Positions 1-64,000 of a stretch of 64,000 nucleotides of DNA are shown here, in pieces. Where the stretch lies: the NCBI GenBank assembly GCA_963693305.1, contig OY855906.1, positions 9,082,102-9,146,101 on the forward strand, written 5' to 3'. A model generated the notes under the pieces. The model saw nothing but the letters and a program-made list of their open reading frames with translations. It was not told the DNA's origin and did not search any database. The stretch's first letter is position 1. Every line of letters begins with the position of its first letter. The position numbers and the translations under genes are program-made. The DNA comes from Meandrina meandrites. Its lineage: Eukaryota; Cnidaria; Anthozoa; Scleractinia; Meandrinidae.

Positions 1-42
1 TGTTATATTGCTACAATAAGGTACGTACCAAACTAATCTTAC

Positions 43-3000
43 CTCTTCTTTCAGTAGAACGTAGAAGACTAACGCATAACCAATCAGGACGATTGCAAAG
101 ATGGCGATCACTTTAACAAACGTTAGCAGTACCTCAATATACATGGTAACGTACAGTGCCACTGAACTCAATCGACGCAGAGTGAGAAGGCAGTTTACGT
201 AACACAGCATTAAACCCAAAGTTCCCGCAATCCACTGCACTTGAATGCCACCGTAAAGGTCGTCGTTTGTCACGTATGGGAGGATGTATATCAACGTGCT
301 CGTATACATAGCCAGATCCACATAGTTGGTGTAATCTTTAAAGTAGTTAAGTCCCAGCCAGAAAATCTGAAATATCTCTTTCAATAGGGTTATGATCAAA
401 AAAGCAAAGATCACTACTGCAATATCTTTAGACTCGTCATCAACCTTGGTGTTAACATCGCCGTTTGAGAAGTCCACTTTGTTCCTCTCCCCGACAATAA
501 ACACAGAAAACAATACAAGAAAAACGAGGAAAAACACAAAGTTAAAGTTGCTAATAAACTTTCCAAGATACAGCCATTTCCATCTCAATAGCATTTGCGT
601 CACACTGTGATTCAAAAGGCTTTCTCGACGGTAGGTCGCCATGCACGCAGGGCCAAAAAAGCGATGACAACTTGTCAAAGCATCAGGCGGGTCCAAAGGA
701 TGGAAGTTAAAAGTCACCGTAAAATCTGGATGAGTGCTTGGTAGGGGGCAGTAGCTGATACTTTGATCCAAAACGATTTCAGCCACTTCAGGGAGCTTTT
801 TTATCAGCTTTTCCATGGGTGTGACTTGATCTGTACAATCAAGGCAGACCACCTCCTTCCATCTAAGCAAAGAAAACACAAATTAACGACGCGAGGATTA
901 TTTATGGCGTTTCTTTTCAAGCAAACCATGACAGCAACGGTCACGGGAACGTTGCTAAACAATGAAAAATAATGAGGAGTACAAAAGCTCTGCACGTGCG
1001 TTATAAATCTTTGTACAGTTCTTTGCCATATTCTGCAAAACAACAACGTTAGATGATCTAATTCTTCTTTGTTATGGTTAGACCGTGAACCGCTTACAAC
1101 GGCTACTACCGAAGTCAACACTGTCTTGACATAATCAGCCGTGGATAGTCTTGACACCGAACAAACTTGAGTTGAATATAAATTAACTAGTTGTCCTCTG
1201 CTTCGGTGTCTTAACCATTTTATTTCTTTATCATTATTTATTTGCCACATAACAAGAGTAATTATTTACAATTTGTAGATTTTATGTAGGGAGGCGCGGT
1301 GGCCTAATGGTTAGTGCGCTGGACTCCGGATCGGACGGTCCGGGTTCGAGCCCTAGCCGGGGCACTGCGTTGTGTTCTTGGGCAAGATACTTTACTCTCA
1401 TAGTGCCCCTCTCCACCCAGGTGTATAAATGGGTACCGGCGAATTTACTGCTGGGGGTAACCCTGCGATGGACCAGCGTTCCATCCAGGGGGGAGTAGCA
1501 ATACTCCTAGTCGCTTCACGCTACGGAAACCGGGATAAGCTCCGGCCTGATGGGCCCCTAGGCTCGTATACAGACTTTATGTAGGGTGAGGAGACCTCCA
1601 GGAAACCACCAAACTTATAAAGTACAGTACAGCTAGCGCATACGTTGTTAACATACCTTTTGTGTTTGACAAGCGTCTTTGCCACCTCAACTGAATCCCA
1701 ATCGATAGCCACGTCCAGACAAGTCAGGTTCTCATTGTTTCGAGCCGTGACGTCAGCTCCTTGATCCAAAAAGAACCTCAGTATTTCAAGACGATTGTGC
1801 ATGCATGCTATATGAAGTGGTCTGTCTCCATCCGCGTCTTTAACCTCTAGCGTACTTGGCAACATAGGACCCAACAGAAGTCGAACGGTTTCCAGTGAAC
1901 CAGCTTTTACCGCTAAATGAAGTGGAGAGCGCTGATGATTATTGAGAGAGGTCACGTCACTACCTTTGCTCATCAGAAGTCTACAGGTCTCCCTGAAAAA
2001 TTCAAAGTCAATAGATCGTTTCATTTCACGACGTTCTATCATATATTAAGGTGTCTCTCTACAGTTTTTTCTGGACCATACCAAACATTTTCATTTGGCC
2101 GTTTAGCAAACTTCCCGGACTCGGATCGATGTGAAATTTACACCAGATATTGGAATTGGATTGAAGTTTGATATAATATATTTTTTAGGAAAATCGATAT
2201 TTCCATGGCAACGACAAACAAAAAAACAAGAAATCAGTTAAACTTGAATTCTACGCGAATAAGATTTGACGTAAAAAAACTAACACCAGTATCTGAAACT
2301 ATGGTGTACTGCACATCAAATATGCAAGAATAAAAAAATTCTGTATGTTTGATTTCGAATAAATCGAAAATATATTTCAAACCATGCTTTTTGCATTATA
2401 ATGATAAACTTTCCGATTTGAAGACACTGCTTTGATGAAATTATTTCGAAATAACACCAAAATGTGTATTAACTTATCTTTCGTCGCCGTGAAAGTTTTG
2501 TTGATTTTCGTTATCGCGATCCCGAGAATTGGATTTTTTCATACGGTCACTACCAATGTAATTTTTGGTAAATTTTCTACTTTTAGCGCTTTTTCGAAAA
2601 TCTCCAAAACGGCTCCAACGATTTTTTTAAAACTTTCACAACACATGCTTGATAATGCAAAGAATTTAATTCCAAAGTTTTATTAACGTTGATTTACTGG
2701 AACACGTCCAAAGTTATCCTTAAAGAAGGCGTTCGAACCGACGAAAATGTTGCGTTACAAATTCAGCTTTCGCAATTTATGCTAAAATATTCAAATCAAT
2801 GTTTTTTACATTCCATCTTGATAAATACAGTTCGTTGCTATTGTTTTCAATATTGTGTTTTTTCCCTCACTCTTTTGCTCACTCGATGGAATGTAAAAAA
2901 AACATTGATTTGAATATTTTAGCATAAATTGCGAACGCTAAATTGATAACGCAACATTTTCGTCGGTTCGAACGTCTTCTTTAAGGATAACTTTGGACGT

Positions 3001-6000
3001 GTTCCAGTAAATCAACGTTAATAAAACTTTGGAATTAAATTCTTTGCATTATCAAGCATGCGTTGCGAAATTTTTAAAAAAATCGTTGGAGCCGTTTTGG
3101 AGATTTTCGAAAAAGCGCTAAAAGTAGAAAATTTACCAAAAATTACATTGGTAGTGACCGTATGAAAAAATCCAATTCTCGGGATCGCGATAACGAAAAT
3201 CAACAAAACTTTTACGGCGACGAAAGATAAGTTAAATACACACTTTGGTGTTATTTCGAAGTAATTTCATCAGAGCCTTGTCTGCGTCTCGGTCCGTTTA
3301 TCATTATAATGCAAAAAGCATGGTTTGAAATATATTTTCGATTTATTCGAAATCAAACATACAGAATATTCTTGCATATTTGATGTGCAGTACACCATAG
3401 TTTCAGATACTGGTGTTAGTTTTTTCACGTCAAATCTTATTCGCGTAGAATTCAAGTTTAACTGATATCTTGTTTTTCTGTTTGTCGTTGCCATGGAAAT
3501 ATCGATTTCCCTAAAAAATATATTATATCAAACTTCAATCCAATTCCAATATCTGGTGTAAATTTCACATCGATCCGAGTCCGGGAAGTTTGCTAAACGG
3601 CCAAATGAAAATGTTTGGTATGGTCCAGAAAAAACTGTAGAGAGACACCTTAAATCAAAATATCATTATTTTAAAACACCACATACACGTAATCAAAGGC
3701 CTCTTTGAGGCTACGACTATTTTGCACGATGAAGAATATGCATCGGTATAAGCGAATCAAAAAAAGAAAATAAATACATTTCCCGTTTGTGGTGATGTTT
3801 TTGCGAATCATGAATTGCGTGACAATGAAATTAATACCGGCTACAGGCGAGGTAAGGTCAACTTCAGCTTGGTGACGTGGGTGTTAGAACACAGCATTTC
3901 AAGTTCTGCTATCCCCTGTTGTTCTCGGCAAATTCCCCCCAAAGGGGTAAAGGACAAAGGAAAGATGAAGATCCCCGGTTGTTCGCCAATTAACACAGTC
4001 GACAAATTAAAAAAGTGTTCGAGTGTTAACTGTGGATAATCAACATTTTGGCGAAGATTCACATTATTCGCCACGAAGTCCATTATTAAAACCAATTTAT
4101 CGCAAAGTCCTGGTCGATTTTCGTACTGTTTAACTGCTTTTCCATTTTATTCATTAAACAATTTAAGAATACGAAGAAATCAACACTCGAGGTAAATTAA
4201 ATTCCTTTTGAATTTAGTCACAACACTTTTCGAAACGTAGGGACAAAATGCAAACTTTGAAGTAACTGAAGTTGTCAACCCCGTTTAGGAACGAATGGTA
4301 AAACAATTAATCTGGATTATCGATCAAATCTAGAGCAAATATATGCCTCTGTACTATCCCCCAAATATATCAACAGAACACAATAGTGCGGCTTCGGAGC
4401 AAAACGATACCTAGTAGGGGAAGACGCGTTTAATCCAAATTTAATGCATAAATTAATAGTTTAATTAACAGGAATAGACAAAAGCCCACAGCTAAACTCC
4501 TACTTTGCATAACGCAAAATAGTCGTGAAAAGGGGTGAGAGACTAGGGGTGCTTACCATTTAGCCAAAAAATTCGGAAATTTCGGTTGAAAGTCAAATGG
4601 AACAGTAATTTTCCGGAAAATCTGTTCGGAAATTGTGGACTACCTCCAGTAGTAGTCCTCTTTTTCCGTTCGGAACGGAACGTCGGAAATTTCCTTACCA
4701 ATTGCACGATTTCCCAGTTCCAGTCTATCATCAACGGAAAACAATAACAGCAAACCGAACTTCAAATGGTAAGCGCCATCTCGTTCGGTTGGTTTGCTGA
4801 TTTTGGAAAATCCCTTACCATTAATCAGTGTTCATTCCAACAGGTTCCTTCTATCAAATGGTAAGCACCCTAGAGCACGCAATGATGGACAAGGTTTAGG
4901 GCAATTTGCCTTTTGACAAAGTTCTTCTTGTTCTTCACTTACGCATTTGTCGCAAAGAAGCTAGCATGTATGGTCATATTGCAAAATTCACGACATATCA
5001 CCCAGACGAGTCATATATACAGTGTTATCAGTCATCGTGTCAACGGAGTACCAGTATTAAATAGTGTTAAAGGGGTCAAAAAATAAGAAAATGCCTAAAA
5101 GCTATATTTACACGGGACAAGTTCCAAACGTAAAATCGGACCGGATAGGCCATCCGTTTACACACAACCGTTCTGGAACCGGTCCTGAACGGATTTAAAC
5201 GGATCCAAACTGGACATGCCGTTTTACAGCCGGGTCCAGCCTTGGACCAATGAAATACCGGGTGTTTGCATGGGACCGTTTGGAACCGGTCCAGATCGGT
5301 GTCAAACTGTTTCATGTAAACAGAAACCGATCCTGTCCGCATGCATGTGTCCGGTTCGGTTCTGAACGGTCCCGTGTAAACGTACGCTAACTGACGTTTG
5401 GCCATATTGCAGGATTCTACTGCATATTAAATAACTCACACGTGTTTGTTGGAAGCCGCGAGATGAAGGGGACTCATTCCCTGTTTATCTCTGTCGTTTG
5501 CGAAGTTAATAAGCGTTTTGCATCTCAACAATGAAGCGACACATTCCAAAGATCCATTTTCCGCCGCAATGTGAAGCGGTATCCTTTCGTGAATGTCCCG
5601 TTGGGCTAACACAAAATTTTCCTCAAGAAGAATATTTAGAATCTGTTGAAGAACGTAAAGTACCATTGAGAATAGTGATGAAAATCGCAGCCTGTATACA
5701 GCCGTTTCCTATTGTCCAAATCTTTCTTATCAATAGTACGGTGAGGTTATGTTGTAAGTTTAAGTGTTCTTACTTGATCAGACGTCGTGCTTCTGTCGTG
5801 CCGAACTAAATTCACGGCAGAAGTACAGCGCCTGAATCAAACTTAAAATTAAGTTCGGTAAAGCAATTAAGTTCGACAAGCTCTGCCGTGCCACACGTTG
5901 ACTCTGACACGGCAGCGATTCAAAAGTCGCGTTTCTGCGGCAGCAAACACAATAGGCCATTTCCGAGTTACCCTTTGCCTCTGTGTCAAGACGAGTCTTC

Positions 6001-7935
6001 GTGCGAAACCATTCATATGAAAATGAGTTTCATCTGCACGACCATTTTCATGCAAATCAAACTCATTTTCATTTAAATGATTTCGCACGAGGACTCGTTT
6101 TGAAAATGAGGCAAAGGGCAACTCGGAAATGGCCTATTCATAAATTGTACTTATTTATTTGACGGGATTGCGCTCCCGCGGGTAGTTACGAGGAGAATGC
6201 TGACTAATTGGCACGTGGCTTCAGTAAATCAGTGAATTTGGTACGACTCTGGCACGACGTCTGAATCAGAGTCGTGTTTGCGCCGTGCTACAGCTCAACC
6301 TTATTGCAATTACGTTCGGCACGGCAGGAGCACGACGTCTGAACTGGGCTTAAGTCGTAAAAATTCTTTGTTTTCATTTTAGTCCGCGCTTCTTATAAAT
6401 CTTCTAAAAAGACAATCACGGCGGATGCGTGAATTGCTTTCATAGAAGTTCTAAAGGGTTTTCCGTTACAGCCAAAGAGCTAATCTTGTCTTTCTTCCCA
6501 GGAACTTCAAAAAACTTGATTGTCTATGAACATGTATCAAAGATAGCATGGTACATGTACATACATTTTATTTCATTACATTTTTTTCTAATTTTCTACT
6601 TGTTCAGGTATGGCGCGTGTATGTTCGCTTCTCCTGAGTTGTTGACCACTTAAAGGCCAATCGCCTTCCCACCCCCACCCCAACCAGTAATAACAAGGAA
6701 CCTTTCGTTCACCTCTGTGTCCTCGCGCGTTGCTGCCACATGCATCACCGTCTTGAGCTCGTTATTCCTTAGCTCCATAAATTGTCCTTCGCATTTAGCC
6801 AGCAGCATACGAACCATCTCTACCTGACCGTGTCTAACAGCTAAATGAAGGCAACTGTTACCCAGAGAATCGGTTGCCATTATGTTGGCTCCCTGGTCCA
6901 GCAACATCTCAGCGATGTCTTTGGCTCCGTGAATGACAGAAAGCAAAAATGGTGTTAGGTCCATCATATCTTTATCCTCTTTGTCGGCTCCATTTTCCAA
7001 CAGGATCTGAGCTATTGTCATATGATTGAACTCCGCAGCCCTAAAGAAATAAACCGTTCAATCGTTAGAAAAAGTTAAGTGGTCCACTTTGTAACGTAAT
7101 TTTAATTGTTTTTTTCCAAGCAAGCAAATTACAACACTTTCAGTTATATTTTAGTTTCGAGTACAAATTGAAACCCATGCAAAAACATACAACCTTCGCC
7201 TAGCGCGGAAAATTTCCCAACTACCAATTGCAATTCGCGATTGGGTTCGATGTTGACGTTAAAATAGTGGTTGAAAAACACTGCGACATATTTACCTGAA
7301 CAGGTTGCCAGTGCACTTGTTACCAACTATAAACCTCAGGACTGATCAAGAAATGCAAACCATAAGGTTCTCTAAGGCGAACAGATAGTTACTATAGACA
7401 CTTTCTTATCTCGAACAATCCGATGCCTTTACATACTTTGGTAAGAGCCATAATGCACAATTTCCTTTTCCCGCGATTGTATATGGAAACAAAAACTTTT
7501 CTAGCTGTTACTTAATAAATTTCGTGAAGTGAAAGGAAAAAGACCAGACTATCGTTTATATTCATGTCGATCACCGTACTTGTGTAATGGTGTTTGTAAA
7601 CGTCCATTTCTACTTTTTACGTCCGCACCACTTGAAATCAACAGCCTCGTAATTTCCACCTGACCGTACATGGCAGTCAGATGGAGAGGGGTGCTGAATT
7701 TCAATCCAGTCACCGCTTCGTAATCAGCTCCATGACGAAGTAACAATTCGACGATTCCAGCATATCCCTTTCGACAGCTTGTGTGCAGGGCTGTCGTGTC
7801 CTCGACGTCTTTCTCGTCTAAAAAGTTCTTCAAAGAGGGACATTGCTTTGGGGCTATGAAAGACGGAAAAGAGGTTTGTGCTTGCATCAGTTATATAAAC
7901 GTCTGTGAAATACTTACATGTACCTTATTAGGCAT

Positions 7936-7966
<31 letters not shown>

Positions 7967-10900
7967 TTTTATTTTTATTTATTACGATTTACTCCATACA
8001 AATCATGCAGTCAGGTAGCCTGATTCTCAGACGTCCGAGGTCGATCGCGGAAGAGGGAAAGTGTAGCGGCCGCGATCGACCTCGGACGTCTAAGAATCAG
8101 GCTAGTGGTCAGGAGGGTGCACACGGAAGCTGTATTGTGAGATCATTTCGCGCGATATTTGTACTCCACTAAGCGGAGTTAATCATCACCTTGCATCATC
8201 ATTATTCATTTGCACATAAAAACAGTAATGAATTGACCAATTTGTGTTTCAGGCAGAAGTGTTTTTGCTTCAATCTTTCACTTTTATAACTTTTCACGAC
8301 TGTTGCGCTTATCGACTGGCTGGTTGTGATATGGATTTCGTGACACCTCCACGCTGCAATATGAAAAATCACCTTTTTAGTGTTTCTTATTTCCCTTAGC
8401 CACTGATCATTCACCACTTCAGAATATTTTGGGTCTTCATTGGAAGATATCATATGCTTCATTATTAAAACCTAGCAATGGTATATTGCAACTCCTGGGT
8501 TTTGATTGGTTAACAGGCAATGGTATATGAGCTCATATACCATTGACCACAAATATCGTAGCCGATACGGGTCAACGAAAACAGCTGGGGAGCTCAAATA
8601 TTGCAATTCTTTTGGGCGTTTTTATTAAAACAATTATTTTACTGGCGCTTGTTGGATACGAGATCGTCATAGCGAACTCGGCGCCACGCGCCTCTTTGGC
8701 TATCTACGATCTCATATCGAACGCGCGCTCGTGGAATAATTGTTAAATATATACCTGTAGAGATAAGCAGCTCACAAGTGTCTTGGTTACCGCTAAAAGC
8801 GGCAAAATGGAGTCCAGTCATCAAGTTACTGGACTTTGCAGTTAGGTCAGCGCCATGTTTCAGGAGCATTTCACACAGGGATCGATCGCCGCTAGAACAG
8901 GCGACAAGAAATGGCGTTACTTTCACTGAGTTAGCATAATTGACGTCTGTCCTGTTATCCTTGAGTAGGAGAGCTGCGATTTCTGTGTAGCCTCGCCGTG
9001 CTGCGAAAAGAAGGGGCGTCTCACTTTCGTCGTCTGGTATAGACGGGTCCGCACCTCTCACAAGTAAGAGTTTTACAGCCTCAGTGTTTTTGTGCCTAGA
9101 GATTCAATGCAAAAATGATAAACGTGCACACTTCTAAAAGGAAACCTCGGCTCTTGAGACAAGTTGATGTTAAGTTGTTAGAAATAATGCCTAAATTACA
9201 AATTTTACTGAGCAAGGGAGATATAACATTTAATTATAATTATAAACGGAGAAGATTATCGCAAGCAAAACACCTTGAAAGTAATAAACAACTGAAAATA
9301 AACAAGGATGGCCATGAATGAGGGAGAACGAACGACAAACTGGAGCATTTTTTTCACCATGCAAAGTCCGTGACCAGCTGTTTTTTAAAAATGTTTTGTC
9401 ATATTGGCTCGGGATGAATGTAAAATGCTTTTTGTTTTCTTTGTTTTTTTCTTTTTCACTCTCAGCTACGTTTGATGATCGAAAGTTTTTTGCTGTTTTT
9501 CTCTTCTAAAGACATTGCCCAGTCTAAGCGCGGAGATTTTAAACAACTGTCACCCACAAGAATCAGACAGATTGGTTTCTTCTGCAACAGCGGGATGCAC
9601 CTAACGAAAATGAATAACTACAAGACCTGCTGAGAAATCATCCTTTGCAAGTTCATCTTTTAAAAAGAGAACCGCCTGCAATATGCGCAGTAACTGTTCT
9701 GCTAATTTAAAGCATGGAGCAGATGAATAATTTGAACTGAGGTAAAATTCTTCAGTCATGGCTATTTATTCTTCCTACTCGATATCTGCAAATATTATTT
9801 TTGTCTATTTTCTGAATGACATCCATTATTAATCTTTCCGTGACAAAACATTTACTATTGCTATAGGTTACAAGCTGGAATTATTGAATATTCGAGAATA
9901 TTCATTCACAATAATAACTGAGTTACTTTGTACCTTCGAGTTATTATTCAATATTCGTTATTTCTTCATTTGCAGCCTTCAAAAATGTTTCTCGATATCA
10001 CAGGCTCATTGTTTGAAAAATAAGGAAGGAAAGGAGGGAAGGACTCAAAACGTTTCAGTTAAATTAAAAGGCCGCGGGTAAAAACTTTAATAGCCTGCTT
10101 GAACAATACTGTGAAACAGTGTTTTGACAATTTATTTTCAGGTTCCCGATATCTTACGATACTTAGACAATTTTTTGTTAAATTCAATGCAAAAACTTGC
10201 TTCTTCCGAATTCGAGTTTTCACCTCTCCCTTTCCCTGTAGAATAAAGTGATATAAAAACGATCATAAAAAATATGCAAAAACAAAAACGATCTAGAAAA
10301 GCTTAAAGGTTAAGTCAAGGTGTTCACTGACAACATACCTGACAGCGATATTAAGGGCGGTGAGACCGTTATTTCCTTGCATGTCGACATCCGCCCCGTT
10401 ATCTAATAAAAGGTTCACCGTTTTGGCTTGGTCACATCGTGCTGCATGGTGCAGTAGCGAAAAGCCATCGTTATCTTTAGCAGTCAGTGTTTCTTGGTCA
10501 ACTGCGTTGGGCTTTACAACCTCAAAAATGCTAGCACCTTTTCCCTGTGACAACATTTTCAGGACACTTTCGTTCAGTCCCTGCTGGTTTTTGGCTGATG
10601 CAGCCAACTCCATGGCCGTGTCATCCTTGAAAACGTCCAGGGGTTTCACTGCATTTCTGCCAGAAGATGTCCGTTCTGAGTCGACTAGCGGGCTGCCTGA
10701 AAAATTGAGAAACGCTTCAATGCTGATTTTAAAATATATCACGAATAAAATCCGAAACAGAGTGTCTCAGCATGTAGCTTCGTCACAGTGCACTGAGTCA
10801 GTCAGTCAATAAGTTGAAGTCAACAAAGTATCTGCGAAGTAAGAAATTAAACAAAATTTTGAAAAATGTTTCCCAGACCCGTTTTTCAGTTGTCAGTTCC

Positions 10901-11396
10901 AGACGATACAATCACTGCAATCAGTTGTACTTGACTGTATGAATTAGTAACAAAACAACCGGGCAAAAAATCAAGAAAAACAAACAATTTGAGCTAATTT
11001 GTTATTCATTCATAGTTGGTCCAATACTCGAATTTTAAATATTTACATCTGTTTCACGTTTGGCAATGTTTTTCCAATTTAGATTGTTAGCCTCTTTCAT
11101 GTAAGGCGTACAAAATAGCTGCCATTTTGACACCTAAATTGTATTTATATATTCTCGGTAGATCGATAGACTCGATCGACATATGCAGTCATGGCTGGAT
11201 GATGCAGTTGAAGATCTCGAAATTAGTTCTGTTACCTTATAGTACTTATGAAAATAATAACATGGTCTCACCACACATAATGCTATCAAGGTTGAATCTC
11301 GATCAGTAAAATGCAGTATTTACCTTTTCCATCCGCGAATCTAACATACTGGTTTTCTAAGAGATTCACGTCCACCATATTAACGGGCTTGTGCAT
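43..11396 (-). CDS. TRPA1-like: TRPA1-like ankyrin cation channel, gene 1 (3' end off window)
   Basis: Coding exons in 5' to 3' order on the minus strand: 11396-11324, 10696-10339, 9095-8755, 7853-7580, 7040-6713, 5642-5440, 1992-1657, 862-43. Each has AG/GT borders and the phases add up, giving 911 residues before the left edge. The start is ATG at 11396, since an in-frame TGA lies just upstream. Exons 2-7 encode ankyrin repeats (TPLHLTA, TGLHFAAF, SCLHLAV, SPLHLAA and DRPLHIA motifs). The 862-43 exon holds the pre-S1 linker and hydrophobic segments S1-S5, ending FYVLLKEE. The pore, S6 and C-terminus must lie left of position 1. TRPA channels are plasma-membrane Ca2+-permeable channels for chemical or thermal stimuli. 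This is the most divergent paralogue, transcribed head to head with gene 2. The position matching human Cys621 is Ser672 here (LDQSIS), and the DPGPDD motif of its neighbours is changed. Its introns are heavily invaded by repeats. Confidence 0.88.
1292..1572 (+). mobile_element. tRNA-derived SINE with target-site duplication
   Basis: This insertion fills much of the 794-bp intron of gene 1 between exons 1992-1657 and 862-43. The head has RNA polymerase III promoter boxes: an A box (TGGCCTAATGG) at about 1311 and a B box (GGTTCGAGCCC) at about 1343, spaced as in a tRNA. The body continues with a non-tRNA part. A 14-bp direct repeat, GATTTTATGTAGGG at 1278-1291 and GACTTTATGTAGGG at 1573-1586, differs at one base and brackets the element, as expected for target-primed retrotransposition. 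It encodes no protein. Confidence 0.85.
2046..3653. mobile_element. TTAA-flanked 1.6-kb hairpin (foldback MITE)
   Basis: The left arm (2046-2819) and right arm (2884-3653) are near-perfect reverse complements of about 770 bp, joined by a loop of about 65 bp. Both ends read TTAAGGTGTCTCTC, so the TTAA at 2046-2049 and 3650-3653 is either the target duplication or part of the TIR. TTAA targeting is known for piggyBac and Kolobok elements. Reading frames in the arms mirror each other and show no recognised domain, so I call it non-autonomous. It lies in gene 1's 3.4-kb intron, with its end 53 nt upstream of the acceptor of exon 1992-1657. A transcript through it would fold into a long double-stranded RNA. 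Confidence 0.9.
4546..4871. mobile_element. MITE with AGGGGTGCTTACCATTT termini
   Basis: The left end AGGGGTGCTTACCATTT is matched in inverse by AAATGGTAAGCACCCT on the right, with CTA/TAG at the outer borders. The interior has no convincing reading frame. It lies in a gene 1 intron. Confidence 0.7.
5107..5380. mobile_element. MITE with TTTACACGGGAC termini
   Basis: Inverted ends TTTACACGGGAC (5107) and GTCCCGTGTAAA (ending 5380) enclose a GC-rich interior of degenerate ACCGGT(C/T)C-like words in both orientations. It is non-coding. It ends 60 bp from the donor side of gene 1's exon 5642-5440. Confidence 0.7.
5779..6341. mobile_element. MITE with CAGACGTCGTGC termini, carrying a nested MITE
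   Basis: The left end CAGACGTCGTGC followed by CGTGCCGAAC is mirrored by GTTCGGCACG and CACGACGTCTG on the right. The element is split by a second MITE at 5952-6137, so this one is the older insertion. It occupies about half of gene 1's intron between exons 7040-6713 and 5642-5440. Confidence 0.65.
5952..6137. mobile_element. MITE, ATAGGCCATTTCCGAGTT family, copy 1
   Basis: Termini ATAGGCCATTTCCGAGTT and AACTCGGAAATGGCCTAT are exact inverse complements, and the arms continue with CCTTTGCCTC / GAGGCAAAGG. A second, more decayed copy lies at 29145-29333, upstream of gene 3. It is inserted inside the 5779-6341 element. Confidence 0.8.
7934..7977. repeat. (ATTT)n microsatellite
   Basis: About ten tandem ATTT units in a gene 1 intron. 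Confidence 0.9.
8016..8104. repeat. Short hairpin element
   Basis: Two arms of about 35 bp (TAGCCTGATTCTCAGACGTC at the left, inverse complement at the right with one mismatch) flank a 19-bp loop. It is very GC-rich compared with its surroundings, which suggests a tiny MITE. Confidence 0.75.
8518..8545. repeat. Perfect 28-bp palindrome
   Basis: CAATGGTATATGAG is followed immediately by its inverse complement. A partial copy of the word GCAATGGTATAT occurs about 40 bp upstream, so this may be a junction between two TIRs. Confidence 0.7.
8629..8744. mobile_element. Small MITE 10 nt from a gene 1 splice donor
   Basis: The left end AACAATTATTTTAC is mirrored by GTGGAATAATTGTT on the right, and the inner arms share ATACGAGATCGT / ACGATCTCATAT. 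Only 10 intron bases separate it from exon 9095-8755 of gene 1. Confidence 0.65.
9096..10338 (-). other. Gene 1 intron 2, no further feature
   Basis: AT-rich intron between exons 10696-10339 and 9095-8755. Two palindromic patches around AATATTCGAGAATATTC (about 9888-9955) are visible. I found no gene or recognisable transposon in it. Confidence 0.5.
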
Positions 11397-11472
11397 TAAT
11401 GGATTAATCGCTCATTCAATCTTTTGAAGGTTTCTTGCCAAGCGAACAGTAGTTCTTCGCCAGTGACTTACT
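11397..11472 (-). other. Probable 5' UTR part of gene 1's first coding exon
   Basis: On the minus strand a pyrimidine-rich tract ending in CAG (acceptor at 11473) precedes this stretch, which runs into the ATG at 11396. An upstream non-coding exon is therefore likely. A good donor (CAG followed by GTAAGAT) at 11918 is a candidate for its 3' border. Confidence 0.4.
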
Positions 11473-13326
11473 CTGAAAGAAAAAAAAAATATCTTGCCAT
11501 GTAATTTCAACGATCTTTGAAGAATTTTAACCATTTCAGTTTTTAAATTACTAGCAGAAAGTAAACGTTATCAGTTACATGGAGTGAAGCAATTATGCAT
11601 GTAGTGTAGAAAATCAATGTACTAATCGATCTGCATAAATTTTAAAGTAGGAGAGTAAGCCATTAAACGTAAATCCCGGGCTAGCTGATCAGGTTTGTAA
11701 GTGCAACCTAAAACCCAGAGGAGCAAAAACCAGAGAAGCACAGCATTAGTTTTCCACTGTCGAATGAGGAACGCGACCCAATTTTCAGGTACGTTCTATA
11801 CACCGCAAATACTGCGACGTCAGAAAAACATTACAAGGCGTCACGAACGCGACAAGACTTCGTAACTAAATCCGTAAAGACATAACACTTGGTTGACAAT
11901 ATTTTACGATATCTTACCTGTTTATATTGTCGTTTACTGATACTATCACCTGGAAGAAAGGTAAGCTAACTGAAGCTAATCGCTGTAATCGAATTCAACC
12001 CGTGTCGCCTGCTGTCTTACGTAGCCATGTAGTATTTTGTTTCAGGATTTGTACGCCGCTTTTCAATCAGCAAAGTTAAAATCCATCTCAGTCACCGCTA
12101 TGTAAACTCGCGTACATCGTTGCGAGAACGGCTGTCGGTCTTAATAGCGGATTTTAGCCCAAAAGTTAAACGAATCTCGTCAATTCAAATGCTACTGTGC
12201 GGCTGCGTGACATTCAATGTCATGACAAACCGTCGCTACGCAACGCGAAAAACCGGAGATAAACAAAGCACATGGTGCAACCTCATACTGACGCAGTCAA
12301 CAAATCGCTCACAATCCAAGATCTGTGCCAACATTTTCTTCTTTTCGAATTTGGCCTCCCGGCGGCGTCTTCACTTGCAACTGCTGACAGAGCCTAATAC
12401 CCTGCTTGCATATTTACCTTCTTCTTGTATCAGAGCCGCGAGGCCAAAAGATCCATGACAGCAGGAAAGATATTCCATTAGGGAATTTTATATTTCAAAC
12501 AAACGTTTAGTATTTTAAACATGCAATCATACATTTAGTAGGCGTTATTTGTTTTACCCAAAATGAAGTCTTTATCTCATCGCAAACCTCGTGGGAATAT
12601 TTGACGATTTACGATTGGCTGTGGATCAACTTCACAGTGTGGTACACTTCAATGAGTTTTCTGAAAAGAAACATTAAAAAGTGTTTATTTCCTAGAACCA
12701 TGATAGAGCACATCACACTTTCAGTATTACATAGTGGGAGGAAGACTATAAAATAAACCCTAACACGGGCTTTCACAAATAGTCCTGTAAATACTGTTTG
12801 CACGTTTTTGATATATCTCAATCGAAAACAAAAACTAAGGAGTAAACGGAGAAATAAAATCGTAAATATCTATGCTAATTAAGACCTTGTTTCCAAACCA
12901 CCTTCACAGTTGAGATTTTCTTGGTTGAACTTGTTGAATTATTAACGAGTTTGAGAACCAAGGATAAAATTGAACCACAACATGTACAAACCACAGCGAC
13001 TTATTGATGAAAACAATTCTACAAACAAGTGCAGCCAAAACTAAAGAAAACATAACAGCCAAGGTAAATATTGCTTCGTACTCATTATGCAAATCGTTGC
13101 AAGTACAGCCTCAACGACTGGTCGAAAAGAAAGTAAAGGTGTCGAGGGCCTTAAATAAAACAATGAACTACAACCAAGTTCGGTTTTCTTTTGTTCGCAT
13201 TCGGAGATATGCAAATATTTTGTAGTTCTCAACACGTTGTGTCGAAATCGCTGATCTTGTCGGACACAAAAAATGCCGTCTTCAACGTGTAGGTTACGGT
13301 AGTTGGTCGTTGATAGCCGATAGGCA
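11473..13326. promoter_or_regulatory. Intergenic spacer between divergent TRPA genes 1 and 2
   Basis: The 1.9 kb between the two start codons must hold the promoters and 5' UTRs of both divergent genes. It is AT-rich. I saw no clear TATA box, no coding region and no full transposon. A candidate non-coding exon of gene 1 would end at 11918 on the minus strand. The assignment rests on position only. Confidence 0.45.
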
Positions 13327-16300
13327 ATGAACATCGATTTTGCTCCTTCGCCGCTGGCGATAGACGATGAAAGCTCTCCAAATGGAATATTTTTTAAGAT
13401 GGAACCTATCGTAGAAAAATCAAACAGCGTTTTTGATGCTGCTGCTAACGGAAAAATGGCTGATATCCAAACGTATTTATCGACGACGACTGAAGATAAT
13501 TTGGATATTTTGGATCAAAATGGTGCGAGCGCCCTACACCACGCGGCGAGAATGAACCGCGTTCAAGTTATCGATTTCATGCTTAAGGCAGGGGCTAGTG
13601 TTGATGTTTACAGCAAAGATGGCTTGACGCCTCTTCATGTCGCTGCCAGGTAAATATAGACAAGAGAAGTAACAATTCATTGTAAGGATTGATACTGTAC
13701 TTAAGTTTTTAGCTATTACTGATTGTCCTGATAGATCTGAAGATGGGAAACATTGATCTGCTGAGAGTGCCAGAAAACGAATATTACTTTACAACAGGAA
13801 TTAAATGGTACAAATCGTCATGACGATTCAACAATTAAACGTAGCGATTTAGCAAATTTCTACCTTTGCAAATAAAGAAATTTGATTCTGTAATAGGCTT
13901 CATGTTCCTACAGCGAAATCAATTTTCGCTATAGGAACATGAAGTCTATTCAGATACAGTGACTTTTGTGGTTAATATTGCCCTTAGGACAATCTGGTAT
14001 TTTTCTTTGTTTTATAATATTCACTAACAACACATATTACCATACAGAAGAAAGGAAAATGCCAAGTTGAAGCAGAGACAAAATTGAAGCAAAACACATA
14101 CACTACCAAGAATTGTCCTTTGCACCGATACAATTAATTTTTACAGAGCATTTTTGCAAGCCGTCAATACAGTCATGGCCGCGAAGAAAACGTTGAATTT
14201 AGGCCTTAGGTGACGGACAGACAGACAGACTGACTGACTGACTGACTGACTGACTGACTGACTGACTGACTGACTGACTGACTGACTGACTGACTGACTG
14301 ACTGACTGACTGACTGACTGACTGACTGACTGGGTCTTCCAACACCACTTTCACCAAAAACGGACCTTCTCTATCTCAGTATGGCGATGATAAGATGATA
14401 AGATAAGATAAGATAAGATAAGATAAGATAAGATACTTTGTTACCGTAAAATATTTAAAATATACTTAGCTATACGGCTAGTTTACAGATATTCCACGAG
14501 TTAAAACCTTAAATCTAAATTAATGAAAATATAAAATATGAAAATGCTAACTATTATAAAAATAATACTATTACTAGGATTAAAAATATAAAAATAAAAC
14601 GTCCTTAAGGTGGCCCGCGGCTATTTCTGGGAAAGGAGGTGCTCTTTTCTAAATCGCGTTTTCGGCATGTAAACCTCAACCGATTTCTCTGATTTTTGGC
14701 AATCGAAATAACAAATGTTCAAATTTATAAAGCTTTGAACTTTAGGGCGAACAAAATAAACGAACACGAGATATTAGCGTTTTTAAAAAAATCAATTTAT
14801 GAAAAAAACGCGAATATTTTCCAAACGGCACGATGGATTTTTTTCTAATCAATGTCAACAAGGTCAAATTATCCAAGTTTTAATGTGAGCAAGTTTCAAC
14901 GAAATCGGCTGGGTAGAAATTGCTGCACAGTTGACTGTTGAATTTTTGCTTCAAAATATTATGCTTGTGTATAATTGGGAGCTGTTGCAACAACGCTTAA
15001 GTAATGCTAAGATCCCATGGATTATTTGAAAGCTAAAACGTTGCTAAAAAGTATGGAAAGATCGGAAACTCCCAGCAAAAGTTGTAGACAAAAAAAGCAG
15101 AAGAGGTTTACGGTGCGTAAATTGTGAATTTTAAAATATTCATTTTTTTTAGAATTAAAAAAAATCTACCAATTTTTTTTCTTTTATTTTCAAGTATGAG
15201 AAAATACAGCATATATGCAAACGGCTTTATCTAGTTCCGTCTGTCTAGTCTCGATGAAACTCGTCCAATGTGGCTCGCCAAGATAGCGACTTCTCGTCTT
15301 CCATTTTGGAGCGCTTTGAAAATGCCCTTGTTACAGTAAGTTATTCAAAGTTGCCGCATTCTCAAGATTATTTAGCACCTGGAAATAAACATGCCACGGA
15401 TAAAATTGCGGCTGAGCTTTGTATTCATGCATTTTATTTAGCAATGAATGGGGCATGTGGCGTGGTATGTTCAATTCCAGGTGCTAAATAATCTTGAGAA
15501 TGCCGCAAGTTTGAATAATTTACTGTTACGCGAGGGTTTCCAAAGCGCTTCAAAATGGAAGACGCGAACTAGCCATCTTGGCGAGCAAAATTCGACGCGT
15601 TTCATCGAGATTAGACACACGAAACTAGATAAAGCCGTTTGCATACATGCTGCATTTTCTCATACTTAGAAATAAAAGAAAAAAAGTCGGTAGATTTTTT
15701 TTTAATTCGAAAAAAATGAATAAACCTCTTCCTCTTCATTCGTTTACAACTTTTTCTAGAAGTTTCCGATCTTTCCATACTTTTCAGAAACTTTTTAGCT
15801 GGCATTAAGCTTTCAAATAATCCATTGGATCTGAGCATTACTTAAACTTTGCTGTAACAGCTCCCAATTATACTTACTTACTTACTTACTTAGGCCCGTC
15901 GCTCCAAGTGGAGCATAGGCCATTAACAACAGCTCTCCAGCGAACTCTAACTTGGGCTGTTCGCACAACTTCTTTCCAGGTGTAGCCCATCATCCTAAGC
16001 TCTGTATCTGTGTCGCGTCTCCAGCTGTTTTTGGGTCGCCCTCTCCTTCTCTTCCCTTGTGGATTCCAGGTCAGGGACTGGCGCGTGATGTTACCTGCTT
16101 CTTTCCGCAGGGTATGGCCAATCCAGCCCCATTTCCTCTTTAGCATCTGACTTCCTACTGGCTCTTGATCCCCTCGCTGCCACAGCTCCTCGTTGCGAAT
16201 TTTCACAGGCCACCAGATGTTTAGGATACGTCTCAGGCAACTGTTTATGAATGTTTGGATCTTCTGTAGTGCCTTTTTTGTTCGTCTCCACGTCTCTGAC

Positions 16301-19300
16301 CCATAAAGGAGAACCTATTTAACATTTGAATTAAAGATTCGAAGCTTGGTTTCAGTCCTGATTTCCTTGGACTTCCAGATGTTTCCGAGCATGTTAAACG
16401 CTGCCCTTGCCTTGCCAATTCTTGCTCCTACATCTACATCTGTACCTCCTTCTTTGTCAATAACACTGCCAAGGTATGTGAACGAGTCCACCTCCTCTAG
16501 CTGCTCTCCTCCTACTGTGATTGGATTCTCATTGGTAGTGTTGATCCTCATGACCTTTGATTTACCCCTGTTGGTCTTTAAACCAGTCCTTTCTGAAGTT
16601 GCTGCCAATCTGGTGGTCTTGCCCTGCATCTGGTCATGGTTATGTGAGAGAAGAGCCAGATCATCGGTGAAGTCTAAGTCCTCCAACTGTGTCCAAAGGG
16701 TGCACTGAATCCCATTCTTCTTTCCCTCTGTGGTGGTTCTCATAATCCAGTCAACATCCTTGACGGACACCAGTCCTGACATTGAAGCAATCTGAGAGCT
16801 GGCCTCTGTGCACCACTCTGCATGACATTCCCTCATAAGTTCGCTGAATGAGTGTAATGATCTTTTCTGGTATGCCATAGTGTTTAAGTAACTTCCACAG
16901 AGTTTCTCTGTCCACACTATCAAAGGCCTTCTCATAGTCAATAAAATTGACGTAAAGAGGCGAGTTCCACTCCAGAGATTGCTCTACTATTATGCGAAGA
17001 GTGGCAATATGATCTGTGCATGACCTGTCCTGTCTAAAGCCAGCTTGCTGGTCTCGTAGTCGGTTGTCGACTGCTGCTTTCATTCGTTCTAAAAGAATTC
17101 TGTTTAGGACTTTGACTTTGCCTGGAATCGATAAAAGAGTGATCCCCCTGTAATTAGTACAGACCCTCAAGTCTCCTTTCTTTGGTAGTTTGATAAGAAG
17201 TCCTTCTTTCCAGTCCCTTGCAATCTCCTCCTCCTCCCCGATGTTTTCGAATAATCTGTAGAGAATTTCAGTGGAAGTGCCTATGTCTACCTTGAGAGCT
17301 TCTGCAGGAACACTATCTATCCCAGCTGCCTTACCATTCTTCAGTGCCTGGATTGCTTTTCTAATCTCATGCCGTGATGGTTTAGCACAATTAATAGACA
17401 GCTCTGTCTTTGCTGGAGGTATATCTGGGGGGTCTTCTGGGCCTGGTCTATTAAGGAGCTCACTGAAATGCTCCACCCATCTCTTTAGCTGTTCCTCTGT
17501 TGATGTCAATATTTTCCCCTGCTTGTCTTTAATTGGCTTGTCTGTCACTTGGTATCTTGCAGCAAGCTTCTTAGTTGTATTGTAGAGCTCTTTCATATTC
17601 CCCCTTGCTGCTGCTTCCTCCGCTTGCCTGGCTAAATTGTCGATGTGGCTCCTCTTATCCCTCTTTATACTCCTCCTCACCTCTTGGTGGGCCCTTGTGT
17701 ACTGCTGTTGTGCTGCTGCTGCCTTACTTGCTCTTGGTCTACACGTGTTCAATATGGCCTTCTTCTTCCTTCTCTCTTGTATCTTCTGCAGAGTTTCTGC
17801 TGTCATCCAGTCCTTATGTTGGGTCGTTTTCCTGCCAACAGTCTCCTCGCATGTCTTAGTCCACATCTTCTTTGTCTGCTGCCACTTCTCTTCAAGCTGC
17901 ACGTTTTCATCATCATAAAGCTGCTGGAGCACCTGGTACCTGTTGGCGAGGTTGATCTTGAATATATCTGCAGTCTCCTTGTCCCTCAACAGGTCCACAT
18001 TATACCTTGTTCTAGTGGCAGGAGAAGGTGGTTTGCAGCGCTTTAGGCGTAGCTTGAGAGTTGCCAAAACCATATGATGATCTGATGCTGCATCTGCTCC
18101 TCTTTTGACTCTCACATCCTGTAAAGAACGCCTGAACCTCCGACATATACACACATGGTCGTATCTAGCAGTTTCAGAGCCACCTTAAAATTCCGAAAAT
18201 TTAAGGTGGCTCTGAAACCGCTAGATAGATTTTTTTCTAACTGTGCAAAAAGTTGCATCTTAACATGCTGGTCATTATTCAACAATAAAAAATGGGGGTC
18301 ACTGTGCTCGTTTTTGAGTTATAAGCACTTAAATGGAAAATTAAGGGTGTTTTTAACAGGCTAAACTTTTGCTATGGTAACCAGTGACGTCATGAAAGTG
18401 GCCACAACTTCTTTAGTAATGATTGGACATTTGTTTGATATCATTATTGTAGCAGCAACTGATAAGGATTTGTAGTACTGGCCCATCAAAGTTTAAGAGC
18501 TGGAATGTGCTGGAAACAATTGGGACTGGCATCGCGTTAAAAGGCCCTGTAAATTAAATTTACAATTTAAAACTAAACGTTAAACCTCGAACCTCGATGA
18601 TATATACGAATTAAAGATAAAAACACTCCTGTGATTGAATGAAACCACTTATATATTTCGTTGTTTATTACGATGCTATGTTTCTTTCTTGTAGGCACAA
18701 TTCTCAAGAAGCCCTCGATATTTTGCTGAAGAAAGGAGCTAAACCAAACGTTGCATCCATCTTAAGCGGTTGTACTTCTCTTCATGTTGCCGCGCGATTT
18801 GGTCACATACGGATCATAGAACGGCTGCTGATCGTGAAAAACTTGGATATTGACGCAACTGACCAGCAAGGAATGACTGCTCTTCACTTAGCTATCAGTA
18901 GAGGATATGAGAATATTTGTAAATATCTCATTGATAATGGAGCCGGTATTAACATAACCACAAAAGAGGGACACACTTGTCTTCATCTAGCAGCAAATGC
19001 TGGCAACACTGACATTGTGTCTTTGGTTATTCAGACCGGTAAGTAAGGGCGTTTGCACATTGCCAGATTCTCTATCTGGAGATGTAAAATGCGCAACATT
19101 TCTCCCAAGAAAGAAAACTTCTCTCTTTTCCTCTCACATTACGACACAGCAGAAAGCATGTTTTAATTTACTGATGTAAATGCAAAGCCATGCAAATACC
19201 TCTCCCTCTTTCTCTTTCGTTTTTTTTTTTAATGTATCTTGATGTTTGTACTTTTTCTCTTCTTTTCTTCCCCTTGTAATGTTTATAAATAAGGTAAAGT

Positions 19301-22300
19301 AATAAACAGCAATGCATTCTAAGTTCGAAAAGCAAAACAAAAACGACGTTTAAAAAATTCCCCGTCAAAGACGTGAAAAGAATCGAATCTAACTTCAGAG
19401 AGAAAAAATTCTTGCAGTAATTAATCGAGTAATTAAGATTCAAGGACTACAGTCCAGTAAATGCGTGGTAGACGATAAATACAACTTTCACTGTACTAGT
19501 ATGCTTTCTTATTGTTTCTGTCGTCGTTTTTACCTCATTTCAGCTCTGAAGAATAGCTTGAGGTATCCAGGTAACGCAATACGGTCGAACAAGGACGATC
19601 CAGAATTCAACCAGTTTGTAAACCAAAAAGACGCAGACCAAAACTCAGCACTTCACATAGCTGTTCAGACAGGTCACGTGTCCATGTGCCAAGTCCTTCT
19701 GCAGCACGATGCAGATGTTGACATTCAAAACAAGTGCTTAAAGACTCCTTTGCACGTGGCGTCCATTCGAAAAGACAGAGAGATTTTACAATTACTCATC
19801 AAACGAGGAGCACAAACAAACACCAGGGATTGTAAACACAGAACTCCTCTTCACAGGTAGGGCGTGGTCGTACTTTGCAACTGATTATCAACTGATTAAA
19901 AGAAAAAGTGTTAGCACTGGTTTCCTGAAATTACAAGAGCAGGTCATAAAAAGTTCGTTATTTAAAGTTTATCCTTCATTATCAATCAGTGATAACAAAA
20001 TCCCCGGTCCGTTACTGACCACGAAGAATGGATTGTGCTCCGTGTTCTATTAGGTCAAATATCTCCTTGCAGTATCAGCACACGGTCATGAGGACTTGTG
20101 AGCAGAATACAGAAACAGTCTATACTCATCAACTAGGTTGTTGATTAACATTGTGTAAGAAAACAGTCGTGCCCAAAGAAACCATTTAAGATATTTTTTC
20201 ACACAAATGTCCGTTTTCGTTATCTTACATCTACCCTTTTCTTAGTGCCGCATACTTTGGAAACACAGACGGCATTGAGCTTCTTCTTAAGAGTTTAGCA
20301 TCTACAGATCCCACGGACATCGATGGTATGACGCCATTTCTCTGTGCAGTAGCCGCTGGTCATACAGACTGTGCCAAGATGCTCCTTGGGTCTGGCGCGG
20401 AAATAGCAGCTCGTGATAAGTTCCAGAGATGCTGTATTCATCTAGCTGTAGAAAACGACAAGGAAGAGGTCTTAAAGGTGTTGCTTGAGATATCTGGGAC
20501 AGGACTTACTAATGTTCCCGATGTACATGAAAGGACGGCATTACATTACGCCGCTTTATCTACAAACACAAGGGTAAGAACTAAAACTAGATGCAAACGA
20601 AGTCGGCAAAGTCTAAACTGTAAATGTACGATAATTAACCTTTATTATTCAACAAATTCGCGCGAATGCCCATATATGCTCAGAAAGTCATTGTTATCCG
20701 TCATCCGTACATAACAGATATCCTGCGATATACGTAGGCTGCCAGGATTTGACTGAAATCTTGCAAAGCGTTGCACAACCACAATTTTTCTCGCTGCAAA
20801 ATCAGTTTCGTTGACAATTTGTTGAATGATAAAACAATTATCCTGCTCAATCTTGCGGAATATCGTCTGATTTTAGCCAACTCGGCCTACGGCCTCGTCG
20901 GCTAAGTATCAGGCGATATTCCGCGCGATTCACCTCCGAGCAACTCGCGTGCGAAAACTGTAATCGTTAACAGGAACAAATGAGTTAAAATAAATCTTTT
21001 GAGGTTTTATTATCTCACTGTTCTGGTAAATATCCACCACTAGCCACCTCCACTAAGGTGAATAGTTGCTAAATAGTACATGACCTCTTAATTGTTTACA
21101 AGACCGTTTCCACGACCAGTAGACTGGTACGCTACCTCCTAAACATGACTTGCCTCTTTTACACTTTCACGCCAATAACTGAGCTTAAACAGGAGTAACG
21201 GATGATTTAATTTAACGTCCGCAATTTTTTTGTAGCTTCTGGACATTTTGTTGGAGAAGAAGGCGAACTGTCTCCTTAGAGATGGTGGTGGAAAGACGCC
21301 ATTACACATAGCTGCCGAAACAGGGAAACCCCGCCATGTTGAAGCTCTAGTCAAGGCTTCCCTCGTCAGTGTTTTTCAGAAGGATGTGCACGATAGAACA
21401 CCATTACATTGCGCGGCCTTGAACGGAAGACGGTAAGGAGGGAAATGACGTACTATGCTTTCTCAGATTATAAATACATAAAAGCAGTGGTTTTATTCCT
21501 TTGATAAAAATTACTATGGGATTTAAATTCAGAGGAGCGATACGAAAAAAAAAATTGTGTGCACGAACCTGGCTGACGCCTACTGCTTATTGATACGTTG
21601 TTCTCGAAATAGTACGATGCTGTGATAAAGGATAACTTTATCGATGAGAAAGATACCTAGATTATTATTTCATGATCGATAATTTGTTCGTTTCCCTGCA
21701 GAAATATATGTTCAATTCTGTTCCGAATGGGTGCAGATGTCGACAGCCCTGACGTCTACGGCTGGACCCCTCTTTTGTATGCTGCCAAAACAGGAGCCAC
21801 TGGCTTAATTCAAATGTTCCTCGATTTGAACGCCAATATAGATCATCAAGACCAAACTGGAAACACCGCGCTCCTGATTGCAGCTGGAAAAGGTCAAGTG
21901 GATGCTGTAAAGATCCTTTTAAATCGACAAGCAAGCTTGAAACCGGATAAAAACGGGCTCAACTGCCTCGATGTGGCCATTGAGAATCAACAGGAAGACG
22001 TCATTATGGCTGTTATTAAACATTCCAGGTGAAGCAAAGAAAAATTTTTGAGCTTGGATCACTTATATTGCTGCAAATAAAGCCGAGTCAGCTTTTCAGG
22101 AGAGAAATGTACCAAACGAGCAGACGTACTTCTACTGTAGAAATCATTTACTATCTGATACATGTGAACTTTTTACAGGCAAGCTTTAATAGGACATAAA
22201 TTACTTTCCAAGTTTTTTGTGCACCAACCCATAACTGGTGACCATTTTAAAATCATGGCCTATCGATGTCATGCTTTTTCATACCTGTACAAATTGTACG

Positions 22301-25300
22301 AATGATTTTCTCTTTTTCAGATGGAGGGAGATCTTATCGGCAAAAAGCTCTGATGGTCAGAATCGAATGGGGAAGCTCATTCAAAGATTTCCGGATGCTG
22401 CCACGACTGTGATGGATCGCTGTATCCAGCGATCTCAAACCAACCGCTCTATCACGTACGACTTTAGCCTCCTCGATCCAGGCCCTGACGATCAAAGCGG
22501 ACCAAACGAGGAACCTTTCTTTGGTCTGATGGTGATGGTAAAGCACAAGCAAATGGACCTCCTGGTGCACGATCTCTCCAGAAAACTTCTCAAGATCAAG
22601 TGGCGCAGTTATGGATGGTTTGTTTACTGGACAAATCTTATCGTATATTCCATATTCCTTGCTCTTATGACGTATTTCATGTTAGCGCAGCGGAAAAATG
22701 TTGTCCTCAAACGCGAGGACGATGATTCCGATGATGATGATGATGACTATTTCAAGCAGAAAAGCGTCATCGGCAATATTATTGCATTCCTTATCCTTAT
22801 ATTTGCAACATTTCATCTATTCAAAGAACTCTATCAGATTTTCGTTCAACGAGTGGCGTATTTCAAACAATGGACGAACTTACTGGAATGGGTTCTTTAC
22901 GTGTCAACAATATTGTTCATGCTCCCCTACGCGTTCTCGGGCTATACTTCAATTCTTAATGGCGACCCGAGGATTACCTGGCAGATGGGAACAGTTGCCG
23001 TGTTCTTGGGCTACATGAACTTGATATTGTTCGTGCAGAGCTTGGATTACGTAGGCATCTACGTCACAATGTTCTTCCAAGTGGCAATGACAGTGTTGAA
23101 AACCATCGGTTTGTTCTCGTTGTTTGCTGTTGCATTCTCCGTGGTGTTTTATATACTTCTCAGGGAGCAGGTACATGTCCCCTGTTTGCTTATAATTAAA
23201 GGTTGTAAGATTTCACCAGCGACGCTCACGAAGCACACCACTACTCAGAACAATTCAGAGAGATCACCTGCTCTGAATAACAATGTGCACGTGTAAGGAT
23301 GAAACTGCTCACGTGCTTCAAGTGCATAGTCCAAGGTTGCTCACCCATACGTGAGGATTTGTAGTTAATCTTTTAGTTGTGACTTTTGAATGAGATGTTT
23401 CTGATGGTTTGCATCAATAGCAGTGACCTAATGCCATACAAAGTAGTGCATTCGACACCAGATCTATAGCGATCCCCATCCAGGCTTGAGCACTGCCGGA
23501 GACATGCACTTCCTTGTTTTCTTTAGTGGGAAAGACCTCCACACAGTGCCTCCCCCCCCCCCCCCCCCCCCCTAGAAGTGTAAACGGGAACACTAACCAA
23601 TTGTTAGGGGAATCTGACAAAATCTTGAGCCGGGAGAGCCTGTGATGGACTAGCATCCCACCTTCCTCGTAACTTCATACTACAGAAACCCTGACAGTCT
23701 TGAGTCACTAGACTCTTAAAAATGTTCTGTTTTGTGCAATCTCGGTAAGAATAATTTAAGAGTTAATTGTTCGACAGATTCTATGTGCCATGTTCCCTTT
23801 TGTCTTTTTTCAGGCTGCGTTTGACACCCTTCCCATGACGATTGTGAAGGTAATTGTGATGACAATTGGCGAGGTAGACTATAACAGTATGTTAGTGGAC
23901 AACTTAGAAGCCAAGAATCCAGATACTGGTGCACATCTAGTACCTTACAGAGAATCTTCGTTTATCTTCATGTGTATCTTTGTCTTTGCCATGCCCATCG
24001 TTCTTACGAACCTTCTGGTAAGTAACATTTTAGGATGCGAAAGTTTCCTATACCGAGCTTTACTGAAGTTGTGGGGTGGCAGAAAGTCCTCTTCTCCCCA
24101 CCCCTATATGGGGTAAAAATATTAGGATTAAAACTTTAATGTAACATTTACTGATTTGTCATTACCAACACTTGCCTACACTTCCTTGAACGAACATGAA
24201 CTTTCTGAGCCTTCAAATTTTGTGCACCCTCAGTAAGTCTTTTGTCTTTTAAAGGTTGGTTTAGCCGTGGGAGACATTGAATCAGTACAGAAATATGCAT
24301 TTCTGAGGAACAAAGGACAGTTCATAGACTTCGTTTTCGGAGTTGAAAGGAACTTTCCAAAATTCATCACACGCCGGTTTCACAAGCCTCAGTTAGTGGT
24401 AACTGGACGTTACGTGGAAAGGAAGATTTCGTCAGGGTAAATATTTGTGTTGGGAAGTTGGGGCGTACAGGAATGAATCTATGTGAAACTTTTAAAACCG
24501 CTATTTAGACTCATTAACTAAGATATGTCCAGAAATGCACGGTAATGAGATTCATGTTCCTCATAATAGGCATCACAAAGTGTCCTCATTAATGAAATCC
24601 CACCAAAACACACAAAATTATATCAAATATAAAGTATATGAAAATGCCTAAAAGCCCAGTAGGGCATGAAGTACTCTGTAAACAATACTTGCGTGCATTT
24701 CTGGACATAAGTGTATTCTTTTGTTAAGACGGAAAACGAACGAGACGAAAGGTTCAATACATCTTTTAAAACAACGCAGAATGACCGTTTCGCCTCGTTT
24801 GTATGTCAAACCGCTGAGAACTTTTACAGCAGCTATTGCAGTTCATTCTTGGTTGGAGAATTTTTTAAAAAATTAGTGGTTCTTTTTTTTTCTGGAAATA
24901 GACTGCTTAGTGAAATGTTAGCACTCTCCATCAATGAAGACTTCAGTCTTGACCTCCTACCAGCAGCTGCCAGTTAGCCATATTCTCGGCCATAATCAGT
25001 CAAAATTACCTTAAATTGAAGGAACACGCAAATTACAATTAAATTAGAACTCAGCAAAGGGTATTTCTAGGTTAGGTAACCTTAGTCTGTAACACACATA
25101 TTGAGTTTACTACAAGCCACTCACTGCAATGAGTGAACAACAATGAAATTGTCTGATAACCAGACCAGAATTTTTACAGCAGAAGAAAAAATACCAAATA
25201 AGTTAAATAAAAATGAACAAGGGTGGATTATATTAAGGAAGATTGGGATGGATTGCAAACGTCGACAAACATAATGGGGAAGCTGCGCAATCCGTAAAAT

Positions 25301-25758
25301 AGCTCCTTTAACGAGCCAAGCGCACTACGTTTAAATGACATAAAACGATCAGGCAATTGTAATTACTTTAGTCATGACACGATACCACATGTCAAAGAAA
25401 CTACCCAATGCATAACTCACTCGCAGTAAACACATGTACGAATTGCAGACCTATTTTGTCCCCAAACGCCTAAATGGTGGAAAAGTATACGTTTCTCTTA
25501 CTCTACTAAATGCAGGCCATTTCTATGCTCAGGAAATTCGCCTTTGATAATAAAGACCTCAGTAGCGACGATTATGATGCCGAGCAAGGGGAGGAACAGA
25601 GACTCGAAGTGCTCACCAAGGAACTAGCCAAGGTTGCAAAGCGGCAAATGTCAATCATTGACACGATGGACGACCAGCGGAACATTTTACTGGCTGTAGC
25701 TGCCAAAGCTGGCGTGGATACTCGCGAGGAAGACACGAGATCCTCCTACAGGCTGTAA
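13327..25758 (+). CDS. TRPA1-like: TRPA1-like ankyrin cation channel, gene 2 (complete, 1097 aa)
   Basis: Exons: 13327-13649, 18695-19038, 19544-19856, 20246-20573, 21236-21432, 21702-22028, 22321-23170, 23814-24017, 24255-24436, 25533-25758. Phases agree throughout. Residues about 40-610 are roughly 15 ankyrin repeats (TPLHVAAR, ALHLAIS, CLHLAA and similar). A pre-S1 linker (612-710) keeps one cysteine, Cys645 in MDRCIQ, at the place of human TRPA1 Cys621. Hydrophobic S1-S5 lie at about 711-890, with an acidic S1-S2 loop (EDDDSDDDDDDYF). The pore reads VMTIGEVDY, placing Glu914 where human TRPA1 has the selectivity-filter Asp915. S6 ends LTNLL, followed by the family hallmark [13 protein letters not shown]. 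The last exon is a charged helix, probably a coiled coil, ending in AAKAGVDTREEDT. Total length is close to human TRPA1 (1119 aa). The ligand cannot be read from sequence. An AATAAA follows at 26430. Confidence 0.95.
13892..13950. repeat. 59-bp imperfect hairpin
   Basis: AATAGGCTTCATGTTCCTA and its inverse complement (one mismatch) enclose a short AT-rich spacer in intron 1 of gene 2. It could be a minimal MITE. Confidence 0.7.
14216..14332. repeat. (GACT)n microsatellite
   Basis: A few GACA units lead into more than 25 GACT units in gene 2 intron 1. Confidence 0.95.
14388..14434. repeat. (GATAA)n microsatellite
   Basis: About nine tandem AGATA/GATAA units just after the GACT tract. Confidence 0.9.
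14605..15872. mobile_element. Foldback element with TTAAGGTGGCCCGCGG end, interrupted by LINE
   Basis: The left arm up to about 15383 and right arm from about 15477 are diverged inverse complements. For example, CAAGATTATTTAGCACCTGG at 15363 is mirrored at 15477-15498, and the tract around AATTGGGAGCTGTT is mirrored at 15856-15870. The left end begins TTAAGGTGGCC. The outer part of the right arm is missing where the RTE-like LINE begins at 15873. Predicted reading frames inside are short mirror artefacts. Confidence 0.7.
15873..18160 (-). mobile_element. RTE-like LINE, 5'-truncated and broken
   Basis: On the minus strand the reading frame begins at the very end of an APE-type endonuclease (YDHVCI, then ADAASDHH). 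It continues through the reverse transcriptase: ALKNGKAAGIDSVPAE, YRGITLLS, QAGFRQDRSCTDH, NFIDYEKAFDSV and GVRQGC. It then stops at 16751 and resumes in another frame with DWIMR and the catalytic FTDD motif (FTDDLALLSH). The C-terminus carries GHTLRK and RRRGRPKNSWRRD, typical of RTE/BovB-like proteins. A second frame break lies near 16315. The (AAGT)n tract at 15873-15891 is the 3' tail. It is a dead copy inside intron 1 of gene 2. Family assignment is from motif memory. Confidence 0.88.
15889..18154 (-). pseudogene. Reverse transcriptase ORF of the RTE-like LINE (frameshifted)
   Basis: Three frame-shifted blocks run in series on the minus strand: 18154-16751, about 16790-16315, and about 16310-15889. 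Between GVRQGC and DWIMR about ten residues that normally follow the GVRQGC motif (ILSPFLF-like in relatives) are missing. That deletion also shifts the frame and produces the TGA at 16751. The endonuclease is absent apart from its last 30 or so residues. It cannot encode an active enzyme as it stands. Confidence 0.85.
18163..18535. mobile_element. TTAAGGTGGCTCTGAAAC repeat, copy 1, with TIR-to-TIR palindrome
   Basis: At 18163-18226 two inverted ends meet head to head around a short AT-rich spacer: CAGAGCCACCTTAA, spacer, TTAAGGTGGCTCTG. The sequence that follows (ATGGGGGTCACTGT, TTTTTGAGTTAT, TTAAGGGTGTTTTTA) is shared with 54108-54430. It is therefore a dispersed non-coding element. The RTE-like LINE begins immediately to its left. 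Confidence 0.75.
20856..20923. repeat. Short GC-rich hairpin
   Basis: CGGAATATCGTCTGATTTTA is mirrored by TAAGTATCAGGCGATATTCCG around a loop rich in CGGCC. It lies in gene 2 intron 4 and is a probable MITE core. Confidence 0.6.
23430..23710 (+). mobile_element. Decayed SINE-like fragment
   Basis: The right half (GTGATGGACTAGCATCCCA, CTTCATACTACAGAAACC) resembles the body of the SINE at 1292-1572 (GCGATGGACCAGCGTTCCA, CTTCACGCTACGGAAACC). A poly-C run interrupts it. No clear pol III boxes or target duplications are visible. It lies in gene 2 intron 7. Confidence 0.45.
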
Positions 25759-25824
25759 TTGTCCAGATTTCAGCAGCGTAATGCCGAGCTACTGTCAACA
25801 TTGTTGAGTAAAACCGTTTTTACG

Positions 25825-26107
25825 CAGGGGCGTAGCTAGGATTTTCCAAAGGGAGGGGGGCACACTGTGCCACACCAAGGGTACTTACACTGGTCCACTG
25901 CAGATGTTGGGTCCTGAAAATGGGGTATGTAACTACCTAGCACTAGAAAATATTAATGACATGTTGATTCTTCGGACTCGCGCTTTTTCGCCACCTGAAT
26001 TATAAGGTTTGTGTGTTGTTTACTTACAAAAATGTCTCACAAAGGGGGGTCACAGGCACCCCAGGACCCCCCCCCCCCCCCCCCCCAAACCCTGAGTTAC
26101 ACCCCTG
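25825..26107. mobile_element. hAT-like MITE (CAGGGGCGTAGC)
   Basis: The left end CAGGGGCGTAGCTAGG is mirrored by the right end GAGTTACACCCCTG. CAGGGGYGTARC is a common terminal motif of hAT-derived MITEs. The interior is non-coding with a poly-C tract. The expected 8-bp duplication is only weakly visible. It sits in the 3' UTR region of gene 2. Confidence 0.7.
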
Positions 26108-26429
26108 TTTATGCCTTTGTTCGACCAGGTGTACACAGTTGATTGTTTGTATGAGTTGAGGGGCTTGTTGGCAGTCTTGAAAACGCTTTTTTTTTTAAAG
26201 TAATTAATTTATTTACTCTGGACAAATGTAGACATATTGTTAATAACTTCAAACGCAAAGCAATCACAATATTTTCTACAGTAGTAAGAGTAATTGTATT
26301 ATTGTAAAGAAGACCACTTAATATTTGTAATACATCTATATGAACAATTCTTCAGTTACATGTAAGTTTCATTTACAGACTTATCATTGTCACAAGCTGT
26401 TGTTGTTAATGCTGTTGCCACTTTTGTTT

Positions 26430-26435
26430 AATAAA
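26430..26435 (+). promoter_or_regulatory. Candidate poly(A) signal of gene 2
   Basis: AATAAA lies 670 bp after the stop codon of gene 2, in an AT-rich stretch. It is the clearest canonical hexamer noticed downstream; earlier variants could be used. Confidence 0.4.
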
Positions 26436-26876
26436 GCTGAGTTCTATTCAAAATTTTTTAAAGAAGACATCAACGAAATATAAGGGCAAATTAAGGCAGC
26501 TAAAAGTGCCGTGCATGAAGGAAAGCGTATTACAGTTTAGACAGGCTAGAAAACGTAAACACTGTCTTTCTTCTGGGAACCTATACTGGGAATAGAGCTC
26601 CTTTTTACAGTGCTCTGTCTTCGCTCTGCAACTGTGTGAATCGCTCGGGTAATGCGAGATGATAACATCTGCAGGGACCTAGAGGCCAGGTATGCAAACA
26701 TAGCGGTAAGGGGCGTAAAAACAAACAAACAAACAAGGCGCGATACATTCTTGCCCTCTTCTCTCTTGTTTTCTTTATCCTTTTTTAACAGTTTTTATAA
26801 TAATTAAGGACGTCTGATTCTAAAGAAGGCAGTCGTGAAGCAACTCGTGTCAGCTTGTATTTTTCATAGGTTATCT

Positions 26877-26918
26877 CAAGAGAAAATGAGGGGACAGCTG
26901 TCCCCTCATTTTCTCTTG
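26877..26918. repeat. Perfect 42-bp palindrome with flanking direct repeat
   Basis: CAAGAGAAAATGAGGGGACAG is followed with no spacer by its exact inverse complement, centred on CAGCTG. GGTTATCT occurs directly on both sides (26869-26876 and 26918-26925), as if it were an insertion with an 8-bp target duplication. Confidence 0.85.
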
Positions 26919-27989
26919 GTTATCTAATATAGCATGCAGTTGCTATTGTTGTGGGAGCAAGGGGCATTGTTCCTGTTGTTTTTCTATTGTTCTCTCGAAG
27001 GAAACGGGCCCTTGCGAAAGCTGCTCCTCGACCCAAAAAGGAAGTTCGTTTAGCTCATTACTTTTATCAAGTGCCGTGCAAGTTCCGAAAATAAGCCCCT
27101 GGGATTAATCTTTTCATCCCAAGGCCTTTTCGGTAAGCTCATTTTCGAGAGAGCCGTTGAGCCGAGAGCTCATCAGGCATTTATAAGCCAAAACTTTCTC
27201 GACCTTCAAAGCCATTGTCCATCAACACCAATTTTGCAGGTTCGATGGGGTAAACGTTAGTCTGCAGTGCAGGCGTTCTTGCTGGGTAAATAATTGTGTT
27301 TTGCCTTGTACGTTTATCTGGTTGTAGCCGCCATCTCGGATTCTATAAGGTTGGTGGAGGTAAGGGGGATTTTGCCTTTCTCACAACCACCTCCTTAGTC
27401 CACTTTTTTAATCATTCAAGGCTTCCTCAGGCTCGATCTTGCCAATCCAATATGGCGGTTAAGACATTCAATCGGAATATTCCAGCACTCGCTGCAAAAA
27501 ATACGCCCGCTATCCACACTATACGAAAAGGTTCGACATTTCAATGACGTATTAAGGGGGATTAGAGTTGTTATTTTTATGAAATTTGAAGAAAGGGAAT
27601 TGAAGAATAAAATTGAGGAAAAGGCAATATACCAGACAGGCTAAAGACAAACTCGGCCAACCTGTTTACATCCTTACTGCCTCCCAGTTCAGATGATGTG
27701 ATGATTCTATTCAGAGGTTAATTACATGTACTGGCATGCAGTTAGCTACGTGTGACAAATTTAACAACTGTTACCTGATCTGAATTGGGCGGCAACGGGG
27801 ATGTAAAGTCGATCCCCGCACGAGATCTTTTCGTTTCTGATATTCAATTGTTTTAAAATTTATATTTCCGCTTTAAACTGAGACCGCTTAGCATGAATGT
27901 AATTGTAACTTTCAATCATTGCGTTTTAATACAAACTTGTGACCACTCACTGTTATAATTTAAATAAGTGCCCAGGGAGCTTATTGAGG

Positions 27990-28170
27990 CTCCCCAGGGG
28001 TTTCAGGAAACAAGGAAACAGGGCCATTAACTTTTTGGGAACATGGGAACAAAAGGAAAATAAAACTAAGAACACGGGAACAAAAGCATATTTTAGGGAA
28101 CAGGGAACAACAAAATCGAAAAAATACTTTAAGGGAACACAAGGAAAATTTTGTTGGGACCAAGGACCAC
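27990..28170 (+). repeat. Degenerate GGGAACA-type tandem repeat
   Basis: Irregularly spaced words GGAACA, GGGAACA and GGAAACA recur about nine times in 180 bp. The open frame here is a by-product of the repeat and shows no protein family. Confidence 0.6.
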
Positions 28171-28210
28171 CCGGAATTACAAAGAATGTTTATACAGAAT
28201 AACATTAAAC

Positions 28211-28584
28211 TTAAGGCGGGGGTTCACCTGAAGCCCGGTTTAATGCGAATATCTCGTTCCCGTTTCAAGCATTCCCAAAACCCTCAGCTCATCCCACAAA
28301 GCTATGTTTAGCTATGTTTGGTGATTTTTGGGGATGTTTGGTAAGAGATAGTTTTTCTCAAAGGATAAGTAAAATTTAGAGAAATAAGAAATATTAAAGA
28401 TTAAATGTGATTTTAAAATTAGAATTTGAAGTTAAAAATTAGTAGATGGACACCCAAACAGTCCCCTGACAACTTGGGGTGCTCTTGCCTGGGGGTCAAC
28501 TATCTGGTGGTGTTCCAAAAATTATTTTCTTTCTTCTATCTCTTTTTTAAACCTCTCAAAATTTCACGTTTACCCCCACCTTAA
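28211..28584 (+). mobile_element. TTAA MITE (TTAAGGCGGGGGT), copy 1
   Basis: The element begins TTAAGGCGGGGGTTCACC and ends ACCCCCACCTTAA. A second copy in the same orientation lies at 41075-41436 and shares long blocks such as GGACACCCAAACAGTCCCCT. It is non-coding and lies upstream of gene 3. Confidence 0.85.
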
Positions 28585-29144
28585 GTAACAAGATTGTACA
28601 AGAAAAGTCAAACTAAAAATTATTGTACAAGCAATGTCCAAACAACAACTTGCGCGAAACTTTGGACAAGAAGGCATTCCCTTACTCTAACTCTGATCCG
28701 CCTACGTCCATATTTTAATACTAAGTTGTTTACGACTTTCGAGTTGGACCTAAGGTGTTACAATCGGAATGCTTAAGAAAAATTATCTTCACAGTTCACA
28801 CCTCGTGCCATTACGATTTTTCTTAATTCAACTCCGAACCTAAAGATAATTATTACTTTTAAATAACAAGCGTTGTTTCTAAAAAAGTTCGCTACAGCTT
28901 CGCCTCGGAAAAGGCATCGTTTAACTTAGAAAAGGCAGTGACGCTAACAGTAACAGTAACTGACTTCGAACTCCTGACAAAATACCAAAATCCATTTGCC
29001 ACAATTTAAGTTTATCACGTGATGGGATAAAAGGGAAAACATCTTATTGGTTGGACCCAAGGAAACTAATTATTTTTTCCGATGCAAAGCCAAAGACCCA
29101 TAAAATCAACAAAGAACTCTAAAGATACCGAACGTATTGTGAAA

Positions 29145-29333
29145 ATAGACAATTCCTGAGTTACTTTTTGCCCCTGTGTCAAAATCAGTCTTCTTGCGAA
29201 ACAATTCATATGAAAATGAGTTTCACTTGCACGACTATTTTCATGCAAATCAAACTCATTTTCATTTGAATGGCTTTGCACGAGGACTCGCCGTTTTGGA
29301 AATGAGGCAAAGGGCAACTCGGAAATGGCCTAT
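29145..29333. mobile_element. MITE, ATAGGCCATTTCCGAGTT family, copy 2
   Basis: The right end AACTCGGAAATGGCCTAT is intact; the left end is decayed (ATAGACAATTCCTGAGTT). The interior matches 5952-6137, including ATATGAAAATGAGTTTCA. It lies about 250 bp upstream of the start codon of gene 3, so it may sit in the promoter or 5' UTR. Confidence 0.8.
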
Positions 29334-29587
29334 CAAAAATCACATCATCTAAAAGCCCATTTCCATATTTTACATTCACTACTAAAACTAGTACGTGTTT
29401 GTCCTCGAAATGGTCAATTTTTTAGGTAAAACATCTGGTATGTGATTATTTCAGTGAAGTATTGACCGTGCTACAACGGAAGGCAGTCCGTTCACAAGTT
29501 ACAAGCCTGTTCGAGAAGGTATTCATTTGCTTCAAATCCGCGTTTTCTGAATTTGGATTTTCAAGGAGCTTTCGAAAGTTGCAATCG

Positions 29588-32500
29588 ATGAATATCGACT
29601 TTGCTCCTTCTCCTTTGCTGTCTTCTCCCGGAGACGATAAAGGCTCGTCGAATGGCGAAACTTGTTTTAAGTGGGAAGCATTTCCCCGCAAAACGAGCAG
29701 TCTGTTTGAAGCCGCAGCCAGCGGTCAAGTGGCTGATATCCAAACTTATTTTTTGTCGACGACTGAAGACAAACTGGACATTTTGGATGAACACGGCGCA
29801 AGTGCCTTACACCACGCGGCGAAAATGAACCGTGTTCAAGTTATCGACTTCATGTTAAAAGCAGGTGCTAACGTTGATGTTTACGGCAAAGACGGCTTGA
29901 CACCACTTCATTTTGCTGCCAGGTAAATACTATGGTTTGATGCAATACTTTAAAGTAAAACTTAAAGGTTTTTGCAGTTGATATTGTCTAGGAAGATCTG
30001 GAGATGGAAAACATTCGTCTAAGATACAAAAATACTTAAATTGCAGCCAGGATTTATGTTTGACACTGGCTTAAAAAACGTTAAAAACAAACAAAGAAAT
30101 TGCAAAGAAACCATAATACCACGACTCTACCAGAATTTATAGTGGCTCATTGGTTCGCTACGCTTCGTCGTTGATTAAATACTTGCTCACACTTTTCGCT
30201 AATAAATATACACCCTTATAATGCATTTTCCCAAAACGTTTTAGATTTTAAAAAATCGATGAAATTATTTCTATGATTCCATAGTTTCATTTCTCAATTT
30301 CTTTATCGAATGGATATATACGTACATGTTCTGAGTCAGGCATACACCAAATAGGAAGTTAATTAAATTTACCCTCATAGCTGGCAGCATTGACAGGAAA
30401 TTCACGATTTTATATCTGTACAAATAGTAATCGTGTAATAAGATAAACTGATTTACGTTTATTTTAATTTGAGGCTTTTGAGGTCTTTTCTTCGGGCGAA
30501 TTTCAAACATAATGCCTAATAAATATTTATTTGCTTTTTTTCTATGACAATGTTATTGCAATTAGGTGTATGATTAAAATCACCGACACAATTTTTTCAA
30601 CGTTTAATTTCACATAACAGTGATAATTGTTTAGTTATAATGAAATGAAGAACAAACACTCGCTATGCTAAGGAAAGAGTAATTTCCGATTTGGGAACAA
30701 GAACAGGAGGCTAGATTGCAGAATACCCGGCCCACTGTTTTGCATCTCATTGAATAACAAAAGTGCCTATTGTGTTATGCCTCGTTCTTAAAGCGTTCCG
30801 ACATATGTAAATAAGTGGGCCGGGTATACTGCAATCGCTCCGAACAGGAGATGCTCTTGGCCAAAATGAATAGTATTGTTGAGAATTTCAAAAGGATCTG
30901 AAAGCCAAAGACGTCGGCTTTCAAAGGATCTGAAAGGTCGTCTAAAGCTCTGCTAAATTGGATTTTACTTTTTCCCTTGTTGATTGCAGCTGGTTACACT
31001 TGTTTCAGCAAGTGAAAACTGACAAGCTCATTATAAAGAAGGCCAAGAGAGGATGATCTTAGAGTTCCCTCATACACAGGCTTTCTCCTATAAAAGTTTC
31101 TTGAAATCTATTTTTAATCTTCAGTCCTAGGGTCAACTAGCTGAACGCTACTTGATCAACTGTGTGGCTTCAGGTCGACTGGCTGGTTTTTCGCGGGGTC
31201 ATGGAAACGAGGTCAAAGAAGTAGCTAAACATAACCTGTTCAAAAAGTTATGATGGGACACGAGGAATCCTTCTCTTTAATTTTGTTTCTTTTGGAAGAG
31301 CGCCTAACATCAATTTCTCGGTTTCTCCTCTCTTGAGCACTAGCCATAATGCAAAGTCATTCAGCGGCGGATGTAGCATTACATACAACGTGGTAGTTTA
31401 AATGGGTGGCGACCCGATGTTGGGGGACTGAGTTTTTAGCGATAAAGGTGTCCCTCCCTCGATCCCTCAAAGTTGTTCTGAGTCCTGACCTCAAGTACTG
31501 AATTTCTCACCAATGGATATGTTGAATGAATGTTAAATCACAATGATATTTCTTATAGGTCAAATGCTCTAGAAGCTCTTGATCTTTTGCTGAAGAAGGG
31601 AGCTAAACCGGAAGCGACATCCGCATCAAGTGGTTGTACTCCTCTTCACGTGGCAGCACAATTCGGCCACGTGCAGATAGTTGAACGGCTGCTGAACGTG
31701 AAACACTTAAATATTGACGCAACTGACCAGCAAGAAATGACTGCTCTTCATCTGGCTATAAGTCGAGGATTTGAGGATATTTGTAAATATCTCCTTGACA
31801 ACGGAGCAAGTATTAAAATAACCACAAAACAGGAACGCACTTGTCTTCATCTAGCAGCGGATGCTGGCAACACGAAAATCGTTTCTTTGATTATTCAAAC
31901 TGGTGAGTGTGTAAGGTTGAACTTACTCATCTGAGTTCTTTCATTTAATTTCCAATCCAGTAAACTACAAAACATCTCCCAATCAACAATTACAGAAATT
32001 CCAAACGATAGAAACAGGATGTTCTGCCATTAAAAAAAAAAATATTTTAAAAATCCAGTTTAACTACTGAAACAACTACATATGAAAAGAAAAGAGACAG
32101 ACTGACTGACTGACTGACTGACTGACTGACTGACCGACTGACTGACTGACGACAGACTTGCGGGCTGATGATGCACCACACGCACTTCCGTTACTGCCAC
32201 ATCATGAAAGGAAGATGACCAAATTTTTCTAATTAGTTTTTTTTTTATCCAAATCATACTTCAGCCCTAGGGAGTTGTTTGAGGTACCCAGTCAGCGCTT
32301 TGCGGTCAACCAATGATGATCCAGAATTCAACCAGTTTGTCAACCAAAGAGATGCAGACCAGAACTCAGCACTTCACATTGCTGTTCAGACAGGTCACTT
32401 GTTCATGTGTCGGGTCCTTCTGCAGCACGGTGCTGATGTGAACATTCAAAACAGGCACCAACAGACTCCTTTGCATGTGGCGTCCATTGGAAAAAACAAA

Positions 32501-33062
32501 GAGATTTTAGAATTACTCATCAGTCGAGGAGCGCAAACAAATACAAAGGATTACAACCAGAAAACTCCATTACACAGGTAGGACGCAGTGTTGTACAGGA
32601 AAAAACCTGGAAGAAGTACTTCCTTATAAAATCTCTAGATAGGCATGTGCGGCCCCAAATGGTATGGTTTTTGATCCAGTTTAGCCTGAAATAGGATGTA
32701 GGTTTTGACCATTTTACCCGAAATTAGATGTGGTTTGTGCAGTCGGGTCCGTAAGAAACTAATTTTATCATTATTACACATCTCTTGAAAAGTGCAATTT
32801 AATTAACATCGGTTATTTAATCATACGCAAAGCCAAAGGAAGGCCGTGGAAATGTGTGGTCTGAAATAGGGCATACATTTCTGGGTCAGGTTAGAGATAG
32901 AATAGGGAAAATCAAATGTTTTGGTCTGAATTGGGGTAAGGGTTTCGGGGAACGTTGCGCACAGCATCACGCCAGGGAGATCACCTACTGGAGAAAAGAC
33001 AACTGCCATAAACTACATGATAGTATGGCAGACCTATGTCGATAAAATAGCCGCTAGCTCAG

Positions 33063-33136
<74 letters not shown>

Positions 33137-36100
33137 TTTATTCAGCTCATAATGAAGTTTACAGTTTTGTTCGTATTCTTAGTAAAATAGAGATGAGGTG
33201 TTACAGGAATTCGTAGTTAGTTAAGTATTGAGCTGGGGAGCTAAATGAACCGGTAGGTTTTCAAGTTAGCTCCCCATACAGTTGATGTTATCGATAGTAA
33301 AAAAAGAAAACAGGTAATTAATAAGTTATAATAGAGAGAAAAACTTGCGAAATCTACAAACTTAGTCTGGTGGAGAGTCCGTTTAGTTTTTGTTCTGACA
33401 GGAGGTAACGTTTTATTTTCTTGGGAAATGCTAATACACTTAAGTCTTTAAAATAAGATGGAAGGTCTTTCCAAATATCAATTGCCATGAAAGTGACGGA
33501 TTGCTTTCCTACATTAGTTTTTACTCTATGCTTATAAAAATTCTGTTTGGCTGTATATCTTGTGTTGTATCCATGCATATTTCTAGCATATTTAAATATA
33601 TCGTCAAATACTCTAGGGAGAAGGCCATTATGCCATAAATGTGCGAATTTCAATATTTCGAGACGATAAATGTTGTCTACTGTCAGAACGTCTCGTAGAT
33701 TTAACAAAGGTTTGGCACTTTCAGTTTCTTTGCCAAACGTTTTAGAGTAGAACATTAATCTTATTATATGGTTTTGCTAACTTGTATTTTTTTAATATGT
33801 GTCTTATATACACTTCCCCATGCTAAAATGCTGTATGATATGTAAGGATAAATTAGATAATAGTAAAGTTGTTTTAATTGCTGTATATAGAGAGATAATG
33901 CCTTAATTTCGATATAATTCCGGTATTTCGAGATATACGTGAACATATATATGCGATATGATATTTCCAAGTTAGAGATTCGTCAATCATGACTCCTAGA
34001 TATTTTATACATTTTTTTCGTTCGAGCAAGTGGAAGGAGCCATCACTGTTACCTATGTTGAGATTTATTTCCATATCTTTTTTCCTTAACGATTTAATTA
34101 TCATGAAGTTTGTTTTGCCCAAATTGATTGACAACTTGTTAATATCGCACCATTTTTTAATTTTTTGACTAGTTCAGAGTTCCTTAAGTGTTCAAGTGTT
34201 TTTAGATCCTTTGCAGAAGCGAACACATTGGTATCATCTGCAAAGATTTTAAGGCATAGTTTTTCTGAGCAGTTTGGCAAATCATTTATGTATATTAAAA
34301 ACAAAAGAGGTCCTAAAGTGCTCCCTTGTGGAATGCCACATAGCATTGTCTGCTTAGGAGATTCAACCTCGCCCAATGCAACATACTGTTTTCTGTTTGA
34401 AAGATAGCTCTGAAACCAGCTTAGAGGAATTCCTCTTATTCCATAAGCTTCCAATTTGTTCAACAAAATCAAATGGTTTACAGTATCAAAGGCTTTCGAA
34501 AAGTCTAGGAAGACACCACATGCACAGATTGAAGCTGAATGACTACGAAAACGTGAAGGAGCGTTACAAAAGGTTTGATAAGTGACCGACTAAATAATAA
34601 CCACCTCAGTGTTAGAAAGGGCACTTTCGCATCTAATTTCTGTTTTTGTTTTTTTTTTTTGCATGCAGTTTGCCATACAATTTCGTTCGATGAAGGGTAG
34701 CTGATGGTTTTTTTGGTCTGAGCCACCTTGCTTCTAGCACCGATGGCGTCAAAATGATAAGCTAATAATATCCAACTTTCCCTGACTTTCAGCTTACAAT
34801 ATCAGCACGCTGTCAAAGAAATCTAAGGACGTTATCAGCTGGAGAACAATTTTTTTCATTGAACTACTGGCCGTTCTTTAAAACGTTGAAAAAAAATTGT
34901 CTCAATCGGCAAGGAGAAGTAACCTTACCTTGGACCAATACACGATAAGCTGCGATACGATACGATACGATATTTTTATCTTTTATGCATTTTGTTTAGT
35001 GCGGCGTCCTTCGGAAATCAAGAAAGCATCGAGGTTCTTCTCAAAAACTGCCCATCGATAGATCCCACGGACGCCGATGGTATGACGCCATTTCTCTGTG
35101 CAGTAGCCGCTGGTCATACAAACTGTGCTAAGACGCTCCTTGAGTCTGGGTCGGAAATAACAGCTCGTGATAAGTTCCAGAGATGCTGTATTCATCTAGC
35201 TGTAGAAAACGATACGGAAGATGTCTTAAACATGTTGCTAGAGAGATGTGGACCAGGAATTATCAATGTTCCCGATGTTCATGAAAGGACGGCATTGCAT
35301 TACGCTGCGTCATCTACAAACATAAGGGTAAAAAAAACTATCTGATTACGTTCTGCTGCATTTAGACCAAATATGTTTAAAAAACAAAATTCTGCGTTCG
35401 AGACAAGTGGCAGATGCGTCCGGCACGTAACTCAGGTTTTTGAATCATGAAGTGACTAGGAGTATTTCTTCTCCTCAGTGGGATGCTGATCCATCGTAGG
35501 GTTACTCCAAGTATTAAATTAGGCTGCATCTACCTTTACACCCAGGGGATAGAGGAATTGTTCATTGAACTCGAACAGGGCTATAGCTAGAATTCAAGGA
35601 CTGATCATGGCCGCCCGATCCAGTTGTCCAGCGCACAAACGATTAGGCAGGACGAACCTATCACAGACCAAACTGACTGTAATTACAAATCACTGATTTT
35701 ATAAAGTCGGCTTTGTAAGTGTCTTTCTTATTTTTTCAGCTTCTGTACGTTTTGTTGGAAAAGAAAGCAAACTGTCTGCTTAGAGATGATGCTGGAAAGA
35801 CGCCATTACACATAGCTGCTGAAACTGGAAAAGCCCGCCATGTTGAAGCTCTGTCAAAGGCTTCCATCACCTGTGTTTGTCAAAAGGATGTTGAAAACAG
35901 AACACCGCTACATTTTGCGGCGTTAAATGGAAAAGAGTAAGAGCTTAGTCAGATTAAACGTGATATAACAAGGTGTTCATGTATACAATGATATCATTTT
36001 CCATCAAGAAAGGAAAGTTTAAATTTTATTCAACAATTACATTTTGCATTGTTCTCTCCAGTCCGTGGTCGCAGTCGGATAATGCGTGAAATAAGGTTTC

Positions 36101-39100
36101 AATGTATTCGGTAATGCCATAAATTTCGTCAAACCTGAAACAGATTTGCTTTATAAATTTCATTCAGTACTTTTATTCCGCAGCGCTATACTTTTCTTTT
36201 CTCTGTGGCGCCCGTGTTAGGAATCGAGAAGAGGCCCTTACGATTTCCGTTTTAATTCTAATCGTTCCTCGAGAGGCCTAAACCTAGGAAGTACAAATGT
36301 TAATTGCGAAGCTATTTGGTGACTAAAAGAGTAAAATTGTTTTTATTTTTTGTTTCATTATATTACAGGAAAATCTGTTCGATTCTTGTCCAAATGGGAG
36401 CACAAGTCGACAGTCCTGACTCGTATGGCTGGACGCCACTGATGTTTGCTGCCAAGATCGGTTCCACTGGGTTAATTCAAATGTTTCTCGACTTGAACGC
36501 CGACATCGACCAGAAAGATCTAACAGGAAACACCGCACTCCTAATTGCATCTGCGAAAGGTCAAGTGAATGCTGTACAAATACTTTTAGATCGACAAGCA
36601 AGCTTGAAACCGGATGAAAATGGACTTAACTGCCTTGATGTGGCCGTTGAGAATCAACAGGGGGACGTTGTTATGGCTATTATAAAGAATTCTAGGTAAC
36701 AAAATAACTTCTACGTAACAAATTGCTCGAATGAGGAATCTGCTACTTCGTTAATGAAGTGTTTACAGAGGTGCTGTCTTCGGTTTGTGATAACTCGTGT
36801 ATTGAAAAATAAAGCAAAAAAGCAAAGAATCGAGTGAATGTCCGAATAAGGTATAATTGTTGGATCATTAAAGACCGTTATGTTTGATCATTCTTCTTAC
36901 CAATGTACGTTAATGCCTTGCTTGTTTTCGTTTCCAGATGGAGGGAGGTCTTGTCAGCGAAGAGCCCTGATGGTCAGAATCGAATGGGGAAGCTCATTCA
37001 ACGGTTCCCGGATGCTGCCAAGTCTGTCATGGATCTCTGTGTCCAGCGGTGTCTAGCTCAAAGCGCTATCAAATACGATTTCAGCCTTCTTGATCCAGGC
37101 CCTGACGATAAAAGTGGACCAAACGAGATGCCGTTCTTTGGTCTCGTGGTCATGGTCAAGCACAAGCAAAAAGAGCTCCTGGTGCACGATCTCTCCAGAA
37201 AACTTCTCAACATTAAGTGGCGTACTTATGGATTGTTCGTCTACTGGACAAACCTAGCCTTATTTTCATTATACCTGTTTCTGATGACGTTCTTCATGTT
37301 AAATAAGAGGAAAAAAGTTGTCCTCAAACGACAACACGATGATGGAGATGCCGACGACGGGGCCTTCGAACAGAAAGACATATTCAACAAAATAACGCCG
37401 TACCTCATCCTCGTATTTGCATCATTTCATCTTGCGAAAGAAGCCTACCAGATGGTCGTTCAACGTTGGGCGTATTTCAAGCAATGGACAAACGTGCTGG
37501 AATGGGTACTTTACGTGTCGACCATAATATTCATACTTCCCTACGTGTCCGCGGGCTTTTCAAGTCTTCGAGGCGATCCGAGGATCACCTGGCAAATAGG
37601 AACAGTTGCCGTGTTCCTGGGCTACATGAACTTGATATTGTTCGCGCAGACTTTGGAACATGTCGGCATCTACGTCACAATGTTTTTCCAAGTGGCAATG
37701 ACGGTGCTCAAAACGATCAGTCTTTTCCTGTTGTTTGCTGTTGCTTTCTCCGTGGTGTTCTATATACTGTTTAGGGAGCAGGTAGGATACTGTTAAATAA
37801 TACATTACATAACATCTTGACCTAATTAAAGGTTGTTAGATTATTGCAGTACACATAATATGACAATCATTCTCCGTGTCTAACATTTGTTTCGTTCGTT
37901 TGTAGGGTAACCTCCGGCATTATCACGACTATCTTCTTGTAGTTATTTAATTATAATTAAGTTACGGCCTCCCTAATGCGGCTACGCCGTTAATGATGTA
38001 GCCAGATAGTAGTTGGTGAGTGGCCACATTATCGGAGTTACTATTGTATCCACGTGATAAAATTCAGTCCAGATCTTAACTGGAAAAAAGTTCCGTTTCA
38101 AAAGAGCATTTTTTTTGTTTAATCGAATTCGTCATATTCGACTTGGACTCTGTATAGCCTCAGAAAGGCCTTTAAAAAAGATTCCACGGTCAGATCGAGA
38201 AACACCACTGCATAGAATATGTACCTTTCCAGTCCTCCAATTCCGATTTCGGACCGATTCATAGAGATGAAAGCAAAAATTTCCAGTAGGAAAGTCTAAT
38301 ATAGCTTTAAAACACTAAGAGGGGTAAACAACCTCCTCATAAAACACTTTAGATGCCATGTACAGTTTTCCCTTTTCTTCCTTTCTCTTGGTTTGTTGTA
38401 TTTTCAATCGTCTGCACGAGATGACAGTTCGATTGCTCTTTTCCAGACGGCTTTCGACACCTTTTTCCTGACGCTAGCAAAGGTGATTGTGATGACTGTT
38501 GGCGAGTTGGATTATACCACAATACTGGTAGACAGCTTAGAGGCCAAGAATCCTGAATCGAATGCACCTCTTGTGCCTTATAGAGAATCCTCGTTTGTCT
38601 TCCTCTGCCTCTTCATTTTTGCCATGCCCATCATTCTTATGAACCTTTTGGTAAGTAGCATTGAAGCCTACATATGGAACAAAATAGCACCTTGCTGGAG
38701 GGCAAGGTACGCTCTGGGACATTCTAAACAAAGAAACGTCTAGCGTGACTGGTTGAATTTGCTTTGTTTTGGATGTGCCGGGTTAAAAGCCCCCCCCCCC
38801 GCCATCCTCCCCCCTCCTGGAAACAAAAAGCCCTTCCTGCAGTACTGAACATGGCTAAATGTTGCTTTATTATCACTGAATTGAAAAGCTATTTCGATCA
38901 ACACTGTCATGGCTCGTTTCGAGAGGGATTTTTTATTCCGCTTATAAGCCCCCCCCCCAGGATGAAAGGCCCTCCGTTTATTAGCCCACCCAAAACCCTT
39001 TACGAAGTTGTATAAGCCCAGGGCTTATAACCGGAATATTTTACGGTATATCCGTTTCTGGCATGGTTTCTTTAGCCCTCAATGTTACATCTTATGTTAG

Positions 39101-39932
39101 TCTTGTGTCTTATACAGGTCGGTTTAGCCGTGGGGGACATTGAATCAGTGCAGAAATATGCATTTCTGAGGAACAAAGGGAAATTTGTAGACTTCATCGT
39201 CGAAATTGAAAGAAAGTTCCCAAAATTCATAACACGCCGTTTTCACAAGCCTCTGTTGGTGGAAACTGGACACTACGTGAAAAAGAAGATTTCGTCACAG
39301 TGAGTATCTGTGTGGGAATATATCAAACCTTATCTGCTAGATCTAGAGTTAATTTTAAAAATGTACGTGCATGCACTGTTGCTATCCATTTCGTTTTGCC
39401 AATGTTACATGGCTCTCGTTCAGAGAGACTTAATAAGATTTGTAATTGTGTAGTTCTCTGACCTCATTTCACGCCCTCCCCCCCCCCCCCCCCCTTTTTT
39501 TGTAGGAGTTAACTCCTGGATCATTCAGGATAATTTTACTTGCCCCTTCCATCTGCAATCCTTGAAGTTTCTGGTACGTTTAACTTCATAACAGCAATTG
39601 GCAACAGTTGCCGTAGCTCTTTTTATTAAGCTCAAAACAATGGGCTTTTGAAGAGTCTGCAGATTAACCTGCTAATTCTTTTTACTGAGAAGCGGCTTCC
39701 ATTTATTATCCGCAGGAAATTTTACTTTGAAGACGGAGATCTCGGCAGTGAAGAGCAAAGAGCCGAAATCGAGGATGAACGGAGACTTAAAGTGCTCACC
39801 AAGGAAATGGCGAAGGCCAAGAAACGGCAGCTGTTTATCATTGATGCCATTCACGACCAGCGGAATATTTTATTGGCTGTAGCTGCCAAAGCTGGCGTGG
39901 ATACTCGCGAGGAAGATACCATCAACCACTAG
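29588..39932 (+). CDS. TRPA1-like: TRPA1-like ankyrin cation channel, gene 3 (complete, 1096 aa)
   Basis: Exons: 29588-29922, 31559-31902, 32265-32577, 35000-35327, 35740-35936, 36369-36695, 36938-37781, 38447-38650, 39118-39299, 39716-39932. All phases agree. The ATG at 29588 is chosen because the open frame upstream has no other ATG and MNIDFAPSP matches gene 2's N-terminus. The layout equals gene 2: about 15 ankyrin repeats, pre-S1 linker with Cys649 (MDLCVQRC), S1-S5, pore VMTVGELDY with Glu916, S6, [13 protein letters not shown], and a C-terminal charged helix (VLTKEMAKAKKRQ). By eye most residues are shared with gene 2, so this is probably the most recent tandem duplicate pair. The acidic S1-S2 loop is shorter (HDDGDADDGAFE). 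Intron 3 carries a CR1/L2-like LINE. The clearest nearby poly(A) hexamer is at 40145. Confidence 0.95.
30714..30836. mobile_element. Short MITE (GATTGCAGAATACCCGGCCC)
   Basis: The left end GATTGCAGAATACCCGGCCC is mirrored by GGGCCGGGTATACTGCAATC, 123 bp in all. It lies in intron 1 of gene 3 and is non-coding. Confidence 0.8.
32099..32150. repeat. (GACT)n microsatellite
   Basis: About 13 GACT units, one mutated to GACC, in intron 2 of gene 3. Confidence 0.9.
33063..33136. repeat. (AAT)n microsatellite, LINE 3' tail
   Basis: About 24 AAT units directly abut the 3' end of the minus-strand LINE fragment. On the LINE's strand this is an (ATT)n tail, as CR1/L2-type elements often have. Confidence 0.85.
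33137..34545 (-). mobile_element. CR1/L2-like LINE fragment, 5'-truncated and frameshifted
   Basis: Reading the minus strand from about 34545: GVFLDFSKAFDTVNH (RT block with a catalytic Asp), GIRGIPLSWFQSYLSNRKQYV, CGIPQGSTLGPLLFLIYIND and the catalytic FADD (KIFADDTNVFAS). After frame changes it continues with LGKTNFMI, KYLGVMIDESLTW, and a C-terminal block RYTAKQNFYKHRVKT with IDIWKDLPSYF. These are standard landmarks of the jockey/CR1/L2 LINE clade. The frame shifts near 34100-34135 and again near 33770-33880. The 5' half (endonuclease and finger domain) is missing. It lies inside gene 3 intron 3 in antisense. Confidence 0.85.
35404..35660 (-). mobile_element. SINE copy, minus strand
   Basis: On the minus strand the order is a tRNA-like head remnant (CCTAATCGTTTGTGCGCTGG), a middle part, and the tail words GTAACCCTACGATGGATCAG, ATACTCCTAGTCACTTCATG. 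These match the SINE at 1292-1572 in the same order. It is more diverged, with no clear B box. It lies in gene 3 intron 4. Confidence 0.6.
37782..38446 (+). other. Gene 3 intron 7, no further feature
   Basis: Intron between the S1-S5 exon and the pore exon. I see no repeat family or gene in it. Confidence 0.5.
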
Positions 39933-40144
39933 CCACTTGTCGTGTATTTGTCGACTGAAATTAAGACAGACAAAAAGAAAAGTTTTCACTTGATCAAAAA
40001 TGTTGAATGGTGAGAAAAGAATTGTCGTTCATGCTGCAGAAGGGAACAATCACACAAAGAGTCATTCCCATTAGGTGCCATTGTCAAAAAGACTGAATCT
40101 TAATAACTGGATTCAACTGATAGTTAATTCCCTAAAAGTGGAAT

Positions 40145-40150
40145 AATAAA
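40145..40150 (+). promoter_or_regulatory. Candidate poly(A) signal of gene 3
   Basis: AATAAA lies 213 bp after the stop codon of gene 3. Confidence 0.45.
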
Positions 40151-41074
40151 ACGTGGTAAATCTTGCAGATATAGTCAAGAAATTTTCATAAATCATCCAA
40201 AGGCGTTGATTGTCAAAATTTAACAAATCGTTCCTCCCTATCACATTTACTCGTGCCAGCTGGACACAGTTGTGACTAGTTCCAAACAACGATGCTTGTT
40301 TGCAGTCTCGGCCATAATATCACCCTTTCCATAAAGTAATCTAAGCATGCATAACGCCCGCGATTCATTTTTGATTTCGTTTTTTTCTTTTCTTGTATTT
40401 GTTAGCGATATAATTCTCTCGATTCGATACAATGTAATGGACTCTTGGTTGACGTGAGGGCCCAATAAGCGTGCATTGTTCAATTAAATTTAACCGCGTG
40501 AACATACAGTATCGACAATATCTTCAATGTGTGAATTTTGCATTGTATCTCTTTCTTTTATTTTTGGAGTTTTCTGTATGAATTAAAGTGGCCACTATCG
40601 ATATCGTTGTTGTTATTGTTGCCGTTGCTCCTCCCTCCTTGATCTAGCTCCTCCTCCTCCCTTTTCTTTTCCTTCAGTTGTTCTTTAGTTGTCTTGGCAA
40701 ATTTCTGTAGGGTCGGTGATAGACTAGACTATTCAGTCCCCTATTTTTCCATGAAGTCGCAGTAGAGGTTGATCGTTGAGTTCGATGGGCCGCCATCTTG
40801 TTTTACGAGCAAAAACTGGGGAGAGTTCAAAAATATACCCGTGGGTAAGGGAGCTAGGGGTTAATAACATCCGCCAAGGATTCTTTTGTAATGCATTCTA
40901 GAGCACCTCTAGATAAACAACAGTTGTTTGATTATTTTGTTTAAGAATAGATTAAACGAAATAAGGTGTTTGCCAAGCAGTCTACACCGCTTGAAAATTA
41001 CATATGCAGACTTGGATACTCTACCCTTCCTCTCAAAATTCACCTCACCACTCATTTGTACATGTTTAGACAAT

Positions 41075-41436
41075 ATAAGGCGGGGGTTCACCTGAAGCCC
41101 GTTTTTACACCGATTAACTTGGGTTTAATGCCAATATCTCGCTCCCGTTTCAAGCATTCCCAAACTCCCTACGCTCATCCCACAAAGCTATGTTTAGCGG
41201 TGTTTTGTAAATTTTTTGTTGATTTTTGGGGATGTTTGGGAAGATATAGTTTTTCTCAAAGGATTAGTAAAATTTGGAGAAATAAGAAATATTAAAGATT
41301 TAATGTGATTTTAAAATTAGAATTTGAAGTTAAAAATTAGGAGATGGACACCCAAACAGTCCCCTGACAACCTGTGGTGCTCTTGCGTTTAAACCTCTTA
41401 AAATTTCACTCCAATTTACCTTTACCCCCGCCTTAA
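41075..41436 (+). mobile_element. TTAA MITE (AAGGCGGGGGT), copy 2
   Basis: Same family and orientation as 28211-28584. The left TTAA is mutated (ATAA); the right end CCCCCGCCTTAA is intact. The two copies bracket gene 3 as direct repeats 12.9 kb apart. Confidence 0.85.
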
Positions 41437-43011
41437 GTCCGAAATTTAGTTTCCATCTGAAAAGACCAACTACGTGAGCGATACAAACAAACAACAAGTT
41501 ATGTCAAGGATCAACCTTGGCAACACCGACACCGCCAAAGAATGTTTGTTTAGTTTATTAATACTTGTTAGACATTCATACGTACACCATACAATGTATA
41601 CCTTTTGCTTTGAAATGGCTGAGAGTTTGAAAGGCGTTAATTCCAGCTGTCAGTAACTAGTCCCATGATTGTCAGTTGTAAGTATAAAAGGGTGTTTTAA
41701 TAGCAGGGTCGTGCACGATTCGATCAAAAATGTCTGTGAGTTGTCAGTATCGATCAGTACATGTTATGATATTACCGCATGTAACTTGACAGCTGCCTGA
41801 CCTCATCACCTGTTACTTCATATGAATTTGTTAGCGCGTTTTCTAGAAGCAGAAAAATCCTAGAAGTACTCGAGGAAACAAATAGACACGGGGAACAAGG
41901 ACTGAAGCCATATCGTCCCGTTATGTCCCTCCTACACCCCCTCCACCAAACCATGTTTTTTTGTTTTTCATCTTTATCCACGATTGTCCCGTGAAGTTTG
42001 AACTGAAGGCGTAGCCGTGAATGCTTGGACGGAAGGCCGATTATCCCTGGTTTGAGTTTGATTGCATTCACATTCACCGTTTGCAACCGCATTGGTCACG
42101 CAGAAACTGGCCGGGTTTAAATTGTGACAGGGTCTCGGCTGATATACCGTGCGTATTTTTAGAAGCATGACCTGTACTTTCCTACATCTTGCAATAGAAA
42201 GAAAAATTACCAAAAGTGGTGAAAGCAAAGAAATATCAAATAAAAAGGAATAAAAATAATTATTAAAAAAAAGTTAAAATTTCACCAGGATGGCAATTTG
42301 GATTTCTTGACCTCCTGTCTCAAAATCAAATTTGATGAATTGTAATCCGCTTTCATCCTTGCAACCCTGTACTTCTTATCCAAAATATTTGTTCTATTTT
42401 TCTCTACAGAATCTTTTCATCCTTGCATCTTGGTGGAATTTGGCAATTCAGTATAGAAATTAGGGCAGAGTTTTTTCAATACATTTTAGTTGTTTTGACC
42501 ACTTTGTTTATTTTTGACCGCTTTAGCCGTCAGGATCAGTTTGCCGTCTATATTTTCCGTTTTAACTAAGTTACTGGTCCAAGCTTTTCAAGAGATCCGG
42601 CAACACTCATCGGTTTGTCGCAGTGATAATGCAGATTTTTATTAAATAGAAATTAGGAAAGGGAGCTTTCGATAATGAGCCGGGACGCTGTCCATTTAAG
42701 TTTTGTTTTTGTTTTTTTGTTTTTTCCACCAAAATGAAAAATTTTAACCGCTGTTGGTCAATTAAACCATAGAAAAATGGAACGTGATGCCCTGTTAGGA
42801 AATTTTCGACTTTCCGGCATTGTTGGTCGCTGCTCTAATTAAACAGGATGTTATTGTTTCAGTTGTTCGGTATCCCTAGCTACTATTGTTTTCGCGAAGT
42901 ATGTTGTGTTCAGTGAAGCGTGTATCACTGACTAATTATCACGTTCATATTGCATGACGCTTAAATCGTTAAATTAACATGGCGTAAAAGTTGAGCACAT
43001 ATCACGTAAAA

Positions 43012-46000
43012 ATGTCTTACGGAGATATGGGAGATACAGATTCCAACAGGGCGAATTCGAGGATAAACGTTGGGGAATATCGCTCCCTCATAACTCGAGT
43101 TCGGCATAGCCCTATGGTCCAGACCAAGCGGCCTCAATCAGGAGGAAGACTCCAGCTTCAAGATGACTCAATTCGGTTGGGGTTGAAAATGGTTTCCTTA
43201 CAAGATGCGAACGTCGCTTTTCATCGCGCTGCGGCTAATGGAAACACCGAAGACGTGCGCAAGTTTCTGTCCGAGAAGAAATACGATTTGGACGCGTTGG
43301 ACGAGTACGGTTTCACCGCCCTGCATTACGCAGCTCAGTACAACAAAGTTTTCATCGTCAATATGCTTCTCGATTTTGGCGCTAAAGTGGCCGTTATAGG
43401 GGTAGACGGTTCGACTCCGCTTCATCTTGCTGCCAGGTGAGTAACACTAGGCTGTTACAACTTACAAACGTAATAGTGATTTTTCAAATTTGGCTCATAT
43501 CGAAGTAAGAGCGCCTTCAAACCGGCTGTGCTTCAAAAACCGGGTTCGTTCGACGCTGTCTGAAGATTAGTACAATATTATTTTCACGTAACTTCGATTA
43601 AATGCCTTTTTAATTCAAAACATGTCATAAGAATGTGCTCTGTAAGGTCAAGGTTTGAATGGGTATTTTCAGTTGTTTGTTTTCCCCTAACCCTGACCCT
43701 ACAACCACACGCACACCACACGAACGCCAAAATTTGCCGAGAGTTCTACTGGAAACTACCTGTGTAATGATGTGTGCTTGTAACTATTTATAGACGCGCT
43801 CCCCCATTAGCCTTCATGCAGAACTGAAGTCTAGTTCTAATATGCCGCCGACCTACCTGCGACATTTGTACAGTGCAGGCCTGGAATACTATCGCCGGCG
43901 CTCCGGAAAAGCCGCCTTAGTGCCTGTGTAGACCTGTGTAGTTGAACTCAAGTCAACTTCGCAGGCATGCCAGCGGTTAAGACCTACGACGATCTTTGTT
44001 GCCGGCGGCGTATTTTCTCATATGTGGGACTGAGTATCCCAGGTAGTGCCGGCTATGCTATGTCGTACGTAGGTCGGCGTCTATGAGAACCAGGCATACG
44101 CCGCCGGCAACAAAGATCATCGCAGGTCTTTACTGTCGGCATGCCTGCGAAGTTGACTTGAGTTCAACTTATATGTCGCAGGTAGATCGGCGGCATATGA
44201 CGACCAGGCTTTAGAGTCTCGCCGCAAAGTAACACAGATCTCGCAGCTGATCACGCAACTTCTTGATGACTGTTTTTATTTTTTACTAAGCAAATTCAGA
44301 ACTCATAAATTATTTTTCACGACAGATTTAAAGAGCGGTAGCGTGATCAATTTATCACTGTTATTGAAAATTCAAACAAATCAAAGATCACCGAAGCATC
44401 AGAATAAGGTAACTATAATCAAGACTGATTGTTGATATTCAAAATAGCAGATGAAAACTGTACTTTTAAAGCTTGCTGTCAAAGAATATCGATTAAACTA
44501 TTTGAATAATGAATGCCTTGCTGTCAACTTTAGTATATTGTCTCAATATTTTCTCATAAAAACCTAATATGTATTTCGTGACGTGCACCACCAAAAATGC
44601 ATCTGATTTTTTTATGAATTAAACATTAACCTTGTATTTCCATTCAAATCGCGCCGAGCTGGAGTCACGAAAAGCACGCTGAATTTGGAAACCTCGTTTG
44701 AAATTTAGCTTAGGCCCGGGTCGCGCTAGAGCGAATTTTGTTTGTGTTGGAAAAACAACATTTCTGTAATAATTTTAAAGGAACGGCGTCAAAAGCCAGG
44801 GAATTAACTAAAATGCTGGAAACGGAACGGAGGAATTTTGGAACGCTGGAATATTAAATTTGTACGTGTGTTGGACGACCTAACGAGGCTTTCTGTTTAT
44901 GGTAAAAGGTTGAGCTCTGTGGTGGGTGGGTGGGTGGATGGGTGTGACGTCTTAGCAGTTGACTCCCAGCAGTATAGAGAGGCACCGTGAGAGTAGTGTC
45001 TTGCCCTAGAGAACAGCACAAAGACCTCATCAAGAGATCAAAACCGGAATTCAACACTTTTTCCCTTTTCGTAAGGTTTAAAATCATCAGGTCAGGTAAC
45101 TCCCAATACAAAGAACTACAAAGACTTAAATTAAAGTTGAACCTCTGCCAACGGACACCTCTCCTAAGCAGACTTAGTCAAGGTCCCAGCCACATACAAG
45201 CACTATATTTTTACCCTCCCATAAGCAGACACCTCTCCTAAGCAGACACTTAGTCATGGTCCCAGCCACATCATACAAACACTGATTTCAGATTCCAGTG
45301 ATGTCCGCCAGTTACGGGACGTTCGACTGCAATTATTTACACTTCATAATGAGTTTTAAGGGAATAAGATAATGATTAATACAGATCCGATGAGGGAGCC
45401 TTTGGAGTTCATGATTAGAAACTGTTCCTTCATAGGTTCAATTCCATGGATGCGCTCCTGTCACTTATCGGCTCAGGAGCCAAAGTTAATACCACGAACA
45501 GCGTGACCGGTTCAACGGCGTTACACGAAGCCGCGGCGTTTGGGAACAAAGAAATCGTTGAGCATCTTCTTAAGAACGTCAAGGCCGATGCTAACGCTTC
45601 AGACTTCAAAGCCGTGACTCCACTCATGCATGCCAGTGGCTCGGGTTATAGCATTATCTGCCTACTCCTGCTGCAGTATGGAGCGAAGATTGATAGCTGT
45701 TCAGCTGAAGAAATGACGGTGCTTCATTTTGCCTCCACCAATGGAGATGCATATGTCACACAACAGATAGTTGAAGCAGGTAAGAGAATTTAAGAAGCTT
45801 TCTGTTGTTCATATACGGGAATGCAGGTGTTGCCTTTAATGGTCACAATAACGCCCTCTGATTACGAGGAATGGAGAAAACATAGAGGGGCGAACGAGAA
45901 AGAAAAGGAAAGGTCTCATTTGCCCGATAGTTCGCGCGTCTTTTATGCTTCGGTGTTCTCGCATATCAATTATGCTGCAGAAGTCAGACTATTAGTCGCT

Positions 46001-49000
46001 ACTTTATGACAGAACAAAAAATACTATCAGAAGTCTACTGGTAGTATGTAATTTCAGAATCCCTAAAAACAAACACATATCTTCCACTTCTATAGACTTT
46101 CGACCATAGGACATGAACCCGGCATAGTCAATCGATCGTTCGAAAATCGAACTCAATCGAACTCAATCCGTGGATTGAGTTCGATTGAGTTCGGCAATCG
46201 AACGAAATCGAACACCAGACTTTCAGTGAGTTCGATTTCCGAACAAATCGAATTCAATCGAACTCAATCGAACTCAATCCATCTGATTGTGTTCGATTGG
46301 ATTCGGAAACCGAACTCAATCGAACAATGGATTGCGTTCGATTGGCTCTGCCGGGTAAACCTATACAAAGCAAGCCCAAAGAAAGCTCATCAAAACAGGT
46401 TTTCCTTGTGCGTTTTTACAATTTATTTTTGTTACAGAAACCCCATTTATTAACTCTCCACGGCATTCAAAAGAACAGAACAGCAAACGTTGAAGCTGAC
46501 CTAATTGTCCGTGCTCGTTTGCAATTCGGAATGCACGGCCTGTCTCGCCTAATTTCCTTTAAAACCTTGAAAACTTCACCATCCTTGACGTCAAAGCGGC
46601 ATTTCTGGAAGCCATTTACTACACATTTGAAGCTTACAATCCACAGCGCATCTGAAGCCATTTCTGCGGAATTTCTTCGTTTACGAAAAACACGTACCCT
46701 ACACTCCGGGTTGAAGTAACTCGAGCTTCCAAGATCTGGTTATGGATTTTCAACGCCTATTTTGACCTGTTTTACACAAATCACGAGTTCGAAAATCGCA
46801 CATTCGATTGGGTTCGATTGATTTTTTTTCTTTTCGGTGAGTTCGATTTCGTTCGATTGCCGAACTCAATCGAACTCAATCCATGAATTGAGTTCGATTG
46901 GGTTCGATTGAGGTCGATTGAAATTTAGTTCGATTGGGTTCGATTGACTATGCCGGGCATGAACTATTTGCGGGTTTTATCTTGCCCATGATCCGCAGAA
47001 AAATTTTTGCGCAAAATAAATATTTATCACTGCCGTTGAGATAGCTGATGAGAAAATAGTATTTGATCGTTTGAAAGAGCAATTATTGAGAAATATACAA
47101 ATCATTCAGCAACTCGAAAAATAATTTTCCGAGTTTCCAACAGGAGTCAAACCCACGAACCTAAATTGTATGTTTAGTACAGATGAATCATAGGATTAAC
47201 TGTGACAAAACGTTTGGCACTTAGTCTACTAGAAGTAGTTTGTCGATGTTTCGCCCAAACACCAATTTGTTTTCCCACCCGAGTAACACATTTATTGTTC
47301 CAACATTCTATAGCAATTCGTCATTACTTCAAAAAAGAGCCCTCCTCTGTTTCAAAACCCGATATTAACCCAGACTTCAAACAGTTCATCAATAAATGCG
47401 ACTTGGATGGCAGTACGGCACTTCATTTGGCAGTACAGACGGGCTCCAAGGAAGTGTCCCAGGTCCTTATTCAGTATGGGGCTGATGTAAACTGTCAAAA
47501 CAAGAGCTTGCAGACACCTGTGTACTTAGCAGCGGTTGGAGGTCACCAGGAAGTGCTAAAAATGCTGATTTCACAAGGTGGAGATGTGAATGCAAGGGAC
47601 AGCCAACAGAAAACCGCCCTGCATAGGTATCTACTACTATTATCCATTACCAATAACCTGATAACCTTACAAAGAACGTTTAGCAGGACTGTTTCAACGA
47701 CAGCAATATTCAAATTTTTAAGCAGCCAAGAAATATTCATAGAATATGTTATTGCTTACTCTTTGACAAATGTAAAAAACACCGTCTTATAACAAAGGGA
47801 TTTAAACGGTGATTTGATTGGCTAGATTAAATTCTCGTTTTTAAAATCTAGCCAATCAGTCCATGTGTATGGAGGGGGATTTGGGACAAAAATCGGAACT
47901 GGGTCGTACCAGGACAACAATGAATCGTGTCCGCTGTCAATTTGATCATACCTCAAGGAAAATAGGTCGTACCATAAGGGAAATGGATCGTACTTCAAGG
48001 GAAACGGGTCGTACTTTTAAGGAAATGGGTCTTACCTTAAGGGCAATTGATCGCTCCTACAGAGAAACGATCGTACTTAAGGGAAATGGGACGTACTACC
48101 AGGGAACTTTGGGTCGTACATGGAAATGTGTCGTACCTCCAGATAAATGAATCGTACTTCGGGGAACTGCAATGGGTCGTACAGAGAAATAGATCGTAAC
48201 TCCGGGGAAGAATGCTCGTACCCTAGCATAAAGGAAAATGGATCGTACTTCAGTTGAACTGTACAGACATGTACGGGAAAATTGTGTCGTATCTCTAGTC
48301 TAGGAGAATGGATCGTAACGAAGAGTTATTGGGTCAGCAATCTGAATCGCAGGCTCGTTTTCCCTTACAACACGTGATTTCTCACCCGAGAAGAATGCTC
48401 GGTCGATGGCGCCATGTTTTCCTGAGTTTCTGGAAGTTCGTTCTCCGATCTTACAGAAAAGTGTTCTGGACAATGTCTAAAGAGAATGATCTTGTGAGAA
48501 AAACTTCTGAGGTTTTAAGAAGGGCTCTAAGTGAGCTAGAAACAAGCGCCGAACAGAGTTGTGGAAGCGAGCAAAATGAATGCCAAAACCGCGGGCAAAG
48601 TAATCAGAGCAGTGCTACAGATGAATTTAGGTAAGTGCCCATTTATATTTCACTATTTAGACAAGCCGGCTATTTTAAGTTTGCGTAAATAAATTAAGGT
48701 AGCTCATAGCAAATCTTGCCATTCAGTAAACCTAGAGAGATGCTTATAGAGCACTATGATGTAAGCTTACAGGCAACTACAATATTCATGAATATTACAG
48801 CTTCATACTGCATTTGCAGGAGGGCTTTTCCAGGACTTTGTTCTCGAAATGTTTCACGGCCAAGCACGTCAAGACAAAGGTCCTTGACACCACCTGTTGG
48901 AAACCCAAAGAAGAAAAAGGTTACAGGCTACAATGCACTGCACTTCCAGCCAGCGGAGACTTGGACTCATGACATATGTATTCTGGGAAGAAGAGATGAG

Positions 49001-52000
49001 GCCACAACACCTGACAGAGCAAGAAGTGAGACTTTGTGCAGAGCTGGATTGGGCAGGTTACGTGTAGTTTTCCCCAATAAGAACGCTTCTCATGATGAAC
49101 TCCAAAGGTTTCTTGAAGAGAAATTCCCAAAGCTCAAGGCTGGTGGAGGTTTTGAAGTTCTTAGGGCTGTAGGTGGAGGTGGAGGGCAGAGAAGTCTCAT
49201 TCCAGTACTGCCAACACGAGAGGGTTACACAGTGCCTCGCCTAAAAGAAACCTTAAGCTCGGCTGTAGGATACTTTCGACCTCTACAAGCAGATCTGGAT
49301 GAATCCCCAATGGAAGTAGCTGAAGTAAGAAGTAATTAATTTCTGGATTTTTAATCTTTTGGAAAATATTTTAGAATGGCAGTTAATATTTTTCTGAGCT
49401 ACTAACCATGCATGAATTTTAACCCACGTGAATATGTTTGAAGCCCACCCCCCTCCCCACCCGATTCCTCCCCACCCCCTCATTCCCTGGAATTTTGAAG
49501 TCCATGGGCATGCAGTTACAGTACATGTGCAGTACTCTGTAGTTAATAAAATTTAAATTGTTAATTTTAAACTTGTGCAAAAACTCTTTAAATTTCTCAT
49601 GTGCAAATGTATAATAATGATAACTGTACACATCACAGATCACAGCACCAAATCAGCTCTCATGCTTTTATACACAGTGAATTAAATACACAATGGACAA
49701 GCAAGACTAGTGTCTTGTAAATAAAAGGTAACTCATTGTTGATTAAATGTATTCTTTAACATAGGATAAGTGTGGTGGTCCTGCTGTCAAATGCATCCAC
49801 TGTGGTGAGGATTTTCATTGGATGGAAGTAAAGGACCATGTTGATGTTTGTAGCTCTAAGCCAAACAGGTATAGTGTGAAGTGTTCATTGTTTTTGCTTT
49901 AGGAAACGTTTTTTCTTTTGGTTCTGATTTGGAGAATCTTGTGTTTACAAGAAAGAACAGATTGAAATAATTCTCAAATTGTGCAAAAATGTGGTTAGAG
50001 ATTTTATTTGAATTGCATAAACAGGCACAAGCAGTTTACTTTTGGCAAAGAAACAGTTAAAAAATATATTTAAATACACTAGAAACATATTTTTGGTACT
50101 TTTTTTGCCATCCTCCAGGAGGAGGAGTAAACAAATATATTGAATTATAATTACTCTTCTTTTCAGCCAAAACAAAGGAGGCATGGCTGTGGAAATCAAA
50201 GGGGAAAAGATTGTAGAGGTAAGGTTTGCATTTTAGTTTATTTGTTCCAAAAATGTCCCCAAATCTTCAATGCTTAGGGACCGGTCATTATTTATGTAGG
50301 GGGGGGGGGGGGGAGGGGGAAGGTCAAGGCTGTTTTAGATTGGCTAGAGAGGGGCTCTTTTTTTCATAAAGAATTAATAGGGGTCACAATTTTTTTAGGT
50401 TTTGCAAGGAACATGAAGGAATCGTTTGACAGGAATCTGACGGCCTACAAACTGAATTATTTGTTTCAATATGTTCATGTCTTATTTAGATCATGTCAGG
50501 GAACTCATATGCCGTGTACATAAGTTTATCTAAATGGATTTTTGATAGCTACAATGCTGTGTTGATAATCCATGAGTTGAACTGCTGCTATATCTTACCC
50601 AAAGTATAAGCAGGATATATCAAGTCATTGGAGCCACAAGCATTGAATCTCAAACACTGGTACAACTTCTATTCTGGTTTATATTATAATACATACAAAA
50701 TACAACAAACAGCATCAGTTTCATCTCACCAAGTTTTATAGGGCTGTTTATATTCTGATTACAAAAAGACTGTTCACCTGAAATTTTTTTCGTGGCTTCT
50801 TCAATCTCCTGGCATCATAATCATTCACATTATTTTTCTTGTCGACACAAAAGTGACACTCACATGGAAGGAAAACTTCCTTTTTTCTTACTGAATACTA
50901 CAAATCTTAGTGATTTATATGATTTTCAGTGGTCAGATAAAATATGACTTTCGTTGTCCTTTTTAAAGATGTAACCTTTTTCTCATTTTTTTATAGTCAG
51001 ATGATTCATTCTTAGTGGAATGTTTAAAGTGTTGTAAACTCATTCCTTGCAATAAGTTCAGAGCTCACCAGAACAGCTGTGCACCTTGTAAAGTAACAGG
51101 TCATCCCACCTCATCATCAACAACAACTCGTACAGGTGAGTGCAAAAAGCAGATTGAAATACACCAATCACAGCCCACTAGCATGACCTTCTGAACTTGG
51201 GGGCTTATTTGTGACAAACACTGGTATGCATCGTTTTTGATTGGCTCCTGTCAAACAGTACATCGAAAGGCAATGCTGAAAGATGGACATATAGTAGTAG
51301 GATAGCAGCTTTGCATGTGACACTGAAAGCGAGTGTGAATGACCTTCTTTCTGGTAAGAAGTACTTGACACTCATCAACTGAATTGGAAAAATGGCAATA
51401 ATGTTGGATTAATAATATGAAATGTTTTACTTAGTCAGTGTAGCTCTTCAACTTTTATTTAAAATTAAAAAGCTTATGTACCAAAAAATATTACTTTTGT
51501 AAAATTATATCACATAGATTCTCAAGACACTGCAGTGGCAGAACAGATAAGACGTGACAGAGACCTTGCAGAACAACTGCAGAATGAGGAAGTCGAAGAT
51601 GATCAAGTACTTTTTCACTGTGCAGAAAAATATACACCAGATACTCCTCCCACAACACTTCTGGAGGCTCTGCAAAACATCAAGAAGTCAGTGACTTCAA
51701 GTAATCCTGGTGACATTAACTTCTATGTCCAGCGGTCAAGAGTGTGGAAAAATGTGGTGGAAGAGTTGAAAACTAGTGAGCTTTCAACCTGCAAGATTTC
51801 TGTTGAGTTCATTGGAGAGTGTGCTGTGGATACAGGAGGGCCAACAAGAGAGTTGTTTTCTTTAGTGTACCAGCAGGTGATGGGTGGTAAGCTGACTAGA
51901 GGATCGCCACCAAATATAACATTGTCACACAACCAAGAAGCTCTAGATGCTGGTGAATATAAAGCTCTGGGACAGCTGATAGCCCTAGCATTACTAAATG

Positions 52001-55000
52001 AAGCCAGTGGCCCACATTTTTTCAGTCCTACCTTTGCACACTACATTCTGGGTACAAAGTGCAACACTGACCCTTCCAACCTGGTAAATGAAATACCTGA
52101 CGATCAGTGGCAGTTAAAGGAGAAGTTGAAAGTCCTTTTAAACTGTGAAGATGCTGCCAATTGGGATGATGCCATTCTACAATTTGAGGAACGGTTTGAC
52201 ATGGGGATCACCAAAGCAAAGATAAATATGGAGGAGAGGAATGATGTCATTAAGGCCACCAATAAGCACATCATGATAAGCAGTGTTGCAGAGGAAATCT
52301 TCAGTTTCCAAGAGGGACTGGGAACGTTTGGAGTTTTGGATGCCTTGAGGCAATACCCAGACGAGAGTGTGAAGCTCTTTATTTACTCACCGGTGACCAT
52401 CCAAGATATCAGGAAAACATTCATTCCAGAGTTTTCCATTGTTGGATCATCCAAACGGCAGTGTGAAGAGACAATAGTCTTTAACTTCCACCAGTTCCTT
52501 AAGCAGTGTGACAAAGGAAGTGTCGAACGAAGTTTCATTGATGTTACCTCCTTGGAATCCCTAGTCACTGAGGAGGATATCAAGGAAATTCAACTGACCT
52601 TACCAGATGTCCTACAGTTTCTGACTGGTGCCAGAAACATACCTCTAGGAGGACTAGACGGAAGCATAGTTTTTAAGCATGATGCTTTTAAAGGTGCCAG
52701 AGTTAGAGCCAATAATTGTGCACTACAACTGATCATTCCTGTAAATGAAAGATATTATTGTGAGGAGCCTGCAAAATTCGTTTCAAATTTTGCTGATGAC
52801 ATTTGCGATGGCCAAGGCTATGGCCAAGTTTAACACTGAACATGTAGAACATGAAGTTTATCAGCAGCGTCAGTTGTGTTAGGTATTTTCTTTTGTGAGC
52901 AATCAGACAGTAGTTTCATGTAGTCTGTAGCAACAGTTTGTTGTTTCAGGTTTCAGTAACAGAGGATCGATGTACCTGTTTTGAGTTTTGCTATCAAGTA
53001 TTTATGTTGAAGGTTAAATCAATTCTTAGGCTGAATCTGTTTTCAACGTAGGTTTATCTGTTTCGACATGAAGATAACAGTCTTTGTATCAGTTAAACAA
53101 TTTAAGTTTAACTATTGTGATTTCTTTTAATGAATTGTTTTAAGTGATTAAAAGAGTGTTATTGACATTTTCAGAATGAAACAGATAAACCTAGGCTGAG
53201 AACATTATTTCACCTGAAAACACCTGACCCACAACATGTATTTCTATTGATGTTTAATCTATTGTTGTTAAAAGAATTGATCAATTTAAAGGCTGTCAAG
53301 TTGTTGTTGCCAAGATAAAATACTTTTGATAGTTTTAGTGAAAATTGTTCCACAACATATATCTTTAATGATGTTTTTAATGTATTGTTGTTATAAGAAT
53401 TGATAAGTTGTTGTTGTCAAGACATAATACTTTTGATGAGCAAAAGAAAGCAGTTGTTAGTTCTATCACTTTTAGTATTGCCTAGAAATCACCACTAGTA
53501 CTTTAAAAAGTGCATTTAAAGATAATGAGTACTTGGATCTGGAATCTGTCTTCAGTTGGCTCTTATGGAATTGTTCATGTTTGCCATGGATAAAGTTATT
53601 CTGTTGTGCTCCCACCACCTACCCCACCTTGCATGCTTTTCTTTGGTTGGTATTCTTCAGGACTTGCCAGAAATATAAAAAGCCTTACTGTTACAGCATT
53701 CTGGTGTACACAAACACTGAACCCCTCAAACAGCCATGTGTAATTTTCCCCAGGTATAAAAAATATATTATTTGCAAACACAGCAGTTGAGAAGCTACTC
53801 TTCATCTATTATTTGCTACAAAGCAGCAAGCATCAATGTATAGTTCAATCCCAAATCCATCAGCCTCCTGAAGTGGGTCAATGTTTTCTTTGAGATCATC
53901 CAATTTCTCATCTGTGAGTGGGCATGAAACATCATCTATCCAAACATTACTTTCTGGCTGTGGCTCAGTGATTTCTTCAGAACAATCTATCCCATATTGA
54001 CTCCAGTCCTGGTGAAAGACAATACCAGGGTTGATGTCATGCACTTGTTTTTGACTCCCATGGTGACTCCCATGCAACTTTTTGCAAAGTTTAAAAAAAA
54101 TTCCTGGAGCTGTTTCAGAGCCACCTTAAATTTTCGAAAATTTTAGGCAGCTCCAAAACACCTCCACGGAATATTTTAAACTTTGCAAAAAGTTGTACCT
54201 TAACATGCTGATGATTATTCAATAATAAAACATGGGGGTCACTGTACTCATTTTTGAGTTATGCACACTTAAAGCTAAGATTAAGGGTGTTTTTAGCAGG
54301 TTATACTGTTGCTATGTTTACCAGTGACCCAAGAAAATAACTACAATTTGTTTATCAATGATTGGGCACTGACCCATCAACGTATGAGAGCTGAAAAGTG
54401 CTGAAAACATTGTGATCCTCCTTATGTTAATACAACCAATTGAAAGAGGTTGTCATACCTGTGGTGGTTGTTGTTGAATTTCCCTTGCTGAAGAGTCGAG
54501 ACTTTGTGAAATGTCATACAGACCTCTTAACCATAGTTGGTTTGGAGATTTGTTCCTCTCTGATCTTATGGGATGATTATCCCAGCCACTTACAAAGTGT
54601 TCGAGGTGTCTGTTGATCCGGGGCAAAAACACATACTGTAGGCAGAACATGTGGATATCATTTCCCAAATCCAAATAGCCGGCTTCTTCCAAATAGCAAA
54701 ATAGAGAATAATAGATATACAGGCAGCCTACAAAGAGATCACGCCAAAGTCTTTCAATGCGTTGATTGTGTACACTAGGCCCAGTGATAAAACTCCCACG
54801 GTTTGGTCCTCGCAAAGGATGTGTCAACATGTACCAAGCACTGTCAACATTTTCTACTCCTTGATCAGCCCTGACCCTAGAAGGCAATCCATGAATTGAA
54901 ACAGCTCTCTCAAACACCTTTAAGACTGTCCCTGATTTGTTGTTACAGTTGCAAGAAAGATACATTATTTTTCTTGAATAGCCATCAATGGCACCGTGTA

Positions 55001-56378
55001 TAACAAATCCCCATCTGAAAAAGATGGAGAGAGAGATATTGAATAACCTGATTAAAAAAAACACAATGTCTACACTTGGGTATCAAAATTCCTGGACTTA
55101 AGAGGATGATGCTTTTCCTTTTTAAAAAACAGAATTTTACAAGAAAAGCCATTGCTAACAAATTCTTTATACACCAGGGAGTTCATTAAGGTGCGCAGAA
55201 AAGAGCACAAGGTAGCAAATTTCTTTATGTTCTATTTGAATTATGAAAGTAGGCGGGTGCTGACTCTTGTATATCCTATGCTGTTACCCAGGTCCCGCCT
55301 TCTAATGAGAACCCTAAATACACTACAGTAGAATCCTGTTTTCTCAGACCCTTAGTTTTGCAAAACACTGGACTTCTCAAGCCAATTTTCGCTTCTCTTG
55401 GATAGTACTTCTCTGTAACTTTACCCCGATTTCTCAAACCTTTCGATCTCTCCAACCAATTTCTACTGTATTAATACTACAAAAAAAATATGAATTGGGG
55501 ATTATACATCAACCCAAACTGAATTTTTAATTATCAATAGATTAGTATTATAATGTAGTTGTTCCAACCTAATAAGCTTATGGTTCCCATCCATATGCCA
55601 CAATGCCAAGGGTCCTCTAACATTATAGACTCTTCTATGAGTGACTTTCAGTTGAAGGGCTCGAATTACAATACCATCTGGATCCACTCTCCTCATTGAT
55701 TCTCTAACTCTGTATTCCTGTATTTTAATACCTTTGGAAAGCAGATGACCACGCATCATTTTGTAGCCACAGTTTGGAAATTGCTGACAAATGTCTCTTA
55801 CAGTAATGTCAAGAGAAGTGTCACTTATATCAGAGTAGGTGCTCCTTACTGAAATACCAAACTCTTGGAGACGTCTGTGGATAGTTTTTTCACTGACACA
55901 CAACATCTTTGCTATATCACTTGCTTTGAAACCATAGTCCAAAAATAACTCCAGCTGGTCTTGTGGTATGTAAAACCTTGGCCTCCCTCTTTGACATGAT
56001 CTATCTAGGCCGGGTAATCTTAAATTGTTGGGCTCAACATTATTCTCAAATTGCATGAGAAGATGCCTAGCATCTTGCAGAAGTTCAAGTAACCTTTCTT
56101 CTCTGCTGAAGCTGCTTGCAAAACGTACTATCAAAGAAATTAACCAGTCTATTTTGTAAGTTGCATAGTCAATGATGTTTCCACAGGTCTCATTATTCTC
56201 TATGTGTCGCAGAACATCTTGAATTACTTGTCTTGAGTTATTTGAAAGTAACTCCTGTGGGCTATTATTTTGACCTTCACCCTGAAAACTTGTGGAAGAC
56301 ATCACTCCTGTAGTATAGAGATTAAAAGTTTAGAAGTAATTTGTGGTTAAACTTTTTAAATCCTCAATTAACTGTTTC

Positions 56379-56439
<61 letters not shown>

Positions 56440-59400
56440 CAAAAAACCATTAACTCAAAACCTTTTCAAATTAACACAATGAGGGTAAAAGCAAGATTGC
56501 TTGATGGACTGTGTATAAATAGAGTGACTAAGGTAAAAAAATGCTAAACTAATCCCTAGATATTCTAAAAATACTAGTAGATATAATCTGTTCTTGGTAA
56601 AAAAAATCTTAAACCAATGTGTTAATTATTTCCTTTGTCCCAGATTGTAATGATCACATACAGATAAAATTGAAACTTCCAACATCCATCCCCAGGCAAC
56701 CCTTGGGCATTTGAACTTTTGGTTGATCAAATTCCCATCCCTAGGGTAAAAAATTGTGTTCAAATGCCCTAGCTAATGGGCAAATTTGTCGATCAAATTC
56801 CCCTGCCCCGGCTTGGGACATACAGTATATGGGAAAAATAAGCAATAGGACAGAAGTGTATTTCTTTTCAGAGTTTGACTTACATGTACTTGCAAAATAT
56901 TCATAACTAAACAATATATTTGACTTTAAATGCAGAACACACAGGCCATGATGTCACAAGAGAAAAATCCTCTACCTTCTCATCTCCACCATGATTTAAT
57001 TTAGGAGCTGCCTCTAATGTAACAGTAAAAACCGCAAGAAATTATAGACACAAAGTCGAGGCAATTTGCTGAAATCCCCACCACCCCTTCACATATAATT
57101 TAAAATTCCCCACCCCAATAACAACTATTGAGGTCAAATTCCGACCCCCTGGGCACAATGATGAGTCAAATGGCCACAGTATGCCCTCCGGTAGGGGGAT
57201 GTTGATTGATTGGTTAATTGACAACTTTATTGAGAGAGGGTGGCATGTAACAGAAAATTTCTGATGAGCTTGTGGCCCTCTATTTTAAAACAATTACAAT
57301 GTGATTTGATCAGTACATGAAAGTATAAAGCAGTTAGAAAACAGATATGCAGCAAAGAAATAAATTGTGCTATTCCAGAAAATATCCATACCCTACTACC
57401 AAAGGTTTTTTGGTTTCAGTCCCCCACCCCTCTGGAAATTCCAGTTAAGCCCCAATGCTGGTTTGTGGCTGAGGTCACAGCAGCCATTGTGGTGAACTAG
57501 AACAAAGCACTTTCCTCCGCTGGGAACTTAACTCTTTTATCATGCAAATTCTGCAAAACAAATTGATCTTCCATGGGATGGGGATGGATATTTTCTGCAT
57601 TTCCCTTCACGCACTGTAATTGACCCTTTTTGGGAAAACTGTGTCGATGTAAAAGCCTATATATCACGGGTTAACAAATCACACAGAATACAGAGTACAA
57701 GTATAATACAGTAAATACGCCAAAAAGTGGGCATATAATGTTTTACACAGCATATTAAAGTGAAATTATCAACGAGTTATTATTTGTATTCCTGAAACTT
57801 TCACCTCTCATCTTTGGAAAAATTAAAATTTTGAACTGTTTCAGGAATTTCCCGAGGTTAAAATTTTTCAAAACTCGACGTTTCGACCAGTTTTAGTAGT
57901 CTTCCTCAGGTTGTTGTAAAATGTTTTCAATATGGCAGATCGTTTCAAATAATTGAAAACAGTTATTAAGCTTATTTGTTTACTGATATTGAAACATTGA
58001 ATAATCCGCAATTTTCTACTTTTGTTTGTTTTTCAAATTAAAGACATGAAGAGCAAGCAAACACATATAAATGTTAATCTCAAACGGACTTACCTAGATT
58101 GTGCTTTCTTGAAGAGAACTTCGACTCGAAACGCACTCGAAACGACTCGAAACAGCTACTCGAAACAATATGGCGACGAGAGGCAGAGAGCCTGCGGTTC
58201 TGACTGCTGACCCAATTCCTCTCCGGACGCTCCATTCCCCTTGAGGTACGACCCATTTCTCTTCTAGGTCCGCTGTATTATGATCCATTTCCCTGGCGTT
58301 ACGATCTATTAACCCGTACGACCCAGTTCCCCTGAAGTACGATACATTCTATTCGGCGGTACGACACATTTCCATGTACGTACCATTTCCTTATTTGATG
58401 ATCGACCCATTTCCCTAAAAGTACGACCCGTTTCCCTTGAAGTACGATCCATTTCCCTCATGGTATGACCTATTTTCCTTGAGGTATGATCAAATTGACA
58501 GCGGACACGATTCATTGTTGTCCTGGTACGATCCAGTTCCGAATTTTGTCCCAAATCCCCCTCCATACATGTGTTCCCAGAGCCGCCTGTTTCGATGTTT
58601 GTCGTGCTTAGGCCCCGCCGGTTAAGAGAGATAGGCGGCTGGCTCTGGGACGAGAATGATTCCGCGCCTGAATAATGGAATGATTTGTCATTCATCGTAT
58701 TTATTTTACTAATCGCTTCGTTCTCCTATATATCAGTGCTGCTTCATTGGGATCCGTGAAATGCATAGAAATTCTCCACGAAAATGGCGCTGAAATTGAC
58801 GCCAAAGACCAGAATGGCCAGACGCCTTTTCACCAAGCGGTAACCGCAGGACAGAGTGACTGCGCTAAACTGTTCATATCATTTGGCGCGAAGCTGCCAG
58901 CTCAAGACAAGCGCCTTCGATGCTGCATTCATCTTGCTGTGGAACAGAGCAGAGAGGAGACTCTGAGCATGTTGCTGAGTGAGACTGGGTCCGACTTGGT
59001 CAACATACCTGATCACAAGCAGAGAACGTCTCTTCATTACGCTTCTTACGCGGATAACTCGAAGGTACTTCTGGGTATTTTACTTTGTATTTATTTTGAT
59101 CGGGAGTATTCAAACTATTAAAAATTGTTACTTAATATGTTTGGGTTTCTTTTGAGACGGTTTTTCAGTAGTCGGTTCATGTAAAAAAGGGAATATCGGG
59201 AAGTGAATCTCTTTACATTTTATCAGTTTTGCCTTGGTACACTTGAAACGAACTGCTGCTCGTGAACTAATGGAAAACACGAATTACCGTATTAAGTAGA
59301 TTTCTTCAAGTTATCCTAAATTTGAGGACGTAGCTTCTTTATTCTGTTGTCTAGTTACTAGAGCTGCTACTTGCAACTAAAGTCAATGGATGTGTTCGAG

Positions 59401-62400
59401 ACAGAAAGCACAAAACACCGCTCCATTTAGCCGCTGACCGAGGAACCGCGCGTCAAGTCAAGGTTCTCACCCAAGCTGCGCCTTCTTGTGTTTGGATGCG
59501 AGATGACCAGCGGAGAACGCCATTACATTACGCTGTTATGAGCATGAAAAGGTGAATATGAAAGCTGTTGCCACACGCGAATACCTATAGTTAGTGGTTC
59601 GTTTTCGTCATCTAGCTACCCTCGTGTTGTCTCCTTAGGTGAGAGTTTTATTTTACAGCGTCTACCAATTAAAAGTTAAAGATCTGCAGCGTTGACAATT
59701 CGAGTTGCGGATAAGAGCTTTTAGTTAAGCGCTGGTAGTGTCATTAAAGGTATGTGACTATCGGGCGTTGCAAACTTGTTAACATGAACACTCAGCTATT
59801 GGCAATCGTAGATGTAAGCCAAGAGGAGCCTTGACATGTATTCAGAGCAATTATTGTAATGTCTTAAAGTGCTACAATGATGAAATTCGCGTGTTTTCTT
59901 TCGCAGCCGTTTTAAAATATTAACAAGTACTCTACATGAGAAGCAAAATGCCGTTTACTGTTTTTCAATACCTCTTTTCGTTCCAGAGATATTCAAGTTT
60001 TTAAAATATGCAAATTAGCAAAGTAGTGACGTCATATACTCAACCAAATTCTGATTAAATACTAAGAAAGTGATATCTCCGCCAATTTGTATTGAAAGTC
60101 TCTGATTCTTTGCAGTAACACTCTGCTAGTTGTGTTGCACAATATGTACTTGACAACTTGGTTACCATGGCAACATACTAGGTTCCAGATCCCCCAAATG
60201 CTTAACGCCTTTCTGGCCAATTCTGGCATTCTCTGTTAATATTTGTAAATAGTGCTTCACATGCGAGATCTAGCAAGCATATCAATGGATTTGGCAGACG
60301 TCTTGCCTGGGTTTAATTTTTCCGAACTGAAAAATTCTGAAATATTAAAATAAAATTGATGGGGACTGGAAAAGAGTGAGTTGCCATGGTAACAAAATTT
60401 TATTACAGCTGTAGGTGTGTCACCTGAGGAACTATTAGTCTGCCAAGTTTCATTGGTCTCTGCAGAAAAATGACCGAGATAACTTAATTTTTGTACTTGA
60501 CAAAAAATTGCGTTGAGTAGATGACGTCATCAGTTCCCTAATTTGCATATTTTACGATTTTTTTAAGCTTAAATATCTCTGGAACTAAAATAGATATTTG
60601 AAAACGGTAAACGGCATTTTTAATCTTTCATTTAATACTCTTTGAAACACCTAAAAATTCCAAGGGGTGAAAATTTGATCATAGTACCACTTTAATTTCG
60701 CTCTCATTTCGTGACCTTCCAGAAAATCCTGCGTCATACTCTTGGAAATGGGCGCCGACATCAACAGCCCTGATATTGTAGGTTGGACGCCCCTGTTGTG
60801 GGTCGCAAAGGCGGGAAACGTCGGCGTTGCGGAGCTTCTTCTCGAGAGAGGCGTGCTCACGGACCACGTGGATATCGATGGTAACGCGGCACTTCATGTA
60901 GCGGCACACTTTAATCAAGTAGAGACCACACGGATTCTGTTGGATTATGGGGCGAGCTTGCTGGTGCTGAACAAACGTGGAATGACGTGTCTTGACGTTG
61001 CTATAGAAGCGCAAAATAATGAGGTGGTGATGGTCATTGTTAAACATCAAAGGTACTGTACTACCAAACACCTTGTTTATCTCTCGCATTCTACCTACAT
61101 GGAAGTTTAATATACAGCATGTTGTTAGTTTTTATGCCTATAAACAAAATTCAATCGAGGGAGAGATTCTTTTGCTGACTTTCTCACTGAATCAGTGAAA
61201 GACTTCGAAATGGAGGGCACTGTTCTACTGAGAGACAGGCAGACAGACAGACAGACAGACAGACAGACCAGTTAATCATGCTACGGGAATTTGTCAGAAC
61301 GCCTGCATAAAAGAATTTCCTTTAAACATGATTTTAGAAAGCCGGGCTTGCAAATTCCCTCCACTAATGATTCGTGTTTCCTTTTGTAGGTGGCGCGAAG
61401 CACTAACAGCCACAAGTGTAAAATCTAATCCGATGGGAAGGTTAATCGAGCATTTTCCAGATGCAGCACATATTGCCATGGATCGGTGCATCCAGAGATC
61501 TCTTTCTGAACACTCCATCAAGTACGATTTCACCCTCCTGGACCCAGGTCCCGATGACCACAGCGGCACGAATGGGGAACGTTTCCTGGGGTTGACAACA
61601 ATGGTGAAACACAAACAGCAGCTTCTACTGACGCATGCGCTCTCCCGTAAGCTGATGGTGCTGAAGTGGAGAAAGTTTGGGTGGTTTGTCTACGGAGGAA
61701 ACTTCATTCTCTATCTTCTTTTTCTCTTATTTATGACGATTTTTGTCTTGACTGAGAGGGGAAAGATCAACATCCCAGACCATACGAATAACCCAGAATT
61801 GGAAGACGACTTCTTCCAAGAGAAAAGCGGATTCAACGAGGCTGTGCCCTACATCGTCATAGCATTCGCATCTCTGCACCTTGCAAAAGAGATTTATCAA
61901 ATCTACACGCAGAGGTTTCGTTACTTCACAGAGTGGTCCAATGTCTTGGAATGGGCGTTGTATCTTTCTGCGCTCTTGTTCGTGTTGCCCTACATTTCGG
62001 ATGACACTAACCTCAGAAGTGATTTCGAAATTTACTGGCAGATGGGAACGTTTTCTATCTTCTTTGGCTACGTGAACCTAATCCTCGTCATAGAACCACT
62101 CAAGTACGTGGGCATCTACGTGACCATGTTCAATGAAGTAATGAAGACCGTTCTAAAGGTTTTGTGTTTGTTCGTAATGTTCACCTTGGCTTTTTCAATG
62201 GCGTTTTACATTTTGTTGAGGGAGCAGGTTAGTGAACTCGAATTAATTCAGTTAATTGATTATGAAGTGGCAAACCGGAGGGGCGTTCCTCCTCCCCCAC
62301 CCACTATTTTTCCGAGCAGGATAAGGCCTGTTACATCGTCTTCATTTCAGCACTTGTGGATCTGTTACAGGGCTTTACTGCTTTGAATAGTTGTGCTTTT

Positions 62401-63620
62401 ACGTCAACAAGTACGAAGACGTGAAAGTAGTTTTTTTGTGGTTATCCAAGCCGTTATACCAAAGGAGCACCATCTTCGCTAGTTATTTGTGGAGACCGAG
62501 TATTGGTCCGGACAGGATGCGAAACTATACCCTTGACAGGCTAACGTTAACTGAGCATAACTGTCCAGCAGCTGCAAGAAAGGATTCAAATAATGGTAGA
62601 AGGGGCCAGGTGAAATGCTCCGGGATCCTACGTCGTCCCACAAACAATATAGACAAGAATTAAAGTTTTAGTCAACTCAAAACGATGACAATCAAGTGCA
62701 GTTATAATGCATTTAGTCCGGCGTCAATCCGTGAGTTTTGGAGATCACGCGGTACAGTTTTAAGACGAGCAGAGAACTTCCCCCTACCCCCCTAATCAAA
62801 AATATGTTTTTCTTTTCTTTGCAGGATTCATTTGAGTCAATAGGTAAGACCTTCATGAAGGTTACTGCGATGACGACCGGAGAAATTGAGTACACTGCAA
62901 CTATTATTGATCAGCTGAACAAAACCAAGGAAATACCAGGACTTAAGCAATCTGAAATACCACTCGTGCCTTTTGAGGAATCCACTTATGTTTTCTACTA
63001 CTTGTTTATTTTGGTGATGCCGATAGCCCTCGTGAACTTATTGGTGAGCTGAGTTTCTCTACTTGTGTGAAACACGACAGTACCGTACAATTAACCACAG
63101 ATCTGGAAAGCACTTTCAGTTGGGGTGTGATCGTTCTCACAAGGACCAGCATCTATATGACCAGGATTAAATGAAGTTAGAATCGTTGTAGTTGTTGAAC
63201 AAAACATTACCCCCCTTACAACCCTTAATCAAACCAGACATCGTAAATATCGGATGATTAAAATTTGGGCCCGCAAATTGGATACCCCCTCCCCCCCCCC
63301 CCGACCCTACCCCTCCCTCCTCCACAAGATCCCACGCTGATTCTTCTCAGCTTCTGCCAGCATTTATCCCGTGAGCAGCCCTGAGCTTTTTACATTTTTT
63401 ACACAAAACTGAAACTTTCTTTTTTGCTATGTTTTTCTTAGATTGGTTTGGCGGTTGGTGATATAGAGGCTATCCAAAAGACGGCTTTCCTTAGAAACAA
63501 AGGAAAACAGATTACGTTTATCGCCGACATTGAGAGGAAGTTCCCGAGATTCTTCACCCGTCGAATGTACGCTGCGACGGAGATTGTGAGAGTGGGACTG
63601 GGAACTGAGAGCTTTTGGAA
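43012..63620 (+). CDS. TRPA1-like: TRPA1-like ankyrin cation channel, gene 4 (last exon off window)
   Basis: Exons: 43012-43436, 45436-45779, 47314-47626, 58737-59064, 59355-59551, 60723-61052, 61390-62227, 62825-63043, 63442-63620. Phases agree and the product is 1057 residues so far. ATG 43012 is the first ATG of the open frame. The N-terminus is about 30 residues longer than in genes 2 and 3 and Arg/Ser-rich. Ankyrin motifs run to about residue 645 ([23 protein letters not shown]). The pre-S1 linker keeps Cys679 (MDRCIQRS), the pore reads AMTTGEIEY with Glu945, and S6 is followed by [13 protein letters not shown]. The frame ends in phase 2 at GTAAGT (63621), so a C-terminal coiled-coil exon like those of genes 2 and 3 is expected beyond 64000. 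Intron 3 is 11.1 kb because a HECT/integrase transposon sits in it. Confidence 0.94.
43826..44212. mobile_element. GC-rich foldback MITE
   Basis: The arms pair over their length: AATATGCCGCCGACCTACCT with its inverse near 44180, AGTTGAACTCAAGTCAACTT with its inverse near 44160, and GATCTTTGTTGCCGGCGGCG with its inverse near 44110. It lies in intron 1 of gene 4 and is markedly GC-richer than its surroundings. It is non-coding. Confidence 0.8.
45154..45285 (+). repeat. Two-unit tandem duplication, about 74 bp
   Basis: GACACCTCTCCTAAGCAGAC and GTCCCAGCCACAT occur at 45154 and again at 45228, with small differences between units. The second unit ends about 150 bp before exon 2 of gene 4. Confidence 0.75.
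46118..46957. mobile_element. Foldback transposon with 6-bp TSD and TCGATT repeats
   Basis: The ends CCCGGCATAGTCAATCGA and TCGATTGACTATGCCGGG are exact inverse complements, flanked by CATGAA on both sides (46112-46117 and 46958-46963). Both arms (to about 46340, and from about 46795) consist of many short degenerate copies of AATCGAACTC / GAGTTCGATT in both orientations. The middle 450 bp shows no recognised protein. It lies in intron 2 of gene 4. Arrays of short repeats in the arms suggest multiple transposase binding sites. Confidence 0.85.
47868..48357 (+). repeat. Left terminal inverted repeat with GGGTCGTAC subrepeats
   Basis: The array has about 15 degenerate units of 20-30 bp, each containing a form of GGAAATGGRTCGTAC. 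The same order of variants appears inverted at the right end, up to TTGGGTCAGCA near 48330. The start codon of the HECT gene at 48308 lies just inside this repeat. Confidence 0.85.
48308..52833 (+). CDS. Transposon-borne HECT-type E3 ubiquitin ligase-like protein (812 aa)
   Basis: Exons: 48308-48630, 48820-49324, 49765-49868, 50167-50218, 50997-51135, 51518-52833. All six join in phase with AG/GT borders. The order is: a polar N-terminus; a conserved-looking Gly-rich block ([18 protein letters not shown]); two Cys/His motifs that may bind zinc ([20 protein letters not shown] and CLKCCKLIP...FRAHQNSC); a charged helix ([11 protein letters not shown]); and a HECT domain from about 440 to the end. 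HECT landmarks are [15 protein letters not shown] in the N-lobe and [11 protein letters not shown] in the C-lobe, where Cys775 aligns with the catalytic thioester cysteine. HECT enzymes receive ubiquitin on this cysteine and pass it to a substrate. It resembles G2E3-like proteins. It is carried by the 47868-58567 transposon; its role in transposition is unknown. Confidence 0.85.
52834..53801 (+). other. 3' region between the two convergent transposon genes
   Basis: This should hold the 3' UTRs of the HECT gene and of the minus-strand transposase. At about 53220-53440 a unit of roughly 115 bp is duplicated in tandem (CACAACATGTAT..., TTGTTGTT, AATACTTTTGAT repeated). No gene is seen. Confidence 0.55.
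53802..56302 (-). CDS. DDE integrase-type transposase (521 aa)
   Basis: Minus-strand exons: 56302-55569, 55014-54459, 54077-53802, in phase at both junctions. Residues 118-150 form a helix-turn-helix ([20 protein letters not shown]), after GRPRF. The integrase core has Asp238 ([10 protein letters not shown]), Asp295 ([10 protein letters not shown]) and Glu332 ([11 protein letters not shown]). That is a D-57-D-36-E spacing, close to the DD35E of retroviral and IS3 integrases. The C-terminal exon has a conserved-looking tail ([26 protein letters not shown]). An acceptor just upstream of the ATG (at 56307/56308) hints at a 5' non-coding exon. The enzyme would cut and join the element's ends. All catalytic residues are present and there is no stop, so activity is plausible. 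Confidence 0.88.
54108..54430. mobile_element. TTAAGGTGGC repeat, copy 2, nested in the transposase intron
   Basis: It shares with 18163-18535 the head-to-head inverted start (TTTCAGAGCCACCTTAA...) and the body words AAAGTTG, TTAACATGCTG, ATGGGGGTCACTGT and TTAAGGGTGTTTTTAGCAGG. It lies in intron 2 of the transposase gene and ends about 30 bp from its donor. Confidence 0.8.
55324..55470. mobile_element. Small MITE with TA/CAGTAGAA ends (Tc1/mariner-like)
   Basis: The left end TACAGTAGAATCC and right end TTTCTACTGTA are inverse complements bounded by TA. It is 147 bp, non-coding, and sits in intron 1 of the transposase gene. Confidence 0.65.
56308..58182. other. Transposon interior upstream of the transposase, no gene seen
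   Basis: AT-rich DNA with the promoter side of the transposase gene, a (TCAA)n tract at 56379-56438 and two CCCC-rich stretches (about 56680-56830 and 57070-57200). I see no third coding gene. The promoter itself is not identifiable. Confidence 0.5.
56379..56438. repeat. (TCAA)n microsatellite
   Basis: About 15 tandem TCAA units inside the transposon, upstream of the transposase. Confidence 0.95.
58183..58567 (-). repeat. Right terminal inverted repeat with GTACGACCC subrepeats
   Basis: Inverse partner of 47868-48357 with the same sequence of subrepeat variants. It is about 100 bp shorter because some units are missing. The outermost 60 bp or so are almost identical to the left end. Confidence 0.85.
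58575..58650. repeat. Small inverted-repeat element beside the transposon target site
   Basis: TCCCAGAGCCGCCT is mirrored by AGGCGGCTGGCTCTGGGA (with a 4-base insertion) 76 bp apart. It abuts the right copy of the CATGTG duplication. Confidence 0.55.
59743..60696. mobile_element. Foldback element in gene 4 intron 5
   Basis: The arms are diverged inverse complements: AAAATATGCAAATTAG near 60012 pairs with CTAATTTGCATATTTT near 60545, GTGACGTCAT pairs with ATGACGTCAT, and TTCCAGAGATAT pairs with ATATCTCTGGAA. The ends read ATTAAAGG and CACTTTAAT. It is non-coding. Its right end is 26 nt from the acceptor of exon 60723-61052. Confidence 0.7.
61238..61268. repeat. (CAGA)n microsatellite
   Basis: About eight tandem CAGA units in intron 6 of gene 4. 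Confidence 0.9.
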
Positions 63621-64000
63621 GTAAGTAACATCTTGCCTGGGTAAAATTTCTCTACAATCGAGATGGTGTGACAAAATTAACGGAGATCTCAGTGAAGGGT
63701 TAGATGTGCCAGTTGTTTGCTAAAAGATTCAGTAATGTAGCAGCTCTGGTAAGCTTGTGGTTCTACTATTCCTCTAGCGTAGCAGTTACTGTTGTTTTTG
63801 GTACTAGGGGAAAGATTGGTCACTGGTCATGTTGTCACGACAAACTTTTGACATTTACAACTTAAAACTTTGCCCGTTTGGCAGGCTGAGTAACGCCATT
63901 TAGACCTTCACTCCGTTGTTAAATTATGATCATGATTCGATTCTTGGTCGTACCCGGGGTTGGGGAGTCACTCTCTTATATATAAGCCGCTATGTAGGTA
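63621..64000 (+). other. Start of the last intron of gene 4, nothing further seen
   Basis: It begins with the donor GTAAGT after the TRP-like-helix exon. No acceptor leading to a coiled-coil exon is evident before the window ends. Confidence 0.5.

Follow-up and report, generated by a model that had tools for sequence, protein, structure and literature searches.

IS3EU elements and the element in Meandrina meandrites

The known accessory enzymes of DNA transposons act for the most part on DNA or chromatin, as do TET/JBP, SET domain and anti-silencing proteins. The IS3EU superfamily has been described as having TA..TA ends, usually 6-bp target duplications and a DDE transposase without an HHCC motif, and the main text of the published description makes no mention of HECT or ubiquitin. 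IS3EU elements carrying TET/JBP genes are known from rust and truffle fungi (PMC12730594); in the available part of that work, the rust families have TAYGG..CCRTA ends and 6-bp duplications, the fungal elements carry further accessory genes, including an alpha-kinase gene lying opposite to the transposase, and HECT and ubiquitin are not mentioned.

Here we analysed a stretch of 64,000 nucleotides from the coral Meandrina meandrites (contig OY855906.1; hereafter the window) and find that positions 47868-58567 form a complete DNA transposon with TATGG..CCATA ends and, between them, a transposase gene and a HECT gene. The ends, the duplication length and the transposase domain all fit the IS3EU type, an assignment that a previous sequence-only reading had suggested. 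The ends and the 6-bp duplication resemble those of the rust families in particular, and the HECT gene lies opposite to the transposase just as the alpha-kinase gene does. The accessory enzymes differ, however, being a dioxygenase and a kinase in the fungi and a HECT protein in this animal. Our literature search, which covered sources other than Repbase Reports, bioRxiv and most subscription journals, found no description of a HECT-bearing IS3EU element or other transposon, and the publications pairing a HECT domain with a DNA transposon concern, in the parts available, other matters.

Structure of the element and its two genes

The 10.7-kb unit had been read from sequence as having two long inverted ends and a perfect CATGTG duplication, and each of these features holds. 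Its borders are exact to the base, with identical copies of CATGTG directly flanking the ends TATGGAGGGGGA...TCCCCCTCCATA (Table 1). The inverted arms match at 97% over 166 nt without gaps, and a gapped alignment reaches ~350 nt. Within the inner left inverted repeat are subterminal repeats of ~21 bp containing G-R-T-C-R-T-A-M, which are possible candidates for transposase binding sites.

Table 1. Features of the transposon in the window; all exon borders, of the HECT and transposase genes alike, are predictions.
Feature	Position	Strand	Basis or remark
Target site duplication, left copy (CATGTG)	47862..47867		same as 58568-58573
Left terminal inverted repeat	47868..48213	+	97% match across the outer 166 nt; subterminal repeats further in
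HECT exon 1, predicted start ATG 48473	48473..48630	+	start backed by diverged C12 relative
HECT exon 2: N-terminal domain common to Porites and Stylophora proteins	48820..49324	+	sequence comparison
HECT exon 3: first C-x2-C-x11-H-x3-C pattern	49765..49868	+	gene model, pattern
HECT exon 4	50167..50218	+	gene model
HECT exon 5: second C-x2-C-x11-H-x3-C pattern	50997..51135	+	gene model, pattern
HECT exon 6: both lobes of the HECT domain (N and C) with Cys720, stop	51518..52833	+	profile, alignment, structure model
Transposase exon 3 and stop	53802..54008	-	gene model
Transposase exon 2: rva_4 integrase core, D295 and E332	54459..55014	-	profile, alignment
Transposase exon 1: helix-turn-helix-like region (under Pfam cut-off), D238	55569..56302	-	profile, alignment
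Right terminal inverted repeat	58215..58567	-	arm comparison; also contains subterminal repeats
Target site duplication, right copy (CATGTG)	58568..58573		same as 47862-47867

The predicted transposase is encoded on the minus strand in 3 exons without a stop and is 498 aa long. It matches PF24764 at 228 bits and rve weakly, under the cut-off of that profile; an HHCC-type match was not found in the Pfam scan. The triad is D238/D295/E332, with 36 residues separating D295 and E332 (DD36E); of 22 aligned transposase rows, 21 keep D238 and all 22 keep D295 and E332. The intact DD36E transposase of the sequence-only reading stands, with a length that we put at 498 rather than 521 aa; the relative P0027 starts at the same MSS as the 498-aa model.

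The HECT gene model occupies 6 exons on the plus strand and has no internal stop, with GT..AG at the predicted borders of all five introns. An upstream ATG at 48308 would add 55 residues to the 757-aa protein, giving the 812 aa proposed earlier. We prefer the ATG at 48473 because a diverged relative (C12) resembles the protein that begins at the later ATG; the six exons, intact frame and catalytic cysteine of the earlier proposal are retained. PF00632 matches this protein with 40.8 bits (cut-off 23.9) over profile positions 24-187 of 306. Cys720 falls at the catalytic position and aligns with the AREL1 cysteine, and a Cys is present in all 21 alignment rows that reach this column (6 of 27 rows stop short of it). 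The best AlphaFold model of the HECT exon (pLDDT 81.6), the sole one used for the fold search, contains a bilobal HECT fold including the C-lobe; the other four had pLDDT 58-63, and an initial model from 5 sequences had pLDDT 35. On this sequence and model evidence, the second gene probably encodes an active HECT ligase.

The catalytic domains of HUWE1 and AREL1 in the PDB share with the window protein the HECT fold and a DxGGPxRE-like motif in the N-lobe at ~15-19% identity. The window protein differs from both in its N-terminal part, in its two C2HC patterns and in being encoded by a transposon. The C-x2-C-x11-H-x3-C spacing occurs twice, with no Pfam match there, and may correspond to that of the UBZ4-type ubiquitin-binding zinc finger of RAD18. 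A HECT-like fold in a parasitic genome also occurs in the R349-type proteins of Mimivirus and other giant viruses, a remote structural match at 11-14% identity. We reject a viral or bacterial origin, as no relative was confirmed among 52 pattern matches in IMG/VR viral contigs or 31 in genome contigs.

Copies, linked pairs and diverged relatives in the host genome

We found 10 insertions with the same ends in the 551 Mb host genome, each with its own perfect 6-bp target duplication and no two alike; the left end of one insertion carries a single change at base 16. Eight are full length, and the nine large copies are 99.93-100% identical. The transposase frame is open in all eight full-length copies and the HECT frame in all nine large ones, and in copy C14a the transposase is deleted and the HECT gene still open. 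Two of the full-length copies (C6 and C2a) have no substitutions between them; given this young age, the element may still be mobile. At all nine large copies, in unrelated sites, the HECT gene lies between the ends rather than outside them, and it is almost certainly an integral second gene of the element. The packaging proposed by the sequence-only reading, which had suggested a search for other copies with both genes, is thus borne out.

The HECT gene could instead be an unrelated host gene that adjoins transposon ends or is overlapped by them, and 30 HECT loci, C14a being one, are indeed distant from every scored PF24764 match. The copies contradict this explanation, as does a second family with the HECT exon inside its ends (C12, below), and we give it practically no weight.

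Throughout the genome, at least 31 of 61 HECT loci lie within 15 kb of a PF24764 locus, at least 29 of them within 4 kb, and the linked pairs are convergent (tail-to-tail) in 31 of 31 cases. These counts are lower bounds because the scoring covered 150 of the 313 transposase candidates. With the window family left out, at least 23 of 52 HECT loci are linked, against a mean of 0.42 and a maximum of 4 in 2000 coordinate shifts, for which the extent of some contigs was approximated by their last match. Chance proximity is thereby ruled out, and the ten insertions with their own duplications, together with this linkage, indicate more than chance. HECT does not accompany every member of the transposase family, since 105 of 137 scored transposase loci had no PF00632 match within 15 kb, including seven loci scoring 241.9 bits each; the Pfam profile is, however, weak for HECT proteins of this type (32.8 bits in the genome scan).

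The second family (C12) has ends TATGGAGGGGGAT, the duplication AGTGAT and, inside the ends, an open HECT exon 33% identical to that of the window; its transposase shows 66-45% identity. This diverged element rules out a recent single capture of HECT. Two pairs form a further lineage (lineage 2): C6, with a transposase 35% and a HECT protein 26% identical to those of the window, and C4, with a transposase 27% identical and a HECT protein giving no tblastn match to that of the window. Inverted repeats were not found around either pair in the stretches read, and one of the two loci has N in place of the second catalytic D.

DNA transposons are well known to pick up passenger genes, and HECT domains are otherwise found mostly in host enzymes, so that a host gene acquired in one or several captures, and of no benefit to the element, has to be weighed. 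We consider this improbable: the relatives at 26-33% identity have open HECT frames and keep the catalytic cysteine, the gene is open in every large copy, and a single layout is found throughout the 23 or more linked loci beyond the window family.

Possible role of the HECT protein

Our main reading, with a probability of roughly 0.6, is that the window contains an IS3EU-type transposon present in near-identical copies, whose second gene encodes a predicted working HECT ligase that likely tags host proteins silencing or blocking the element. Both genes would be expressed, and the transposase would move copies in trans, the gene-less copy included. The HECT protein would load ubiquitin on Cys720 and pass it to a substrate picked by its N-terminal part, which may be a host factor involved in silencing or repair. 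It is reasonable to infer, as suggested earlier, that ubiquitin control belongs to the element's life cycle, and the recurrence of the HECT pair and the kept catalytic cysteine strengthen this view. The tail-to-tail pair at no fewer than 23 further loci makes it likely that protein tagging is part of the spread of the element. As the element may still move, the ubiquitin-ligase question is testable.

The odds that the target is a host protein rather than the transposase fall a little short of even. The HECT protein could act on the element's own machinery, ubiquitinating the transposase or strand-transfer complex either to limit overproduction or to remove the complex once insertion has taken place, allowing repair to be completed. 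The uniform tail-to-tail layout is expected of a transposition partner, the pair is found again in a transposase lineage that has diverged deeply, and transposase and HECT identities drop in the same order over C12, C6 and C4; a companion retained beside its transposase across such divergence could equally well be a transposition partner or a counter-defence protein. The many transposase loci without a detectable HECT nearby argue against this alternative, as does C14a with its open HECT gene and no transposase, although a single recent copy says little. We regard action on the element's own machinery as possible but on the doubtful side.

We tentatively propose, with not quite even confidence, that HECT is an ancestral, integral second gene throughout one lineage of IS3EU-like transposons in animals, placed tail-to-tail with the transposase, that the host ubiquitin system is used for spread, and that part of the crowd of HECT genes in cnidarians, and perhaps other animals, is transposon-borne or transposon-derived. 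If so, a ligase kept with one transposase family over deep divergence would offer a new handle on the fight or cooperation between transposon and host, and would account for animal HECT gene models whose role is unknown.

Proteins of Porites evermanni and Porites lobata and a chimeric protein of Stylophora pistillata (P0005-P0007) contain the N-terminal domain of the window HECT protein at 65-66% identity (66% over 115 aa for a Porites protein). Below the Pfam cut-off, P0005 and P0007 show CUE matches that are absent from the window protein. A HECT-like stretch can be seen in P0007 by eye only, and P0005 has a HECT match of 22.7 bits, just under the Pfam cut-off of 23.9.

The window element and its copies

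The complete DNA transposon in the window is flanked on either side by CATGTG. Its terminal arms begin TATGGAGGGGGATTTGGG, match at 97% over 166 nt and contain ~21-bp subterminal repeats; once gaps are allowed, the match extends for ~350 nt. The left 533 bp contain 11 forward occurrences of a loose core motif of these repeats, and the right 418 bp contain 9 in reverse; the remainder of the 64 kb holds 6 (forward) and 2 (reversed). According to the available portion of PMC10045372, IS3EU elements have TA..TA ends and, as a rule, 6-bp duplications. The TET-carrying families of rusts have TAYGG..CCRTA ends and an alpha-kinase gene opposite in orientation to the transposase, as described in the accessible part of PMC12730594. 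In the literature surveyed, as far as its sources were available, we found no HECT-carrying cut-and-paste element; Repbase lay outside the survey, so an entry may exist there.

Two predicted genes are oriented tail-to-tail within the element: a transposase on the minus strand (3 exons, 498 aa, stop-free) and a HECT gene on the plus strand (6 exons, 757 aa, every intron GT..AG), whose product is predicted to be a working ligase. Transposase exon 2 matches the integrase core PF24764 (rva_4) at 228 bits. The catalytic residues of the transposase, D238, D295 and E332, the last two separated by 36 residues, are conserved in 21, 22 and 22 of the 22 rows aligned (the window protein and 21 chosen relatives). 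Among the matches listed (the best 120 of 2203), the closest named transposases are those of octocorals (Dendronephthya, 57-60%; records named Paramuricea, 58-59% over 60% of length), followed by other cnidarians, hemichordates, sponges and fishes; the transposase tree comprised 22 sequences. The N-terminal domain of the HECT protein is common to Porites and Stylophora proteins (65-66%), whose HECT and CUE matches fall just below Pfam cut-offs or were made by eye. These relatives make an anthozoan host likely.

Searching the 551-Mb genome with the outer arm yielded 20 scored matches, which resolve into ten insertions with none left unpaired. The 6-bp duplication is perfect and different at all ten; nine were identified by motif, and that of insertion C2b, AAAGCC on both flanks, was read from its flanks since one left-arm base differs. 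The sequence-only reading of a transposon carrying its own HECT gene is thus borne out by further copies with the same ends and both genes: eight copies are full length (10.70-10.71 kb), each with transposase and HECT open. In C14a (8559 bp), a 2155-bp deletion took most of the transposase, and HECT is still open, as in all nine large copies. C14b (1350 bp, duplication CGTGTC, perfect) is a gene-less foldback of two inverted right ends (709 and 663 nt) and seems to be a derivative that was mobilised. The existence of these short copies suggests that both genes are dispensable in cis.

Identity among the nine large copies is 99.93-100%, with substitutions at 14 columns in total; their other differences are length changes, mainly of a poly-G tract and a short tandem repeat. 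The transposases of the eight full-length copies show no amino-acid differences, and C6 and C2a, both full length, have zero substitutions between them. HECT residue 305 is K in the window copy alone and T in the remaining eight large copies.

Coordinates of features in the window and in the genome containing it (G000)
Feature	Location
Transposon	window 47868-58567
HECT residue 305	window 51091
Row of paralogous genes	window 18.8-62.4 kb
First paralog compared	window 19.5-20.6 kb
Second paralog compared	window 32.3-35.3 kb
Clustered short repeats	window 46136-46906
Retroelement reverse transcriptase	window 16315-18154
Insertion C14a (L021)	G000:C14:5635451-5644009
Insertion C14b (L022)	G000:C14:6821629-6822978
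Four similar HECT loci	G000:C2:31316632-31727628
Deeper pair L069+L070	G000:C6:27786000-27800000
Deeper pair L071	G000:C4:23322500-23331000

HECT-transposase linkage and the role of the ligase

Across the genome, 150 of the 313 PF24764 candidates were scored as matches (at least 137 merged loci), and the HECT domain PF00632 gave 101 matches (61 merged loci). We found that 31 of the 61 HECT loci lie ≤15 kb from a scored transposase locus, 29 of them ≤4 kb, and all 31 pairs are convergent. When the HECT coordinates were shifted at random 2000 times, the number of linked loci averaged 0.51 and never exceeded 4, versus 31 observed. The window family accounts for 8 of the 31; when its nine HECT loci are removed, 23 of 52 are linked, and shifts give a mean of 0.42 and a maximum of 4. 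By a hand count of equal match profiles, the 31 loci represent about 17 families. A profile from 27 HECT sequences, run on 30 transposase loci with 1.5-kb flanks, added two convergent HECT pieces (L047, E 2e-5; L040, weak, E 0.002). For 105 of the 137 transposase loci, PF00632 finds nothing within 15 kb; HECT is thus either common among transposase loci but not universal, or else missed by the PF00632 model. On contig C2, four similar HECT loci within ~0.4 Mb are distant from every scored PF24764 match.

A second family was read to both ends in a 9.78-kb element on contig C12 (L067+L068), with ends TATGGAGGGGGAT..ATCCCCCTCCATA, arms that agree at 99.8% across 482 nt, and the duplication AGTGAT; masking covers 1472 bases of the stretch. 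Its HECT exon is a single open frame of 442 aa that contains the motif ANTCAPSLNFPV and is 33% identical to the window HECT; the N-terminal domain is 53% identical and the transposase 45-66%, depending on exon.

The ligase may act in the element's favour, and the removal of host proteins by which the element is silenced or blocked is the likeliest route. We place the probability of a host target at roughly 0.45. This target is favoured because the window and C12 families resemble each other more in the N-terminal domain than in the ligase domain, and because fungal IS3EU accessory enzymes (TET/JBP) are, in the accessible part of PMC12730594, thought to counter silencing. The fixed HECT-transposase layout and the divergence of HECT in step with the transposase instead speak for the main rival, control of the element's own transposase by the ligase, which we regard as possible and rank below a host target.

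Two pairs of a deeper transposase lineage (L069+L070 and L071; transposase identity 35% and 27%) also have open HECT frames with the cysteine in place. In L069+L070, the transposase-like gene is tail-to-tail with the HECT frame, and an upstream 414-aa frame looks by eye like a UBX (ubiquitin-like) region. In L071, a transposase with N replacing D at the second catalytic position adjoins the HECT frame. These pairs support an old linkage and are only candidates as complete transposons. Inverted repeats were not found around L069+L070 (within 14 kb) or L071 (within 8.5 kb); the former is for this reason possibly an old or host-kept pair, and the latter is a candidate host-kept pair.

The insertion site

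The element lies between two ankyrin-like exons of a host gene, after which comes an ion-channel-like exon (match of 24.9 bits, narrowly short of the Pfam cut-off of 25). In the first paralog compared, the equivalent two exon segments are ~345 bp apart, and joining the window flanks without the element leaves ~360 bp; the paralog's spacing could be how the empty intron looked. The equivalent segments of the second paralog are 2.4 kb apart. Paralogous genes with ankyrin and ion-channel exons, presumably TRP-like, form a row in the window. Short direct and inverted repeats cluster left of the insertion site, and the retroelement reverse transcriptase is encoded in two overlapping frames (RVT_1, DUF6451).
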